Origin: Alkalispirochaeta americana
Lineage (GTDB): Bacteria; Spirochaetota; Spirochaetia; DSM-27196; Alkalispirochaetaceae
DNA length: 64,000 nucleotides
Assembly (NCBI RefSeq): GCF_900156105.1
Contig: NZ_FTMS01000010.1
Span: 62,001 to 126,000, forward strand
Direction of reading: 5' to 3'
Position numbers and translations under genes: made by a program. Below are positions 1-64,000 of the stretch, one piece after another; the first letter of the stretch is position 1; each line of letters begins with the position of its first letter. The notes below the pieces were generated by a model, which was not told where the DNA came from, searched no databases, and saw only the letters and a list, made by a program, of their open reading frames with translations.

Positions 1-1
1 G

Positions 2-832
2 GGGCGGGCTCTCTTCAAGCTCCACCGATACCAGGAAGCAGGGCGCCATCTGAAAACTGTCATAGACCAGGACCCGAGCGACAAGGAATCCCTGTTCTAT
101 CTGGGGCAGATCTATTCGGAGCTGGGGCGAAGCGATCAGGCCCTGATCATCTTCACGCACCTGCGGCCGGACCCGGTACTGGGTCCCAACTCGGCCCTCT
201 ATGCGGGGACGATCCGCCTGGCCAAACGGGAAGAGGAAAAGGCCGCCCTGGACTTTGAGCTGGGACTGCGCCACGAGAACATTCCCGAGCAGGTAGAGCT
301 GGAACTGCGCTACCGCCTGGCCCAGGTCTATACCAGCCAGCAGGAGCTGGGTCGGGCCCTGACTCAGCTGACAGAGATAAACAAGAAAAATCCGGGCTAT
401 AAGGACGTGGCAAGCCAGATCGCCCGCAGCAAGGAGTTGCACAGCAACAAGAACCTCCAGACCTACCTGATATCGTCCACCAGCGAGTTTTCTGCCCTTT
501 GCCGGAGGATGGTGAACACCTTCTTCAAGAACGCCACCATCAAGATCACCGACATCGCCATGCACAAGAACGACTACGCCGATATTCTGGCCGAGGTTGA
601 AACTGCCCGCTGGGAGGATATTATCCTCTTCCGGTTTATCCGGGGCTCCGGTCAGGTGGGGGAGCTGGTGGTGAGGGATCTCAACGCCCGCCTCAAAGAG
701 ACTCACTCCGGGCGGGGGTTCTGCATAACAGCGGGAACCTATTCGGAATCGGCGGTACACTTCGTCGAGGCCCGCCTCATCGATCTCCTTGACAAGGATC
801 AGCTTCTGGAAATATTCAATCGCCTGGAGTAG
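2..832 (+). CDS. TPR protein with C-terminal degenerate Mrr-like nuclease-fold domain (5' partial)
   Basis: The reading frame is open from base 2, so the true start lies before the window; 276 residues are visible. The first ~130 residues are helical repeats with TPR-like spacing (YLGQIYSELGRSDQA, RLAQVYTSQQELGRAL). Residues ~150-276 resemble the restriction-endonuclease-like Mrr fold: a core ending in ITAGTYSESAVHFVEARLIDLLD, which matches the Mrr pattern of a strand, small residues, a helix and a terminal LIDxxxL. The catalytic QxK found in active Mrr proteins is replaced by FRFIR, so nuclease activity is doubtful. The 3' end overlaps the convergent rsmG end by 17 bp. The family call is by motif recognition only. 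Confidence 0.6.
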   Translation, partial: GRALFKLHRYQEAGRHLKTVIDQDPSDKESLFYLGQIYSELGRSDQALIIFTHLRPDPVLGPNSALYAGTIRLAKREEEKAALDFELGLRHENIPEQVELELRYRLAQVYTSQQELGRALTQLTEINKKNPGYKDVASQIARSKELHSNKNLQTYLISSTSEFSALCRRMVNTFFKNATIKITDIAMHKNDYADILAEVETARWEDIILFRFIRGSGQVGELVVRDLNARLKETHSGRGFCITAGTYSESAVHFVEARLIDLLDKDQLLEIFNRLE

Positions 833-1565
833 GAGCAGAACCCGGGGAGTCGGGATCGATCCTGAAGACCAGAAGCGAGCGCTCCCGCTCAAGAAAGGGC
901 ACATCCACGGCCAGGACCTCCTCCAGAACTGTGCCCGGGAACGCTTCTATCACCCGGGCATCCTGGTGCGCTGACTCAAGGCGCCCCTTCCAGGCTACCA
1001 CGGTTGTGCCCGCCGGGAAGACCTTTGCCAGCCCCTTGAGCGTTCCCGGCGTGGTTTGCTGATACGCCCGAAAGACCACCACCGGCGGAGGATCGCTCTG
1101 AAAGAGCGCGCGGGCCTCTCCGCAGGGACGCTCGGCGTCGGTCTGCAGCACCTCCAGCGACGAGACTCCCAGAGGTGCAAGGGCACCCTGAAGAAACCGG
1201 ACCCGCCGCTCCCGCCGCTCCACCAGACAACACCGGTCGAGATACCCCTCCAGCAAAATTGCCAGGGGTATCCCCGGAAGACCGGCGCCGGAACCCAGAT
1301 CACAGACAACCCGGGACCCCGTCCGCTCCAGTATTCTCCAGACCCGGGGGACACCGGCGGCACTATCCAGCAGGTGCCGCGTTGCCAGCACCAGTGTATC
1401 CGCGGCATCCTCCTGAGAGATGAGCCCGAAGACGGGGTTCGATCGGTAGAGATCCTCCAGATAGCGGGAAAGCTGCACCAGAGACCTCCCGGGATCATCC
1501 TGCGGAGGCAACGCCGGAATCGCGGCAAGCCCCTGGGCCAGACGTTCTTCACTGGGCGACATCAT
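816..1565 (-). CDS. rsmG: 16S rRNA (guanine527-N7)-methyltransferase RsmG
   Basis: RsmG methylates N7 of G527 in 16S rRNA using S-adenosylmethionine. The 249-residue protein carries the SAM-binding motif [15 protein letters not shown] near residue 90 and the preceding RHLLDS segment typical of the family. Its ATG overlaps the mnmG stop codon in an ATGA arrangement, so translation is probably coupled. The mnmE-mnmG-rsmG order is widespread in bacteria and supports the call. The 3' end overlaps the convergent TPR gene. Confidence 0.95.
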
Positions 1566-3445
1566 GCTGCAGAGTTCCGTTTTCGCCTAGGGTCAAGCAT
1601 GACCATCAAGACCGTGACATCGGAGTTGCGAACGCCGGGGATTCTCGAGGCCTGCCCCACGGACAGGGGCCGCACGGAGCGAAATTTTTCCCGCGCCTCG
1701 TTGGAGATCCCCTTTACCTGGGAGTAATCATAGTCGGGGGGAATTCTGAGAGACTCCAGGCGGCGGAAACGGTGAACCATTTTCTCTTCCCGCGCCACGT
1801 ACCCCTCGTACTTTACGTCCAGCTCGACCTGACGCAGCCACTCCGGGGGAATATCCCCGGGGAGATCTTCCAGAAAGGGGAGAAGCATCTCCAGGGATAC
1901 CCGGGGGTTTTTGAGGATTTGGTGAAGACTTTTGCCCTGTTGGCCCTGGAGCACCTCCAGCGAGGGCTCGTCCCGATCACGGAGAAAGCGTTGCTGCAAT
2001 GCTCCGGTAATCGTCGCCAGGGTCTTGCGCTTTTCCTGAAATCGCGCCCAGGCCCGATCGTCGTGCATTCCCAGATTGTAGGCCAGCTCAAAAAGCCGCA
2101 TATCGCTGGAATCATGGCGCAGATTCATCCGGTGTTCCGCCCGGGAGGTGAACATCCGGTAGGGCTCCTTCGTTCCCAGAGTCACCAGATCGTCGATCAT
2201 GACCCCGATATAGGCTTGGGAGCGGTCCAGAAGAAGGGGTGCCTCTCCCGCCAGAGCCCGGGCGGCGTTGATTCCTGCCACAAGGCCCTGACCGGCGGCC
2301 TCCTCGTACCCGCTGGTCCCGTTGGTCTGGCCCGCCAGATAGAGGCCGGGAAGGACCTTGGCCTCCAGAGTCGGGTAGAGCTGGGAGGGATCGATATGGT
2401 CGTATTCCACGGCGTAGCCGGGCCGAACCACCTGAGCCTTCTCGAGGCCCGGAATGGTATGGATAAAGTCCCGCTGAACCTCTTCAGGAAGAGAGCTGCT
2501 GATCCCGTTCAGGTAGAGCTCGCCCGTGGAACGCCCTTCGGGCTCCAAAAAAATCTGATGCCGGTCACGATCGGGAAACTTTACCACTTTGTCTTCAATG
2601 GAAGGACAATAACGAGGCCCCGATCCCACGATATCCCCCGAAAAGAGAGGAGAGCGATCGAGATTGTCCGAGATCACCCGGTGGGTTTCGGCGGTGGTAT
2701 AGGTGATGTAGCACTGAACCTGGTCCCGGATAATGCGACCTCCCCCATAGGAGAAGGGAATGATCTCGTCATCGCCGAACTGGGGCTCCACTTTGGAGTA
2801 GTCCACGGAATCGGCCATGATCCGGGCAGGCGTTCCCGTTTTCATGCGGCCCAGCCGAAATCCCACCGATTCCAGGGCCCTGTCAAGGCCATAACTGGCG
2901 GGCTCGCCCAGGCGCCCTCCTTCGGCCTGATAGGAACCGACAAAGATCCTGCCCTTGAGAAAGGTCCCTGTGGTGACCACTACCACCCTGGCTTCTATCC
3001 GGTTTCCCCGCTCGGTTATCACCCCGGCAAGCCGGCTCCCCCGGGGCGTGTAGAGAAGATCCACCACGGTGTCCTGCAAAAGCGAAACTCCCGGTTCCAC
3101 CTCGAGGGCCCGTTTTGCCGCGATCTGGTAGGCCTGTTTGTCGGCCTGTGCCCGGGGCGCCTGCACAGCCGGCCCCCTGCTTCGGTTCAAAACACGGAAC
3201 TGGATCATGGTTTCATCGATGAGCTGAGCCATTCGGCCACCAAGCGCATCGATCTCGCGAACCATATTTCCCTTTGCGAGGCCCCCTATGGCGGGATTGC
3301 AACTGAGTTTGCCTATGGTATCGAGGTTTTGGGTAATCATGACCACGGAGAAGCCCAGGCGGGCGATCGCCAGGGCCGCCTCAATTCCGGCGTGGCCTCC
3401 CCCGACAACAACGGCGTCCATTTTCATAGGCGTGAAATCTACCAT
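1562..3445 (-). CDS. mnmG: tRNA uridine-5-carboxymethylaminomethyl modification enzyme MnmG (GidA)
   Basis: MnmG is the FAD-dependent partner of MnmE; together they build the cmnm5 or nm5 group on U34 of tRNAs reading two-fold split codon boxes. The N-terminus has the dinucleotide-binding motif [13 protein letters not shown] and the [12 protein letters not shown] signature; the C-terminus contains YEGYVAREE, which contacts tRNA. At 627 residues it is full length. The start has no evident Shine-Dalgarno; internal ATGs at 3427 and 3421 are alternatives. It follows mnmE after 16 bp. Confidence 0.97.
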
Positions 3446-3461
3446 TCATGGGTGTTTTGGT

Positions 3462-4838
3462 CTACTTTCCTACGCAGAACTGCTGAAAAACCGCATCAAG
3501 AATATCCGCCGAGGTTACCTCTCCGGTAATTTCTCCCAGAGCGTGGATCGCTTCCTGGACATCCAGGCTTATGGCATCCACAGGCATCTCCTCCTGAATC
3601 CCCCGATCAACTTCCTGCAACGCCGCAGCGGCCCGCTCCAGGAGGTCCCGCTGGCGAAGCGAATCGATCACGGGGCTCTCCTCCTGGCACCGGTGCTCCG
3701 GGGTCACCCGTCGCACCACCTCTTCCAGGAGCGGTTCCATTCCCTGAAGCGTGCGGGCGCTCACCGGAAAAAATCCTTCGGGAGGGGGAAGACAGGCCCG
3801 ATCGTCGGCCTTGTTCCAGACTGGAATGAACGGGGGGGATCCGCTTGCCTTGGCCCGATCCAGGCGATCCTCTTCTTCTTCGGCGAGTCCCCGGACACCA
3901 TCTACCAGGTAGAGGACCAGGTCTGCCGCCTCCAGAACCTGGCCGGTGCGGCGAATCCCTTCACCTTCAAGAATCTCCCCGGTCTCCCGCAGACCCGCGG
4001 TATCAAAAATTCGTACCGGGATGCCCCCGAAATCGAGAGAACTCTCGATGTAATCCCGGGTTGTCCCGGGAATGTCGCTCACGATTGCCCGGTCCTCTTT
4101 CAGCAAGGCGTTGAAGAGGGAGGATTTTCCTGCGTTCGTTCTCCCTGCCAGAGCAATGACGACCCCCTCCTGGTAGAGTTTTCCCGCGCTATACGAGGCA
4201 GCCAGTTGCAGAAGCCCCTCCCGGATATGACGAAGAGCCTGCCGATCCAGGGGGATCTGGCCCGTCTCTTCCTCGGGATAATCCAGCTGCAGGGCGATCC
4301 CTGCCATGATCTGCACCAGCTCGTCCTTGAAGCGGTTCACCTCAGCCTCCACGCTCCCCCCCAGGCGCCCCAGGGCAAGACCGTGACCTCGGGCAGTGCG
4401 GGCCGAGACGATCTCCTGAACTGCCTCGGCCCGGGTGAGGTCGACCTTTCCAGCCAGAAAGGCCCTCAGGGTGAACTCCCCCGGTTCTGCCCGGCGGAAT
4501 CCGCTGCGGAAGAGCAAAGCCAGAATTTCCTGAACCCCCGGAACGCTGCCGTGACAGAACAGTTCCACCGCATCTTCTCCGGTATAACTGCGGGGGGCAC
4601 GGAAGACTCCCACCATAAGATCATCAAGAACCCGACCGGTTTCGGGATCACGCAACTGAGCCCGGCGAAGGCGCCCCCCGGGGCAACGGGCCAGCGACGC
4701 GGGCCTGTCCGTGAGCGCGGCCACAGCCTCAATACAGCCGGGACCCGAGGTTCGGATCACCGCCAGGGCCGAGGAGCCCAGGGGCGTAGCCAAGGCGGCG
4801 ATCAGATCGTTTTCCTGAGAGATAATGTTGCTGTTCAC
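3462..4838 (-). CDS. mnmE: tRNA modification GTPase MnmE (TrmE)
   Basis: MnmE is a dimeric, potassium-activated GTPase acting with MnmG on tRNA U34. Visible are the N-terminal formyl-folate-binding domain, P-loop GRTNAGKS at residues 232-239, switch region IPGTTRD, DTAG, NKAD, and the conserved C-terminal CVGK that carries the catalytic cysteine. Length 458 is normal. The start is GTG at 4838. It heads the mnmE-mnmG-rsmG operon, 56 bp downstream of the lipoprotein gene. Confidence 0.97.
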   Translation of the reverse strand: MNSNIISQENDLIAALATPLGSSALAVIRTSGPGCIEAVAALTDRPASLARCPGGRLRRAQLRDPETGRVLDDLMVGVFRAPRSYTGEDAVELFCHGSVPGVQEILALLFRSGFRRAEPGEFTLRAFLAGKVDLTRAEAVQEIVSARTARGHGLALGRLGGSVEAEVNRFKDELVQIMAGIALQLDYPEEETGQIPLDRQALRHIREGLLQLAASYSAGKLYQEGVVIALAGRTNAGKSSLFNALLKEDRAIVSDIPGTTRDYIESSLDFGGIPVRIFDTAGLRETGEILEGEGIRRTGQVLEAADLVLYLVDGVRGLAEEEEDRLDRAKASGSPPFIPVWNKADDRACLPPPEGFFPVSARTLQGMEPLLEEVVRRVTPEHRCQEESPVIDSLRQRDLLERAAAALQEVDRGIQEEMPVDAISLDVQEAIHALGEITGEVTSADILDAVFQQFCVGK

Positions 4839-4894
4839 GGAGCTATTCTCTCCCAGACGGGGAGATTACGGAAGCCCCGCCGGGGTGTACCCGA

Positions 4895-6379
4895 TCAGGG
4901 CAGGCGCGGAGCCAACTGCCGCGCGGCGCGCCTGCCGGCGGAGAGAAAGGCCGACCGAAGGGTGTTCCTGGCGTCGCGTCCCGAAACACGCTCTTCCAGA
5001 TGTATCCTGGCCAGTTCCTGATCTCTGCGCAGATCAAAGGCCGCAGCCTCCAGGGAGATAACCACCGTGACTCCCTCGCTCTCGTCGAATCGAAGAATGG
5101 ACGCTGTTCCAAGAACGATCCGCTCCGCCGAGGATAGAAGTTCGAAGGGGAGAAGGTCATAGAGGTCGGCGATGGTAACCCGGGACAGATCCGAGAGCGC
5201 CCGAACTGTGGCTGGCGAAATATCGGCCGGAACAAGGGTAAACCCCTCTTCCTGGAAATGTTGAATCGCTCCCCGGGTTGATTCACGGGAGGGGATCGGC
5301 AGACCCGCGATATCACGGTCTATCATGATCACCGCCGTGGGTATTTCGGCGGCACCGGAATCAATCCGGAGCCGAACCTCGGCGGAAAGCCGCTCCTCCA
5401 GAGCCTGGAGAAGGATCAGTTCGGGGCGATCTTCCCCAGGGAGCTCCTCTTCTTCCAGCGCCTCCCGCCAGCGTTCAAGGGCGATTCCCGCCTCTTCGGG
5501 GCGAAATACTATCCGGGACAACCCTGCCAGGGAGGGCTCGGGTATTCTGAAAGACCCCACACCGGAACTCCCGGTGGTCACCGAAGCCCGATGCCTGGCC
5601 TGGCGCCCCTCCAGGGGAGGGTCCTGGAGGACCACCGCCAGAGGAACCCCGGGAAGATCTTTCTGCGCGCCTTGATCGGAGAGGCGAACCAGCAAAGGCT
5701 GCTCCAGGGGTTGACCCAGGGCAGTACGAACCTCTCCAGGCGTGGCGGTCAACGTCAGCCGGGCCGCTGCCGAGAGCGCCTCCTCGAGGCGGCCTACCCG
5801 TTCCTCCCGGGACGAAGGGATTGGTCCCTTCAGAAGGGCCTCCACCGCTTCCAGAGCGCCCGTCTCCCGGGAGGGCTCTTCCTCCCGGGCACCCTGCTGG
5901 TCCTTGTCTTGCCTCGGGGCCGAGACGGCCGCCGTCGCCTCGGCAAGAACGGCATCGATGCGATCGAGATCCGAGGCGATATCATCTTTCTCATAGAGAA
6001 GGAGCAGGAACCGTTCGTGACTTCCATCGGAACGGAGCGCGCGAAACGAGTCCTGCCGAAGCAGATGATGACGCCGCTCCTGCGAGACCAGGAGGAGCGC
6101 CTCTCCCTGCTGATCGGTCAGACCCCGGGCCAGGGGGTCAAAACGTGCAATAAGAATCTGGAGAATCTGATCTTCGATATCCCGGTACGCCGCCTGGGTT
6201 GCGGCCCCGCGGGTTTCCCCCACACCGTAGCCCACAAGAAGGACCTCTTCTGTATCGGACGGGGGGATCATCTGCGCCCAGGGTGGCAAATCGGAAGGGT
6301 CCTGGACCGTGGTAGCACACCCCCAGAAGAATCCCGCCAGCACCAGACCCAGGACAAATCGAACATCTTGTTTCCGCAT
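4895..6379 (-). CDS. LPP20-like lipoprotein
   Basis: A ~494-residue predicted lipoprotein. The N-terminus MRKQDVRFVLGLVLAGFFWGC has a charged start, a hydrophobic stretch and a cysteine; the FWGC lipobox is relaxed in the way spirochaetes tolerate. Residues ~30-110 (PPWAQMIPPSDTEEVLLVGYGVG, then repeated Ala with a long helix) fit the LPP20 domain. The rest is helical and of unknown function. The chosen ATG at 6379 has GGAG five bases upstream; the preceding ATG at 6382 is possible. It is upstream of mnmE on the same strand, but function gives no link to tRNA modification. Confidence 0.7.
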   Translation of the reverse strand: MRKQDVRFVLGLVLAGFFWGCATTVQDPSDLPPWAQMIPPSDTEEVLLVGYGVGETRGAATQAAYRDIEDQILQILIARFDPLARGLTDQQGEALLLVSQERRHHLLRQDSFRALRSDGSHERFLLLLYEKDDIASDLDRIDAVLAEATAAVSAPRQDKDQQGAREEEPSRETGALEAVEALLKGPIPSSREERVGRLEEALSAAARLTLTATPGEVRTALGQPLEQPLLVRLSDQGAQKDLPGVPLAVVLQDPPLEGRQARHRASVTTGSSGVGSFRIPEPSLAGLSRIVFRPEEAGIALERWREALEEEELPGEDRPELILLQALEERLSAEVRLRIDSGAAEIPTAVIMIDRDIAGLPIPSRESTRGAIQHFQEEGFTLVPADISPATVRALSDLSRVTIADLYDLLPFELLSSAERIVLGTASILRFDESEGVTVVISLEAAAFDLRRDQELARIHLEERVSGRDARNTLRSAFLSAGRRAARQLAPRLP

Positions 6380-6461
6380 CATCGCTCCATTCTCTCGCTG
6401 CACACTGTATCCATTCCTGCGCCCCAGGACCTTTCCAGTGTACCACTCCGGGGCAAGAGAA

Positions 6462-7727
6462 TCAGCTTTTTTCGGGAACCTCGTCCTTCCAGAGCCGAAC
6501 CAGATGAAGAATCGTCTCGGTAGCCCTTCTCATGGCCGAGACGGGAATCCACTCGTAGCGTCCGTGGAAGTTGAAGCCTCCGGCAAAGATATTGGGCGTG
6601 GGGATTCCCATCTCGGTGAGGCGGGACCCATCGGTGCCGCCCCGAATCGGCTCAAGGACCGGCTCAAGGCCTGCTGCGCGGACGGCCTTTTCCAGGACAT
6701 CCATCACAAAGGGATGGCGCGAGATGGTATCGTACATATTCAGGTATTGCTGTCTGGCCCGAACCTCGATCCGGGAGCGGGGATAGGCCAGCTCCAGCGT
6801 TTTTCCCAGCTCTTTCAGGTATGCCACGCGGCGATCCACCTGGGCCTGATCAAAGTCGCGAACGATCAACTCTATCTCGGCCCGGCCGTAGTCCCCCCGG
6901 ACCTCCACGGGGCAGTAAAAGCCGTCGCGACCCTCCGTTGCCTCGGGGCTTTCGGCCTGGGGAATCGCCGCCAGATAGCGGCCCGCCAGAGCCACGGCGT
7001 TCACCAGTTTGTTTTTGGCGCTCCCCGGGTGAATCACGTACCCTTCGATCTCCACCTGAACCTGCCAGGCCGAGAAACACTCCGCCTCGATGCTTCCCTG
7101 GCGGCCCCCGTCCAGAGTAAAGGCGAATTGTGCCGTGATCCACTCCAGAGGAATTTTATCGACACCCCGGCCGATCTCTTCATCGGGCGTAAAGATCACC
7201 TCGATCAAGCCATGTTCAACCTCAGGATGATCCTGAAGAAAACGCAGGGCGCTCATGATTTCAGCCACACCCGCCTTGTCGTCGGCCCCCAAAAGAGTGG
7301 AGCCGTCGGTGGTTATCACCGTATCGCCAATATAATCGAGCAAATCCGGATATTCCGCCGGGTCCAGGCGATATCCGTGACCCAGCTCCAGGGGAGAACC
7401 GTCGTAGGATTCCCAGAGCCGGGGAGACACACCCTCACCCGAGAGATCGGGCGCCGTATCAAGGTGAGCCAGCAGAAGCAGGGGCGGAGCCGTTACCCCC
7501 GGAGAGGCGGGGAGCCGGGCCGTTACGTAACAATGGTCAGTGACAGATACCTGGGAAACTCCCATTTCCTTCAGTTCCCGGGCCAGCAAATGAGCCAGAT
7601 CGAACTGCCTTTTTGTGGAGGGAGTCTCTTCGCAATGGCGGTCACTGGTGGTATGAACCCGAACGTACCGGAGAAACCGTTCCTGTACATCGTCGGTGAG
7701 CAGGGCATGATATTGTGTAAGATCCAT
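6462..7727 (-). CDS. pepT: peptidase T (tripeptide aminopeptidase)
   Basis: Cytoplasmic zinc aminotripeptidase of the M20B family. The 421-residue protein has the metal-ligand motif LLLLAHLDTAPD, the catalytic LLGADDKAGVAEI segment, the EEIGRG motif and a C-terminal metal-binding segment (PIRGGTDGSRLTEMGIPTPN). Its ATG is preceded at five bases by TATCAT and no useful Shine-Dalgarno, suggesting a leaderless message. It is divergent from the DUF2156 gene with only 54 bp between start codons. Confidence 0.97.
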   Translation of the reverse strand: MDLTQYHALLTDDVQERFLRYVRVHTTSDRHCEETPSTKRQFDLAHLLARELKEMGVSQVSVTDHCYVTARLPASPGVTAPPLLLLAHLDTAPDLSGEGVSPRLWESYDGSPLELGHGYRLDPAEYPDLLDYIGDTVITTDGSTLLGADDKAGVAEIMSALRFLQDHPEVEHGLIEVIFTPDEEIGRGVDKIPLEWITAQFAFTLDGGRQGSIEAECFSAWQVQVEIEGYVIHPGSAKNKLVNAVALAGRYLAAIPQAESPEATEGRDGFYCPVEVRGDYGRAEIELIVRDFDQAQVDRRVAYLKELGKTLELAYPRSRIEVRARQQYLNMYDTISRHPFVMDVLEKAVRAAGLEPVLEPIRGGTDGSRLTEMGIPTPNIFAGGFNFHGRYEWIPVSAMRRATETILHLVRLWKDEVPEKS

Positions 7728-7732
7728 GCCTC

Positions 7733-7763
7733 ATGATAGACGGGTTTGATACTCTCCGGCAAG
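7733..7763 (-). promoter_or_regulatory. predicted leaderless promoter of pepT
   Basis: Read on the minus strand: TTGCCG (7763-7758), 18 bp, TATCAT (7738-7733), then five bases to the pepT ATG. Its -35 lies inside the spacer of the divergent DUF2156 promoter. Confidence 0.5.
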
Positions 7764-7775
7764 TTTCCGTATATT
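7746..7775 (+). promoter_or_regulatory. predicted leaderless promoter of the DUF2156 gene
   Basis: TTGATA (7746-7751), 18-bp spacer, TATATT (7770-7775), then six bases to the ATG at 7782, so the expected transcription start coincides with the start codon. No Shine-Dalgarno is present. Confidence 0.55.
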
Positions 7776-7781
7776 GTAGAT

Positions 7782-8675
7782 ATGACGATTCCCCGATATC
7801 CCGATGTTGCTCCCCTCAGCTTTAGCCAGCGGGACGCCTTGCACCCACGACTGGCCCTTCTGCCCGAGGGAATATCGGAGTTTACCTTCGCCGGTCTCTA
7901 CCTTTTTCGGGACACCTACGCCTATCGTGTCTCATCCCTGCCCGGAGATCACCTGGTAGTGGCGGGTGAGCGAGAGGGCAGCCCCTTTTGCATGCTTCCC
8001 TGCGGCCTTCCCCAGGATCCGGACCTTCTCGGGGATCTCCTGGGGCGCTTCGGATATATCAAGGGCCTGGGAGAACCCCAGGCCGATGAATCCTGGGTGT
8101 GGCTGGAACAGCAGGGGTATACCATACAGGAGGATCGGGATAACTTCGATTATCTCTACCTCAGGACGGACCTGGCTGAGCTTGCAGGCAAGCGGTACCA
8201 CAAAAAGAGAAACCACGTGAACGCCTTCATCAACAATTACCTCTACGACGAGCGGCCCCTGACACCGGAGAACCGGGAAGACGCCTTGTCCATTCTGGAA
8301 CGCTGGCAGGCATCCCGGGAGGACCGGAACGATTACATCGCAGCCCGGGAAGCGCTGGAACGGTTTCAGGAACTCGACCTTCGGGGGTACCTGGTCTATG
8401 TGGACAACGAACCGGCAGCTTACACCCTGGGGGAACCCCTCATGAAGGGGAGGAGTTTTGTGGTGCACTTCGAGAAAGCTCTGGACCACTACCGGGGAAT
8501 CTACCAGTTCATCAACAAGGCCTTCGCCACGATCCTTCCGCGCCACTATACCTGGATTAACCGGGAGCAGGACCTGGGCGACCCGGGGCTGCGGCAGGCC
8601 AAGATGACCTACCGGCCCTGGGGGTTTGTCAAAAAATACCGGGTAACCGGCACCACAGCGGGAAATCATGGCTAA
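7782..8675 (+). CDS. DUF2156 / phosphatidylglycerol lysyltransferase-like (GNAT-fold) protein
   Basis: A 297-residue protein of the DUF2156 family, two tandem GNAT-like folds resembling the aminoacyl-transferase part of MprF. Recognisable segments are FTFAGLYLFRDTYAYRVS near the start, KRYHKKRNHVNAFINNY (the conserved KKRNHI-type motif), YVDNEPAAYTLGEPL and HFEKALDHYRGIYQFINKAF. It has no membrane segments, so it lacks the MprF flippase domain. The start at 7782 rather than the upstream TTG is chosen because the promoter directly abuts it. The next gene, glnE, starts inside its last codons. Substrate unknown. Confidence 0.8.
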   Translation: MTIPRYPDVAPLSFSQRDALHPRLALLPEGISEFTFAGLYLFRDTYAYRVSSLPGDHLVVAGEREGSPFCMLPCGLPQDPDLLGDLLGRFGYIKGLGEPQADESWVWLEQQGYTIQEDRDNFDYLYLRTDLAELAGKRYHKKRNHVNAFINNYLYDERPLTPENREDALSILERWQASREDRNDYIAAREALERFQELDLRGYLVYVDNEPAAYTLGEPLMKGRSFVVHFEKALDHYRGIYQFINKAFATILPRHYTWINREQDLGDPGLRQAKMTYRPWGFVKKYRVTGTTAGNHG

Positions 8676-11600
8676 AGAAACAATCACCCTCTCCGATCTG
8701 GTACAGCCCTACCAGGGCTCCCCCGATCAGGAGCACCACAACCAGAAGAGCGCCGATCTCTACGGCTTCACCCTGCACCTGAAGGACGCACCGGGGCTCT
8801 TCAGCTACATCAGCGGTATCCTGGGAGCCCGGGGGTTCAACATCCTGGAAGGTGAGATCACCACCGCCGGGGGGGACGCCCGGGACACCTTTCGGGGACA
8901 GATCTCTCCGACCCTGCTGGAAGAAGCCGGCGGGTTTCCCCACTGGCTGGAGAAAACCCGCCAGGACCTGCAACAGATTCTGGCCCCCCTCTACCAGGCA
9001 ACGCCCGATCCGTCGGCGGTACGGGACGCCGTGGCCGAACGGGTTGCCCTGGCCCACGGAGAAAACCGGGAAGACCCTTCGGGGGAACAGGATCGGGGGG
9101 AACCCCTGCTCCCCATAGAAATAGAGATCACCGGCGAGGATGAAACCACCCGCATCCGCGTTCAATCCCAGGACACCTCCTTCTTTCTCTATTCTCTGGC
9201 CAGCGCCCTGGCCTTGCAGGATCTCTTGATTCGCAACGTCCAGATCGAGACCCGGGACGAACTGATCCAGGATGTCTTCTGGGTTACCACCCGCTCGGGA
9301 AAACCCGTAACGCGCCCGGAGGACCTCCGGCGGTTGCGCCTCTCGATCCTGGTGACAAAACAGTTTTCCCACGCCCTTCACAGCGCAGCCGATCCCCAGG
9401 AGGCGTTCCTTCGCTTCGAGGAGCTGGTCCGACAGGTCGCTCTGGAGGATGAAGGCGACCGGTTCCGGGATCTCCTGGCAAATCCCGGGGCTCAGCGAAA
9501 GCTCGCCCGCCTTTTGGGAGCCAGCGATTTTCTCTGGGAAGACTTCATCCGCCTGCAGTACGAGAATATTCTTCCCCTCCTCCAGGTCTCCCAGGGGAAC
9601 CGCCTCCTGAGCACTCCCGGCGAGAACCTGGCTCCGGCTCTGGAAGCCGCCCTGGAGGGGGCACCATCGGCCCGGGAGGAGAAGCGCATCCTGAACCGCT
9701 TCAAGGATCAGGAGGCTTTTCTGATCGATGCCGATCACATCCTCCAGAAAAACACCGATTTTTTCTTTCTGAGTCATCGCCTCACCAAGCTGGCCGAGGT
9801 GGTGGTGGACCAGGCCTACCGGCTGAGCTGGAAATATCTGACTGACCGCTACGGAATCCCCCGGACTGCGGCGGGCCTGCCCGCTCACTACGCCGTCTTC
9901 GGACTGGGAAAAATGGGAGGAAGCGCCCTGGGCTACGCCTCGGACATCGAACTGATGACCCTCTACAGCGACCGGGGCGAGACCGACGGCCCCGAAGGGA
10001 TCAGCAATACCGAGTTTTTCGAGAACCTCGTACAGGGGGCTCTGGGACTTATCGAGGCGAAACGGGAGGGGATCTTCCGGATCGATCTTCGGCTGCGTCC
10101 CTACGGGGAGGATGGCCCCCGGGCGGTCCATATCGAGACCTTTATCGAGTATTTTGGCCCTGCGGGGAAGGCCCATAGCGCCGAGCGGCTTGCCCTGATC
10201 AGGCTTCGGCCCGTAGCGGGAGATCCCGAGCTGGGGCGTCGCGTCATAGCGATACGGGACCAACTGGTCTACGAGACCGATTCGATCTCCACCTCGGAGA
10301 TTCGGGAGCTTCGCCTTCGTCAGGCGCGGGAGAAGGCCGGCGACGGCCGGTTGAACGCCAAGCTCAGCCCCGGGGCGTTGGTAGACCTGGAGTATAATGT
10401 ACAGCTCCTGCAGGTCTCCCGAGGCAGGACCAACCGGGCCTTGCGCAACCCCGGAATCCACGCCACCCTGCGGGGGCTCTCCCAGGAGGGAACCCTGGAC
10501 ACGGAAGAGACCGAAGCGATGATCCGCTCCTACCGCTTCTTCCGCACCCTGATCAACGGCTTGCGAATGCTTCGGGGAAACGCCCGGGACCTCTTTCTTC
10601 CCCGCTATAATACCCCGGAGTTCATCCATCTGGCCCGCAGGATGGGCTACAGCGACACTGAGGATATCGGAAGCGCCGATCAGCTCCGGATCGATTTCCA
10701 GGTAGAAACCGCAGCAATCCGCAGCTTCGTCGAGCGCCACCTGGGCGAAGAGGCCCTCCCCGAGGCACCCCGGGGAAATCCTGCCGACCTGGTCCTCTCC
10801 GAGGCCGTGAGCGAGGAGAGAAGCTCCGAACTCCTGGCCGAGGCAGGATTCCGGAACCCCGCCCGGGCAATCGCCAACATACGCCGGATCGCCCGGTCGC
10901 CGGCAGAGCGGAACACCTTCGCCCGATTGCTGGTCCTGGCCTGGGATTACCTCTCCGGCTCCAGCGATCCCGACATGGCCCTGAACAACTGGGAACGTTT
11001 CACCGAGGAGGTAGGTGACCGCCCGAAGTTTTTCTCCCAGCTTCTCTCCCAACCCCGACGCATGGAAATCATGCTTCGTATCTTTGCAGGAAGCCAGTTC
11101 CTCTCGGACACGCTCATTCGAAACCCCCTCTTCCTGGAGTGGATCAGCGATCCCCGGATCGTCACCTCTCCCCGCAATCAGGCGCAGATGGAGCAGGAAC
11201 TTCTCCAGGACCTCGCCGGAGAGAGCGACCGGCTCAGCCGGCTTGGAACGCTGCGGCGCTTTCGGAAGCGGGAAATCCTGCGAATCGGGACCCGGGACAT
11301 CTGCCTGGCCGGAGACTTCGAGGATATCATCCGGGAGCTAAGCGACCTGGCCCGGGCAGTTGTGGAGGCGACTCTTCAGGAGGTTCTGCGTCATCATCCC
11401 CAGCCAGAAAGCCCTCCGGGCCGCTTCGCCATTCTGGCCTTCGGGAAACTGGGAGGCGGAGAGCTCAACTACAGCTCCGACATCGATTTGCTGGCAATCT
11501 ACGATCTTCCCCGGGACCCTCCGGGCCAGGCCCGGACCGCGTCGGCTCAACCTCACGGAACGCCCCGGACACCCCGGGAAAACCTTGACCGGGAAGGGCC

Positions 11601-12399
11601 GGAACGGTTCTGGAGCGGCGTGTTCCGACAGGTTGTGCGGGACATCTCGGACTTCACCGTGGACGGCCAGGCCTATCGGGTGGATCTGCGGCTTCGGCCC
11701 TGGGGGCAGGAAGGACCCCTGGTCTCAAGCCTGGACCAGATCCTGGAATACTACAAGACCGGGGCTGACCTCTGGGAACTTCAGGCGGCGATCAAGCTTG
11801 CCCCCATCGCGGGAGACCTTGACTTGGGAGCAGCCTTTCTGGAACACCTTCGTCCTGTCTTTACCCGTCGGCTCCAGCAGGCTGGCGGGGATAGAATCCT
11901 GGCAACGGTGCGAACCTTGCGAAAACGGGCCGTCAGTCAGTACGCCACCGATCCATCCTCACGGGATGTAAAAAACGGCGAGGGGGGAATCAGGGACATC
12001 GAGTTTTTGCTGCAGGCACTCCAAATGCTCCACCACTCCCTGTACCCCAATCTGATAACAGGCAACACCCTGGAGGGGCTCACCTGCCTGGAGGAAGCAG
12101 GCCTTCTGGAGCCGGATCAGGCGGCCAGGCTCAGGGAGGACTACCGGTTTCTGCGTCGGATCGAGCATTTTCTCCAGGCCTACGAGGATCGGCAGCTTCA
12201 CACGCTGCCGGCGGAGCCCCGGGCCCGGGAGAAGCTCGCCCGGATCGTCCTGGGCGCTCCTCCGGCAGGGCAGCCCTCCCCGGACTTGCCTGGGGAGCTC
12301 CCCACGTCGGAGTTGCTCTCGGCACGGCTCCAGGAGACCCTCCAGCGGGTCCGGGGTGAATACGACCGGGTTGTTACCGAATCTGCCCGGTCAGGTTGA
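8668..12399 (+). CDS. glnE: bifunctional glutamine synthetase adenylyltransferase/deadenylase with N-terminal ACT-like domains
   Basis: GlnE adenylylates and deadenylylates glutamine synthetase. Two nucleotidyltransferase cores are visible: [19 protein letters not shown] from residue 412 and [19 protein letters not shown] from residue 924, each followed by the family's helical region ([14 protein letters not shown] after the second). At 1243 residues it is ~300 longer than enterobacterial GlnE. The extra N-terminus holds two stretches that look like ACT domains: residues ~30-70 ([19 protein letters not shown]) and ~150-215 ([19 protein letters not shown], then [11 protein letters not shown]), like the ACT pair of GlnD. 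It overlaps the DUF2156 gene by 8 bp. Confidence 0.85.
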
Positions 12400-12844
12400 C
12401 CATCTCGATCAGCCCCAGAGCTGCGTCCCAGCCCTTGTTTCCGGCCTTTGTCCCGGCCCGCTCCACGGCCTGCTCAACCGTGTCGGTGGTGAGAACCCCA
12501 AAGGTGATGGGGACCCCCGTGGCAAGGCTCACCGAGGCGATCCCCTTGCTCACTTCGGCCGAAACATAGTCGAAGTGGGGAGTGGACCCGCGGATAACCG
12601 CTCCCAGGCAAATGAGACCGTCGTAGGCTCCGCTTTGAGCCATTTTTTGGGCCACCAGGGGTATTTCCCAGGCTCCCGGAACCTTTGCCAGCGTAATCGA
12701 GCCGGTATCCGCACCGTGACGGGTGAGGCAATCCAGAGCGCCCTCGACAAGACGGTCCGTGATAAAGGAGTTGAACCGGGCAGAGACCATTCCCACACGC
12801 AGACCCTCGGCAGAGAGCCTTCCTTCCAGCACACGATAATCCAT
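12374..12844 (-). CDS. ribH: 6,7-dimethyl-8-ribityllumazine synthase
   Basis: Condenses the ribityl pyrimidine with 3,4-dihydroxybutanone phosphate to lumazine, the penultimate riboflavin step. The 156-residue protein has [15 protein letters not shown], the VPGAWEIP motif and [14 protein letters not shown] characteristic of the family. It is the last gene of the rib operon; its ATG shares a base with the ribBA TAA. The 3' end overlaps the convergent glnE end by 26 bp. Confidence 0.97.
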
Positions 12845-14175
12845 TAGTCATCCTTTCCCAGGTGCCCCATCTCTTCGAACTTTGTCCTCAGATAGGCCTG
12901 GTTGTGTTTTGTTTGCCCCGTCAGGAGGGGAATCCGTTCAGTAACCTCGATTCCACCGGCCCCCAGGGCCGCCTGTTTTTCGGGATTGTTCGTCAGAAGC
13001 CGCACCCGCCGGTATCCTCCCTGGCGAAGAACCGCTGCGGCAGCACCAAATCGTCGAAGATCGGCCTGATGGCCCAGAGCAAGATTCGCCTCGATCGTGT
13101 CCAGGCCCTGATCCTGAAGGGTATAGGCCCGAATCTTCTCAAACAGACCGATTCCCCGCCCTTCCTGCCGAAGGTAGACCAGGGCGCCCCCCTGACGGGC
13201 GATCTCCCCCAGGGCGTGGTGGAGCTGGGGGCCGCAGTCGCAGCGCTGGCTGTGGAGGGCCTCTCCCGTGAGACACTCCGAATGGACTCTCACCAGGGGA
13301 TCCTTGCCCGAAGGCCGCTCTCCCCGGTGCTCCATCAGGAGAACCTCCGGGGTAGACGGGTCAGCCGTTCTGAAGGCCCGGACCTGGAACTCGCCAAAAT
13401 CGGTGGGAAGGAGCGCCTGGGAGGAGGACTCCAGGGCTATATCCCCCAGGGCATCGCGGTACACGATCAGGTCAGCCACGGAAATCAGGGGAAGGTCAAA
13501 ACGCCGGGAGAGATCCTCCAGGTCCGGGCCCCTGGCCATGGTGCCGTCGTCGTTGAGGACCTCGCAGATAACCCCACTGGGGATAAGTCCTGCCAGCCTC
13601 GCCAGATCGACCGCTGCCTCGGTATGGCCCGGCCGGACCAGAACGCCGCCCTCCCGGGCCACCAGGGGAAAGACGTGACCGGGCCGCCGCAGATCCTCGG
13701 GAGCTGTCCCGGGATCTATCACGGCAGCGATCGTCCTGGCCCGGTCCGCCGCGGAGATCCCCGTTGTGACGCCCTCCCGGGCATCGACACTGACCGTGAA
13801 GGCCGTGGAAAGTCCTTCGGTATTCACCGGGGCCATAGGTCCCAGGTTCAGCCTGCGGGCAATTGATTCCGGCAGAGGCTGGCAGATCAGGCCCCTGCCC
13901 TGGACCGCCATGAAGGCGATCGTCTCCTCCGTGGCGTGTTCGGCCGCGCAGACCAGATCACCCTCGTTCTCGCGACTCTCATCGTCCCGGACAAGAATCA
14001 TCCCTCCCGATCGAATAACATCAATCGCCCGGGCCACCCTGTCCAGGGTTGCCGAGGACCTTCGTCGTCTTTCTGTGATCCCGGTTTTTTCTGTAGCCCC
14101 GGTTTTTTCTGTAGCCCCGGTTTTTTCTGTGGTTTTATTCTTTTCTGCGGTCACCAGATCCTCTCCTTGTCTCAT
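12844..14175 (-). CDS. ribBA: bifunctional 3,4-dihydroxy-2-butanone-4-phosphate synthase / GTP cyclohydrolase II
   Basis: Makes both precursors of riboflavin, from ribulose 5-phosphate and from GTP. The RibB half has [16 protein letters not shown] and [13 protein letters not shown]; the RibA half has [19 protein letters not shown] with the zinc cysteines and [17 protein letters not shown]. The start ATG at 14175 overlaps the ribE stop (ATGA). The reading frame stays open further upstream but that part lies inside ribE. The N-terminus carries a ~35-residue linker with an 18-bp tandem repeat encoding TEKTGA. Length 443 with linker. Confidence 0.95.
14080..14136. repeat. 18-bp tandem repeat, ~3 copies, in ribBA N-terminal linker
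   Basis: The unit ccggttttttctgtagcc occurs twice in full and a third time with one change. It encodes TEKTGA-type hexapeptides on the minus strand ahead of the RibB catalytic domain. The 18-bp period keeps the frame. Confidence 0.9.
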
Positions 14176-14813
14176 GTTCCGTATCCCCAGGCCGCAAGAC
14201 GCTCCTGCGAGAGCCCCCCTTCGGGGGAGAGCCCCAGCAGGCGCTCCACATAGCGGCCGATAATGTCCACTTCGATATTTACCGAATCTCCCGCCCGACG
14301 ATCCCGGAGAACCGTAGCGTCCCAGGTGAGGGGAATCACGTTCACCGTGATCCCCTCCGAATCCAGCCCGGCAATGGTAAGACTCACTCCGTCTATGGTG
14401 ATTGACCCTTCCCGGACGCAATACCGCAACAGCTCCGGAGAGAGGGCGACCCCGAGAAACCCGTTGGGGCCAATACGGCGGGACTCCCTGATACGGGCGG
14501 TTCCGTCCACGTGTCCCTGGACAAAATGCCCGCCCAGCCGAGACGAGGGGGTAAGAGCACGCTCAAGGTTCACCCGGTGGCCCGGCCTGAGCGTTCCCAG
14601 GGTTGTCTTCTCCAGAGAGACCGCCAGGGTCTCCACAGTGAAAGACTGTGGGCCAATATCGGTGACTGTCTGACAGACTCCGTTCACGGCGACAGAATCG
14701 CCCGGGGCCATCCCCTGGATCACAGCTGAAGCCCGAATCTGAAGGCTCTGATAGTCCCCCCGGCGGGCAACCTGCCCCACCTGGCCGATTTCCTCGACGA
14801 GTCCTGTAAACAT
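14172..14813 (-). CDS. ribE: riboflavin synthase alpha chain
   Basis: Dismutates two lumazines into riboflavin and the pyrimidine precursor. The 213-residue protein starts MFTGLVEEIGQV, has two lumazine-binding half repeats (GDSVAVNGVCQTVT and GSITIDGVSLTI) and GHFVQGHVDGTA. Its ATG shares a base with the ribD stop and its own stop overlaps the ribBA start, so the operon is tightly coupled. Confidence 0.97.
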   Translation of the reverse strand: MFTGLVEEIGQVGQVARRGDYQSLQIRASAVIQGMAPGDSVAVNGVCQTVTDIGPQSFTVETLAVSLEKTTLGTLRPGHRVNLERALTPSSRLGGHFVQGHVDGTARIRESRRIGPNGFLGVALSPELLRYCVREGSITIDGVSLTIAGLDSEGITVNVIPLTWDATVLRDRRAGDSVNIEVDIIGRYVERLLGLSPEGGLSQERLAAWGYGT

Positions 14814-15967
14814 CAGACGACTCCTTCCTGCGCTACGGCCACAATCTCTCCGGCCCAGCCCCGGCGGTAGCCGTCAAAGCACTGCTGGTTTCCTATGCGG
14901 TCCCACCTCACCTCCTCAAAGGCCACGGCCTGATCAATTCGGTGAATTCCCAGATCTCCCACAGCCTCCCGACCGGCTCCCAGAACCAGGGGAGCCACGT
15001 AGGCCGTAAGCCGGTCAAAAAGGCCGGCCCGGAGAAAAGCGGTAATGACCAGACCGCCCCCCTCAACCAGGATGGAACGAACTCCCTGGTCCTTCAGGCT
15101 GCGAAGAACATCCTTCAGATCAAGACCCTGCCGGGGGTCTTCCCTGCAGGGAAGGACTGTGACCCCCTTCTCCTGCAGGGCCAGGACATCATCCCGGGGA
15201 GCTCCTTCGGAAACGCAGAGCAGAAGCTCCCCGGCGCGGTGCCTCACGAGAGAACTCTCCCGGGAAAGGCGGGCCTGGCTGTCCAGCACGATTGCCCGGG
15301 GCTGCCCCCGGGCCGGCAGCGGTGCATCCCGGACGGTCAGAAGGGGGTCGTCTGTTTCGGCAGTGTTTCTGCCTACCAGGACGGCATCGCAGGCACCCCT
15401 CAAGCGGTGAACCCCGGCGCGGGCTTTCTCATCGGTGATCCACCGGGAGTCACCCCGGGCGGTGGCCAGGCGGCCGTCCAGCGAGATGGCGCATTTGAGA
15501 TGAACAAAGGGACGCCCCAGGGCCATGGTGGTGTTAAAGGCTCTGTTATGTCGAATGAAGGGAGCCGGATCGTCGGCACAATCCACGATGATACCGGCCT
15601 CACGAAGACGCCTCAGGCCTCGGCCCCGCACGGCCGGGTTCGGGTCCTGCTGCCCCACCACAACACGGGATATTCCGGCAGCGATAATCGCATCTACGCA
15701 GGGGGGCTGGTGTTTTCCGGGGCCTCTGTGCGAACAGGGCTCCAGATTGCAATAGAGAACTCCTCCGCGTGCACTGGAACCGGCCCTGGCTAGGGCCTCG
15801 GCTTCAGCATGGGCCTCGCCGTACCGGCGGTGGAAGCCTGTCGCGATGACTTCTCCAGCCTGAACAATCACAGCGCCGACCTGGGGGTTTGGTTCAACCC
15901 GGCCAGCGCCGCCTTGTGCGAGCTCGAGAGTCTGGACAAGCCTCCGATCATCTTGATCGTCAAGCAT
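14813..15967 (-). CDS. ribD: bifunctional pyrimidine deaminase / reductase RibD
   Basis: Deaminates then reduces the pyrimidine intermediate of riboflavin synthesis. The N-terminal deaminase has the zinc motif HAEAEAL and CNLEPCSHRGPGKHQPPC; the C-terminal reductase has GRPFVHLKCAISLDGRLAT and SILVEGGG. The start ATG at 15967 is chosen because GGGAGGTG sits four bases upstream; the frame extends further but into the riboswitch terminator. Length 384 is normal. First gene of the rib operon. Confidence 0.95.
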   Translation of the reverse strand: MLDDQDDRRLVQTLELAQGGAGRVEPNPQVGAVIVQAGEVIATGFHRRYGEAHAEAEALARAGSSARGGVLYCNLEPCSHRGPGKHQPPCVDAIIAAGISRVVVGQQDPNPAVRGRGLRRLREAGIIVDCADDPAPFIRHNRAFNTTMALGRPFVHLKCAISLDGRLATARGDSRWITDEKARAGVHRLRGACDAVLVGRNTAETDDPLLTVRDAPLPARGQPRAIVLDSQARLSRESSLVRHRAGELLLCVSEGAPRDDVLALQEKGVTVLPCREDPRQGLDLKDVLRSLKDQGVRSILVEGGGLVITAFLRAGLFDRLTAYVAPLVLGAGREAVGDLGIHRIDQAVAFEEVRWDRIGNQQCFDGYRRGWAGEIVAVAQEGVV

Positions 15968-16007
15968 GGTCACCTCCCGGCTCGGGGCGCACGTATGAAA
16001 GCCGCAC

Positions 16008-16043
16008 AAAAAAACCCCGGAGATCCACTGGGGACCACCGGGG
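16008..16043 (-). terminator. riboswitch-controlled intrinsic terminator upstream of ribD
   Basis: On the minus strand CCCCGG (16043-16038), a 17-base loop, CCGGGG (16020-16015), then seven T (16014-16008). It lies between the FMN aptamer and the ribD Shine-Dalgarno, as expected for a transcription-termination riboswitch. Confidence 0.85.
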
Positions 16044-16123
16044 CGCATTGAACGACGGGAGACGGCTCTCTCCGCACCTTCGAGCACAGAATCGGGCTCG
16101 CGAAGACGCAAACAGAACACGCG

Positions 16124-16262
16124 GTTTTCTCCCTTCCGGACTGTACCGTCGGTACCGGAATTTCACCGGTTCAGCGCAGCCGGGAAAACCCGGAAAGCAC
16201 TCGCGGACTATAACCGCCGGTCGGGAATTGTCAGCACAAGCCGACGCACCCTGCCCCGAAAA
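16124..16262 (-). ncRNA. FMN riboswitch (RFN element)
   Basis: Read on the minus strand the conserved RFN blocks appear in order: TTCGGGGCAGGGTG, AATTCCCGACCGGCGGT, AGTCCGCGAG, GAACCGGTGAAATTCCGGT, ACCGACGGTACAGTCCGGA and GGGAGAAAAC. The aptamer binds FMN and is followed by a terminator, so excess FMN should stop transcription of the whole ribD-E-BA-H operon. Its position ahead of ribD confirms the function. Confidence 0.95.
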
Positions 16263-16270
16263 CCACGCAA

Positions 16271-16300
16271 AAGGTACAACGGGAAGAACCTCCCGGTCAA
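16271..16300 (-). promoter_or_regulatory. predicted promoter of the rib operon
   Basis: Minus strand TTGACC (16300-16295), 18-bp spacer, TACCTT (16276-16271), immediately before the RFN element. A 10-bp palindrome, gtcatatgac, abuts the -35 at 16301-16310. Confidence 0.55.
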
Positions 16301-16350
16301 GTCATATGACCGTCTCCGGGAGACTCCCGAGGATCAACCCCCGCCGCTGC

Positions 16351-17454
16351 TCAATCGTAGAGCAATCCTTTAATCTCGGAATCGTTCATGTTCTCATGAG
16401 TGTAGAACCGGGCTCCCGTATCGACATCGGAAACACTCATTCCCTTGTACGCTGCATGAGCGAGGGTCACCGCCTGATAGCCAATGGAGAAAGGGTCTTG
16501 CGTGACAGATCCCAGGAAATACTGGTTTGCCACGGCATCCTTCTGGGCACGGCCGGCATCAAAGCCGATTGCCACCAGACCGGGGTACACCACGGGCAGA
16601 TCGGCCCCGTCATCGGTAGCCGAGAGCAATCCCCGGACCGTCCCCTCGTTACTCATGAAGATACCCCGAATGTTCTGATCACTGACCCGGTTCAGCACCG
16701 CCTGGGCAGCCGACGTGGTATCCTGGGCGGAACCCGATGCGGGGACCACCATCTCGATGATCAGCTTCTCGCCCGTGGTGGGGTTATGGCTGTCCACAAA
16801 GGCAGGGTTTCCCGTAACGCGAATGTCAGACTTGGCCAGGGGAGAACGGCTCGCTACAACGTCTACCAGGGTATCCCGGAATCCCCGGCCCCGGCTCAGA
16901 AGCGATTCGCCACGGGCATCCTGGTTGAGCACCACGATCCTCACGGGCCGGGCCGCTGTGGCTGCATCGATCTCGGCGGCCAGAGCCTCATACATTTTTG
17001 CCGCAGCCAGACCGGCAGCGGCAAAGTTATCGGTAGAGGCGTTGGCATGAATAACTCCCGCCGGCGCCTCGGGTACACCCGAGTCAAAACCGATCACAGG
17101 AATATTCTGGGCTCCCAGCGATTCCAGCTGGTCCAGTACCGAGGCCGTATCGAGGGCAGCCAAAGCTACCGCCACGGGGCCTCGTGCGATTGCACTGTTC
17201 AGCATCTCCACCTGAATCTGCACATCACTCTCCGAAGGAGGCCCTTCGAAGGTCATCTCTACTCCCAACTCCTCGGCGGCCGTGGCCGCACCCAAGCGAA
17301 CCTGCTGCCAGAAATCGTGCTGCTCCCCCTTGGACACCACAGCAATGTACGGCACCTGATCCCGTTCCCGTCCGCCCCCTGCAAAGGCGGGCAGAACCGT
17401 CACGAACGCCAGCACCAGGGCAATCGCTGCACAATACCCTTTTGAACCCTTCAT
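16351..17454 (-). CDS. sugar ABC transporter, periplasmic substrate-binding protein
   Basis: A 367-residue type I periplasmic-binding protein of the ribose/galactose/xylose group. The signal peptide is MKGSKGYCAAIALVLAFVTV followed by LPAFAGG. The mature part starts with the typical first strand VPYIAVVSKGEQHDFWQQVRLGA, and contains VIGFDSG and GLVAIGFDAGRAQ. The start ATG has AGGAGGT seven bases upstream; the open frame continues upstream but without a signal peptide at its head. Third gene of the ATPase-permease-binding protein operon. The sugar cannot be read from sequence. Confidence 0.88.
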   Translation of the reverse strand: MKGSKGYCAAIALVLAFVTVLPAFAGGGRERDQVPYIAVVSKGEQHDFWQQVRLGAATAAEELGVEMTFEGPPSESDVQIQVEMLNSAIARGPVAVALAALDTASVLDQLESLGAQNIPVIGFDSGVPEAPAGVIHANASTDNFAAAGLAAAKMYEALAAEIDAATAARPVRIVVLNQDARGESLLSRGRGFRDTLVDVVASRSPLAKSDIRVTGNPAFVDSHNPTTGEKLIIEMVVPASGSAQDTTSAAQAVLNRVSDQNIRGIFMSNEGTVRGLLSATDDGADLPVVYPGLVAIGFDAGRAQKDAVANQYFLGSVTQDPFSIGYQAVTLAHAAYKGMSVSDVDTGARFYTHENMNDSEIKGLLYD

Positions 17455-17524
17455 ACACCAACCTCCTATGCATCTTTCTCCGGGTACCCCGCGGCCCCGG
17501 TTTTTTTCTGTTTCACCGCCGGGA

Positions 17525-18790
17525 CTAGTCTTTCTCTTTTTTGAGCATCGCCCGAAACTCCCGCTCTGCTGCCTTTTCTTCAGCCTCAACCCGGGCCGCC
17601 TCAGCTTTCTCCTCGCGGCGCATGCGCCGGTAGGTCTCTTTCATTTCCTGCTGGAGCGCCTGTATCTGCTCCCGCCCTGCCGGGATGTCCTCGGAAGAGC
17701 CCCCCCCGGTGGACGAGAGCCCCCCCCGAATCTGGTCGATCTTCCGCTGCATATCGCTTCGATAGAGATCGGCCGGCGTGAGAACCCTCACCTCCGAGGT
17801 CTTTTTGGTTCGGTAGATATCCAGAAGAACCGCCGCGATCACCACAATCCCCGTGAAAAAGGTCTGGTAGTGAGCCTGAAGATTCATGGCGGGCAACCCG
17901 CTGCGAAGCACGGCCATGATAAACACCCCGATCAGCGTGCCGAAGACCGATCCCACTCCTCCCGAAAGGGATGTTCCGCCGATAACTGCTCCGGCGATAG
18001 CAAAGAGCTCAAACCCCTGGCCCTGGGCAGGCATCACCGTGGTATAGACGGCGGCAAAGGAGATACCGCTGATACCAGCGGCAATACCACTCACGATGTA
18101 GGCTGACATCTCCCAGCGTTCGACCTTCACCCCAGACAAACGGGCCGCTTCCTTGTTGCTCCCGATGGCAAAAATGTAGCGACCCATTTTGGTTCGGGTC
18201 AGAATGATGTGAAAGATAATTGTCACCCCGAAGAGCACCAGAGCTCCCGTGGGGATCGCCACGCGATCGGGAGAGATGTACTTGAAGATATTTCGGAACC
18301 ACCCCGAGGGATCAGACCTCGGAGGAAAGGCGGCGCTCCGCACGTTGGAGACGATCGAACCGATCCCCATGGAAACCATCATCATTCCCAGGGTTGCAAT
18401 GAAAGGAGGAAGCTTCAGCTTTGCCACCATCAACCCGTTGATCAGCCCGAAGAAGGTGGCCACCGCCATGATCAGCACCAGGGAAGGCCCCATGGACCAC
18501 CCCCAGGTGCGGAACGCCGTGCCACCAACAATGGCCGCGCACATGGCAACGGTCCCCACGGAGAGATCGATCCCCCCGGTGATAATCACAAAGGTGACCC
18601 CCAGGGCGAGAAACCCTATGTAATAGGAGGCGTCAAGAATATTGACCAGCGTATTGTAGGAAAAAAAATTCCGCCCGAAGAAGCCGAAGAAGAGGTAAAT
18701 CAATACCAGCGCCAGGGGCGCCAGCAACTTCTGGAGCCCCTTGTCACGAAGCGTACGCCACTGTTTTCCGTTCATCCCTGTTCCTGCCAT
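17525..18790 (-). CDS. sugar ABC transporter permease with C-terminal coiled-coil tail
   Basis: Inner-membrane permease of the RbsC/MglC/XylH family, with ~8-10 hydrophobic segments, LGVTFVIITGGIDLSVGTV and SGGVGSVFGTLIGV as family signatures. The membrane domain ends near residue 330. About 90 further residues (from DLYRSDMQRKIDQIRGG to EFRAMLKKEKD) are highly charged, rich in Glu/Lys/Arg/Ala and predicted coiled coil; usual relatives end shortly after the last helix. The ATG at 18790 has AGGAG eight bases upstream and lies five bases after the ATPase stop. Confidence 0.88.
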   Translation of the reverse strand: MAGTGMNGKQWRTLRDKGLQKLLAPLALVLIYLFFGFFGRNFFSYNTLVNILDASYYIGFLALGVTFVIITGGIDLSVGTVAMCAAIVGGTAFRTWGWSMGPSLVLIMAVATFFGLINGLMVAKLKLPPFIATLGMMMVSMGIGSIVSNVRSAAFPPRSDPSGWFRNIFKYISPDRVAIPTGALVLFGVTIIFHIILTRTKMGRYIFAIGSNKEAARLSGVKVERWEMSAYIVSGIAAGISGISFAAVYTTVMPAQGQGFELFAIAGAVIGGTSLSGGVGSVFGTLIGVFIMAVLRSGLPAMNLQAHYQTFFTGIVVIAAVLLDIYRTKKTSEVRVLTPADLYRSDMQRKIDQIRGGLSSTGGGSSEDIPAGREQIQALQQEMKETYRRMRREEKAEAARVEAEEKAAEREFRAMLKKEKD

Positions 18791-18795
18791 CCTGT

Positions 18796-20316
18796 CTACT
18801 CCTGGTTTCTCATGGTAGCGAGTTTCATGATCGATTCCTGGCTGGCTTCGGAAATATCCAGCTCTCCCGTGATCCGCCCTTCGCACATCACCACAACACG
18901 ATCGCTCATGCGCAGCACCTCGGGAAGCTCCGACGAGATCATGATGATCGATTTACCCTGCTCAGCAAGCTCGGTCATAAGCGCGTAGATCTCGCTCTTG
19001 GCCCCCACATCGATCCCCCGGGTGGGTTCATCAAAGATGAGGATATCACTGTTCCGGATCAGCCATTTGGCAATAACAACTTTCTGCTGGTTCCCCCCGG
19101 AGAGGTTCCGGATGATCTGATCGATCGAGGGCGTTTTGACCCGGAGCTTTTCGATGTACGCCTCGGTCTCGGCGGCGACTTTTCGGAACTGAATGAACCA
19201 GTTCTTCTCGAACCGCTCCAGGGCGGCCATAACAGCGTTCTCCCGGATACTCAGGTTCAGCGCCAGGCCGTAGCGCTTTCGATCTTCCGAGAGATACCCT
19301 AACCCGTGGGCTACCGCGTCGGCGGGGGTCTTGATCCAGACCGGGCGTCCCTTGATCTCTATCATGCCTCTCTGGACAGGATCGGCCCCGAAGATCGCCC
19401 GGGCGGTCTCGGTGCGCCCCGCCCCCATCAGGCCGGCAAAACCGAGGATTTCTCCCTGACGGAGGGAAAAGCTCACATCCTTCACCATCCTGCCCGCCTT
19501 GAGGTGATCCACCTTGAGCACCACCGGCGCATCATCGGGAACGGCGCTTTTTTCCTTGGGTGTCTCGAAAATGACTCGCCCCACCATCATGTTGATAATC
19601 TCGTCCCTGGAAACATCCCGGGTAACACGGGTTCCCACGTACTCGCCATCGCGCATCACCGTAACCCGATGGGTAATCTCGCCAATCTCGTCCATGCGAT
19701 GGGAAATATAGATCATCCCCACGCCCTGGTCGGAGAGACCTCTCATAATGGTAAAAAGTTCTGCAATCTCGTTATTTGTGAGGGCTGCTGTTGGTTCATC
19801 GAGGATCAGAACCCGCAGATCGTGGGAGACAGCTTTGGCGATTTCCACCATCTGCTGCTTTCCCACGGTGAGCGTTCCCAGGAGAGCCGTGGGATCGATA
19901 TCCATGTTCAGGCGGTCAAAGAGACGCGCAGCCCGTCTGTTTTGCTCGCCCTCGTCCAGCAAAAGCCCCCCCGGACGGGTAGACTCCCGACCTATAAAAA
20001 TATTCTGGGCCACCGTGAGGTGATCCATCATGTTCAACTCCTGGTGAATGATCCCGATGCCCATCTCCAGGGCGTATTTTGGATGGCGAGGATTGAAGAA
20101 CCTCCCCAAATACGAGATCTCACCAGCGTCTTTTTTTACGATACCCGTGAGAGTTTTCACCAGGGTTGATTTCCCGGCACCGTTCTCTCCGACCAGCGCG
20201 TGAACTTCCCCCCGGAGCAGGGAGAAATCTACGCCCTTCAGGGCCCGAACCCCCGTAAAGGTCTTCTCGATTCCCTTGAGGGAGAGTATCTCTTCGGTCT
20301 CTGCTCTTTCTTCCAT
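18796..20316 (-). CDS. sugar ABC transporter ATP-binding protein (MglA/RbsA/XylG type)
   Basis: A 506-residue protein with two fused ABC domains. The first has an intact Walker A GENGAGKST and Walker B LILDEPTAAL; the second has the degenerate Walker A GLMGAGRTE but an intact signature LSGGNQQKV and LIFDEPTRGIDVG. This asymmetry is standard for the sugar-import family. The ATG at 20316 is preceded by AGAGGG. First gene of the operon, divergent from the XylR-like regulator at 20651. Confidence 0.93.
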   Translation of the reverse strand: MEERAETEEILSLKGIEKTFTGVRALKGVDFSLLRGEVHALVGENGAGKSTLVKTLTGIVKKDAGEISYLGRFFNPRHPKYALEMGIGIIHQELNMMDHLTVAQNIFIGRESTRPGGLLLDEGEQNRRAARLFDRLNMDIDPTALLGTLTVGKQQMVEIAKAVSHDLRVLILDEPTAALTNNEIAELFTIMRGLSDQGVGMIYISHRMDEIGEITHRVTVMRDGEYVGTRVTRDVSRDEIINMMVGRVIFETPKEKSAVPDDAPVVLKVDHLKAGRMVKDVSFSLRQGEILGFAGLMGAGRTETARAIFGADPVQRGMIEIKGRPVWIKTPADAVAHGLGYLSEDRKRYGLALNLSIRENAVMAALERFEKNWFIQFRKVAAETEAYIEKLRVKTPSIDQIIRNLSGGNQQKVVIAKWLIRNSDILIFDEPTRGIDVGAKSEIYALMTELAEQGKSIIMISSELPEVLRMSDRVVVMCEGRITGELDISEASQESIMKLATMRNQE

Positions 20317-20499
20317 GCACCGCCCTCTTCTTCGCTTCCTCTGCTCCAGCTCGGGATATCTCTTGAGATTGTGTACCCGGAAATCCGCCAGCACAATGCG
20401 CAATATGCGCAGTTTCTATTCTGTTTTGCGAAACCCTGGAACGGTCCCTGATATAACCGATTCCAGCCAGCAAGGATCACCAGCGGGATCTCTCTGTAT

Positions 20500-20527
20500 A
20501 GAGTACCACGGGAAGCCAATCTGTCAA
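20500..20527 (-). promoter_or_regulatory. candidate promoter of the sugar ABC operon
   Basis: Minus strand perfect -35 TTGACA (20527-20522), 16-bp spacer and TACTCT (20505-20500). It leaves a leader of ~175 bases before the ATPase start. The remaining 334-bp divergent spacer is AT-rich and holds the palindrome at 20559. Confidence 0.4.
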
Positions 20528-20558
20528 TCAATTGTTTTACATATTTACCAGAGAACAC

Positions 20559-20576
20559 TTTTGGCATATACCAAAA
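20559..20576. promoter_or_regulatory. candidate operator palindrome between sugar operon and regulator
   Basis: TTTTGG-catata-CCAAAA, perfect 6-bp arms. It sits ~75 bp upstream of the predicted operon start and ~80 bp upstream of the regulator start codon, a position suited to an activator serving both sides. The binding protein is not proven; the adjacent XylR-like regulator is the obvious candidate. Confidence 0.4.
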
Positions 20577-20650
20577 AGAAACACCCACTTATCGCAGAAG
20601 ATATATTGTTTTGCGCCCCTTCAGTACGCTTCGTGATATAGTTCATTCCA

Positions 20651-21808
20651 ATGAAGAAAATCGCCCTGGGCCTGGCACTTTCAGACTATTACGATCACGG
20701 GATTGCCCGAGGAATCGTCCGCTATGCCCGAATGAAACCGGGCTGGCAGCTTTTTGGTCACGGCTGGATGTTCTCGCCCCTGGAGGATCTCACAAGCTGG
20801 CGAGGCGACGGGGTGATCACCCGGATCGAGTCCCCCCGGGAGATCGGGGTCATGAAGGATCTGCCCTGTCCGGTGATCGATGTCGCCAACGGCTCCCGGA
20901 CCGAGGGAATCCACCGCGTTTACAACAACGACATCGCCACCGGAACAATCGCGGGAAAGCACTTTATCGAAAACGGCTTCCGTTCCTTTGCCTACTGCGG
21001 AATCAGCGATGGTCAGTGGTCCCAGGAACGACGGCAGGGATTTCTGAAGGCCATTTCTGCCGTTGCCGAGCCCCGGGAAACGCCGATTTTTGAACGACCA
21101 CTGGAATGGTGGCTGAAAGAACCCTACAGTTTCGAACTGGCTCTCTTTCTGGCACGATTGCCCAAACCCACGGGGCTCTTTGCCTGCAACGACAAGGCGG
21201 GACTCCGCGTGAGCATCACCTGCGCGTCCCAGGGGATCGCCGTACCCGAGGATATCGCGATTCTGGGCGTGGATAACGAGGAGATTCCCTGCGAGCTGGC
21301 AAACCCCTCCATGTCATCGATAGAGTTGCAGCTTGAGCGGATCGGGTACTCGGCGGCACGGGTTCTGGACAATCTGATCTCCGCAAAAGCCTCCTCCGGC
21401 CCGGAGCCCCGCCCCGCCCCGGGAGCGGACACGGATATCACGATTGATCCCTTTCAGGTGATCGAGCGGCGCTCCACAGCGATCTACGCCAGCGAAGATC
21501 CCCTGGTGGGGGACGTCTTCCGTGTTATCCGCTCCGAAGAGGGCCACACACGGTCGGTTTCAGAGATCGCCAGCGAACTTGCCGTGGGCCGACGAACCAT
21601 GGAGAAGCATTTTCGCGAGGAAACAGGCCGAACCGTCCACGGAGCGATTGTGGAACAGCGTGTCAGGGTGGCAGCGCATCTGCTGAAAACAACCCAGCTC
21701 AAGACCGAGGCCGTGGCGAGGGAAGCGGGCTTTGGCTCCATGCAACGGTTTTTTGCCCACTTCCGGCAGCACCTGGGGGTCACGCCTCACCAGTACCGGT
21801 CCCGGTAA
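20651..21808 (+). CDS. XylR-like transcriptional regulator (LacI-type sensor + AraC HTH)
   Basis: A 385-residue regulator. Residues 1-~270 form a periplasmic-binding-protein-like sensor as in LacI/XylR (KKIALGLALSDYYDHGIARGI, GLFACNDKAGLRV, DIAILGVDNEEI). Residues ~285-385 form an AraC-type pair of HTH motifs (VSEIASELAVGRRTMEKHFRE and VAREAGFGSMQRFFAHFRQHLGVTPHQYR). This arrangement matches E. coli XylR. It is divergent from the sugar importer, which it probably activates. TATAGT ends eight bases before the ATG and there is no clear Shine-Dalgarno, so the message may be leaderless or nearly so. Confidence 0.88.
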   Translation: MKKIALGLALSDYYDHGIARGIVRYARMKPGWQLFGHGWMFSPLEDLTSWRGDGVITRIESPREIGVMKDLPCPVIDVANGSRTEGIHRVYNNDIATGTIAGKHFIENGFRSFAYCGISDGQWSQERRQGFLKAISAVAEPRETPIFERPLEWWLKEPYSFELALFLARLPKPTGLFACNDKAGLRVSITCASQGIAVPEDIAILGVDNEEIPCELANPSMSSIELQLERIGYSAARVLDNLISAKASSGPEPRPAPGADTDITIDPFQVIERRSTAIYASEDPLVGDVFRVIRSEEGHTRSVSEIASELAVGRRTMEKHFREETGRTVHGAIVEQRVRVAAHLLKTTQLKTEAVAREAGFGSMQRFFAHFRQHLGVTPHQYRSR

Positions 21809-21815
21809 CGCCGCA

Positions 21816-23030
21816 CTACCGGGCCCCGGCGCCACCCCGGGCCTCACCCGGATCGCCCGTGACAAAGCCCTCTCTCTGAGTGGTCCAGGCTGTAATGCGC
21901 CCCCCCCGCAGGTATACCCGAGGAAGGCGGACAGAGAGTCCGCAGGTAATCTCATAGGGGATCGTTCCCGTCAACCGGGCCAGCTCTCCCGCTCCGATGC
22001 CATCTCCCAAAAGCACTACCTCGTCACCCCGACGCACCCGCGACGCGATTGATGTGAGATCCAGGGTGATTGCATCCATGGAGACCCGTCCCATGACAGG
22101 CACACGCCTTCCGTGAATCAGGACCTCCCCCCGGTTCGAGAGCGCCCGGGGGTACCCGTCACCATAGCCGATCGGAACCACTCCCACGGTCGTTCCTGCC
22201 TTGACTCGCCAGGTTCTGCCGTAGCCCACTGTCCAGGAGCGGTCATAGGAGGTGATTTTGACCAGCCGGCTTACCACCCGCAGAGCAGGCCGAAGAGGCA
22301 TCTCCTGACTGACCTGGTCGCTTGGGTGAATCCCGTAGACGGCGATTCCCGGGCGAACCAGATCATACGAGGACCGCGAAGGAAAATCGATCAAAGCACC
22401 GCTGTTCGCGATATGGCGATACCGGATTGGGACCTTTGCCCGATCGGCTCCCTGGAGAAGGTCCTGAAAGCGATGTAATTGCTCTTGCGAAAACGAAAGA
22501 TCTCCCTCGTCGGAGGAAGCAAAGTGTGAGAAAAGACCTTCCAGGTGGAGCGCCGGCAAGGCGGCTATATCGAGCAAATCCTGAAGGGGATCAGCCGAGA
22601 AGAGTCCCAGACGGCCCATTCCTGTATCCACGTTCAGGTGAACCCGGGCAGTGACGCCCAATCGAAGGGCACAGTCGCTCAAGAAGCGAGCGTACTCCCT
22701 GGATCCTGCGGCGAAGCGAGCCCCCTGCTGCAGAGCCTCCCGAGCCTCCTCGGGAAAAAGCTCTCCCAGAATCAGAACAGGCACGGTCAGCCCCTGGTCC
22801 CGGAGAATGAGAAACTCCTCGGCCGTTGCCACGGCGAGCATCTCCACGCCGAAGCGTTCTGCCGTCTGAGCCACCGGGACCAGACCGTGCCCGTAGGCAT
22901 CGGACTTTACGGCGGGCATGAGCTTTACCCCCGGAACACGGGTCGAGAGAATGTTCAGATTGTGATCGATAGCGTCCAGATCAATGCAGGCACGGGTGTG
23001 CCGGAGGGGGCCTTGAGCTGCTTGGTCCAT
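21816..23030 (-). CDS. alr: alanine racemase
   Basis: PLP enzyme supplying D-alanine for peptidoglycan. The 404-residue protein has the PLP-lysine motif MPAVKSDAYGHG near residue 40, VHLNVDTGMGRLG, and the C-terminal catalytic segment MGRVSMDAITLDLT. It faces the XylR-like gene tail to tail (7 bp apart). A short hairpin lies directly against its start codon (see 23031-23047). Confidence 0.97.
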   Translation of the reverse strand: MDQAAQGPLRHTRACIDLDAIDHNLNILSTRVPGVKLMPAVKSDAYGHGLVPVAQTAERFGVEMLAVATAEEFLILRDQGLTVPVLILGELFPEEAREALQQGARFAAGSREYARFLSDCALRLGVTARVHLNVDTGMGRLGLFSADPLQDLLDIAALPALHLEGLFSHFASSDEGDLSFSQEQLHRFQDLLQGADRAKVPIRYRHIANSGALIDFPSRSSYDLVRPGIAVYGIHPSDQVSQEMPLRPALRVVSRLVKITSYDRSWTVGYGRTWRVKAGTTVGVVPIGYGDGYPRALSNRGEVLIHGRRVPVMGRVSMDAITLDLTSIASRVRRGDEVVLLGDGIGAGELARLTGTIPYEITCGLSVRLPRVYLRGGRITAWTTQREGFVTGDPGEARGGAGAR

Positions 23031-23047
23031 GGGATAGAGCCTATCCC
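23031..23047. promoter_or_regulatory. inverted repeat abutting the alr start codon
   Basis: GGGATAG-agc-CTATCCC, perfect 7-bp arms, ends on the base next to the alr ATG. On the minus strand it contains TAGGCT seven bases before the ATG and is preceded by AAGGTGAGG. It may be an operator overlapping a -10 box or an RNA hairpin between a Shine-Dalgarno-like site and the start. The rest of the 23048-23165 spacer shows nothing clear. Confidence 0.35.
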
Positions 23048-23165
23048 GAAAACCTCACCTTATTCGAGCCGTATTTTCTCGGAACGGCCAAGGCCTGCAG
23101 TCAATACCTCCTCCGGCATCGGTCCTGATCCGCCTCCGGCAGAAAATCAAGAAACAGCGGTGAAC

Positions 23166-23588
23166 TCACAGGTAGCGGGAGAACCACCGGGCCAGGCCTT
23201 TTCCGTACTGGGCGGAGAAATCCCGGGCAGCTTCATCAGCCGTTACGGCGGGGTTGCTCTGCTGCAGGTAGTACCAGTGGGTGGAGATCGCCAGATAGAG
23301 CTGTCCCCGTGTTCTTTCAGGAAAGGCACTGCGAACTTCCCAGTGATCAATAGCCCTGTTGAGGGGCGTGTAGACGTTCTCGTACCAGGAGAAGATCGCA
23401 TCGTCCCAGGTTATGGTCCAGGGAATGCTCCGGTTGATCAAAAACTTGTGAACCTCCACGTGTTCCGCCAGGGCGGCCCAATCCTCTTCTCTATGGATCT
23501 GAAGGTTCTCATCCTGCAGAAGCAGCTGCAAGTCTTTCGTCTGGTTCCGCGTCGTGGCGCCTTTTGCTCGTGTAGTTGTCTGTGTCAT
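23166..23588 (-). CDS. small conserved-looking protein of unknown function
   Basis: A 140-residue acidic/aromatic soluble protein with no signal peptide or membrane segment and no family I recognise with confidence. The central part (HVEVHKFLINRSIPWTITWD, followed by a run rich in Trp and Tyr) looks helical and globular. The ATG at 23588 is chosen over one at 23603 because GGAGGT lies seven bases upstream. The promoter is clear (TTGAAC-17-TATATT on the minus strand) and overlaps a perfect 19-bp palindrome, so the gene is probably tightly regulated. Its product could be a regulator or a stress protein; no evidence decides. Confidence 0.65.
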   Translation of the reverse strand: MTQTTTRAKGATTRNQTKDLQLLLQDENLQIHREEDWAALAEHVEVHKFLINRSIPWTITWDDAIFSWYENVYTPLNRAIDHWEVRSAFPERTRGQLYLAISTHWYYLQQSNPAVTADEAARDFSAQYGKGLARWFSRYL

Positions 23589-23627
23589 CGGTATTACCTC
23601 CATGCAATCGTTTACTCCGATGAACAC

Positions 23628-23656
23628 AATATACCTCGCAAAGAAAAAATGTTCAA
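23628..23656 (-). promoter_or_regulatory. promoter of the 140-residue gene
   Basis: Minus strand TTGAAC (23656-23651), 17-bp spacer, TATATT (23633-23628). The -35 lies inside the palindrome at 23645-23663. Confidence 0.6.
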
Positions 23657-23663
23657 CATTTTT
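23645..23663. promoter_or_regulatory. perfect 19-bp palindrome, candidate operator
   Basis: aaaaatgttcaacattttt is self-complementary around its central base. It covers the -35 box of the minus-strand promoter, a position expected for a repressor. It does not match CIRCE, LexA, Fur or PerR boxes as I know them. Confidence 0.55.
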
Positions 23664-23717
23664 GCTTGACAAATTTTTATTTTGACCCTTCCGCTCAATT
23701 CTCCTTCCCCGAGCCCT

Positions 23718-23747
23718 TTGACGACCAAGCCGAACCTGGACTAGTCT
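23718..23747 (+). promoter_or_regulatory. predicted leaderless promoter of the DUF6062 gene
   Basis: TTGACG (23718-23723), 18-bp spacer, TAGTCT (23742-23747), five bases to the ATG at 23753. A GAGGA just before the ATG is too close to serve as a normal ribosome site. Confidence 0.45.
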
Positions 23748-23752
23748 GAGGA

Positions 23753-24460
23753 ATGGCCCATATTGATTACCACGCTGTTCTGGAGGCCCTTCAGAACCAC
23801 CAGGACCGATGCCCGCTGTGCTGTTTTCTGGAAAAGGCCGAGGACTCCTATTTTGATTCTCTTCTCTATAGCTGGGTTGGAACCGAAGGGTTCCAGGACC
23901 GGTTCCTGGCAGCAAACGGATTCTGCCCGGCCCACGCCCACCATCTGAGAGAGCAGAACGACGGCGTCGCTGTGGCGATGCTCTACGCACCTTTGCTCAA
24001 GCACCGCCTGCGGTGGCAGCAGAACCGGCACAGACTGCCTCGACTGTTTCGGCCCCTGGGCCGCCTGAAGCTTCGCCGGAATCAGGGCCCCGCAGCCCGG
24101 GGATCCCGGGCATCCCTGAGAGACTGTCCGCTCTGCGAACAGATTGCCCTCTGGGAAACCCACTTTCTGCACAACCTCTTCCGCCACCAGAAGGAGCTCC
24201 CCCTGCAAGAAGCCTTTCGCTCCGGAACAGGCCTGTGTCTCCCGCACTTTGAACGCCTCCTCTGGGGTGTCGGGAAAGCACCGGCCTGGCTCTCCCACCA
24301 TCAGGACGAGCGGGTCCGGACACTCCAGGAATCGGTGGAAGAATACGCCTCGGGCAGCCAGGGGCGAAACTCCACGGTCTGGAGGGAACTCCTTGAATAC
24401 ATGGAGGGCCCCGCCCGGGCCGTCCGCCACACAGGGCACCGAAGGAGGTTTCGATCATGA
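23753..24460 (+). CDS. DUF6062 family protein with two CPLC...CxxH modules
   Basis: A 235-residue cytoplasmic protein made of two similar modules: CPLCCFLEKAEDSYFDSLLY, ending FCPAHAHHL, and CPLCEQIALWETHFLHNLF, ending LCLPHFERLL. Each supplies CxxC plus CxxH, presumably a structural zinc site. The pattern fits the DUF6062 family of anaerobes; no function is known. The last codon overlaps the start of the DUF4174-like gene (ATGA), suggesting a two-gene operon. Confidence 0.7.
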   Translation: MAHIDYHAVLEALQNHQDRCPLCCFLEKAEDSYFDSLLYSWVGTEGFQDRFLAANGFCPAHAHHLREQNDGVAVAMLYAPLLKHRLRWQQNRHRLPRLFRPLGRLKLRRNQGPAARGSRASLRDCPLCEQIALWETHFLHNLFRHQKELPLQEAFRSGTGLCLPHFERLLWGVGKAPAWLSHHQDERVRTLQESVEEYASGSQGRNSTVWRELLEYMEGPARAVRHTGHRRRFRS

Positions 24461-24933
24461 CGAACCGCACCGGTCTCTTTCCCCCCTCCAGGAAGACGTT
24501 CTCCGGGAGAAGTTCTCCGCGTCGCGATCATTTCCTTCCAGGACTGGTTTTGTCGCTGCTTCTGCTCAGCCTCTCTCCCCTTGTGGCTTCGGGCGAGACC
24601 CCCGGCCAGTATCTCCCTGAACTGGCCCTCGCCCGGGAGGGGAGCTATTTGCTTCTGCTTCTTGCGGAGGATCAAAACGATGATCGCCTCTTTGAGGTCC
24701 ACCTGGCCCTATCCAATCGATGGGATGCCCTGACGAGACGAAAGATTCAGCCCCTGGATATTCTCCCCCGTCGCCACGATGTGACCGCCCTGGCCCGGCT
24801 TCTGGGTGTCCAGGGGAGCGATTTTGCACTCGTCCTCCTGAATCACCAGGGGGATGTGCTCTTCAGGAGCACCGACCCCGCCCGGGCGCTGGAGGCCCTC
24901 CCCGCTGTAGATGCAGATCGTCGCAGGGAATAA
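24457..24933 (+). CDS. exported DUF4174-like thioredoxin-fold protein
   Basis: A 158-residue protein with a long N-region, a hydrophobic signal helix (PGLVLSLLLLSLSPLVASG) and a mature domain resembling DUF4174: LLLLLAEDQNDDRL, a central RKIQPLDIL strand, then LARLLGVQGSDFALVLLNHQG and VLFRSTDPARALEALPAVDA. DUF4174 has a thioredoxin-like fold without the redox cysteines; none is present here. It is coupled to the DUF6062 gene. Confidence 0.55.
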   Translation: MTNRTGLFPPSRKTFSGRSSPRRDHFLPGLVLSLLLLSLSPLVASGETPGQYLPELALAREGSYLLLLLAEDQNDDRLFEVHLALSNRWDALTRRKIQPLDILPRRHDVTALARLLGVQGSDFALVLLNHQGDVLFRSTDPARALEALPAVDADRRRE

Positions 24934-24962
24934 CCTCCTCGTCCCGGGCAGGGTGGGAGGGC

Positions 24963-25922
24963 TCAGTTGGAACGCGGCGGCTCCGAGCGGCGGCGATGCT
25001 CCTCGAAGGCTCGTTGCTGCTGTTCCTGCCATATTCTGAAATCACCCTCCACAATACCATCCCAGGTTTCCCAGGGAGAGTCCCTCTCGCGGATATAGGT
25101 GCTGCGCGCGGCAGCCCGGGGCGTTGCTGCAGGAGCTGACTCCTGGGTGGTTCGTACCAGCTCCCCCGATTCCCAGCGTCCTTCCAGAATATCCCCCGAG
25201 GCGGCGACAAAACGACCCTGGCCGTGCATTTCTCCCGACCGGAAGCCGCCCCGATAGCGGTCTCCGTTGGCCCAGGTGTAGGTGCCCGTTCCCTCGAAAA
25301 AGCCCTGCCGGAACTCGCCCTCGTAGTGATCGCCGTTGTTCATATCCATGGCCCCCCTGCCGTGGGGCTCTCCATTATCGAGATCACCCGTATACGTGCC
25401 CTGGGAGAAACGAATCGCTTCGTTCTCGGCCATCCGCGCCACCGCAGCCGGCTCGGGCAAGACCCGGGAAGCACTATAGTACCGGGTTGCCCAATAGCGT
25501 GCGCTCAAAGGGGTGATAGTAACGCCCCGGTTGGGTCCGTTTGAGATAGCGTGGATGATCGAATCCTGCCCCATATAAATGGCCACGTGGGTCACCACAT
25601 CGGAGCGCCCGCCGGTGGCAAAAAAAACCAGATCTCCGGGCCGAAGAGATTCCCGGGGAACTCGCTGACCCACCTGAGCCATGTCCCGCGATACCCGGGG
25701 GAGGTCCGGGACATGATTGCGATACACCCGCAAGACAAAACCGCTACAGTCAAAGCACGGCGGAGAGACCCCGCCAAGACAATACTCCGCTCCCGAGTAG
25801 GCCTGGGCCGGACGCAGAATATCGCGTTGCACATCCACCGCCGCCAGCGGTACCGCCAGAGTCACCGCCAGAGCAGTAACGGTCCAACAAAACCCAATCG
25901 TTCCGAGCATCCCCGGTTTCAT
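24963..25922 (-). CDS. exported NlpC/P60 endopeptidase with MORN repeats
   Basis: A 319-residue secreted protein. A signal peptide covers residues 1-~28. Residues ~35-155 are an NlpC/P60 cysteine peptidase: catalytic Cys59 in FDCSGFV, His112 in THVAIYMG and a third polar residue near His124. Residues ~177-255 hold about four MORN repeats (YTGDLDNGEPHGRG, YEGEFRQGFFEGTGTY, YRGGFRSGEMHGQG). The tail is charged. Probably cleaves peptide stems in peptidoglycan. The ATG has AAGGAGGG seven bases upstream. Confidence 0.85.
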   Translation of the reverse strand: MKPGMLGTIGFCWTVTALAVTLAVPLAAVDVQRDILRPAQAYSGAEYCLGGVSPPCFDCSGFVLRVYRNHVPDLPRVSRDMAQVGQRVPRESLRPGDLVFFATGGRSDVVTHVAIYMGQDSIIHAISNGPNRGVTITPLSARYWATRYYSASRVLPEPAAVARMAENEAIRFSQGTYTGDLDNGEPHGRGAMDMNNGDHYEGEFRQGFFEGTGTYTWANGDRYRGGFRSGEMHGQGRFVAASGDILEGRWESGELVRTTQESAPAATPRAAARSTYIRERDSPWETWDGIVEGDFRIWQEQQQRAFEEHRRRSEPPRSN

Positions 25923-26097
25923 ACGCAGCCCTCCTTTTCGCAACTCCCGGAACAGTCTGTTCCCGGGTGGAAGATCGATTTTCCTGAAAGATCCCACTCT
26001 AATCATATCCTCCTGGAGAAAGTTGTCCAGCTTTGTCGGCTCATTGCCAGGAAATACCAGAACCGATCTCCCCGCGTGCCCCCAGGGCGCCTCCCGG

Positions 26098-26126
26098 TTG
26101 TGAAAGACCCTGCTCCGTATTACAAT
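26098..26126 (+). promoter_or_regulatory. predicted leaderless promoter of the PilZ gene
   Basis: TTGTGA (26098-26103), 17-bp spacer, TACAAT (26121-26126), six bases to the ATG at 26133. No Shine-Dalgarno. Confidence 0.55.
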
Positions 26127-26132
26127 CCTTCA

Positions 26133-26903
26133 ATGCAACAGTCCGAACGACCAGCCCGCCCCGGGGGGCGCCGTGTCCTCTTTGTGGATCCACCAAGCGT
26201 TATCAGGGAACATATGGTTCGATTCCTTGTCACAGCCCAGTACGAGACAGCGATTGTCAAGGACTACCGATCCATCCAGGCCGTGCTCCACAAGTTCCCC
26301 GGCTCCGTGGTCTATTTCAACGCCGACTCCCGCATGCCTGCAGGAACCCTGGACCAGGTGGTGAAATCGGTTCTTTCGGGCAAGGAAAAACACGGCGCCG
26401 ATGTGGGGTTGCTCTCCTACAACAACGATCCCGACCAGGCCCGCCGCTATCTGCTGGATATCGGAATCACCTGTGGCTACATCACCCTGAATATCGGCTT
26501 CGAGAAAAGCGCGCGGATTATCATAAAAGCCCTCGAGGCTGCCGAAGCGCGGGGCGACCGCCGTTTCGTCCGGGTCAGGGTCCCCCGGGGAAAGGCCTCC
26601 CTGAACATTATCACCAATGCCGACGGGCGCCCCCTGTCAGGCACCATCCTGGATATCAGCGAAGTGGGCATGGCCTGCATCCTCGACACCGATTACTCCG
26701 TGGGAACGGTCTTTCCCGATATACAGCTTCGCCTGTGGGGAACACTGTGCAACGCCTCCGCCACCATAGCAGGGAAGAGGGAAACTCCCCAGGGAAAAGT
26801 CAGTGTCCTCCTCTTTGAGAAGTTCACCGACGGAGGCGTGCGGGGCAAGGTATACTCCTTCCTGCAACGGGTCATGCAACACGAGGTGGATTCTCTTCTG
26901 TGA
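26133..26903 (+). CDS. PilZ-domain c-di-GMP receptor with receiver-like N-terminus
   Basis: A 256-residue cytoplasmic protein. Residues ~10-135 look like a response-regulator receiver fold (RRVLFVDPPSVIREHMVRFL, GADVGLLSYNNDPDQARRYL) but the phospho-acceptor Asp position is replaced in VVYFNADSRM. Residues ~140-240 are PilZ, with the RxxxR motif in RRFVRVRV and the DxSxxG motif in DISEVGM, so c-di-GMP binding is expected. The open frame runs far upstream but the start at 26133 abuts the promoter. The EamA gene begins in an overlapping GTGA. Confidence 0.82.
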   Translation: MQQSERPARPGGRRVLFVDPPSVIREHMVRFLVTAQYETAIVKDYRSIQAVLHKFPGSVVYFNADSRMPAGTLDQVVKSVLSGKEKHGADVGLLSYNNDPDQARRYLLDIGITCGYITLNIGFEKSARIIIKALEAAEARGDRRFVRVRVPRGKASLNIITNADGRPLSGTILDISEVGMACILDTDYSVGTVFPDIQLRLWGTLCNASATIAGKRETPQGKVSVLLFEKFTDGGVRGKVYSFLQRVMQHEVDSLL

Positions 26904-27802
26904 TCGTTCACCTGGCCATGCTCACCACCATGATCCTCTGGGGGGTCTCCTTTGTCGCCTCCAAGCTCGTCCTGGAGGAAATATCCCCCCTGACCTACAT
27001 GGGGATACGTTTCCTCCTGGCATCGCTCCTTCTGGCTGGAGTCATGATCCTGCGGGGACGGCCCCGCTTTTCCCGGAAAACCCACGGCCTGATCGCCCTG
27101 ACGGCCCTGGCAGAACCGGTGGCCTACTTTCTTTTCGAGACCTTCGGCCTCAACCTGCTCTCCCCCTCAATCGCTTCCCTCATTATCGCCACAACGCCCC
27201 TGGCGGTCATGGTCCTGGCCGCAGCTTTTCTGCAGGAGCCTCTCTCGACGAGGGGAATCACGGCGGTCTTTCTTTCCATCGGCGGGATAGCCTTGCTGGT
27301 TCTGGGCAACGGAAACTCGGGCGCCCTGGGCACCCCCGATCCCCGGCAGCTTTTGGGGATCGCCCTGATCTTCGGAGCGGTCATTTCGGCGGCCTGTTAT
27401 ATCACCCTGGCACGAAACCTGACTCAACGTCACGATCCCGTTAATCTCACGGTGATCCAAACCTGGTGGGGCGCAGGGGTCTTTTTCCTGCTTTGGCGCC
27501 TTCAGCCGCCTTTGCTGCGAACCCTCTCCTTGAGCCCCCTCGGGTGGGGCGCGGTCATCTTTCTTGCTGCAGGGGCCACGGTTCTGGCCTTCCTGTTGTA
27601 CAACTGGGCGCTCCGCTACGAGACAGCCGGGCGGGCGGCGCTCTACATCAACGCTATCCCCGTAATAACAGCCATAACAAGCTGGTTTGTTCTGGGAGAG
27701 CGATTATCCCCGATCCAGGGAGCGGGAGCTGTCCTGGTGCTCCTGGCTGTCCGCTTCTCTTCTCATCGCAAGGAGGTCCTGATTGTCCCACCAGAAGGCT
27801 AG
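26900..27802 (+). CDS. EamA/DMT-superfamily transporter
   Basis: A 300-residue inner-membrane protein with about ten hydrophobic segments in two EamA repeats (LTTMILWGVSFVASKLVLEE and IALIFGAVISAACYITLARN). The second repeat ends with the family's AALYINAIPVITAITSWFVLGE. The substrate is unknown; relatives export amino acids or metabolites. The GTG start overlaps the PilZ stop, and the next gene begins within its last codons. Confidence 0.88.
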   Translation: MIVHLAMLTTMILWGVSFVASKLVLEEISPLTYMGIRFLLASLLLAGVMILRGRPRFSRKTHGLIALTALAEPVAYFLFETFGLNLLSPSIASLIIATTPLAVMVLAAAFLQEPLSTRGITAVFLSIGGIALLVLGNGNSGALGTPDPRQLLGIALIFGAVISAACYITLARNLTQRHDPVNLTVIQTWWGAGVFFLLWRLQPPLLRTLSLSPLGWGAVIFLAAGATVLAFLLYNWALRYETAGRAALYINAIPVITAITSWFVLGERLSPIQGAGAVLVLLAVRFSSHRKEVLIVPPEG

Positions 27803-28385
27803 TCATTCCACACATTATTTCGAGACATCTCCCCGCCCGCCCCTGCATCACTGCCCCCACTGTGGCAGGGAAGGGTTCTCCTTCGACGGAAGAAACCGTT
27901 TCTCCTGCGAAACCTGCGGGTTTGTCTATTTTCACAACACCGCAGCTGCCTGCGGAGCGATCCTCACCATATCTCAGGGCCCTCAAAAGGGGCGCATCCT
28001 TCTCCTCCGCCGGGGCCAGGAGCCCCGGGCAGGGATGCTCGACTTTCCCGGCGGGTTCATCGACCCCGGCGAATCAGCCGAAGAGGCCCTGTTGCGGGAA
28101 ATCCGGGAGGAAGTTAACCTGACAGCCCGGGATCTGCGGTATTTTTTCTCCGCCTCAAACCGCTATCTCTACCGGGATGTTCCCTACACCACCTGTGATC
28201 TCATCTTTACCGGAACACTTTCGGGGCCGCCCGAATCTTTCCAGAAATCGGAGATCAGCGGGTTTACCCTGCTCCTGCCGGAAGAAATATCCCTGGACGA
28301 GATCGCCTTCCCCTCTCTCCGGGCGGCCATGGCGAGATTCCTCCAGGCTCCGCCCGGCCCTGACGGAGAACCAGCCCGAGGCTGA
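27783..28385 (+). CDS. Nudix hydrolase with N-terminal zinc ribbon
   Basis: A 200-residue protein. Residues 24-46 form a zinc ribbon (HCPHCGREGF, then CETCGF). The Nudix box reads GGFIDPGESAEEALLREIRE followed by EVNL, with all catalytic residues. Zinc-ribbon Nudix proteins of this type hydrolyse NADH- or nucleotide-like diphosphates; the exact substrate is open. The start is an uncommon TTG at 27783, decided by AAGGAGGT five bases upstream and by translational overlap with the EamA gene. Confidence 0.85.
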   Translation: MSHQKASHSTHYFETSPRPPLHHCPHCGREGFSFDGRNRFSCETCGFVYFHNTAAACGAILTISQGPQKGRILLLRRGQEPRAGMLDFPGGFIDPGESAEEALLREIREEVNLTARDLRYFFSASNRYLYRDVPYTTCDLIFTGTLSGPPESFQKSEISGFTLLLPEEISLDEIAFPSLRAAMARFLQAPPGPDGEPARG

Positions 28386-28434
28386 ACCGGATACGCCCGC
28401 ACCCTGGAGATATATTGAGAAGCAAAGGAGCCCT

Positions 28435-29124
28435 ATGCAACCTTTCGATCTAAGTACCATTGAAGGCCCCCATGCAGGACAGCCTGTGATTACAGAAGGA
28501 CCAGGCCCCGGAAAGGCAGCGGCAGCACTGATCCTTCTTCACGGCCGAGGATCCGGAGCCCAGCAGATCCTGGGGCTGGGAAGAACCATCGTCCATTCCC
28601 TGGGCCGACGAGACCTTCTTCTCCTGGCGCCCCACGCCATGCGCTCAACCTGGTATCTCCCCCGCTTCGCCGAACTGAAGGACCCTCTGGACCCCTGGCT
28701 CGTCTCGGCACGCCAGGCCGTGGACGCCCTCATAACAAAGATGACCGCCGGCGGCATCGCCCGGGAAAAAATCTTTCTTTTGGGCTTCAGCCAGGGAGCC
28801 TGCCTTGTGGCCGATAGAGCCTTGCGGATTCCCCAGCGCTACGGAGGCCTCTTCATCCTGAGCGGAGCTTCGCTCCCCCCTGCGAACCGGGAAGAAGATG
28901 AACCGGAAAATCCCGCCGCCAACATGGAAGGAACCCCCGTCTGCATAGGTTGCAGCCAGGAGGACCCCCACATTCCCCTGGCCCGCCTCCGGGCAACAGA
29001 AGAGGCGCTGCGAAAGGCTTCAGCCTCAGTGGAGACTCTGGTATACCCCGGCGCGGGTCACACCGTGACACCGGAAGAGATGTCCCTGGTCCAGGAGATT
29101 CTCACCCGGGGGATCGTTTCCTGA
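28435..29124 (+). CDS. carboxylesterase/phospholipase of the alpha/beta-hydrolase fold
   Basis: A 229-residue cytoplasmic serine hydrolase. The catalytic triad is visible: Ser in GFSQGACL, Asp in QEDPHIPL, His in PGAGHTVTPEE; the oxyanion segment is ILLHGRGSGAQQIL. It fits the phospholipase/carboxylesterase (YpfH-like) family. The ATG at 28435 has AAAGGAG upstream. It is the last gene of the PilZ-EamA-Nudix-esterase run and its 3' end overlaps the convergent acyltransferase by 23 bp. Confidence 0.87.
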   Translation: MQPFDLSTIEGPHAGQPVITEGPGPGKAAAALILLHGRGSGAQQILGLGRTIVHSLGRRDLLLLAPHAMRSTWYLPRFAELKDPLDPWLVSARQAVDALITKMTAGGIAREKIFLLGFSQGACLVADRALRIPQRYGGLFILSGASLPPANREEDEPENPAANMEGTPVCIGCSQEDPHIPLARLRATEEALRKASASVETLVYPGAGHTVTPEEMSLVQEILTRGIVS

Positions 29125-30268
29125 ACCCCCTGATCAGGATCAGCCAGCCCTCGGAGAGGGCCAGGGAAAGCATTACCGTTACCGTCACGGCCAGCAGGAA
29201 CTTGCCCTCCGGAGGAACCCGGGGAACACCACGAAGCAGAAAAACCACAGGAGCCAGTACCAGCGGGTGCAGGCAATAGATGCCCAGGGCGTTCCGGGCC
29301 CCCCGGCGCCAGATCCGCCCCCGGCGTTCCAGGCCGCACCTGGCAAGAGCAAGCGCTACCATGAGCCAGGAAAGCGTCATGCCCGCCATGAGGAGAGCCG
29401 TAGCAGCCTGCACGACCAGATCCTCCCGCTGTTCCGGGAGCACCCCCAGGCGATTGGCCCCGTAGCCCACCAGAAAAACAAGCCCCAGGGGAAGCCACAA
29501 AGAGAGGCGGGGCCAGGCCTTCTCGCCACGAAGCCATTCACGATGAAGAAAGAGGCCGCGACCAGCCACCAGACCGTAGAGGAAATACCCTCCGTAGAGA
29601 GGTATTCTCAGGGGCTGCTCCATAAAGAGGTAGTTCCAGTGGCCCCACCCGTCCAGAGGAACTCGGCGGTGAACCAGAAACACCCCCAGCGACGTGAGAC
29701 AATAAAGGAGCAGGACTCCCCGCCAGCGCTCGCGGCGGCACCGCTCGCAATTTTCAGGAGGTTCCTGATCGAGCCAGCGGGCAAACGCGGGAATCCGGGA
29801 AGCCACCGCCAGAATCAGGAAAAAAACCAGAAGCAGGCCCAGAAATCCGTACACCGACTGGTGGTAAAGGGATGTAAAAAACCGGGGCCACCAGGACCGG
29901 AGACCTTCCCACCGCTCACCCCGGGCAAGGAGCCCCAAATGCACCGGGAGGGGCGCCGCCACAAGAACCCCTGCGATCCAGAGAGGGGCCAGGCACCGCA
30001 CCTTCTGAACCATGAAGGCCCCTGCCCCCCGACGACTCACGGAAAAAACGGCAAAATACCCCGCAATAAAACAGAGAATTGGCAACAGGGGCAACTCCAG
30101 AAGCACCCCGAGAAGCCCCACCCAGGGTGAACCGGAAGTATCCCTCACGACCCACCAGGCCGAACCGGGAACACCGTAGCTCAGAGCCCCCTGGGTAGCT
30201 ACCACGAGCAGAACCAGAACAAACCGCAGGTTATCGATCCCCTCCAGGTGGGGCGCTGTCTCTCTCAT
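29102..30268 (-). CDS. acyltransferase-3 family membrane protein
   Basis: A 388-residue inner-membrane protein with about ten hydrophobic segments. The N-terminus (HLEGIDNLRFVLVLLVVATQGA) resembles the acyltransferase-3 start where an Arg/His pair sits in the first helix; here the usual His is replaced by Gln. The terminal NALGIYCLHPLVLAPVVF is the family's conserved YLxHPl segment. Relatives acylate exopolysaccharides, glucans or lipids. The ATG overlaps the stop of the NYN-domain gene (ATGA); TACAAT seven bases before the ATG could also give it its own leaderless promoter. Confidence 0.75.
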   Translation of the reverse strand: MRETAPHLEGIDNLRFVLVLLVVATQGALSYGVPGSAWWVVRDTSGSPWVGLLGVLLELPLLPILCFIAGYFAVFSVSRRGAGAFMVQKVRCLAPLWIAGVLVAAPLPVHLGLLARGERWEGLRSWWPRFFTSLYHQSVYGFLGLLLVFFLILAVASRIPAFARWLDQEPPENCERCRRERWRGVLLLYCLTSLGVFLVHRRVPLDGWGHWNYLFMEQPLRIPLYGGYFLYGLVAGRGLFLHREWLRGEKAWPRLSLWLPLGLVFLVGYGANRLGVLPEQREDLVVQAATALLMAGMTLSWLMVALALARCGLERRGRIWRRGARNALGIYCLHPLVLAPVVFLLRGVPRVPPEGKFLLAVTVTVMLSLALSEGWLILIRGFRKRSPG

Positions 30269-31002
30269 ACCTCTGATTGTAGCCGAGGAGGATCGGCCAG
30301 TTCCACCTCCGAATCTCCAAAGGAGAAACCTCGCCACGCATCGGGGTTGCGCTGCAGGGAGACACGAAGGCGCCAGATCGTCCGCCTGCGCCAGGAGGAA
30401 CTCTTGCGCCAGTCCCGAAACATATCGCTGGACACAATCAGAGCCGGTCCTGCCTCGGCCCGTTCCAGAATGCGCAGATCCGCCGGGGTTCCCGAGGGAA
30501 CCACCTCCACCTCCTGCACACGATCTGCCAGGGAGGCCAACTCCTCCCGGGAAATGAGCCCGTAGATGGTTGCATCGGCCACAAGAGCCAGGTTGTGCAC
30601 ACCAAAAGCCTGAAGCGTTTCAAGAACTCTCAACAGAGTGGCATAATCCAGGGTCCAGAGGAGGTTATTCAGATCCACCACGGCCCCACGCCGCTCCCGG
30701 GGGGAGAAGCGCCGCCGCAAGCAAAGCTCTTGCCGGGGCAGGCCCGGCAGAACACCCGTACAGGCCAGGCGCGAAAGTCCGGGAGAATCCTTCACGGCCC
30801 GCACCAGGGCTCCGGGAGTCCTGAGAATATCCCGGACTTTGCCGCAGGAGATCCGATTCTGCAAGAGCCTCGAGGTACGGACCCGCTGACCCGGCTGAAC
30901 CGTCTCGATCAGACGAAATAATTCCTGCTCTGTTTCGTTTCGGAGGTTTTCCTGAAGGTTCCGGTTCTCCTGAAGGGTGTCGTCCTGAAAAAAATCGTTC
31001 AC
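30265..31002 (-). CDS. NYN/PIN-like domain protein, putative RNase
   Basis: A 245-residue soluble protein. The C-terminal half starts with the NYN/Zc3h12a-type core RRGAVVDLNNLLWTLDY (first acidic residue Asp, then Asn), followed by ALVADATIYGL and ALIVSSDMFRDW with further acidic residues at the expected strand ends. Such PIN-like folds are metal-dependent RNases. The N-terminal half is helical and unrecognised. The start is a GTG at 31002 (31005 possible), seven bases after TACACT. It is coupled to the acyltransferase gene, an odd pairing. Confidence 0.65.
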   Translation of the reverse strand: MNDFFQDDTLQENRNLQENLRNETEQELFRLIETVQPGQRVRTSRLLQNRISCGKVRDILRTPGALVRAVKDSPGLSRLACTGVLPGLPRQELCLRRRFSPRERRGAVVDLNNLLWTLDYATLLRVLETLQAFGVHNLALVADATIYGLISREELASLADRVQEVEVVPSGTPADLRILERAEAGPALIVSSDMFRDWRKSSSWRRRTIWRLRVSLQRNPDAWRGFSFGDSEVELADPPRLQSEV

Positions 31003-31145
31003 CACCCCCAGTGTACCACCGCCCTTGGTGATGGAGAAGCCGCCTCGGCCAGAGAAGACAATCCCGACAGAGAAGACTCCCGGAAACGGCGGGCTCCCGC
31101 AGTGGAGCGCTGTACCCCCGGAGTAAATCAGAGTAGGATTGATCC

Positions 31146-32453
31146 ATGGCATTACCAGTCGCGACAGCTCACAAAGAGACGGCTCTCTTCAGCCTTCTTC
31201 TCTGGTTTTTCTGGGCAGGAATCGTCAGTGTCGAGGGATTTCTCCTCCCCTACCTCACCGAGCAGGGCTTTCCTCCGAGCCAGGCAGGACTGGTCATGTC
31301 GGCACTCTTCCTCTGCGCGATCCCGGGGCAACCCTTCTGGGGGCATGTTTGCGACCGCCTGGGCACACACCGGCCGATCTTTCTGGGGGTCATTCTCACC
31401 GGGGCGGCGGCACTCCTCTTCATCCCCCTGGCGATTCCCCGACTCCCCCTGGTAATCGGAATAACCATGATCTACTCCGTCACGGTGAACTCCATGCCGG
31501 GCAATCTGGACGGCTGGATCATGGCGCGCCGAAGACTGGTCCCCAAGATCGAGTACGGCATGGCCCGGGCCATGGGGTCCTTCGGCTTCGCCCTCTGGGC
31601 AATCCTCCTGGGGACGCTCTATGACCGCTGGGGGCTGCACTTGATCTTCCCCGTCTTTGGCCTCTTCGCCCTCCTGGCTGCGGGGGTAGCCCTCTTCACC
31701 CCCGATAGCGGGAGCCTGGGCATCACCCCCCCTTGGGCATCATCCCCCATGGACTGTGGCAGCGCCGCCTCGGGAATTTCCCTCCGGGACAGCACGAGTT
31801 CCGCCGTCCCGGCTTCTTCCTCGCCATCGTCCTTCACCCAGGTGGTTCGCCTGGTTTGGGATCACCGGCCGTACCGGATATTTGTGCTCTCTTCGATCCT
31901 GCTCTTCACGGCCTTCCGCGCCACCTACACCTTTCTGCCATTGCTCATTGCCGAGGTGGGCGGAGGGAACCGTCATATCGGCTGGGCCCATTCCGTGGGG
32001 GCCGCCACAGAAATCCCGGTCATGATCATGGCGGGGTTTCTGCTCCGCAAGATTCGCCCGGAAAAGACGATACTCGCGGCCATGATCATCATGACCATCA
32101 GAATGTCCTTCTACGCTTTTGTCAGAAGCCCCGGTGCGATCATCGCCCTCCAGGGTCTCCACGGCCTCTCCTTCGGACTGTTTCTGGCCTCCTCGGTCTA
32201 TTACATCGAGGACATAGCCCCGGCCGGGTCAAAATCGCTCTTTCAGGCTCTGGCCCCTTCGATGTACTTCGGTCTGGGCAGTGTTCTGGGAAGTTCCCTT
32301 GGCGGGGTGGTGGTGGATACCCTGGGGCTTCGGGTCCTCTTTGGACTGGCTCCCCTGGGAATGGCCGGGGCAGCGCTTATCTTCTACAGCAAATCCCGTA
32401 CAACAAATCCCGGCAAGAACCGGCTCAACCCAGGGGGTGATCGATCCCCATGA
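31146..32453 (+). CDS. major facilitator superfamily transporter (MFS_1-like)
   Basis: A 435-residue protein with 12 predicted membrane segments. The loop after helix 2 has GHVCDRLGTHRPIFLG, an MFS signature; the central loop is Ser/Pro rich. It resembles the HcaT/LacY-like MFS_1_like group (nucleoside, sugar or phenylpropionate carriers); the substrate is unknown. TAGGAT (31134-31139) ends six bases before the ATG and there is no Shine-Dalgarno. Divergent from the NYN gene with ~140 bp between starts. Confidence 0.85.
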   Translation: MALPVATAHKETALFSLLLWFFWAGIVSVEGFLLPYLTEQGFPPSQAGLVMSALFLCAIPGQPFWGHVCDRLGTHRPIFLGVILTGAAALLFIPLAIPRLPLVIGITMIYSVTVNSMPGNLDGWIMARRRLVPKIEYGMARAMGSFGFALWAILLGTLYDRWGLHLIFPVFGLFALLAAGVALFTPDSGSLGITPPWASSPMDCGSAASGISLRDSTSSAVPASSSPSSFTQVVRLVWDHRPYRIFVLSSILLFTAFRATYTFLPLLIAEVGGGNRHIGWAHSVGAATEIPVMIMAGFLLRKIRPEKTILAAMIIMTIRMSFYAFVRSPGAIIALQGLHGLSFGLFLASSVYYIEDIAPAGSKSLFQALAPSMYFGLGSVLGSSLGGVVVDTLGLRVLFGLAPLGMAGAALIFYSKSRTTNPGKNRLNPGGDRSP

Positions 32454-32466
32454 CCGCATCGCCGCG

Positions 32467-32521
32467 GCTCACTGGATCGGAGGAACTCACTGGATCGGTG
32501 GAACTCACTGGATCGGTGCAA
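32467..32521. repeat. 18-bp tandem repeat, 3 copies, at the 3' end of cls
   Basis: The unit gctcactggatcggagga is followed by two copies differing in one or two bases. The array covers the short spacer between the convergent MFS and cls genes and the last codons and stop of cls. Confidence 0.9.
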
Positions 32522-33935
32522 ACAGATAGGACACCCGCGACGCCAGGCGGAGCCGGAGGGGCATTTTGCTCACGTCCTCGGGGATCATCTCGCGAGATCG
32601 GGAAAAATCAGCCAGAAGCATCCCCCGGACCCGGCCGGCAAAACGCTTGCCCAGCACAATGGCGGTAATCTCGAAGTTCAACCGGAAGGACCGGTTATCG
32701 AGATTCACCGTGCCGATTCCCACCACCTGATCGTCCACGAGAAAGACCTTCTGGTGAAGAAACCCCGGCAGGTAGCGGTAGACCCGAACACCCGCCTCGA
32801 GCATGGGCCCCAGAAAAGCAAAGGCCGAAAAAAATACCAGCATATGATCGGGGCGGTCAGGAATAAGAATCCGGACATCCACGCCCCGCAACACAGCCAG
32901 CTTCAGCGCATCCTGGACGCCCTCGTCGGGAACAAAGTAGGGGCTGGCGATCCAGAGCACCCGCTGAGCCGAGTGGATTGCGTGCTGCACCATGAGCCCC
33001 GCCGTGGGAAACTCGTCGGCCGGGCCCGAGGGGACCACCAGGACGTTGTGTCCCTGGGGATAGGTACGCTCCATCACCGTCCCCCACTCCAGCTCCAGAT
33101 GCTCTCCCGTAGCCCAGTGCCAGTCCTCGACAAAGGGTAGCTGCAGCCCTACCACGGCCGGTCCGGCGATCTCCAGGTGTGTATCCCTCCAGGGACCAAA
33201 CCGGGGGTCCCTGCCGAGGTATTCGTCGCCTACGTTGAGACCGCCCACATACCCCACATGGCCGTCCACCACCAAAACCTTCCGGTGATTCCGGAAGTTG
33301 ATCTGGAAGCGGTTTCTTTTGCCCCGGGTAGAGGAGAAGGTTGTTACCCGAACGCCTCCTTCCCGGAGATCCCGCAGATACCGGCCCGGCAGTTTGTAGG
33401 AACCGATCTCGTCGTAGAGAAAAAAGACCTTGACTCCGGCAGCGGCACGATCAAGCAGAAGGTTCTTCAACTCCTGCCCGATCCTGTCGGCCCGGACGAT
33501 ATAAAACTGCACCAGCACGTAACGTTCGGCCCGGCGAATAGCCTCAAACATTCGGCAGAATCCTTCCTCACCGTTCTCAAGCAGCTCCACGGCATTACCA
33601 CCCGTAAAGGGGAGTTCAGCAATTCTCTCAACTGCCAGGATTCTTCCTCCCAGGGTATCGTGCTGGTAGCGCCGGGACTTGAGCAGGGTCAGGAGTGCCA
33701 TAAGACGATCCTGATGGTCGCGAAACTGGTGATCCACCGCCTTTCGGGAATCCACATACCCCTTGAAGCGGGAGCGTCCGAAAATCCAGTAGAGGGGAAC
33801 CGCCAGATAGGGAAAGGTGTTTAACGAGACGATCCAGGCGATTGCTCCCTGGGAGGTGCGCGCCGTAAGAAGGGCCGAGATTGAAGAGAGAACGCCCAGA
33901 ATCTGGGCAAGAGCCACAACCAGAGCAAGAATCAT
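32505..33935 (-). CDS. cls: cardiolipin synthase
   Basis: Membrane enzyme that joins two phosphatidylglycerols (or a related pair) into cardiolipin. The 476-residue protein has two N-terminal membrane segments (PLDc_N: SLNTFPYLAVPLYWIFGRSR) and two phospholipase D HKD motifs, NHRKVLVVDG and LHQKVFLVDD, each with the downstream NxD/N (GGLNVGDEY and GTVNLDNRSF). Length is normal. The stop lies inside an 18-bp tandem repeat. Upstream on the minus strand TTGACC-18-ACCATA lies five bases before the ATG, a weak leaderless promoter. Confidence 0.95.
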   Translation of the reverse strand: MILALVVALAQILGVLSSISALLTARTSQGAIAWIVSLNTFPYLAVPLYWIFGRSRFKGYVDSRKAVDHQFRDHQDRLMALLTLLKSRRYQHDTLGGRILAVERIAELPFTGGNAVELLENGEEGFCRMFEAIRRAERYVLVQFYIVRADRIGQELKNLLLDRAAAGVKVFFLYDEIGSYKLPGRYLRDLREGGVRVTTFSSTRGKRNRFQINFRNHRKVLVVDGHVGYVGGLNVGDEYLGRDPRFGPWRDTHLEIAGPAVVGLQLPFVEDWHWATGEHLELEWGTVMERTYPQGHNVLVVPSGPADEFPTAGLMVQHAIHSAQRVLWIASPYFVPDEGVQDALKLAVLRGVDVRILIPDRPDHMLVFFSAFAFLGPMLEAGVRVYRYLPGFLHQKVFLVDDQVVGIGTVNLDNRSFRLNFEITAIVLGKRFAGRVRGMLLADFSRSREMIPEDVSKMPLRLRLASRVSYLFAPIQ

Positions 33936-34060
33936 GGCTCTATGGTGACGCCACAGCCCCCTCCGGTCAAGCCGATAAGGAGGCCCCCGTCAGAAATTTG
34001 AGAGGCCTTCACTCTTTAGTCGAATCCATACTATCCTTGAGACCTTTTCAAGGGGGACCT

Positions 34061-35308
34061 GTGAAAGAAAAGCCCCAGCCTGCACCCTGCAGATCACCTC
34101 TCTCGCTCCGCCCTCCGGGGCGTCTTGCGGGAGCGGTTTTTCTTCTGGGTGGCACCGCCCTTCTTGCGGCAGCCACCCTTCTTGCGGCAGCCACCGCCGT
34201 GTACGGCAACGCTTCTTTCACCCGGAGTTGCTGGGGCCTCCTGCTCCTGAGTGCTCCGCTCCTGGCCGGGTTTCATCACCTCCTGCTCTTTCAGCTCCGC
34301 CAGGACAAACAGGAGCACCTCCTCTTCGCCTCGTTTGCCCTGACAATCCTGCTACACCTTCTGGCCCCGGTCTCGGGAGAACCCCCTCTCCTCCCGACAG
34401 CGCTGAGACTGGCCCTTGTGGCCGGGTTCTACGGAAGCGCCCTGGCGAGTATCCTGGGGGGGGCATGGTTCCTGGTCCGCCGCCTCCAGTGGGGCGATAC
34501 CGACAAGAGCACCTGGATAACAGCACTTGCCCTGGGAAGCCTCGTTCTGATTCTGGGAGGCGGCCCCGCCTTCACCGGAGCCGATCCTGGCGTGCTCTCC
34601 CTGGCGGGGATGACAGGGTTCCTGGCGAGTCACGGCCTTTCATCGGCCTTGGCGGTCAGAGGCATCCAGAGAGACCTGGGAAAGCTCCGCCGAGGGCTCG
34701 AGTCCCAGGCCCGGGAAAAGGATCATCTCTTTGTTCTGGCCGGACGAGACGAGCTGACAGAACTGCATAACCGCCGTCGGGGGAACGAGGCGCTGACCCA
34801 CGAGATACACCGTTACCTCCGCTATCAGACATCCCTGGCGATCGTTGTGATCGATCTGGATCACTTCAAGCGGATCAATGACACCTGGGGTCACCAGGTA
34901 GGGGACGAGGTTCTTTGCGGCTTTGCCGACGTTCTTCGTGCCAATACCCGCCGATCGGATATCCTCTGCCGCTGGGGCGGTGAGGAGTTTCTCATCCTCC
35001 TCCCTGATACCCCTCCTGCAGCAGCCGTGAACCTGGCGGAAAAACTTCGGGCCGCCACAGCCGAGACACCCCTGGAGACCCGTGCAGGCTCCCTCAAGAT
35101 CACCCTTAGCGCAGGCGTGGCGGGGCTCCTGGCTCAACCCCGTTCGGGAACCACGGAGATGCCCCTTCGTCCCGGCGACGCGGCGCTCATTGCCGATGCA
35201 CTTCTGCGCGACGCCGATGGAGCCCTCTACCTGGCAAAGGAAGAGGGCCGAAACCGGGTCTGCCTCCCCCGGACTTCTCCCCAGGGGGCTGTTTTATCGC
35301 CCCTGTAA
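34061..35308 (+). CDS. membrane diguanylate cyclase (GGDEF)
   Basis: A 415-residue protein with about six membrane segments in residues 25-215, then a short linker and a GGDEF domain. The active-site motif is GGEEF in CRWGGEEFLILLPD; the metal-binding strand VVIDLDHFKRINDTWGHQVGD is intact. An inhibitory I-site RxxD (RRSD) stands five residues before it, so product inhibition by c-di-GMP is expected. The GTG start at 34061 has AGGGGG four bases upstream. The first membrane helix contains an 18-bp duplication (LLAAAT twice). It overlaps the next gene's start (TAATG). Confidence 0.9.
   Translation: MKEKPQPAPCRSPLSLRPPGRLAGAVFLLGGTALLAAATLLAAATAVYGNASFTRSCWGLLLLSAPLLAGFHHLLLFQLRQDKQEHLLFASFALTILLHLLAPVSGEPPLLPTALRLALVAGFYGSALASILGGAWFLVRRLQWGDTDKSTWITALALGSLVLILGGGPAFTGADPGVLSLAGMTGFLASHGLSSALAVRGIQRDLGKLRRGLESQAREKDHLFVLAGRDELTELHNRRRGNEALTHEIHRYLRYQTSLAIVVIDLDHFKRINDTWGHQVGDEVLCGFADVLRANTRRSDILCRWGGEEFLILLPDTPPAAAVNLAEKLRAATAETPLETRAGSLKITLSAGVAGLLAQPRSGTTEMPLRPGDAALIADALLRDADGALYLAKEEGRNRVCLPRTSPQGAVLSPL
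34151..34187. repeat. 18-bp tandem duplication in the first TM helix of the GGDEF gene
   Basis: cttcttgcggcagccacc occurs twice in direct succession and encodes LLAAAT twice. Confidence 0.85.
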
Positions 35309-36312
35309 TGTACCCTCTGGTACTGGCCCTGGCCTTTGGCCCCCTTCTCGGGGGGGCCGAGCTGGTCGTGCGCGGCGCCGAGGGGATCGCCCGGGGGCTG
35401 GGGATACCGCCCCTGGTGGTGGGCCTCACAATTCTTGCCTTTGGAACGTCGGCACCGGAACTGGTGATAAACCTCTCGGCCGCCCTCACGGGAAGCTCCC
35501 AAATCGCCCTGGGGAATATCCTGGGGAGCAATATCTTCAATATTGCCGGCCTCCTGGGCGTGCTCGCTCTCTGCCGGAATCTTCCCGTAGGGCGATCCAC
35601 CACCTGGGCCGAGATCCCCCTGGCGATCGTCTCGGCCTTATTGCTCCTGATCGTCACCGCCGACGGCATCATTCGCCGTGGCGAGGGGGTGGTCTTGCTG
35701 CTGCTCTTCGGGGGGTTTCTTGTCTACGTGGGGATTCTTTCCCGGCGATCCCGGGAACCTCTTCTGGAGGGGCAACACTCCATCTCTGATCCGGAGAGCT
35801 CCTGCCCCCGAGAGAAAACCTCCTGGCTGGGGGCCACCCTGATTCTGGCGGGGGGGTTGACTCTTCTGACAGTCGGTGGCCGGGGAGTGGTCCTGGGAGC
35901 AACCGGGACAGCCCGCCTGATGGGTCTCCCCGAATACATCATCGCTGCCTCGATTGTAGCAATCGGCACCTCTCTGCCCGAACTTGCCACGGGAATAGCA
36001 GCTCTTCGCCGAGGGGTCCCAGATTTGGCGATCGGCAACGCCGTGGGATCCAATATCTTCAACGTCCTTCTGGTAATCGGCGCCACCGCTCTGGTGACAC
36101 CCGTTGAAGCGGTACCTCGTCCCCTGGACCACGGGGTCCATCTTCTCTCGACGGGCCTGCTTTTCCTGTTCGTCTTTACGGGAAGGAAAAGCACCGGCCA
36201 CAGCGGCGCCAGCCCCGGAAAAGGGGCTCTCGGCCAGATAGAGCGCCCGGAAGGGGCGATCCTCCTGGGGCTCTACCTGATCTACGGAATCGCCTTATTT
36301 CTCACGGCCTGA
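35308..36312 (+). CDS. sodium/calcium exchanger (CaCA family, YrbG-like)
   Basis: A 334-residue inner-membrane cation antiporter. The two inverted alpha-repeats are clear: [17 protein letters not shown] with [11 protein letters not shown], and [17 protein letters not shown] with [11 protein letters not shown], including the ion-binding Glu in each PEL. About ten hydrophobic segments flank a variable cytoplasmic loop. The ATG shares a base with the GGDEF stop, so the pair is translationally coupled. The 3' end overlaps the convergent chemoreceptor by 18 bp. Confidence 0.93.
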
Positions 36313-38355
36313 ATCGCGCAAAAACCCCACCACATCCTTGTCGGCAAGGAACGCACTATACAGCTTGTCGCACTTTTTGATGTGGTTTGTGATCCAGTCC
36401 CGCAGGAACTCCATCACCTCGACCGCCACCAGGGGTTTCCCCTTCTCGAGATCAGCCCGGAGCTCTTTTACCCGAGACACCAGGAGGGCATGCTCTTCCT
36501 TGTGCTTCGCACACTGCGGGTATGCGAAGTGCTCCAGAGCTGCCTCTTCGGCGGAAAAATGATACCCCGCGTACTCAATCAGTTCATCAAAAACAGCGCG
36601 GAGCACCGTCTCGCCGGCTCCGTCTTGGAGGGCCTTATAGAGCTTGTTAATCAGGGAAAAAAGCTTTTTATGATGGTTGTCAAAGGTTTGCACCTGGACA
36701 GCCACGGCGGGAGTCCACTCTACCGCTGAGGACGTATAGGTCGAAGTGAGAATCTCCGTTATCACGTGGGAAGCAGCCAGAAGCTCCTGAAAGGAAGCTT
36801 CCCGTTCCGACGGATCGAGGGAATCATCGGGGCGCACCAGCTCGGCCACGAGTCCGTGCAACCGGCGATGGGTCTCATCGAGGCGCTGAAACGTTTTGGG
36901 AGAAGTAATTGCTGTTTTGCCGTCCCGGGCCAGCCACTTGCCAAGCTCGCAGGCGGTGTGATCGCGCAACTCCTCAGGGGCAATCGAGATACGCCCGTCC
37001 AGAACCATCCTGACCCGGGCAACCCAGGACATATGCTTCAGCATGATCGACGCCATCTGCAAACGCTTGCGTGCTTCAGCCTCAACCTGATCAGCCCCCG
37101 TTTGATATCCCTGAAGCACCTGAATCAGGTTGTCGATCTGGCTGTTGTTATCCATGCTGAGAGCAGAGATTCGTTCCGTCGATTCCGTAACATCCGTGGA
37201 GGCCTCCCCCACTTCGTTGATCATCACCACCGTATCCTGGGCGGCCGACCGGGTATCGGTGATCACCCGGGTAACCTCCCGGGCGCCCACACGCATTTCC
37301 TCGGCGCTCGAAGATATTTCCCGGGAAATCGTCTGGAGAGATTCTGCCGCCGAGATAACCTCCCTGGTCCCTGTGGACAGCTCCGCAGTAGCCGCTCCGA
37401 TCTCCCGGAAAGCCAGGGAGACCTCCCGGGCCTCGCTGTCGATCCGTCCGAAGGAGCTGTCGATCGCTGTCCCGGCACTCTGGGCGTCTTCTATTTTTTT
37501 TCCCAGGGTCGCCAGATTATCCGAGATGTGACGGGCGTTTGCAGCAGTCCCCTCGGCGAGTTTGCGGATCTCTGCTGCAACAACGGCAAAACCCCGGCCC
37601 GAGGAACCGGCGTGGGCAGCCTCAATGGCGGCGTTCATGGCAAGGAGGTTTGTCCTGGCAGCGATATCGTTGATCACGTCGATCATCTGGTGGACCGCCC
37701 CCACCCGCTCCACCACCTCGCCGATGATCGTTCCCGTGGTCGTCACAGCCCGGCGCCCCTCCTCGGTGGTATCCAGGAGCTGGTCGGCGGCTTCCCGTTT
37801 TTTTTCAGCCACCTGGGCCACGCTTTCGATCGAGGAAGACATCTCGGTCACAGCCGAGACGCTCTGCTCCACGGCAGCGCGCTGATCTCCGATTCGCCGG
37901 GCAAGGCTCTCCACAGAGGCCTGGATCTCCTCAACTGCCGCAGCACCCTCCTCAACTTGCCGGGACAGGCGAAGGACCCGGGCCTTTCCATCGGAACTGC
38001 GGGAGGATATCCGCGCCGTGGCAGCCAGGGTGTCTCCCACCTGGAACGCCAGTTTCCGCCCTGCGCCCTCGCTGGCCAGGGCAGATTCAGCAACCCGGGA
38101 AACTACATCGGCAAGCTCCCCCTGCCCGCCCTGATCAACGGCCTGGCCAAGACTCACCATAAGCTGCCTGAAGCGGAACGCCCAGCCGCCCAGCACGATC
38201 ACCCCCAGGGGGAAGACGCTTCGGCGAAGGAACAAACCAGCCCCCGAAAGATCGGAGAGCAGCACCAGAAGCAACAGCACCAGAACCGCTGCAGAACCAG
38301 CCATGTGCAAACGGCCTGCGGCACGAACCGCTCCGTTTCCTGCATTACTTTTCAT
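36295..38355 (-). CDS. methyl-accepting chemotaxis protein with CZB and bacteriohemerythrin domains
   Basis: A 686-residue chemoreceptor. Two short N-terminal membrane segments (residues ~20-35 and ~47-58) enclose no periplasmic domain. Residues ~130-420 are the signalling coiled coil with hairpin [19 protein letters not shown] at 232-250. Residues 440-500 are a CZB zinc domain (His441, Cys469 in ELGKWL context, His496, His500). Residues ~556-665 are bacteriohemerythrin with iron ligands around His562, His599, Glu603, His618, His622, His658 and Asp663. It therefore probably reports oxygen and zinc/hypochlorite status from the cytoplasm. Start has AAGGGAG six bases upstream. Confidence 0.93.
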
Positions 38356-38366
38356 ACCAAACTCCC

Positions 38367-38409
38367 TTGTTGACTGTTCTTTGTTTACTGTTCCAGGTTT
38401 ACTGTTCCA
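38367..38409. repeat. 14-bp tandem repeat, 3 diverged copies, between DUF1028 and chemoreceptor genes
   Basis: Units ttgactgttctttg, tttactgttccagg and tttactgttccaga follow each other and run over the TAA stop of the DUF1028 gene. Confidence 0.7.
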
Positions 38410-39319
38410 GAAGCGTCGCCCAGCCCGCCGCATCCAGTCCTATCAGACCGGTGACAGCAAGCCGTCCTGCCAGCTCAATCCAGCGGGGATCATCCCGCCC
38501 CAAATCCTGCAAGGCCCTGCGCCCGGCCGGGATATCACCCGCTGCGGCCCTGCTCAAGGCCTCCCAGAATTGCAGCTCCCGGTTATCCGGGGCTTTTCGT
38601 CGAGCCTCTGCGTAGGCTGTTTCGGCACCGGCCATATCTCCCCGGGCCAGGGCATCATCACCCTTTTCGGCGGCAGCGTAGGCCCCGTGGAGGCTAATCA
38701 GCCGATTCAGCTCCTCCAGAGGCTCCCGGGAATCCTCCACGCGAAGATCCAGGATCGTTCCCTCCCGAACCGAAGCAACCCGATCCAGGGAAACGACCAC
38801 CATCGCTGCCGACTGGCGTCCTCGCAGGTCTCCTCCTGCAAGCTCCGCCGCCTGAAGGGCCGCAAACATCCGTTCTGCCAGGGCACCCCGGGACTCCCTG
38901 TAGGCCCGGGCCATCGCCTCGGGCACCCCGGGCCGGTCCATCATATTCGCCTGAACCGAGAGGAAGGGCTCCCGCAGGTGCCCCGCCCGGGCGATACAAC
39001 ACTCTCCGGTGTGGGAAGCGCTTTCTCCCGAAGGAGAAATCACCGCCACCTGACGCACCTGGGGGTGCTCGTCGCCCACCAGGAGCATGGCCAACACCGC
39101 CGGAGGAGCAAGCCCCCGCTCAAGCAGGGCCAGCCCCAGAGGGCCAAAATCAGCATTTACCACGGACTGGGTGACCACCACCCCCACTCCGGGCCGTGCC
39201 CAGGGAACCACGGAACCCACAGAAAAATAGTGGGACTGAACGGCGGCCCCCATGGTTCGCGTTTCCCGATCGACCGCTACAATCGAGTAGGTAGCTGCAA
39301 GTTTCTTCGTGTAAGCCAT
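38399..39319 (-). CDS. DUF1028 family Ntn-hydrolase-like protein
   Basis: A 306-residue protein of the DUF1028 family, which has an N-terminal-nucleophile-hydrolase-like fold. The start reads [22 protein letters not shown], with [20 protein letters not shown], and [13 protein letters not shown] as family hallmarks. The C-terminal ~90 residues look like TPR helices ([20 protein letters not shown]). Function unknown. The ATG at 39319 has no Shine-Dalgarno; GATACT lies nine bases upstream. It follows the methylase gene by 13 bp. Confidence 0.83.
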
Positions 39320-39332
39320 CAGAAGGAGAGTA

Positions 39333-40550
39333 TCACCCGCAACCCCCACCACAGGCAAGGTCTTTCGTGTTCAAACCACGAACCATCCCTCGGGACGGGC
39401 AATCGGGAAGGCTGGAACGGCAATCCAGAAGAAAGAGAAACTCCTTGACCCTGCCTGGTCGGCTGCGAAGATTGCGGCTTCCCCGAAAGACCGCATAGGG
39501 CGTCTCGAAGAGGTCCACCGATCCCAGTTCCTGAAGCACCCCGAGAATATCCTCTCGCGAAAGAAAGCCCTCGCTATTGAAAGAGACCAGGATAAAGCGT
39601 GTTCTCAGAGACCGGAGAAGTTCCTCGAAAGCCCCGGCAACCCTGCGCCGGCTATTGTAGTCCGAACGGTTCCAGTCGGGAGGTATCCCCGAGACGGGAC
39701 TCACCTCCCGGGGCTCCTGGTACCGGGCAATCAGATTCAGCATGAAATAGTTCGAACCATAGGGATGCTGATTGTAGGGAGGGTCCAGATAGACCAGATC
39801 AAGAACATCCTCCTGCGCCAGACGTGGAGCAAGGTCGTTTGCATCTTCACGAAACACACTCCAGGATCCTTCCCAGGGAGAAAAGCAGGGATACCGCAGC
39901 TGAATATCCCCCCGGATTCGCGTCAAGGCGTCCTCGCCTGCTCCCCCGAACCGCCCCAGGCCGGTTCGTTTGTCCTTGTAGAAGCCCTTGAAGACTCCGG
40001 CTGTATTTGCGTGAACCGAGGCGGCCGCCAGGAGGGGGCCCAGGAAAAAGGGCTGGAGCTCTTTCTCGAGGCCCTCAATGTAATACCGGGCCGTATCGAG
40101 AAAACAGGCGTTGCGGCGCGTGTAAAACACCCGCTCACCGGCCCGAATATTCTCGTCGTCCGCAGGAGCGTAGTTCCGGGCGATGAACCCTTCCCTCAGC
40201 AAGCCCCTTCGCTCGTCTGCCGCGAGCTGGCTCGTCAGCTCGCGATACCGTTCGTTCAGGAGGCTCTCGTCGAGATCGCTCCTGTTCGTCAGGTAGCACC
40301 GGTTGATGACTTCGCTGTAATGCTCCAGATCGTTGGCGATCAGACGATGACAGACCTTCTTGAGATACCGGGCCACGATCCCCGACCCGGAAAAAAGATC
40401 AGCTCCGGCCAGAGAGGGGCGGCCAAGGCGGCAGAGGATCTCCTGTACCGCTTGATCTATGAGGGGAAGCAAGGCCCGTTTGTTGCCGATGCAGGTTATC
40501 ACTTGATCCCGTAGAAACGGTTCATCCCGCAGAAACGGTTGGGACACCAT
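39333..40550 (-). CDS. D12-class N6-adenine DNA methyltransferase (orphan)
   Basis: A 405-residue methylase. The SAM-binding motif is DLFSGSGIVARYL, the catalytic motif is VYLDPPYNQHPYGSNY (DPPY class), and NDLEHYSEVINRCYL lies between, the order of the alpha/D12 class. It is longer than Dam (~280) because of insertions. No restriction enzyme is adjacent. The N-terminus has a duplicated FLRDEP/FLRDQ from an 18-bp repeat. The ATG at 40550 lies only 24 bp from the divergent ABC exporter ATG. Recognition sequence unknown. Confidence 0.85.
   Translation of the reverse strand: MVSQPFLRDEPFLRDQVITCIGNKRALLPLIDQAVQEILCRLGRPSLAGADLFSGSGIVARYLKKVCHRLIANDLEHYSEVINRCYLTNRSDLDESLLNERYRELTSQLAADERRGLLREGFIARNYAPADDENIRAGERVFYTRRNACFLDTARYYIEGLEKELQPFFLGPLLAAASVHANTAGVFKGFYKDKRTGLGRFGGAGEDALTRIRGDIQLRYPCFSPWEGSWSVFREDANDLAPRLAQEDVLDLVYLDPPYNQHPYGSNYFMLNLIARYQEPREVSPVSGIPPDWNRSDYNSRRRVAGAFEELLRSLRTRFILVSFNSEGFLSREDILGVLQELGSVDLFETPYAVFRGSRNLRSRPGRVKEFLFLLDCRSSLPDCPSRGMVRGLNTKDLACGGGCG
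40509..40544. repeat. 18-bp tandem duplication at the methylase N-terminus
   Basis: cccgtagaaacggttcat is followed by cccgcagaaacggttggg. It encodes FLRDEP then FLRDQ on the minus strand. Confidence 0.75.
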
Positions 40551-40568
40551 AGCGATCCAGCCTATACT
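40539..40568 (+). promoter_or_regulatory. predicted leaderless promoter of the ABC exporter operon
   Basis: TTGGGA (40539-40544), 18-bp spacer, TATACT (40563-40568), six bases to the ATG at 40575. The -35 lies inside the divergent methylase coding region. Confidence 0.6.
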
Positions 40569-40588
40569 ACGGCGATGGACCATGACAA
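40559..40588 (-). promoter_or_regulatory. predicted promoter of the methylase gene
   Basis: Minus strand TTGTCA (40588-40583), 18-bp spacer, TAGGCT (40564-40559), eight bases to the ATG at 40550. The -35 lies inside the ABC exporter coding region; the two divergent promoters are interleaved. Confidence 0.4.
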
Positions 40589-42323
40589 CGCACTGCGATC
40601 AACCCTGAAAATCCTCTGGCCCTTTCTCCGTCCCTACCGGGCCCACCTGGCGGCGGCCTTCGGAGCGATGATTCTGGTGGACGGCTTTGCCTATATCGTG
40701 CCCGCAATCATCGCCTATGCCACAGATCATATCTATCCTTCCCTGCAGGAGCCGGGAATGCTCCGACGCCTGACAGCGCTCTCGGGAGGCCTCCTTGCTA
40801 TCGCCATCCTGCGGGGAATAGCGGTTCATCTGATGATCCGAACCTTCTGGTTCACCGCCGAGGCGGTGGTGCGGGATCTGCGAAACAGCCTCTACGAAAA
40901 GCTCCAGCACCTGGAAACAGCCTTCTACGATCAGGCCCGAACAGGCGACCTCATGTCTCGGGCAACCTGGGACATTCAGCTTATCCGGAACTTCATCGCC
41001 TTCGGCCTCGAGCATCGCCTGCGCATAACTCTGATCTCGGCAACAATCTTCGCTCTCATGCTTCTGCAGGACTGGCGCCTTGCCCTGGCGGTCTACACGG
41101 CGATTCCTCTTTTCATCGCGGCGATCATTCACTACAGCCGAAAGATGCGCTCCGCCGGAGCAGCCCAGCAACGCGAGATGGGACGCCTGAACACACACAT
41201 TCAGGAAAACATCACAGGAATACGGATCGTAAAGGCCTTTGCCCTGGAAGAAGAGGAAATAAAACGCTTTGACCGGCAAAACAAGCGAATGCTCCAACGG
41301 GATCTGGAGGCTTCCCTTCTCCAGGCGTACCTGAACCCGATCCTCCTGATCACCGACGGCGCGGGAGCCCTGATCGTGCTGGCCCTGGGAGGGTTCCGGG
41401 TCATCTCCGGCGATATGTCCCTGGGAACACTTCTGGCCTTTATTACCTATCTCTCGGTCATGGCCTTTCCCTTGCGGATTCTGGCCTTCAACACCGCTCT
41501 GGTAAATCAGGCCGCCAGCGCGGCCCACCGGGTCCGGCAAATCCTGACAAGCCCCGACCAGCACCAGCGGAACACCGGGCAATGCCGCACTCCCATCAGG
41601 GGAGCCATATCGTTCCAGGGCGTGGGATTTCACTACCATCCCGATACGCCCGTGCTCAAGGATGTCTCTTTCGAGATCGATCCGGGGGAACGAGTGGCCC
41701 TCTTCGGCCTCACCGGAGCAGGGAAAAGCACGCTTATATCCCTGATTCCCCGGTTCTACCCACCCACGGCAGGATCGATCCTGATCGACGGGGAGAACAT
41801 CGAGAACTGGGATCTCCCCTACCTGCGGTCCCGGATCGGAACGGTCCTGCAGGAAACCTTTCTCTTCTCCGCCACCATACGGGACAATATCGCCTTTGCC
41901 CGCCCCGATGCATCGGATCAGGAGATTCAGCAAGTGGCCCGCTACGCCCAGATCCATGATTTTATCATGACTCTTCCCCAGGGATACCACACCACCGTGG
42001 GAGAGTACGGAACGGGGCTCTCGGGCGGACAGCGGCAGCGGATCGCCATCGCCCGGACGCTCCTCCAGGATCCCCAGATCCTCATCCTGGATGATTCCAC
42101 CTCCAGCCTTGATGCGGTCACAGAACGACGTATCCAGCAACAGCTTCACACCCTCATGGCAGGGCGCACCACAATCATTATTGCCCAACGGGTTAGTTCC
42201 CTGGCCCTGGCAGACCGAATCATCGTGCTGGACAAGGGAACAGTTCAGGCCATGGACTCCCACGAGGTTTTGCTGGAGCAGAACAGCCTCTACCGGACAA
42301 TCTACGAGAAACAGGAGGTCTGA
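40575..42323 (+). CDS. ABC exporter subunit A (half transporter with degenerate Walker B)
   Basis: A 582-residue protein with an N-terminal six-helix exporter domain (residues ~20-320) and an ATPase domain. Walker A is GLTGAGKST and the signature LSGGQRQR is intact, but the Walker B catalytic Glu is replaced by Asp (LILDDSTSSLD). This is the hallmark of the degenerate site in heterodimeric exporters such as TM287/288 and BmrCD. The partner is the next gene, 3 bp downstream. Substrate unknown; relatives export drugs or peptides. The ATG at 40575 abuts the promoter. Confidence 0.93.
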   Translation: MDHDNALRSTLKILWPFLRPYRAHLAAAFGAMILVDGFAYIVPAIIAYATDHIYPSLQEPGMLRRLTALSGGLLAIAILRGIAVHLMIRTFWFTAEAVVRDLRNSLYEKLQHLETAFYDQARTGDLMSRATWDIQLIRNFIAFGLEHRLRITLISATIFALMLLQDWRLALAVYTAIPLFIAAIIHYSRKMRSAGAAQQREMGRLNTHIQENITGIRIVKAFALEEEEIKRFDRQNKRMLQRDLEASLLQAYLNPILLITDGAGALIVLALGGFRVISGDMSLGTLLAFITYLSVMAFPLRILAFNTALVNQAASAAHRVRQILTSPDQHQRNTGQCRTPIRGAISFQGVGFHYHPDTPVLKDVSFEIDPGERVALFGLTGAGKSTLISLIPRFYPPTAGSILIDGENIENWDLPYLRSRIGTVLQETFLFSATIRDNIAFARPDASDQEIQQVARYAQIHDFIMTLPQGYHTTVGEYGTGLSGGQRQRIAIARTLLQDPQILILDDSTSSLDAVTERRIQQQLHTLMAGRTTIIIAQRVSSLALADRIIVLDKGTVQAMDSHEVLLEQNSLYRTIYEKQEV

Positions 42324-42326
42324 GAC

Positions 42327-44117
42327 ATGCTGAACAAAGGGAGCACCCGCCAGATCCCGTTGCCCCGGGAGGAAGTTTCCCGGGGTTTTGACTGGACCAT
42401 CCTGAGACGTCTCCTGGGATACCTGAGAGGCTATACCCGCAGCCTGGTGCTGATGTACACCCTGGCGATCATCGCCGTGGGATGCACCGTGACGATCCCT
42501 CTTCTCCTGCAAATCGGTATCGACCGTTATATTGTCCCGGGAGACCTCCGGGGCCTGGCAAAACTTCTGACTTTTCTGGCAGCACTTCTGGCGGTTCTCT
42601 ACTGGAGCAACCGCTACCAGGGAATACTCATGATGAAAATCGGCTACGGCCTGCTTTCATCGCTCAGAAAAGATCTGGTTACAGGCCTCCAGTATCTCTC
42701 CTTCCGCTTTTACGACACCCACCAGGCAGGACAGATCATGAGCCGCGTCACCAACGATATCCAGGTCCTGGAAGAGCTCCTCCGGGCCGGCCTCGATACG
42801 GTGGTGGTTGATGTCCTCACCCTGGTCGGTTTGATCGCCGCCATGATGATCCTCGATCTTCGGCTGAGCCTGGTTCTGGTGATCACCCTTCCCCTGTTCT
42901 GCCTTCTGGTCTTTGGCCTTCAGGAGCAACTGATCAAACGGGGACGCCGAATCCAGCACACTCTCTCGGTCGTGAACGCCTTCCTGAACGAATCCATCTC
43001 GGGAATCAAGGTCATCCGCACCTTTGCCAGGGAAGACGAGAACATCAGAAACTTTGCCCGGATCAATCAGGAATATTACGAAGAAGCACGAACCTTCTAC
43101 CCCCTGAACGCCCTCTTCTGGCAGAGCGTGGTCACCCTGGGCCTCACCGGAACAGCGCTGGTTCTTCTGGGCGGGGGAATACTTCTTCACCGCGAGGCAA
43201 TCTCTCTGGGCGTAATTGCAGCTTTTCTGGTCTACATTAACCGGTTCTTCCAGCCACTCCAGAAAATCAGCAATATGCTGAACCAGATGAGCCGGGCCAT
43301 GGCATCGGCCGAGCGAATCTTTTCGCTTATGGACGAGACCCTCCAGGTCTCAGACGAGGATCTTTCCGAAGATTTTTCCCCCTCCCGTTCCATCCGGGGC
43401 GAGGTATCTTTCCGGAATGTCTGGTTTGCCTACGAGGGGGAAGACTACGTTGTCCAGGATATCTCCTTTACCGCCCGGCCCGGAGAGACCCTGGCCGTGG
43501 TGGGTGCCACCGGTGCGGGGAAAAGCACCATCATGAACCTCCTGTGCCGCTTCTACGATCCGCTTCGGGGAAGCGTTCTGGTGGATCACCAGGATCTGAG
43601 AACCCTTCCCCAGCAGTGGTTCCGCTCCCGAATAGCTCTGGTCATGCAAGACGCCGGAATTTTTTCGGGGACCATCGCCGAAAACGTTCGGTTCGGAGAA
43701 CCCCGTGCCCCGGAAGAGCGAATCCATCAGGTTTTTCAGGATATGGGAGTCCAGGAGATGATCCAGTCTTTACCCGAGGGAATCCACACCCAGGTGGGAG
43801 AACGGGGAAACAACCTCTCCATCGGCCAGCGTCAGATTGTTGCCTTTGCAAGGGCCCTTATCAGGGACCCCACGGTGCTGATTCTGGACGAGGCCGGCGC
43901 CTACCTGGATATCCGAACCGAACAACTTGTCCACAAAGCCCTGGAACGGCTCCGCCGGGGCAGGACCACCTTTGTCATAGCCCACCGCCTGGCGACGATC
44001 CGCACAGCCGATCGGATTCTGGTGATGCATCAGGGAAAGATCGTCGAGGAAGGCACCCACCAAGAGCTTGCAGCACAAAACGGACGCTACGCCTGCCTCC
44101 TGCGGCACCAGAGGTAA
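42327..44117 (+). CDS. ABC exporter subunit B (half transporter with intact Walker B)
   Basis: A 596-residue half transporter. The membrane domain covers residues ~30-340. The ATPase domain has Walker A GATGAGKST and Walker B LILDEAGAYLD with the catalytic Glu, but the signature is LSIGQRQI instead of LSGGQ. The non-canonical signature completes the degenerate site formed with subunit A, while its own Walker motifs pair with the intact signature of A. A heterodimer with one active ATP site is therefore expected. Confidence 0.93.
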   Translation: MLNKGSTRQIPLPREEVSRGFDWTILRRLLGYLRGYTRSLVLMYTLAIIAVGCTVTIPLLLQIGIDRYIVPGDLRGLAKLLTFLAALLAVLYWSNRYQGILMMKIGYGLLSSLRKDLVTGLQYLSFRFYDTHQAGQIMSRVTNDIQVLEELLRAGLDTVVVDVLTLVGLIAAMMILDLRLSLVLVITLPLFCLLVFGLQEQLIKRGRRIQHTLSVVNAFLNESISGIKVIRTFAREDENIRNFARINQEYYEEARTFYPLNALFWQSVVTLGLTGTALVLLGGGILLHREAISLGVIAAFLVYINRFFQPLQKISNMLNQMSRAMASAERIFSLMDETLQVSDEDLSEDFSPSRSIRGEVSFRNVWFAYEGEDYVVQDISFTARPGETLAVVGATGAGKSTIMNLLCRFYDPLRGSVLVDHQDLRTLPQQWFRSRIALVMQDAGIFSGTIAENVRFGEPRAPEERIHQVFQDMGVQEMIQSLPEGIHTQVGERGNNLSIGQRQIVAFARALIRDPTVLILDEAGAYLDIRTEQLVHKALERLRRGRTTFVIAHRLATIRTADRILVMHQGKIVEEGTHQELAAQNGRYACLLRHQR

Positions 44118-44133
44118 CGTCCGGCAAATATCC

Positions 44134-46143
44134 TCAGGACGATGTCTCTTCCGATAGCGGGGGAGCAGACCGATCCCGATTGGCAGACCGATCAGGAGTG
44201 AAGGACAGATCCAGCGCAGGAGCCTGGCCAGGCCGCCGGAGCAGCTGACCAGGTTCGGGGCAGAGGATCTCCGGCCGGGCGTAATGGAACCCCTGGGCGA
44301 TGGTACAAAAGGTCTCCTTCAGCTTGTCCGCCTGCTCCTGCGTCTCCACGCCTTCGGCCACGATGGTAAGGCCATAGAGGGTCGCCACGGAACAAATCAG
44401 ATGGAAAAGCTTGAAGCTTTTCTCGTCGTTGCAGATATGCTCCACAAAGGAGCGGTCAATCTTCAGCTCGGTGAACGCCAGGGAATGGATACAGTAGAGC
44501 GAGGAGAAGCCCGTCCCGAAATCGTCAAGGGAGACTCCCACACCAAAACGGGTAAGTTCGCCCAGCACCTGCTGCATCAAGGGCATATCCTCGATGAGCA
44601 CATCCTCGGTGATCTCGAAGATAATCTGCGACGGGTCCACACCAGCGCGCCTTATGGCATCGATCACGTACTCGCTGAACCCGGCCATTCCAAAGAAGTG
44701 TGCCGAGGCGTTGATTGCCACGGGCGTTTTTGGGCCGTAGTGTTTTTCGATCTCGGGCATCTGATCGAGAATCATCCTGAAAATCAGGCGGCTGAAGGGT
44801 ATGGTCAGGTGAGCCCTGAGGATAGCCGGAATAAAGATGTTCGGAGAAACCGATCCCAACTCGGGAGAATCCCACCGGGCCAGGGCCTCCACGCCCAGGA
44901 TTTTTCCGGAGTGGACATCCACCTTGGGCTGGTAGGCGATGCGAAACTCCTCCTGCTGGATCGCCCGCTCCAGCAAGTTCTGAAGGCGCAGCGTCTCGTC
45001 GGCCCCGGCGAGCATCTCGGGAGCAAAAAAGACGAGCCCCTCCCGCAGGTGCTCCTTCGCCCAGCGCAGGGCGATGCTTGCACGGCGCCAGCAGACCTCA
45101 AGACTGTCACCGTCCCCGGGATAGGAGGAAACACCGCAGTAGTAGGCGATGCGGTGCCCGTGACGGGCCGCTGGAAAGGCCCGATCGGTGGCGGCACAAA
45201 AGCGGCTGAACTCCCGTTGCAGATCCTCCTCGTCGGCCCCCTCGATCCAGAGGGCAAACTCATCCCCTCCAATCCGTGCGTAGTACTGGGGATAGGTCTC
45301 CTCCTTTTGAAGGAGTTCTGCCACGGTGCGCAGCACCTGATCCCCCCGATCGTTTCCGAACATGGCGTTGATCACCCGGAAGGCCTTGATATCAAGCAGC
45401 ACCACGAACCCCTGCACCCCTGGCCCGGAGAGCCGCTCCTGGAGATATTCCTCGAAGCGATGCCGGTTGGGCAAACCCGTGAGGGAATCGTAGAAGGCAA
45501 GACGCTCGATACGCCCCTTGGACCGGTCCAGTTCATGGATGTGCCGGAGCAATCCCGACCTGAAGGTGTTCACCGTGATCCCGCTGACGCAGGCAAAGCC
45601 GGTCATGATGATCCCGTGGAAGATCCAGGTCAGGGGGCTGTTCACCCTCATGGCGGCCTGGGGAGTGTAGGAGACAACCCCCAGAAAAACGAGGAGGGCC
45701 AGAAGGGGAAAGACCAGAAGCATTCCTCCCACGGCAACCAGGGCTGCCCGGGGCCGCACAGTGACCACCACAATCATGATCACCGAGCAGAGCAAAATGG
45801 TGCCGCTTCCCAGGAGCCCGTTAAACACAAAGGAAAGCGTGGCGATGGGAGTAACTACCAGAATGATCAGGGCAAGCTTCAGCAGGGTTCCCAGGACCTT
45901 CCGGAAGGTTAGCCCCCCGGCAAGGAGCAGAACAGCCAGGAGATCGGCCCACAACATGACAAAAGTTTGCCGATCGAGGCCGTGCAGAAAGGCCGCCAGG
46001 GCGTGGAGAATTCCCGCCAGGAGAAGAAATACAACGCCCAGGAGGAGATACAGGTTCAGGAGGGCATCAATTTGTTGTTGTATTGAGGCAGCCGGAAAAT
46101 CCTGCGCCCCCCCCTTGCGGGGTTCTTTCGATAACCACGTCAC
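44134..46143 (-). CDS. membrane GGDEF-EAL protein, probable c-di-GMP phosphodiesterase
   Basis: A 669-residue protein with about six membrane segments (residues ~25-190), a GGDEF domain and an EAL domain. The EAL domain keeps the catalytic set: EAL in GVEALARW, INASA, EITED, LDDFGTG, LKIDRSF and VAEGVET. The GGDEF motif GGDEF is intact but the metal-binding strand reads LDIKAFRVINAMFG, lacking the second Asp and the ND pair, so cyclase activity is doubtful and the domain may be a GTP sensor. The GTG start has GGAGG upstream and a clear promoter at 46176-46205. Confidence 0.9.
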   Translation of the reverse strand: MTWLSKEPRKGGAQDFPAASIQQQIDALLNLYLLLGVVFLLLAGILHALAAFLHGLDRQTFVMLWADLLAVLLLAGGLTFRKVLGTLLKLALIILVVTPIATLSFVFNGLLGSGTILLCSVIMIVVVTVRPRAALVAVGGMLLVFPLLALLVFLGVVSYTPQAAMRVNSPLTWIFHGIIMTGFACVSGITVNTFRSGLLRHIHELDRSKGRIERLAFYDSLTGLPNRHRFEEYLQERLSGPGVQGFVVLLDIKAFRVINAMFGNDRGDQVLRTVAELLQKEETYPQYYARIGGDEFALWIEGADEEDLQREFSRFCAATDRAFPAARHGHRIAYYCGVSSYPGDGDSLEVCWRRASIALRWAKEHLREGLVFFAPEMLAGADETLRLQNLLERAIQQEEFRIAYQPKVDVHSGKILGVEALARWDSPELGSVSPNIFIPAILRAHLTIPFSRLIFRMILDQMPEIEKHYGPKTPVAINASAHFFGMAGFSEYVIDAIRRAGVDPSQIIFEITEDVLIEDMPLMQQVLGELTRFGVGVSLDDFGTGFSSLYCIHSLAFTELKIDRSFVEHICNDEKSFKLFHLICSVATLYGLTIVAEGVETQEQADKLKETFCTIAQGFHYARPEILCPEPGQLLRRPGQAPALDLSFTPDRSANRDRSAPPLSEETSS

Positions 46144-46175
46144 AACGCCTCCGGTATCAGACTCGGATATCTTAC

Positions 46176-46205
46176 ACTATAGCGCAAGACCGACTGTTTT
46201 TCGAA
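46176..46205 (-). promoter_or_regulatory. promoter of the GGDEF-EAL gene
   Basis: Minus strand TTCGAA (46205-46200), 18-bp spacer, TATAGT (46181-46176). Unlike most promoters here it leaves a normal leader of ~25 bases with a Shine-Dalgarno. Confidence 0.5.
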
Positions 46206-46249
46206 CATCTGCGCTTGGCTCGGGCGACTCGGTTGCCCCGGTCGACCGT

Positions 46250-47866
46250 TCAGTCGATCCCGGAATCGATGAAACGGGCCTGGCCGGTCCTGAGATACCC
46301 CAGGGGATGTAACGAGAGGCCCCGGATCTCCGAGCGAACCGCCTTGATCTGCCCCTGGTGGTAGAGAACAATCCAGGGTGCGTCGTCCCGGATCTCCTGG
46401 ATAACCTCGGCGTAGATCTCGCGCCGGGCCAGCGGGTCCACCTCTGCCCGGCCCCGGGAAAGGAGGTCGTCCACCACAGGATTGGAGTAGAAGCCCCGAT
46501 TATCCCCCCCCGGGGGGGCCTGTTCACTATGGAACTGCCGAAAAAGCCCCCAGTCTCCATCGAGGGTAATAACGTCCTGCCCCATCAGATAGGCGTCGTA
46601 TCCCGCCTGGTCGGCCGGGAGCGCCGTGAGATCCAGAAGTCGGGGCCAGGGGTGGCTTTCAAGACGAAGCCGAACACCCACATCAAGGAGCATGTCCTGC
46701 ACCGCTTCGGCCACCGCAACGTCCCGAGGGTATCGGCCCCGGGGATGGTAGAGCACCATATCGAACCCTTCGGGAAAGCCTGCCCGGGCCAGTAGCTGCC
46801 GGGCCCGGGACGGATCGTAGTCGTACGAGGCCACCGGAGCGTAGCCAAAGACGGCCGGAGCCAGGGGCCCGTCGGCGACGATAGCCTCCCCCTGAAGAAG
46901 CTCCAGGATACGATCCCTGTGAATGGCATGGTTCAAAGCCTGCCGAACCAGGGGTCGGTCGAGAGGGCCGCGGCGCGTGTTCAGGCCGATATAGATGGTA
47001 CGGACCGTGCTCTGACGCACCACAGTGATCCCGGAGAGTGTCTCGAGGGTTTCCGCAGCCCCGGGAGGAATTTCCAGGGCCACATCAATATCGCCGTTTT
47101 CAAGAGCAGCTATTCGCGCCGAAGCCTGGGGCAGAAAGGTAAAAACGAGACGGGAAATCAGGGGAGACGGCCCCCGGTACCTTGGGTTTATCGCCAGGGT
47201 GATCTGCTCGCCCCTGGCCCAGTGGTCCACCACGTAGGGTCCGGTTCCTGCGGGCAGGGAAAGGCTCTCTCCGGGAGCCAGCTGCCGAAATTGGGAAGGG
47301 CTTACAATTCCCAGGGAAGGGTGGGCCAGGTGGGCGGGAAAGGGGGCGCAGGGACGCGCAAGCCTTATCCGCACCGTATGAGAACCGACCACCTCGATCG
47401 ACTCCAGGTCTTCCAGGAGGGTCGCTCCCGCTGCACCAGTCCGGGCATCCCGGGAGCGCTCCAGATTTGCCTGAACCGCCCGGGCATCAAGGGGGGTTCC
47501 GTCGTGAAAGGTGACACCCCGGCGAATATGAAAGGTCCAGACAGTGGAATCCCGGTTACTCTCCCAGCGCTCGGCAAGACCTGGCACCAGGGACGGGGCC
47601 GTGCCTGGAAGCCCCTCCTCCAGGACAACCAGACCCTCCACCAGATGCTCCACCACAGAGATCGCCGAGGATGAGCTGGCCTTCACCGGGTCCAGCGATT
47701 CCGGCTCAGCCCTGACGGCGATCGCCAGAACATCCCGGCCGGGAACGGCCTCGGGAGCCCCGGCCCCGAAGGCGGCGGTGGCCATAGCGGCCATCACCCC
47801 CACCAGGAACACCCGCAGAAGAAGGGACCCGCCGATCACCTTCCGCGCTGCCACCCTCTTCCACAC
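46250..47866 (-). CDS. oligopeptide-type ABC substrate-binding protein (SBP_bac_5), orphan
   Basis: A ~538-residue exported binding protein of family 5 (peptides, nickel, oligosaccharides). After the signal peptide (VIGGSLLLRVFLVGVMAAMA) come the family motifs AVRAEPESLDPVKASSSSAI, WTFHIRRGVTFHDGTPLDA and GTGPYVVDHW. No permease or ATPase gene is adjacent. The start is uncertain: GTG codons at 47872, 47866 and 47854 are possible and none has a good Shine-Dalgarno; it follows the acyl-CoA synthetase gene closely. Confidence 0.83.
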   Translation of the reverse strand: MWKRVAARKVIGGSLLLRVFLVGVMAAMATAAFGAGAPEAVPGRDVLAIAVRAEPESLDPVKASSSSAISVVEHLVEGLVVLEEGLPGTAPSLVPGLAERWESNRDSTVWTFHIRRGVTFHDGTPLDARAVQANLERSRDARTGAAGATLLEDLESIEVVGSHTVRIRLARPCAPFPAHLAHPSLGIVSPSQFRQLAPGESLSLPAGTGPYVVDHWARGEQITLAINPRYRGPSPLISRLVFTFLPQASARIAALENGDIDVALEIPPGAAETLETLSGITVVRQSTVRTIYIGLNTRRGPLDRPLVRQALNHAIHRDRILELLQGEAIVADGPLAPAVFGYAPVASYDYDPSRARQLLARAGFPEGFDMVLYHPRGRYPRDVAVAEAVQDMLLDVGVRLRLESHPWPRLLDLTALPADQAGYDAYLMGQDVITLDGDWGLFRQFHSEQAPPGGDNRGFYSNPVVDDLLSRGRAEVDPLARREIYAEVIQEIRDDAPWIVLYHQGQIKAVRSEIRGLSLHPLGYLRTGQARFIDSGID

Positions 47867-47882
47867 CGCCACGGCTGTACGC

Positions 47883-49475
47883 TCACTGATACATGTAGCG
47901 CTTGATCTTGAAGGTCGGGGTCTTTTCAAAGGGCTCCCGCTGCTCGATCATCTCGGTGAGACGGGAAAACGAGCTGAGTCGGGCGTTTACCTGACGGCGG
48001 ATATCCTCCAGGTAGGCCGAGGTGTTCTCGGCGTGGCCCTTCATCTGTTCCGACATTTGCTCCGTTAGTTGTTCGTAATCCAGAAGGACCCGGGCGATAA
48101 GACGCCCGCTTCGTTCGACCACCAAAGACTCCATTACACCCTTAAACTGATTGATCAGGGATTCAATCGCTTCGGGATAAATATTTTCACCGCTGGCACC
48201 GACGATAACGGATTTTTTTCGGCCCTGAACGTAAAGCCGTCCCTGAGCGTCAAAGGTTCCCAGATCGCCCGTGCGAAACCAGCCGTCTTCGGTAAAGACC
48301 TGGGCGGTCTGTTCGGGATCGCGATAATACCCCTTCATCACGTTGGGACCGCGAACCTGGATTTCCCCATCCTGGATGCGAATTTCGACACCGGGAACAT
48401 TCACGCCCGTGGAGCGGCGGGTGTTCGCGCCGGGGCTGGTTCCAGCCAGAAGCGGCGCTGTCTCGGTGAGACCGTAGCCGATCGCGTAGGGAAACCCCAT
48501 GCGAAAGAGCACGTCCTCCACGTCGGCCGTCAGAGGAGCCCCTCCGATCCCGAAGAAACGAAGCTCTCCGCCAAAAGCGGCCAGAAGTTTCTTTCCTGCG
48601 GCGCGGTAGATGATCCGGTTCACACCGGGAACCATCCGGATAGCCCGTACCAGGGGCTTGTTGAGCTTGGGCATGATCCGGGCCCGGACCATCTTCTCGA
48701 TGAGCAGGGGCACGGCCAGCATCAGATCGGGCCGAACTTCCTTGAGAGCGCTCATGAGAACCGTGGGAGAAGCGGGCCGATCCAGGTAGGTCACCACGCC
48801 GCCCATGGTGAAGGGCAGGATCATTCCCAGGGTGCACTCGTAGGTATGGGCCAGGGGAAGCAACGAGAGCATGCGGTCGCCGGGTTTTATCCCCCCTGCG
48901 GCAAAGCCGTTGGAACCAAAAACGTTGGAACAAATGTTGCGATGCGAGAGTTCGACACCCTTGGAGTGGCCCGTTGTCCCCGAAGTATAGATGATCGCCG
49001 CTGTGTCGGTAGCATCCAACTCCTGAGGGTACTGGTCGGGAATCGTCGCATCTCCTGCAAGAACCTGATCCATCAGGTCTTCCAGAATCAGCACTGTCAG
49101 GCCCAAGGCATCAAGGTTATCCCCGCACCGTTCCTGGTGCCGTCTGGAAATAATCAGGATGCGGCTGCCCGAGTGTTCCAGGATTCCCTGCACATCCTCC
49201 ACGGTGAACTCCGTGAGAATGGGCACCACCACGGCAGCCCAGGAGGTAATCCCGAGATACGCTGCCGGCCACCCCACCTGGCTCTCGCTCAGCAGGGCAA
49301 CCCTGTCCCCTTTGGCCACCCCCAGGCGGGCCAGCTCCTGCTGAACCCCGGCGATAGCTCTTCCCATCTCCCGGTAGGTGTGACCGGTGGTCCCGGTCAT
49401 CCGGAAAGCCACCAGATCTGCGTGTTGCTCCACAGACTGAGCAACAATGGCACGAATAGTTTCTGGTTGATTCAT
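47883..49475 (-). CDS. long-chain fatty acid-CoA ligase-like AMP-binding enzyme
   Basis: A 530-residue adenylate-forming enzyme. The AMP-binding P-loop is IIYTSGTTGHSKGV; further motifs are the A5 YGLTET, GWFRTGDLG and the C-terminal KKSVIVGASGENIYPE with the hinge. It most resembles bacterial long-chain acyl-CoA synthetases. The ATG is preceded at six bases by TAGCCT with TTGCCA 17 bp further up on the minus strand, so the message is probably leaderless. Divergent from the Gfo/Idh gene. Confidence 0.88.
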   Translation of the reverse strand: MNQPETIRAIVAQSVEQHADLVAFRMTGTTGHTYREMGRAIAGVQQELARLGVAKGDRVALLSESQVGWPAAYLGITSWAAVVVPILTEFTVEDVQGILEHSGSRILIISRRHQERCGDNLDALGLTVLILEDLMDQVLAGDATIPDQYPQELDATDTAAIIYTSGTTGHSKGVELSHRNICSNVFGSNGFAAGGIKPGDRMLSLLPLAHTYECTLGMILPFTMGGVVTYLDRPASPTVLMSALKEVRPDLMLAVPLLIEKMVRARIMPKLNKPLVRAIRMVPGVNRIIYRAAGKKLLAAFGGELRFFGIGGAPLTADVEDVLFRMGFPYAIGYGLTETAPLLAGTSPGANTRRSTGVNVPGVEIRIQDGEIQVRGPNVMKGYYRDPEQTAQVFTEDGWFRTGDLGTFDAQGRLYVQGRKKSVIVGASGENIYPEAIESLINQFKGVMESLVVERSGRLIARVLLDYEQLTEQMSEQMKGHAENTSAYLEDIRRQVNARLSSFSRLTEMIEQREPFEKTPTFKIKRYMYQ

Positions 49476-49481
49476 ACATAC

Positions 49482-49510
49482 AGGCTACACCCGAGACCTC
49501 GCTTTGGCAA
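49482..49510 (-). promoter_or_regulatory. predicted leaderless promoter of the acyl-CoA synthetase gene
   Basis: Minus strand TTGCCA (49510-49505), 17-bp spacer, TAGCCT (49487-49482), six bases to the ATG at 49475. Its -35 overlaps the -35 of the divergent gene. Confidence 0.5.
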
Positions 49511-49534
49511 GAAAGCAAAATTTGGGTTATGATA
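49504..49534 (+). promoter_or_regulatory. predicted leaderless promoter of the Gfo/Idh gene
   Basis: TTGGCA (49504-49509), 19-bp spacer, TATGAT (49529-49534), five bases to the ATG at 49540. The two divergent -35 boxes share the sequence TTGGCAA. Confidence 0.5.
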
Positions 49535-49539
49535 AAGGT

Positions 49540-50556
49540 ATGATACATTCTGGAATTATCGGTCCGGGGCTGATATGGGAGAAGACCCACCGCAGGATAC
49601 TCTCGGAACTGCACGACGAGATTCACGTTGCAGCCGTGGCAGCCCGCTCCAGGGAAAACCAGAAACGGGCCCGCCAGGCCTACCCCGATGCAACAATCTA
49701 CAGCGATGCCCGGGAGCTGATCGGGGACCCCGAGGTGGAGGCGGTTATCATCCTCACTCCGATCAGTCTGAACGCCGCCTTTGCACAGGCGGCCCTGGAG
49801 GCAGGAAAACAGGTCATCGTGGAAAAACCTCTCGCACGGTCCCTGGCCGAAGCGCAGAATCTCTACCGTATCGAGGAAGAGATGCATCTCAGGGAAGGGA
49901 GCGCCGCCACGCTGATCGTCCTGGAGCAGTACCTCTATAAGGCCCTTATTCCGGAAGTCAAAACTCTTCTGAAAGAAGGCGAGATCGGCACCCCCGTCAG
50001 TTTTGAGCGGGTTCTCCACGGCAGGATTGCCGCCGACGAGGACCTGACCGGCGGCTACGGAAGCACATCCTGGCGCCAGACCCCTGATTTTCCCCTGGGC
50101 AACTTCTTTGACGGCGGCATCCACGAAGTAGCCCTCTTCCAGGAACTGTTCGGTCCTCCCCGGGAGGTCTTCGCCCGGGGACGCTCGCTCCGGCCGGATT
50201 TCGGCGAGATCGACCTGCTCACCTTTTCGGCGATCTACCCCGGGGATATCCAGGGGACCATGATCCACTCCAGTTGCCTCGGAAAACTGGGTGATCACTT
50301 CGTGATTCACGGCACCAAGGGAGCCCTGGTAGTGCGCGATAAGGAACTCCATATCCGATCCCCCCAGGACGGAACGGAATCGCTCCTTCCCTTCTCGTGG
50401 CAGTGCGAGAGCACGACCATGTGGCAGGAGATCCTCCGGAATCTCCGGGAAGGAACACCTCCCCGTTACAGTCGCCAGAAGGTCCTCAACGACCTTGCCT
50501 TTATGGAGGCCCTTGGCCGAAGTCTCTCCTCGGGTGCATCGGAGCCTCTGGCATGA
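49540..50556 (+). CDS. Gfo/Idh/MocA family NAD(P)-dependent oxidoreductase
   Basis: A 338-residue protein with an N-terminal Rossmann domain (SGIIGPGLIWEKTH) and the family's EKP motif in VIVEKPLARSL, where Lys is catalytic. The C-terminal beta-sheet domain contains GGIHEVALFQELFG with the conserved His. Substrates of relatives are sugars, inositols and their derivatives; nothing nearby narrows this. The start at 49540 abuts the predicted promoter rather than the in-frame TTG at 49504. The stop overlaps the EAL gene start (ATGA). Confidence 0.88.
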   Translation: MIHSGIIGPGLIWEKTHRRILSELHDEIHVAAVAARSRENQKRARQAYPDATIYSDARELIGDPEVEAVIILTPISLNAAFAQAALEAGKQVIVEKPLARSLAEAQNLYRIEEEMHLREGSAATLIVLEQYLYKALIPEVKTLLKEGEIGTPVSFERVLHGRIAADEDLTGGYGSTSWRQTPDFPLGNFFDGGIHEVALFQELFGPPREVFARGRSLRPDFGEIDLLTFSAIYPGDIQGTMIHSSCLGKLGDHFVIHGTKGALVVRDKELHIRSPQDGTESLLPFSWQCESTTMWQEILRNLREGTPPRYSRQKVLNDLAFMEALGRSLSSGASEPLA

Positions 50557-51857
50557 ATTTCTGCCTGGAGGAGCTCCTGGAGAGCCTGCAGGTGGACCGG
50601 CTCTCCGCCTACTTTCAACCGGTCGTTAACCTCCGCACCGCCCGGATCGTGGGGTGCGAGGCACTTCTGCGGCCCGTCACACGCGACGGAGCGCTTCTGG
50701 CTCCAGGAATCGTCTTTGAGAGAGCCCGCCAGATGGGCTGCCTCCTGGAACTTGAGAATTCTGCTCACAGGGTCTCCATCAAGGCCTTCGTGGAAGAAGC
50801 CTCTTCGACCAGAGAGGACCTTCTTCTTTTCCTGAACTTCTCGGCCCATCTTCTGAACCGGGGAGATATGGACCCCGAGGCGATTCTCTCCACCGTCAAA
50901 AGGGCGGGCCTTGATCCCCGCAACGTGGCCCTGGATATCGTGGAATCGTCGGTGGACACGCCAAAAGAACTGCTTGACTTTGTTACCCGCAACCGCCAGG
51001 AAGGATTCCTGATCACCCTGGACGATTTCGGGACAAAGAACTCCAACCTCGAACGGGTCGCCCTGGTGCAACCCCAGATCATCAAGATCGACCGCTCCAT
51101 CGTCAAGGGCGTTCATCAGGATCCGCTAAAGCAGGCAATCCTCCGCTCTGTGGGGTATCTGGCCCAGACTATGGGGGCTCTCAGCCTTGCCGAGGGGATC
51201 GAGACGATCCAGGACCTGGCCTTCTGCGCCCGGGAGGGCGTGCAACTCGCCCAGGGGTTTCTTCTGGGGCGCCCCCGGCCGGGCATCGCCGCGCTGATCG
51301 CCCAGGGATCGGAGAAACTCCCGCCTCTGTTGGCACAGCTTCAGGAGACCCTGGCCGCAGACCTCCGGAAAGCCCGTCAGTCCGACCTGGCTATCTCGGG
51401 AGAGATAGATCACCTCCTGGAAAACCTGAAAAAAATCGGTGCGTCGCGCATGGAGCCGTATCTTGAAAAGTGGGCTCGCGCGCGGGAAACGATCGATGCC
51501 GTCTACATCACCACCGACACGGGAATCCAGATCACCGAGATGGTGACTCCCGGCAACGAAGCTGCCGAACCAGATATCACGAAGGGGAAACGCGACGGAC
51601 ACTCAGGAGCTTGCGCAAACGCGCCATCAAACCTCGCATCAAAACAGGGCAATCCCCTCTTCTCCCTCTGCGAGAAAGGAACCGACCACAGCAACAAGGA
51701 GTATGTCTTTGGCCTCCACGCCCTGGACCAGGACCGGTACGTGACAAAACCCTATATATCCCTGGCCACAGGAAACCTCTGCAGGACCATCACCCAGAAG
51801 TTTCGCTCCGCCCAGGGTCAGCACTGCCTGCTCTGCGTAGACCTGCGCGGCACCTGA
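50553..51857 (+). CDS. EAL-domain c-di-GMP phosphodiesterase with C-terminal Cache/YkuI_C-like sensor
   Basis: A 434-residue soluble protein. Residues ~10-255 are an EAL domain with the catalytic set present: CEALLRP, LNFSAHLL, VESSVD, LDDFGT, IKIDRS and LAEGIET. After a helical linker (~265-320), residues ~325-434 resemble the PAS/Cache-type domain of B. subtilis YkuI: AVYITTDTGIQITEMV and a C-terminal RYVTKPYISLATGNLCRTI, CLLCVDLRG. No membrane segment is present, so the sensor is cytoplasmic. Translation is coupled to the oxidoreductase. Confidence 0.85.
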   Translation: MNFCLEELLESLQVDRLSAYFQPVVNLRTARIVGCEALLRPVTRDGALLAPGIVFERARQMGCLLELENSAHRVSIKAFVEEASSTREDLLLFLNFSAHLLNRGDMDPEAILSTVKRAGLDPRNVALDIVESSVDTPKELLDFVTRNRQEGFLITLDDFGTKNSNLERVALVQPQIIKIDRSIVKGVHQDPLKQAILRSVGYLAQTMGALSLAEGIETIQDLAFCAREGVQLAQGFLLGRPRPGIAALIAQGSEKLPPLLAQLQETLAADLRKARQSDLAISGEIDHLLENLKKIGASRMEPYLEKWARARETIDAVYITTDTGIQITEMVTPGNEAAEPDITKGKRDGHSGACANAPSNLASKQGNPLFSLCEKGTDHSNKEYVFGLHALDQDRYVTKPYISLATGNLCRTITQKFRSAQGQHCLLCVDLRGT

Positions 51858-51906
51858 AACACCTCAGAGGACGGCACCGTTTATTCCGAAACCCGGGGAA
51901 AAAGGC

Positions 51907-51912
51907 TATACT
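51907..51912 (+). promoter_or_regulatory. -10 box abutting the parvulin gene
   Basis: TATACT ends six bases before the ATG at 51919; a weak -35, TTCCGA, stands 17 bp upstream (51884-51889). Predicted leaderless start. Confidence 0.45.
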
Positions 51913-51918
51913 CCCCCC

Positions 51919-52194
51919 ATGGAATGGAAAGCAAGTCATATTCTGGTAAAAGAGAAAGCTCTGGCAGAACAAATCCTGAAACGGATCAAGAGCGGAGCCC
52001 GCTTCGAGGCCCTGGCAAAGGAGCATTCAACCTGCCCCAGTAAATCAAAGGGTGGAGATCTGGGATGGTTCGGCCCGGGGAAGATGGTAAAGCCCTTCGA
52101 GGAGGCGGTGATCAAATTGCGCACCGGGAAGATCTCCGGCGTAGTACGGACGCAATTCGGCTATCACCTCATCAAAAAGACCGGCGAACGATAG
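51919..52194 (+). CDS. parvulin-type peptidyl-prolyl cis-trans isomerase
   Basis: A 91-residue stand-alone parvulin. The whole protein is the PpiC domain: ASHILVKEKALAEQIL, CPSKSKGGDLGWFGPGKMV and TQFGYHLIKK are the conserved blocks, including the His pair and Cys of the active site. With no signal peptide it works in the cytoplasm, like E. coli PpiC. A single-gene unit followed by two hairpins. Confidence 0.95.
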   Translation: MEWKASHILVKEKALAEQILKRIKSGARFEALAKEHSTCPSKSKGGDLGWFGPGKMVKPFEEAVIKLRTGKISGVVRTQFGYHLIKKTGER

Positions 52195-52222
52195 CAAGAC
52201 CCCGATGAAAGGCCGAAACCCC

Positions 52223-52305
52223 GGCCGATCGTTGCGCAGAAGCCGCTACGATCGGCCCGACGGGCTTCGAACCCTTGCAGAAGAGTTCCCGGGGAATCCC
52301 GGGAA
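52223..52305. other. two perfect inverted repeats between convergent genes
   Basis: GGCCGATCGT (52223-52232) pairs with ACGATCGGCC (52248-52257), and TTCCCGGG (52286-52293) with CCCGGGAA (52298-52305). Neither is followed by a T run on either strand. They lie between the parvulin and DUF4914 genes and may block read-through from both sides. Confidence 0.5.
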
Positions 52306-52328
52306 CCGAAGACACAGGGGCAGGAACT

Positions 52329-54209
52329 TTAGGAATTGAAAACCTTGATATAGTCCTGCAGAGTCCCGTCATTCATACAGACATCGATGATCTTTCGTCC
52401 CAGGGGATCAAGATCGTCCGTGAGGAACTGCGAGACTTCTTTCTTGAAGAAATCCGCAAGGATCTTCTGACCGGCGTCGTATCCCTTGATTCCCACCTCG
52501 GGCTGCTCGTGAACGTGGAGCAATCCTGCAGGCATGAGCTGTCCGGCAACCTTGAGCCGTTCCATGCTGTATCCCAGAAGAGGACAGCGGGACTCGATAA
52601 GCTGCTCGGGCCGGAACTTCACCGATCCCCGGCGAGCCATGTACTCCCGCAAAATCCACTCGGGCTGGAAGCCCACCTTGTAGGCACCGATATACTGGTT
52701 CGGGATAAGCACATAGGGGGTACCGGGCGTTTCCTGCGTCACTTTGAGCAGGAGATTTGCCTGGGTCACCTTTTTCCCCGTGGCAAAGGGCCAGTAGGAT
52801 CCTACACCTTCGCTGGTGAGCCCCTCGGTGGTAACGATACTGGGGTTGGCGTGTCCCCGGGGAGCCACCAGGCGCCAGAGCCATGCCAGGGCCGGCGGCA
52901 GGATATGCATCATGCCGATGATACCGTAGTTGGGGTTCTTCTTGGTTGAGGGAGGCGTCCGAACACCGAAACTCCTCACGTCCACGGCAACCGGATCGTC
53001 CACCACTTTGTCGATAAAGTGACGGGGCATGATCACCCGCGGGTTGGGACAGGGCTTTCCGGGTTCGTCCTGGATATGCTCCCAAGGCAGAATGGTGGAA
53101 CCGGGCTTTCCCTCGAGGTTCAGGAAGATCAGGGGCTCCGGCGGATTAATACAGAGCTTCTCAATGGCCGGCTCTTTGCCGTACTCATTGAGGTGATCCA
53201 CCCGGAGAAACCACCCTGCCTCGGCATCCTCAATCATGAGGCGTCCCGTGGTGCTGGTCTGGATCGAGGGATGGGCCAGGGCCATATCATCAGTGACAGG
53301 CTCCAGCTCACACGGATCAAGGAGCTCGAAGTAGATATCATCGCCGGTTATGGTGTTGTGGGCGAGACGAATCCGGCCATCCGGTTCCCGGTGAAGCTGC
53401 TGGGTCATCTCGCTCTTTCCACCGCCGCTGGCACCTTCGTGCATGATCACGAACTCATTGTCGTAGGGGGTGACCACCCGAACGGCCGAGCTGTGGAGGG
53501 TTACCCAATCCTCTTCCTCGCCAATGCTCAGAAGGATTCCGTAGACACCCTTCTTTGCGCTGGGACCGGGATAGAGATTGTAGGCAAAAAGCTCGTGCAT
53601 TCCCGGCAGACGGTTATGAACCACCACCTGCTTTCCGTCGAAGTGGGTGTGCCGGAAAGGAGGTGCCAGATAAATCACTGCCCGGGGCTCGAAGTTTTCA
53701 GGGATCTCATCGGCAGTGAAAAATCCCTGCAGGTCGGCCAGACCGGCCACGAAGAATCCCGCGTTCTCCGGAGCGATCAGGAGCGTGGGGTACCCCCGCT
53801 TCTTGTCTCCCGAGAGGAAGGGCAACACGATCAGGCGCCCCACATCCTCACGGAACCAGCGGAAGGTCTCCTGCCGGACTTCCTCGAAGGGCTGCTTGAA
53901 GCGGTTGTTCCAGTGGGGCTTGTCCGTGGGACGATCATCGGCGATGACCATCGCGTCGGGATCCCGCCGGCGCATATAGGGCTCCACGTAGTTTACGGCG
54001 GCTCCGTTTTTGCAACGGCCAACCGTGGCCTCCACGACACGCCCTTTGCCGGGAACATCGTAGGCGACCTCTACGAGGTCTTTATCAGTTTCCAGATAAG
54101 CGAGCTCCAACAGGTGGTCTCGGCTTTCCGGAAAAACCAGGTCAACACAGCAGAGCATCTCTCGGAGGTGCTCGCTTAAAACCAAGCGATCCAGTGGTGA
54201 CGTTTTCAT
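52329..54209 (-). CDS. DUF4914 family protein, PEPCK/HPr-kinase-like P-loop fold
   Basis: A 626-residue cytoplasmic protein that I recognise as DUF4914, a family of unknown function in spirochaetes and Bacteroidetes. The P-loop EGASGGGKS at residues 258-266 and the downstream TGDD at 288-291 resemble the kinase-1 and kinase-2 motifs of PEP carboxykinase and HPr kinase. The rest (FATGKKVTQANLLLKVTQ, RRGSVKFRPEQL) has no match to true PEPCK, so that name is avoided. Predicted leaderless: TACCCT ends six bases before the ATG at 54209. Confidence 0.75.
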   Translation of the reverse strand: MKTSPLDRLVLSEHLREMLCCVDLVFPESRDHLLELAYLETDKDLVEVAYDVPGKGRVVEATVGRCKNGAAVNYVEPYMRRRDPDAMVIADDRPTDKPHWNNRFKQPFEEVRQETFRWFREDVGRLIVLPFLSGDKKRGYPTLLIAPENAGFFVAGLADLQGFFTADEIPENFEPRAVIYLAPPFRHTHFDGKQVVVHNRLPGMHELFAYNLYPGPSAKKGVYGILLSIGEEEDWVTLHSSAVRVVTPYDNEFVIMHEGASGGGKSEMTQQLHREPDGRIRLAHNTITGDDIYFELLDPCELEPVTDDMALAHPSIQTSTTGRLMIEDAEAGWFLRVDHLNEYGKEPAIEKLCINPPEPLIFLNLEGKPGSTILPWEHIQDEPGKPCPNPRVIMPRHFIDKVVDDPVAVDVRSFGVRTPPSTKKNPNYGIIGMMHILPPALAWLWRLVAPRGHANPSIVTTEGLTSEGVGSYWPFATGKKVTQANLLLKVTQETPGTPYVLIPNQYIGAYKVGFQPEWILREYMARRGSVKFRPEQLIESRCPLLGYSMERLKVAGQLMPAGLLHVHEQPEVGIKGYDAGQKILADFFKKEVSQFLTDDLDPLGRKIIDVCMNDGTLQDYIKVFNS

Positions 54210-54215
54210 GCCCCT

Positions 54216-54245
54216 AGGGTACAATGTAGATGGGAAGACGTTCAA
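54216..54245 (-). promoter_or_regulatory. predicted leaderless promoter of the DUF4914 gene
   Basis: Minus strand TTGAAC (54245-54240), 18-bp spacer, TACCCT (54221-54216), six bases to the ATG. Confidence 0.55.
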
Positions 54246-54307
54246 GTAAAAAAATAGTGATTTTTTTAACGTTTTTCTACCAAAGAACCGCCAAAGAAGA
54301 AAAGCAA

Positions 54308-54336
54308 TTGACTTTTTAAGATCCCTGCATCACAAT
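54308..54336 (+). promoter_or_regulatory. promoter of the ferredoxin gene
   Basis: TTGACT (54308-54313), 17-bp spacer, CACAAT (54331-54336), followed by a ~35-base leader with AAAGGAG. Confidence 0.55.
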
Positions 54337-54378
54337 AATCCCCGAGTCAGCACACAAACACGTGCAAAGGAGTTGCGT

Positions 54379-54567
54379 ATGACCACGAAAGTTGATCCCG
54401 ATCTGTGTATTAGCTGTGCAATCTGCACCAACATGGTTCCCGATGTGTTCATCATGAACGACGATGGCCTGGCCGAGGCGAAACCCGGTGATGTTCCTGC
54501 TGACCTGGAAGATCAGGTCCAGGAAGCGATGGAGGAATGCCCCGCCGACGCCATCGTCATCGAGTAA
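54379..54567 (+). CDS. small [4Fe-4S] ferredoxin
   Basis: A 62-residue electron carrier. The cluster ligands are CISCAIC (CxxCxxC) near the N-terminus and the remote Cys in ECPADAI. One cluster only, as in Fer4_13/Fer4_15-type ferredoxins of anaerobes. The ATG at 54379 has AAAGGAG six bases upstream; an in-frame ATG two codons earlier is less well placed. Own promoter and terminator, so a monocistronic, probably highly expressed gene. Confidence 0.93.
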   Translation: MTTKVDPDLCISCAICTNMVPDVFIMNDDGLAEAKPGDVPADLEDQVQEAMEECPADAIVIE

Positions 54568-54593
54568 CCTCCCTGTACCATCCGGTACAACCA

Positions 54594-54639
54594 CCCCGCA
54601 CCGCGACGGCCCCTGGCTCTCCCCGGTGCGGGGTTTTTT
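54594..54639 (+). terminator. intrinsic terminator of the ferredoxin gene
   Basis: CCCCGCACC (54594-54602), loop, GGTGCGGGG (54625-54633), then six T. One of only two clear Rho-independent terminators in the window. Confidence 0.9.
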
Positions 54640-54648
54640 GTGTCCCGG

Positions 54649-54678
54649 CCGCTACCCCGGCTACCCCGGCTACCCCGA
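54649..54678. repeat. 9-bp tandem repeat, ~3 copies
   Basis: The unit ctaccccgg repeats between the ferredoxin terminator and the convergent pncB stop. It is half the 18-bp period seen elsewhere in the window. Confidence 0.75.
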
Positions 54679-54704
54679 GTTCCCCGGGCTGACCCCGCAG
54701 CCCG

Positions 54705-56129
54705 TCACAGGTCCCGGAAGAACTGGTCCTTTTGCCGTCGCAGCTGTTCCGAGAGAGAGACCTTGTAGATGTGGGGGTTGATGATCCGTTTGTAGGTCTC
54801 ATCGAGACAATCCAGGTTCGTCATGGTCCGCTGGCGTATTCCGGCCAGTTCCGGAGAGGAACCGAGCCGTTCCCCCTGGCGCATGTGCAATGTCAGAAGG
54901 GGCTCGATCCGCTCGTAGCGATCCAGACGGGTCTTTCGGTAGTCCCCGGCGGGGTGATAGAAGGTATACCCCCGGCCCGGCAGGATATCTTCTCCCTCTT
55001 CGGCGATCAGGTCTGCCAGGGGGTAGTCGTCGGGGCCGTAGAAGCGATAGATCTGCTTGATTCCCGGGTTGGTACTTTTCTCGGGGTTGTCACTCATCTT
55101 CATTGTGGGGACAAAGGTGCCCCGGGGCCCTTCCTTTGCTGCCATCTTGTACACCCCCGTGAGGGCCGAGTCACTCCCCCCCGTAACCAGCTGGGTTCCC
55201 ACCCCCCACATATCAACGGGGCTTCCTGCGGCTACCAGCTGGGCGATGATCTCCTCATTCAGCTCGTTGGAAACGGCAATTCGGGCGTCGCCGAGCCCCG
55301 CCTGGTCGAGCTTCTTCCTGACGGCCTTGCTCAGATACTGAATGTCACCGCTGTCCAGACGGACCGCCACGGGGTGGCCCTGGTCCTGGAGCTCCTTGCC
55401 CACGGTGATCGCGCTCCGGATTCCGCTGCCCAGGGTGTCGTAGGTGTCGATAAGAAGAACCGTCTGCTCGGGATACAGGCGAGCGTAGCGCCGAAAGGCT
55501 TCTTCCTCGTTTTCGAAGGCCATAACCCAGCTGTGGGCCATGGTGCCGGTGACGGGAATGGCGAAACGCATTCCCGCCAGGGTGTTGCTGGTCGCCGAGG
55601 CTCCGCCAATATAGGCGGCCCGGGAAGCGCTCATCGCCCCGTCGGGACCCTGAGCACGCCTGAGTCCGAACTCGGCGATCGAACCTCCCCGGGAAGCCAG
55701 ATATATCCGGGCGGTCTTGGTTGCCACCAGGGTCTGATAATTCAGAACGTTCAGAAGGAGGCTCTCTATAAGTTGCGCCTCGAGCATGGTGGCGTGAACC
55801 CGCACCAGCGGCTCCTGGGGAAAGACCAGCGTTCCCTCGGGGACAGCCCAGATATCACCGGAAAACCGGAAGGAAGCAAGATAATCGAGGAACTCCGGGC
55901 GAAACAGTCCGAGCCCGGCGAGATACTCCAGTTCCTCCGGTAAAAAGCGGATCGTTTCCAGAGCCTCCAGAAGATCTGCCAAGCCGGCGAAGACGGAAAA
56001 CCCTCCGCCAAAGGGCTGTCGTCGGAAAAACATGTCGAAGACAGCCCGCCGGTGCATTCCTTCGTGGTGATACCCCTGCATCATGGTTAGCTCGTAGAGA
56101 TCGGTTAGCAAGGCAGACTTGATAATCAT
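54705..56129 (-). CDS. pncB: nicotinate phosphoribosyltransferase
   Basis: First step of NAD salvage from nicotinic acid, ATP assisted. The 474-residue protein begins MIIKSALLTDLYELTMMQGY, typical of the family, and has the catalytic-His segment TGTMAHSWVMAF, VAVRLDSGDI and GVGTQLVTG. Upstream in-frame ATGs at 56138 and 56141 exist; 56129 is preferred because TATGAT ends seven bases before it and family members start here. Divergent from ndk. Confidence 0.95.
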   Translation of the reverse strand: MIIKSALLTDLYELTMMQGYHHEGMHRRAVFDMFFRRQPFGGGFSVFAGLADLLEALETIRFLPEELEYLAGLGLFRPEFLDYLASFRFSGDIWAVPEGTLVFPQEPLVRVHATMLEAQLIESLLLNVLNYQTLVATKTARIYLASRGGSIAEFGLRRAQGPDGAMSASRAAYIGGASATSNTLAGMRFAIPVTGTMAHSWVMAFENEEEAFRRYARLYPEQTVLLIDTYDTLGSGIRSAITVGKELQDQGHPVAVRLDSGDIQYLSKAVRKKLDQAGLGDARIAVSNELNEEIIAQLVAAGSPVDMWGVGTQLVTGGSDSALTGVYKMAAKEGPRGTFVPTMKMSDNPEKSTNPGIKQIYRFYGPDDYPLADLIAEEGEDILPGRGYTFYHPAGDYRKTRLDRYERIEPLLTLHMRQGERLGSSPELAGIRQRTMTNLDCLDETYKRIINPHIYKVSLSEQLRRQKDQFFRDL

Positions 56130-56136
56130 GACATCC

Positions 56137-56165
56137 ATCATACCGGAAAAATCATGTCCGAACAA
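56137..56165 (-). promoter_or_regulatory. predicted leaderless promoter of pncB
   Basis: Minus strand TTGTTC (56165-56160), 17-bp spacer, TATGAT (56142-56137), seven bases to the ATG at 56129. Confidence 0.5.
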
Positions 56166-56232
56166 AGACCGAATGGTCGGCACCGTCGGGAAACAGCCCT
56201 CGGGAATCGGAAAAGGGTAAAAATGGAAAGAG

Positions 56233-56261
56233 TTGAAATCCTGAAGGAGAACATCCATACT
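56233..56261 (+). promoter_or_regulatory. predicted leaderless promoter of ndk
   Basis: TTGAAA (56233-56238), 17-bp spacer, CATACT (56256-56261), six bases to the ATG at 56268. Confidence 0.55.
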
Positions 56262-56267
56262 GGGGGC

Positions 56268-56720
56268 ATGGCATACGAGAAGACCTACGTAATGTTGAAG
56301 CCCGGAGTTTTGCAACGCCGTCTGACAGGAATCATTCTTCAGCGACTGGAGGAAAAGGGGCTCACCCTGGCCGCCCTGAAACTGATGGTCATCCCCCGGG
56401 AGATCGCCGAAAGGCATTACGCAGAGCACTCACAGCGGCCCTTTTTCCCGGACCTGATATCCTACACTACCTCTGGCCCCGTGGTGGCCATGGTGGTCTG
56501 CGGTGAAAATGCCATTGCCCGGGTCCGTGCCCTGGCTGGTCCAACCCGGATAGAGGAGGCCCCTCCAGGAACAATCCGGGGCGACTTTGCCGCCGTGACA
56601 CGAAAAAACGTGATCCACACCTCGGATTGCTCCGAGAGCGCACGCCGGGAAATCGAGCTGTTTTTTTCCCCCGGGGAAATCCTGGAATACGAAGATCCCA
56701 ATGCCGACTGGACCTACTGA
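56268..56720 (+). CDS. ndk: nucleoside diphosphate kinase
   Basis: Balances NTP pools by phosphotransfer through a histidine. The 150-residue protein has YVMLKPGVLQRRLTG at the start, GPTRIEEAPPGTIRGDF and the active-site His in NVIHTSDCSESARREI. The start at 56268 matches the family's N-terminus and the adjoining promoter; the frame is open further upstream. The M3 peptidase gene starts inside its last codons. Confidence 0.96.
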   Translation: MAYEKTYVMLKPGVLQRRLTGIILQRLEEKGLTLAALKLMVIPREIAERHYAEHSQRPFFPDLISYTTSGPVVAMVVCGENAIARVRALAGPTRIEEAPPGTIRGDFAAVTRKNVIHTSDCSESARREIELFFSPGEILEYEDPNADWTY

Positions 56721-58551
56721 CTCCACCCCGGGGCAGGACCGGTGGCAGCTCCACTCGATCTATCCCGGCCTTGCTTCGGAGGCTTTTCTGGGAGATCTGG
56801 CAGAGCTGGACCGGAAACTTGCCGAACTCCGGGAGATCCTGGAACGCCACGAGTACCGGGCCCTGCAGAGCGATGCTACTTCCCGAAATCTCTTTTGCCA
56901 GGAGCTTCCGGGAATCCTGACCGGGATCAACGCACTGCGTGATCTCTACGAGCAGCTCGAACATTACTGCTACGCCGTGTACAGCACCGCCACCACCGGC
57001 GAAGAGGCCCTGAGAACCCTGAACGCCGTAACAAAGCGAAGCGTTCCCCTGGCAGAAATCACCGTGCGCTTCCGACAGGGGCTCTCGCAGGTGTCATCCC
57101 GGGATCTCACCTCGGCAGCCCGGGAATCCCCCCTGATCGAGGGGGCCCTGCTTTTCCTTCAGGAAGAACGCGACCTGGCGACGCATCAGATGTCTCTGAC
57201 CGAGGAATCGCTGGCGGCAGAACTGGCTCGCCCCGGGGCCGACGCCTGGAGCCGCCTCCAGGAGACAATCGCCAGCTCTCTTCGTGTACCCTGGGAGGGG
57301 GAGCAGGAGTTGACCATGGTGGAGATTCGCAACCTTGCCTCGGACGCCGACAGAGGCCTGCGCCGCCGGGCCTGGAAAGCAGAATGTGACGCCTGGAGGT
57401 CGATGGAGCTGCCTCTGTCGTACGCTTTGAATGGCGTCAAGGGGGCCTCCTCCGCGCTGGACCAGCGCCGGGGCTGGCAGGATACGCTGGAGCGCTCGCT
57501 CCATCAAAACCGCCTCTCCAGAAAATCCCTGGAATCGCTCGTTACCGCCATGAGGGCCGCTCTCCCCCTTTTCCGGCGCTACCTGCGGGCAAAGGCCGCC
57601 TTTCTCGGGATAGAGCGCCTCTCATTTTACGATCTGGCGGCCCCCGTGGGCACACCTCCCCAGAGGATATCTCTCCCGGGTGCTCTGGATCAGATCAGCC
57701 AGATCTTTGCCTCCTTCGATCCGGCCCTGGGCGATTTTGTTCTGGAACTCCGGGATAAACACTGGATCGATGCAGAAACCCGGTCGGGGAAGGTGGGAGG
57801 GGCCTACTGCATGGACTTCCCTCTGGCCCGGGAGAGCCGCATCCTGATAAACTTTGACGGTTCCTGGGACAGCCTGAGCACCCTGGCCCATGAGCTGGGT
57901 CATGCCTGGCATTCGCACGTGCTGAAGGATCTTCCCTCGTCCGAACGGCGATATCCCATGATCCTGGCAGAAACGGCCAGTCTCTTTTGCGAACACCTGG
58001 TCTTTGAGGCGTCCCGATCACAGGGAACGCCCGGGCAGCAACTTTTCATTCTGGACCAGTTTCTGCAGAGCGCAACCCAGATCATCGTGGATATTCTCTC
58101 CCGTTTTGAGTTCGAATCTGCCCTGATCGCCCGGAGGGCCGAGGGAGAACTCTCGCCGGGAACACTAAACGAACTGATGCTCACCGCCCAAAGGCGAACC
58201 TACGGCGAGGCTCTGAACAGCCGGGAACTCCATCCCTATATGTGGGCTGTGAAGAGCCATTACTACCGGGCCGACCTTGCCTTCTACAACTATCCCTACG
58301 CCTTTGGTCAGCTCTTTGCCCTGGCTCTCTTCCGGCAAAACCACCAGCACCCCCGCTCCTTCCCCGATCGGTACCGGGATCTTCTCGGAGAAACGGGGCG
58401 TTGCAGCGCTGCTGCCATTGCCTCCAGGGTGGGGGCCGATCTGGAGACCGTCAGCTTTTGGGAAGGCCCCCTTCAGGAGATTCAAGGCCTTGTCTGCATC
58501 TTCGAAGATCTGCTTCCCGGAGCCCCCTCTTTACAAAGCCCCGGGGTTTGA
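56701..58551 (+). CDS. M3 family oligoendopeptidase (PepF-like)
   Basis: A 616-residue cytoplasmic zinc peptidase. The catalytic HExxH is in LAHELGHAWHSHVL, with the third ligand in the following ILAETASLFCEHLV segment; the C-terminal RTYGEALNSRELHPYMWAVK and FYNYPYAFGQLFALALF are typical of M3B oligoendopeptidases. The ATG at 56701 overlaps ndk by 20 bp and has no good Shine-Dalgarno, so it probably relies on coupling to ndk. Confidence 0.92.
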   Translation: MPTGPTDSTPGQDRWQLHSIYPGLASEAFLGDLAELDRKLAELREILERHEYRALQSDATSRNLFCQELPGILTGINALRDLYEQLEHYCYAVYSTATTGEEALRTLNAVTKRSVPLAEITVRFRQGLSQVSSRDLTSAARESPLIEGALLFLQEERDLATHQMSLTEESLAAELARPGADAWSRLQETIASSLRVPWEGEQELTMVEIRNLASDADRGLRRRAWKAECDAWRSMELPLSYALNGVKGASSALDQRRGWQDTLERSLHQNRLSRKSLESLVTAMRAALPLFRRYLRAKAAFLGIERLSFYDLAAPVGTPPQRISLPGALDQISQIFASFDPALGDFVLELRDKHWIDAETRSGKVGGAYCMDFPLARESRILINFDGSWDSLSTLAHELGHAWHSHVLKDLPSSERRYPMILAETASLFCEHLVFEASRSQGTPGQQLFILDQFLQSATQIIVDILSRFEFESALIARRAEGELSPGTLNELMLTAQRRTYGEALNSRELHPYMWAVKSHYYRADLAFYNYPYAFGQLFALALFRQNHQHPRSFPDRYRDLLGETGRCSAAAIASRVGADLETVSFWEGPLQEIQGLVCIFEDLLPGAPSLQSPGV

Positions 58552-58580
58552 CTATGATTGGTCCCGATAAGCCAACCTTT

Positions 58581-58652
58581 GGCGCCGTACCCAAGTGGTA
58601 AGGGAGAGGACTGCAAATCCTTCATTCGCCGGTTCGAATCCGGCCGGCGCCT
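58581..58652 (+). tRNA. tRNA-Cys (GCA)
   Basis: A complete cloverleaf: acceptor GGCGCCG/CGGCGCC, D arm CCC/GGG, anticodon arm GAGGA-CTGCAAA-TCCTT with anticodon GCA, T arm GCCGG-TTCGAAT-CCGGC. The discriminator base is T, as required for cysteine identity. CCA is not encoded. The 3' flank is pyrimidine rich without a hairpin. Confidence 0.96.
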
Positions 58653-58715
58653 CTTGTCCCCCTCAGCTTTTTCCCCTTTCCCCCCATTTTTCGATTTCCG
58701 GCCGGTCGGTTCTCA

Positions 58716-59333
58716 TCACCTGTTGGTGAGCCGGGAGATATCGGGAGTTCCCAACCGTCCGAGCAAGAACCCCAGAGCAACATGCATCATGGCGTGATCA
58801 AACTCTTCGGCCCGTTCCCCCGCCAGAAGCTCCTCCAGTGGAACAAGGCAAACCTCCAGGTGTTCATCACTCTCGGGCGCGGGCTCGGCGACCTTTTCCA
58901 CGGCAGGAGCAAAAAAAGTGTGGCACCGGTTATTCATAAGAGCCGGGTTGGGATTAACAGAGCCAAGAAACTCCATCGCCCCCCGGGATGCCCCCTGCCG
59001 GACCTGATACCCCGTCTCTTCCCGGAGTTCCCGCAGCGCGGCCTGACCGGGAGTTTCCCCTGCATCGACCACACCGCCGGGGAACTCCAGGGAGAGGCAG
59101 TTACTTCCATGACGAAACTGCCTGACCATGACAAAACAGTCCCGCCCGGAACTATCCCGGGTCAGGGCAATCAGATTTACCCAGTCGGGGGCCTCCATCA
59201 CATAGTAGGTCCTCTCCTGACCAAAGGAACTTCGCCGCAGGCTTTGGACCAGCGAAAAGACGGGAGTTTCCACCAGATCCGTGCGCGTCTTCTCCTGCCA
59301 GATCAGGAGAGAATCGGAATCGCTGTATTTCAT
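58716..59333 (-). CDS. Nudix hydrolase (ADP-ribose pyrophosphatase-like)
   Basis: A 205-residue protein. The Nudix box is GGVVDAGETPGQAALRELRE followed by ETGY with all catalytic residues; the upstream FVMVRQFRHGSNCLSLEFP and downstream SVNPNPALMNNRCHTFFA fit the NUDT5/ADP-ribose group. TAGTAT ends six bases before the ATG with no Shine-Dalgarno, again suggesting a leaderless message. Divergent from ravA. Confidence 0.85.
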   Translation of the reverse strand: MKYSDSDSLLIWQEKTRTDLVETPVFSLVQSLRRSSFGQERTYYVMEAPDWVNLIALTRDSSGRDCFVMVRQFRHGSNCLSLEFPGGVVDAGETPGQAALRELREETGYQVRQGASRGAMEFLGSVNPNPALMNNRCHTFFAPAVEKVAEPAPESDEHLEVCLVPLEELLAGERAEEFDHAMMHVALGFLLGRLGTPDISRLTNR

Positions 59334-59440
59334 GGACCCATACTATCCTGAACAGCAAAACCCGGGGAGTCCCCCCTCCCGGGGAACACAACAATCCCGG
59401 GGCGCTTGACACCGTTCCAAGAAAGGGAAAGAGTATCGGT

Positions 59441-60976
59441 ATGCGTGCAGACCGAATCAGAAGGCTTATTCAAGCGCTCTCAACAAACCTCTTCGAAAAG
59501 GAAGAGACTCTCCGGCTTGCTGTACTGGCGGCGATCTCCCAGCAAAATCTCTTTCTCTACGGCCCGCCGGGCGTGGCAAAGAGCATGATCGCCCGGCGAC
59601 TTCCGGGACTGTTTCAGGACGCCCGCAGTTTCGAATACCTCCTGGGACGCTTCAGCACCCCCGAAGAGCTTTTTGGCCCCGTTTCAATCACCCGCCTGAA
59701 AAACTATGATCTCTACGAGCGGGTGGTAGAGGGCTTTCTTCCGGCAGCAGAGATCGTCTTTCTTGATGAACTCTGGAACGCATCGAGCCCCATACTGAAC
59801 ACGCTTCTGACAGCTATCAGCGAGCGACGCTTCCGCAACGGCCGGGAAGAGATGGCAATTCCCCTGAAAACCGTTATCGGTGCTGCCGGAACACTCCCCA
59901 AGGACGATCCCACCTTGGAGAACCTCTGGGATCGCTTTCTGTTACGCCTGGAGAGCGTGCCGGTTACGCGGAAGGAATCCTTCCTGGACCTGCTGCTGAG
60001 CACCGAAGAGACAACGCCGCCGGAACCTCAAGGTGCCGACAAAATCAGGTCGGAGGAGCTGGACCAGTGGCAACAGGAGATCAGAAACATCACCCTCCCT
60101 CAGGATATTCAGGAGTTCATTCTGGACGTTCGGGAACGAATATCCCGCCACAACCGGCTCTCGACGGCAGGCGAGACGACTCAGCCCATCGTCGTGAGCG
60201 ACCGCCGGTGGAAACAGGTGGCCCATCTCCTGCGAACCAGTGCCTTCCTCAACGACCGCGCCGAGGTGGACGTCCTGGATTGCATCCTCATGCGTCACTG
60301 TCTCTGGTCCCGTCCGGAAGAGCGCACCGTGGTGAACACCATCATCGAGGAGGCCCTCTACCGTTACAGCACCTCGGGCCGTTTTGACCCCGAAGCAACG
60401 CGGCTCCGCCTGGGCGATGCTCTCTCGGAGTTCCGCACAGCCCGCTACAAGACGCTCCAGGAGGAGATCGATGAACCCACAGCGTACCGGGGCGAGTACT
60501 ATCGCCTCCTGGATTTTGTGGAGGATCACCTTACTCTTATCTGGATCGGGGACTTCCAGAACCTCTCCACGGAGAAACCCCAGGAAACAGATCTCTTCTT
60601 CTACGGCGAAGCTGACGACTTTGCCTACTCGGAACGCCTGCCCGTCCGTTTGATCGATCCATCCACCGTGGAAGTCGCCGGGGAACCCTTCCCGGTCGAG
60701 ACCAGCCGTGTTCAACGAACCTGCCAGGAAGAGGTGGAAGTCACGGCAGAAACAAAAGAGGCCCTGACGAAACGCCTCCAGGAAATCCGCCGGGAGACGG
60801 AGACCACGACGGAAGCCGTCCAGGCCTACCGCGACGCAGCCAGTGGAGAAGCAGAGCAGCACCTCTTTGTTCACCGCTCCTACGCGGAAATCGTAGCCGC
60901 CGGTATGGATCAGGCAGCCCGGGATTTTGCTGAACTCCAAATGGAGATAGACCAGGCTCTTCATGAACTGGAGTAG
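59441..60976 (+). CDS. ravA: MoxR-type AAA+ ATPase RavA
   Basis: A 511-residue AAA+ protein. Walker A is LYGPPGVAKS, Walker B is EIVFLDELWNASS, and FSTPEELFGPVSI matches the RavA subgroup of MoxR ATPases. The C-terminal half carries the small discoidal region and helices. RavA works with ViaA, in E. coli linked to respiratory complexes and aminoglycoside uptake. A perfect TTGACA (59406-59411) lies upstream but its -10 is unclear. viaA overlaps its last 14 bases. Confidence 0.87.
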   Translation: MRADRIRRLIQALSTNLFEKEETLRLAVLAAISQQNLFLYGPPGVAKSMIARRLPGLFQDARSFEYLLGRFSTPEELFGPVSITRLKNYDLYERVVEGFLPAAEIVFLDELWNASSPILNTLLTAISERRFRNGREEMAIPLKTVIGAAGTLPKDDPTLENLWDRFLLRLESVPVTRKESFLDLLLSTEETTPPEPQGADKIRSEELDQWQQEIRNITLPQDIQEFILDVRERISRHNRLSTAGETTQPIVVSDRRWKQVAHLLRTSAFLNDRAEVDVLDCILMRHCLWSRPEERTVVNTIIEEALYRYSTSGRFDPEATRLRLGDALSEFRTARYKTLQEEIDEPTAYRGEYYRLLDFVEDHLTLIWIGDFQNLSTEKPQETDLFFYGEADDFAYSERLPVRLIDPSTVEVAGEPFPVETSRVQRTCQEEVEVTAETKEALTKRLQEIRRETETTTEAVQAYRDAASGEAEQHLFVHRSYAEIVAAGMDQAARDFAELQMEIDQALHELE

Positions 60977-62681
60977 CACGGCGTCCATGGAAGCGTCACA
61001 GCAGATCCGGACCGTTCTGTTTCGTGAACTCTACCGATTTTTCACCGACCCCGAGGGCGTCTCCGCTCCCGAAAAAGAGTCGGCCCCTGCCGGCTCGAAA
61101 CAATCTGCCACGGAGCTGCCGCCCCCCCTGGCCCGGAGCGTGGAGCATTTCTACACCCTTCTGCTCAACACCGTGGCCGCAGGAACCGACGATGCCCTGG
61201 CAGAACAGATATCGGCCGAGGTATCGTCCTGGTTTGCCTCGATCTGGGCGGATCTCCAGCATCAGGGACGAGAGAGACCCTCCGCGCCCGATCTCTCGGC
61301 GGGAGGCCCTGATCCGACGAGCGGAACCGAGAGCCCTTCCGCCGCCCTCACTGCCGAGGGACTGGAAAAACAGCTCCGCCTTGCCCAGAACACCTGGCCC
61401 CGGCACCGCGAACGCTGGGATCAGCTACAGCAAAAACTCCCCTTTGCCACCACCGATCGACACCTCCAGGTCCTCCAGAAACGGTTCCTGGACGCCCGGC
61501 ACCAGGCCCTGCAGGAGCAGCGGGAACTCCAGCAGGAGAGGGCCCTTCGCCTGGTGGCCAATCCGCTTGCGGATCACCTGAACAATCTTATCCCCCGACT
61601 CCAACACCACCAGCACAAGCTCCAGAGCCTTCTGGGCGTAACCGGCCGATGGAATATTCTGGAGGCTGACCCCCAGGACCTGTGCTGGGAAACCCTATCG
61701 CGATGCAACGCCTTCCTTGAAAGCGCACCGGGCCTCAAGCATCTCTGCCAGTTGCTCCTGAAGGATCTCTCCCCGCCTGGTGTCAGAGAGACCACCATCA
61801 CCGATCCCCTCCCCCGGGTCCGGCAAGTCGAGGAAGATCTGGGGTGTGGAGAAATAACCGGCCTGGGCCTGGGAAGCGCATTCCCGGGAGTCCTGCCTGG
61901 CGAGCTGGCCCTCCTGGCCGATGACGCTACGGAAGCTCTGTTCTTGCGGAAACTCTCCGATCAGTCGCTGCTGCAACTGCAGCACCAGCGCCGGTGCCTG
62001 CGAACGCACTGGTCTTCTCCTCCTGCCCGGGAAATGCCCGGACCCAGGCCGGCCCTGGGAAAACTGATTCTCTGCATCGATACCAGCGGGTCCATGCGAG
62101 GAACTCCCGAAGCAGTGGCGCGCGCCACAATCCTGGGAGTCCTCAGCGAGGCCCTCAAAAGGGGACGATCAATCTCGGTCTTTGCCTGCACCCCGCAGCT
62201 GGAAGTCCTGGAAACAGCCCCCCTCTGCGATGAAGAGCCTCTCAGCCGGGAGGGCTTCCCGGAAACACCCTCACCAGCACTGAAGGCAGGCGCACCCCCG
62301 GAAATCCCGGAAGAACTCCTTCTGAATCTCCTGAATTTCCTGGATCGCCCCTTTACCGAGGGGTACGATGTGTCTCCTGCCATGGAGGCAGCGCTGAACC
62401 TCCTGGAAAACTCCGACCCGGGAGCTTCTTCCGATGTGGTTCTTATCAGCGACATCCCCTATCCCAAGATTCCGCCACGCCACCTCAACCGGATGCACCA
62501 GCTCCAACGATCCCGGCGAGCCCGATTCCAGACACTGACGATCCATGAGGAGCCGATGCAGGACCCCCTGAACGTTTTTGACTACCGATGGTTCTTTAAT
62601 ACCGGGGCGCACCCCGAGGTGATATCTACGGGAGAATCCCGCATGATCGGCCTCGATTCCCAGGCCTTTCTCCACTTCTAG
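60963..62681 (+). CDS. viaA: VWA-domain protein ViaA
   Basis: A 572-residue partner of RavA. The N-terminal two thirds are helical with Gln/Arg-rich coiled coil (RHQALQEQRELQQERALRL). The C-terminal third is a von Willebrand A domain: MIDAS DTSGSM in LILCIDTSGSMRGTPEAVAR, ISVFACTPQ, and DVVLISDIPYP. The 14-bp overlap with ravA and the domain pair make the assignment firm. The usual VWA loop is enlarged by an acidic insert near EEPLSREGFPETPSP. Confidence 0.85.
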   Translation: MNWSSTASMEASQQIRTVLFRELYRFFTDPEGVSAPEKESAPAGSKQSATELPPPLARSVEHFYTLLLNTVAAGTDDALAEQISAEVSSWFASIWADLQHQGRERPSAPDLSAGGPDPTSGTESPSAALTAEGLEKQLRLAQNTWPRHRERWDQLQQKLPFATTDRHLQVLQKRFLDARHQALQEQRELQQERALRLVANPLADHLNNLIPRLQHHQHKLQSLLGVTGRWNILEADPQDLCWETLSRCNAFLESAPGLKHLCQLLLKDLSPPGVRETTITDPLPRVRQVEEDLGCGEITGLGLGSAFPGVLPGELALLADDATEALFLRKLSDQSLLQLQHQRRCLRTHWSSPPAREMPGPRPALGKLILCIDTSGSMRGTPEAVARATILGVLSEALKRGRSISVFACTPQLEVLETAPLCDEEPLSREGFPETPSPALKAGAPPEIPEELLLNLLNFLDRPFTEGYDVSPAMEAALNLLENSDPGASSDVVLISDIPYPKIPPRHLNRMHQLQRSRRARFQTLTIHEEPMQDPLNVFDYRWFFNTGAHPEVISTGESRMIGLDSQAFLHF

Positions 62682-62684
62682 TGT

Positions 62685-63380
62685 TCAGGGAGCACACCGT
62701 TCCTGAGCCCGGGCGAGCTCCTCCGGCGTGTCCAGATCAACCCGGATATCGTCGGTGACGACCGGGACCCCCCGGCAGGAGCGGTCCCGAAGCAGCATCT
62801 TCAGGAGGATCTCCTCCCGGCTCCCCCGGGATCGGGATTCCTCCCGGGCCCTCTCAAAGGCTGTCTCAAGCTCGGGCAGAAGAGCTCGCCGGATCAATAC
62901 GGGATGCCCCCGCTTGCCCTGGTTCAGGGGAAAGAAGACATCCTCCCCGCGGGAGATTTCCCCCCGGGACATTTCATCGGAGCCCGCCAGCGCCCCGGAT
63001 AACACCGCACGATACACGGCAGGGCTCAGAAAGGGCATATCGGCGGGGGCAACAAAAAACCACTCACTACGGACCTGACGGGCCCCCGCAAGAATCGACG
63101 AGACCATACCCAGGGCGAAGTCGGGGTTATGCACCACCGTAACCCCTGCAAGAGAGGCCGCCTCCCGGGCTACCTCGTCGGCTCCCCAACCGGTAACCAC
63201 AAAGCAACGGGAACAAACCTCCCGGGCCTGCTCGACCACCCGAGCCAGGAGGGTTCTCCCCCCCAGGCTGAACAGCGCCTTGGGAACGGGCCGGGAATGG
63301 GCCGGGTTCATCCGCTGCGAAAGGCCCCCGGCGGGGATAACGCAATCCACCGCCGGGAACGTCCGCTCACAGTCAGTCAC
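62685..63380 (-). CDS. MobA-like nucleotidyltransferase (molybdenum cofactor cytidylyltransferase-like)
   Basis: A 231-residue NTP-transferase. The nucleotide-binding start is CVIPAGGLSQRMNP, the metal-binding segment PADMPFLSP, and the end VRVDLDTPEELA. It resembles MocA/YgfJ proteins that cytidylate the molybdenum cofactor for hydroxylases. The start lies inside the last codons of the xanthine-dehydrogenase-like gene (8-bp overlap), so it is probably the dedicated cofactor enzyme of that hydroxylase. Confidence 0.8.
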   Translation of the reverse strand: MTDCERTFPAVDCVIPAGGLSQRMNPAHSRPVPKALFSLGGRTLLARVVEQAREVCSRCFVVTGWGADEVAREAASLAGVTVVHNPDFALGMVSSILAGARQVRSEWFFVAPADMPFLSPAVYRAVLSGALAGSDEMSRGEISRGEDVFFPLNQGKRGHPVLIRRALLPELETAFERAREESRSRGSREEILLKMLLRDRSCRGVPVVTDDIRVDLDTPEELARAQERCAP

Positions 63381-64000
63381 ACTGATACTTGCCGATCTCC
63401 GGAGCCGACTTGCAGCTCCCCCGGGGGCTCTTGGTGATCCAGTTATCCACCGGTTCCTTGCGATTCAGCGCCCGCCAGACATCCTCGAAACGCAAAGGCA
63501 TATGCGTCAGCTCGGCTCCGCTGGCACGCTGGATCGCGTTCCCCAGAGCAGCCGCCACGGAGATCATGGAATGCTCACCCACACCTCGCGCACCGTAGGG
63601 TCCGTCAAGCTGGGGACACTCCACCCCAAAGGTCTCCACCTCCAGGGGAAGATCCCGGGAGGTGGGAATCTTGTTGTCCGTAAAGGAGGGGTTCAAAAGA
63701 TGGCCCTTCTGGTCGTAGATGTACCCCTCCACCGTGGCGGTTCCCAGCCCCTGGAGCATTCCTCCAATCGCCTGGCCCCGAAACGCGCCGGGGTTGATCA
63801 CCCGGCCCGCATCAAACACCGAGGCTACCTTCAGAACATCGTACTCTCCCGTTTCGGGATCCACAGCGACGATCATGCCGTGGGCCCCGTAGGTCCAGTC
63901 CAGGGCGGGGAGGCCCTGACCGGTTTCCTTGTTCAGGTGGGTCAGACCCTGGGCAATATAGCGCCCGACTCCTACCAGAGGACCGCCAATGGCGTTCCCG
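63373..64000 (-). CDS. xanthine dehydrogenase-type molybdenum-binding subunit (5' end outside window)
   Basis: C-terminal ~208 residues of a molybdenum hydroxylase large subunit. Recognisable are LDWTYGAHGMIVAVDPETGE, VFDAGRVINPGAFRGQAIGG, MLQGLGTATVEG and GARGVGEHSMISVAAALGNA, the last holding the conserved Glu of the active site (GVGE). The gene continues past base 64000. Its last bases overlap the cofactor nucleotidyltransferase gene. Substrate probably a purine or other N-heterocycle. Confidence 0.9.
   Translation of the reverse strand, partial: GNAIGGPLVGVGRYIAQGLTHLNKETGQGLPALDWTYGAHGMIVAVDPETGEYDVLKVASVFDAGRVINPGAFRGQAIGGMLQGLGTATVEGYIYDQKGHLLNPSFTDNKIPTSRDLPLEVETFGVECPQLDGPYGARGVGEHSMISVAAALGNAIQRASGAELTHMPLRFEDVWRALNRKEPVDNWITKSPRGSCKSAPEIGKYQCD

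Follow-up and report, generated by a model that had tools for sequence, protein, structure and literature searches.

DUF4914 of Alkalispirochaeta americana, most likely an uncharacterised class of phosphoenolpyruvate carboxykinase as judged from its predicted fold and active-site residues

Our analysis suggests that the DUF4914 protein of Alkalispirochaeta americana belongs to the phosphoenolpyruvate carboxykinase (PEPCK) fold family as a divergent, full-length representative, most likely catalyses the PEPCK reaction and would act as a PEP carboxykinase in the cell, a reading to which we assign a probability of about 0.66. On the strength of the predicted model, we have hardly any doubt that the protein has the PEPCK fold and that its site is intact. 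The prediction supports the fold, the domain architecture, and the conservation and equivalence of the key residues; substrate, phosphate donor and direction of the reaction are what we infer. PEPCK connects sugar metabolism with oxaloacetate and works at the PEP-pyruvate-oxaloacetate node, where it is decided which way central carbon flows.

The gene, its setting and its family

The gene lies at 52329..54209 of the window, that is, the whole stretch of 64,000 nucleotides analysed here, and is read from the minus strand, with its ATG at 54209 and its stop ending at 52329. As the initial annotation had proposed, this is a genuine open reading frame: it encodes 626 amino acids, predicted to form a full-length two-domain PEPCK-fold enzyme, and the Pfam DUF4914 model (PF16260), for which the cut-off is 25.7 bits, scores 1044.7 over residues 13-623. 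Nothing besides DUF4914 was matched in Pfam at E <= 1, neither PF01293 nor PF00821 included, and NCBIfam gave no match. The host genome, of 3.31 Mb in 65 contigs and 95.6% complete, has DUF4914 as a single copy. Little on its function can be read from its neighbours in the window, which encode a PpiC-type isomerase, a nicotinate phosphoribosyltransferase and, divergently, a ferredoxin. The ferredoxin gene, of the single-cluster type (PF13370), is found at 54379-54567 on the plus strand, and shares with DUF4914 a divergent intergenic region of 169 bases (54210..54378). A sigma-70 consensus scan of positions 54150-54450 returned two sites, both on the plus strand, and none on the minus strand from which DUF4914 is read, so that the strong promoter previously attributed to this gene is unsupported, even though such an absence is weak evidence because the scan covers sigma-70-type promoters only.

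The family is widespread. A scan of GTDB contigs yielded at least 594 pattern matches, at least 583 of which encode a DUF4914 relative, and the 80 retained from these include members of Clostridia, Thermoanaerobacter, Thermoanaerobacterium, Caldanaerobacter, Thermotogae, Bacteroidota, Planctomycetes and Spirochaetota; the nearest relative among the matches listed, from a "Spirochaetaceae bacterium", is 70% identical. DUF4914 was detected in 32 of 296 sampled Spirochaetota genomes and in the control genome of Thermotoga maritima, and a search of plasmids returned no relatives at E 1e-3. Our literature search for DUF4914 or PF16260, which covered open-licence papers only, found no paper on the family, and no report of its activity, structure or genetics.

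Predicted fold and active site

An AlphaFold2 model of the protein, built on an alignment (A2) of 96 homologues that are 50-70% identical to the window protein, reached a pLDDT of 93.9 and a pTM of 0.92. The best 50 rows listed by Foldseek against the PDB were all PEPCKs (E 3.3e-23 to 1.0e-20), and so were the best 50 listed by VIA-align (Z 26-31), which covered up to residues 1-626 of the model. The ATP-PEPCK of T. thermophilus (2pc9) aligned to the model with Z 31.1 over 487 residues at 2.8 Å, the PPi-PEPCKs 6k31 and 8e1u with Z 30.8 (580 of 626 residues, 3.2 Å) and Z 30.4, respectively, and the rat GTP-PEPCK (3dt4) with Z 26.9 over 522 residues at 3.2 Å. In the predicted model the two-domain PEPCK fold spans the whole DUF4914 chain and, because both domains match PEPCK, the likeness is not merely that of a common P-loop. 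The PEPCK-type fold guessed in the initial annotation is then recovered, and at full length against ATP-, PPi- and GTP-PEPCK, while its statement that the protein lacks the rest of PEPCK is wrong on the predicted model; no HPr kinase is among those best 50 rows. Within the chain, pLDDT is lowest at the P-loop (76 over residues 261-270) and at residues 451-470 (69-72), and these dips coincide with the elements expected to be mobile in a PEPCK, the P-loop and the lid, the latter placed by motif reading.

At the sequence level this relationship is beyond a single-sequence search and barely visible to a profile run against the PDB. In fact, phmmer returned only chance matches to cytochrome c (E 0.78), and the 96-sequence profile a single sub-threshold match, to the ATP-PEPCK 1j3b (E 0.23). 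Profile-profile comparison by hhalign, for which the ATP- and GTP-PEPCK alignments were small (11 and 12 sequences, all from Spirochaetota), gave E 1.1e-5 over 438 columns against ATP-PEPCK and E 0.0014 over 335 columns against GTP-PEPCK, with control values of 0.42 and 0.19 for reversed profiles and of 0.035 and 0.095 for the best of 20 column shuffles each. Because ATP-PEPCK against GTP-PEPCK scored E 0.0021 in the same pipeline, DUF4914 appears at least as near to ATP-PEPCK as the latter is to GTP-PEPCK. The mean column identity of 63% in A2 indicates strong constraint on the family across phyla.

Residues invariant in all 96 homologues are R80-R82, Y213, K219, K220, H239, S261, G264, K265, S266, E267, D307, D308, N389, R391, R417, W518 and R521. 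In E. coli PEPCK, R65 and R333 bind the substrate, K213, H232 and D269 the metal, T255 the Mg, and R449 the adenine. Within the R80-R81-R82 triplet (53964..53972, minus strand, as are all the features below), hhalign places R82 on R57 of the ATP-PEPCK L044, and we take it to correspond to the substrate-binding arginine in the RSP motif of ATP-PEPCK, R65 in E. coli. The K219-K220 pair (53550..53555) falls on K198-K199 of L044 in all three hhalign modes and is presumably the catalytic lysine pair of ATP-PEPCK (E. coli K212/K213), while H239 (53493..53495), aligned to H218 of ATP-PEPCK and H237 of GTP-PEPCK, would be the metal-ligand histidine known as H232 in E. coli, as we assume. The N389-P390-R391 stretch (53037..53045), with all three residues invariant, aligns to N318/R320 of ATP-PEPCK and N374/R376 of GTP-PEPCK, the substrate/phosphoryl arginine motif, and two of the three modes put R521 (52647..52649) on R446 of L044, which presumably makes it the counterpart of the adenine-contacting R449 of E. 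coli ATP-PEPCK.

Both motifs pointed out in the initial annotation are present in the window protein, with different fates. The P-loop EGASGGGKSE (residues 258-267, 53409..53438) aligns to those of ATP- and GTP-PEPCK, and nine of the ten residues do not vary among the 96 homologues, the tenth, G263, being glycine in 87. The TGDD motif (residues 288-291, 53337..53348), on the other hand, is not one of the family, since D290 is Asp in 15/96 homologues (Glu in 78) and D291 in 5/96. The conserved acidic pair is instead D307-D308 of PVxDDMA (53286..53291), which aligns to D283-D284 in the GDD of GTP-PEPCK, is unaligned against ATP-PEPCK, and is the likely kinase-2 metal-binding pair.

Against ATP-PEPCK, default hhalign finds R82, Y213, K219, K220, H239, N389, R391, F414, G415 and R521 identical, together with G259, S261, G262, G264 and K265 of the P-loop; S266 is paired with a threonine and D290 with a neighbouring aspartate, R412, R417, W518 and E267 meet residues that differ, and R81 and D307-D308 stand opposite gaps. 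The global mode reproduces this result save for D290, which is unaligned, and the Viterbi variant (-norealign) aligns the core only, retaining K219, K220, H239 and the P-loop. Against GTP-PEPCK, the default alignment has H239, S261, G264, K265, D307-D308, N389, R391, F414, G415, R417 and W518 identical, with the lysine pair shifted by a few residues and R82 outside the local alignment, and the global mode gave no usable residue mapping. The hallmarks of PEPCK present in DUF4914 are then the metal-site lysine and histidine, the kinase-2 aspartate pair, a P-loop of the form GxxGxGK(S/T) and the substrate arginines and, because the PEPCK-equivalent residues are all retained across phyla, an inactive enzyme is unlikely.

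Occurrence beside PEPCK and recurrent neighbours

GTP-PEPCK was found in 175 of the 296 Spirochaetota genomes and an ATP-PEPCK-type match in 35, and the 32 genomes with DUF4914 divide into 13 with GTP-PEPCK, two with an ATP-type match (one of them weak) and 17 with neither. When only genomes at least 90% complete are considered, both PEPCK types are missing from 12 of 22 with DUF4914 versus 56 of 209 without it (Fisher test, odds ratio 3.28, p 0.012), an enrichment that is suggestive only because related genomes were counted separately. The 17 PEPCK-less genomes include three with PEPC, five with PYC_OADA and six with the archaeal-type PEPC (PF14010), a marginal seventh match to the latter, in G130, lying inside its PEPC; five (G014, G026, G057, G104 and G124, three of which are at least 90% complete) have none of the five families, the PEPC and PYC_OADA counts covering DUF4914-carrying genomes only. 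The window genome itself has PYC_OADA alone of the five, with no ATP- or GTP-PEPCK family match. In light of the archaeal-type PEPC in those six genomes, we cut back the idea of an empty anaplerotic slot that DUF4914 would fill.

A second set consisted of 40 named DUF4914 genomes chosen from the 80. Strong ATP-PEPCK matches were seen in seven, weak ATP-type matches (E about 1e-16 to 1e-19) in seven and GTP-PEPCK in six, one of which also has a weak ATP-type match, for a PEPCK-type match in 19/40 and neither in 21. PYC_OADA is present in 13 of these 21 and PEPC in one, and in seven all five families are missing (L069, Clostridium oryzae; L101, Konateibacter; L116, L118, L119, L124 and L130). 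As to the co-occurrence with pckA raised in the initial annotation, PEPCK is absent from 17/32 Spirochaetota and 21/40 named genomes, and DUF4914 stands alongside it in the rest, so that the protein is often found where PEPCK is missing, though not always.

Our control searches of T. maritima found DUF4914 and PYC_OADA, and neither PEPCK nor PEPC; the pepck column is also empty for three Thermotoga species in Table 3 of PMC3561251. Thermoanaerobacterium saccharolyticum NTOU1 (L072, the same as G300) carries DUF4914 and shows no match to any of the two PEPCK and two PEPC families. According to PMC7380578, 13C flux analysis of T. saccharolyticum lent support to an enzyme that forms oxaloacetate from PEP, and a PEPCK, Tsac_2170, is annotated in strain JW/SL-YS485. 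Tsac_2170 could be either the DUF4914 gene of that strain or a canonical PEPCK.

Two further groups of proteins were seen along the way. Seven genomes (G303, G308, G310, G317, G318, G319 and G323, the genomes of loci L092, L103, L108, L089, L098, L100 and L114) encode a PEPCK-like protein of about 556-632 amino acids that matches PF01293 weakly (E 1e-16 to 1e-19), possibly a further uncharacterised PEPCK branch in Clostridia. In Spirochaetota genomes such as G006, G049, G142, G256 and G260, the PEPCK_GTP match has E near 1e-95 to 1e-100 versus the usual 1e-160, which marks a divergent PEPCK subgroup, and the proteins of G256 and G260 also match PF01293 weakly.

Two genes recur near DUF4914 in the 109 loci compared, with counts that are lower bounds as flanks are short or cut at many loci. 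MpsC (PF10057) is found in at least 22, upstream and on the same strand in at least 20 (L016, L021, L060, L063, L064, L066, L073, L076, L078, L080 and L082 among others), and a DUF3360 membrane protein in at least 10, downstream and on the same strand in at least nine (L062, L071, L073, L078, L083, L100, L105, L107 and L125). As a matter of speculation, DUF3360 may be a candidate transporter for the substrate of the DUF4914 enzyme. At six clostridial loci (L089, L091, L094, L102, L108 and L123), DUF4914 follows, as judged by eye, close behind lookalikes of purM, purN and purD. We also considered MpsC as a pointer to CO2 uptake. In PMC6689103, however, deletion of mpsC in S. aureus gave no phenotype and mpsAB functions without it, which makes mpsC dispensable for bicarbonate uptake, and outside staphylococci mpsC does not adjoin mpsAB. 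The MpsC link alone, therefore, does not mean CO2 supply; the pointer is further weakened by the absence of MpsC from 29 of the 32 Spirochaetota DUF4914 genomes, and MpsC is absent from the window genome as well.

Proposed reaction, rival readings and comparison with known PEPCKs

If DUF4914 is a PEPCK, it would interconvert oxaloacetate plus a phosphate donor with phosphoenolpyruvate plus CO2. R82 and R391 would hold oxaloacetate, and K220, H239 and D308 the Mn2+; decarboxylation would then generate the enolate, to which the P-loop (GASGGGKS), with Mg2+, would deliver the phosphoryl group as a mobile lid shuts over the active site. In fermenting anaerobes the direction is probably from PEP to oxaloacetate, for aspartate and C4 acids, conserving energy. 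The donor is more likely a nucleotide, with ATP/ADP to be considered first, then GTP, then PPi. Several findings run against this reading: the T-T of the P-loop is replaced by S-E, R412, R417 and W518 differ with respect to ATP-PEPCK, D307-D308 is not aligned to the ATP-PEPCK pair, and the Pfam PEPCK models are without a match. A strict replacement of PEPCK is also at odds with the 13 of 32 Spirochaetota DUF4914 genomes that keep GTP-PEPCK, and with the other route present in many of the PEPCK-less ones.

The initial annotation had left the choice open between an uncharacterised kinase and a carboxykinase-like enzyme. The predicted fold and the conserved catalytic residues speak for the latter, and an HPr kinase-type protein kinase/phosphorylase, using the common P-loop domain, is extremely improbable: its one point of support is that GASGGGKSE ends in SE, as we presume HPr kinase does, while a full PEPCK N-domain and the catalytic Lys, His and Arg are retained, and the Pfam HPr kinase model had no match at E <= 1. 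A PEPCK-fold enzyme that applies the same chemistry to some other beta-keto acid or phosphoryl acceptor, and is not the PEPCK of the cell, deserves more weight, even if we consider it unlikely. It would account for the GTP-PEPCK found alongside DUF4914 in Spirochaetota, for invariant family-specific stretches (RRRDP, NLYPGPSAKK and HEGAS) beyond the common catalytic core, and for the recurrent MpsC and DUF3360 transporter genes; however, the equivalents of the substrate Arg, the Lys, the metal His and NxR are all retained, and no alternative pathway gene recurs beside DUF4914. A compact PEPCK that uses PPi or some other uncommon donor, in bacteria whose glycolysis runs on PPi, seems rather improbable. 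PPi-PEPCK chains have about 1110 residues versus 626 here, and the invariant R521, aligned to what we assume is the adenine-contacting Arg of ATP-PEPCK, favours a nucleotide, against which stand the 6k31 and 8e1u alignments, with the highest coverage of all, and the PPi-dependent phosphofructokinase encoded by Thermotoga, Clostridium and Thermoanaerobacter (PMC3561251).

The known PEPCK classes are defined by their use of ATP, GTP or PPi, as set out in PMC8100219, and DUF4914 is most likely an uncharacterised class of this enzyme. We are evenly divided on the broader proposition that it is an unrecognised PEPCK class in hundreds of anaerobe genomes, the sole PEP/oxaloacetate interconverter in some and often part of an MpsC - DUF4914 - DUF3360 operon, which would explain the PEP-derived oxaloacetate of T. 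saccharolyticum and fill the Thermotoga PEPCK slot. Should DUF4914 be a working PEPCK, it would point to a mis-assigned gap in the metabolic reconstructions of many anaerobes, among Thermotoga, Thermoanaerobacterium, Clostridia and Spirochaetota, and could explain how some bacteria cope without the known PEPCK forms. A heat-stable, CO2-fixing and energy-conserving enzyme from a thermophile would, if this is true, suit C4 acid production.

In comparison with known systems, DUF4914 shares with ATP-PEPCK (PF01293, EC 4.1.1.49) the full-length fold (Z 31.1) and the colinear order of Arg, Lys-Lys, His, P-loop and NxR, but is only about 14-17% identical to it, has no PF01293 match, carries GGGKSE in place of GTGKTT in the P-loop, and has its kinase-2 pair in another sequence frame (PVxDDMA). 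It resembles GTP-PEPCK (PF00821, EC 4.1.1.32) in fold (Z 26.9, 522 residues aligned), in a length of about 600 amino acids and in the aligned DD, PNxR, FGxR and WE motifs, whereas identity is about 13-15%, PF00821 gives no match, and W518 and R521 of DUF4914 probably lie near the residues expected of the guanine site. PPi-PEPCK (EC 4.1.1.38; 6k31 and 8e1u), compared by structure alone, provides the highest structural coverage (580/626), but differs in its chain of about 1110 residues and in its donor, PPi. With HPr kinase/phosphorylase (PF07475), finally, the likeness presumably amounts to a P-loop ending in GKSE, whereas that Pfam model finds no match and DUF4914 has the complete two-domain architecture predicted for a PEPCK.
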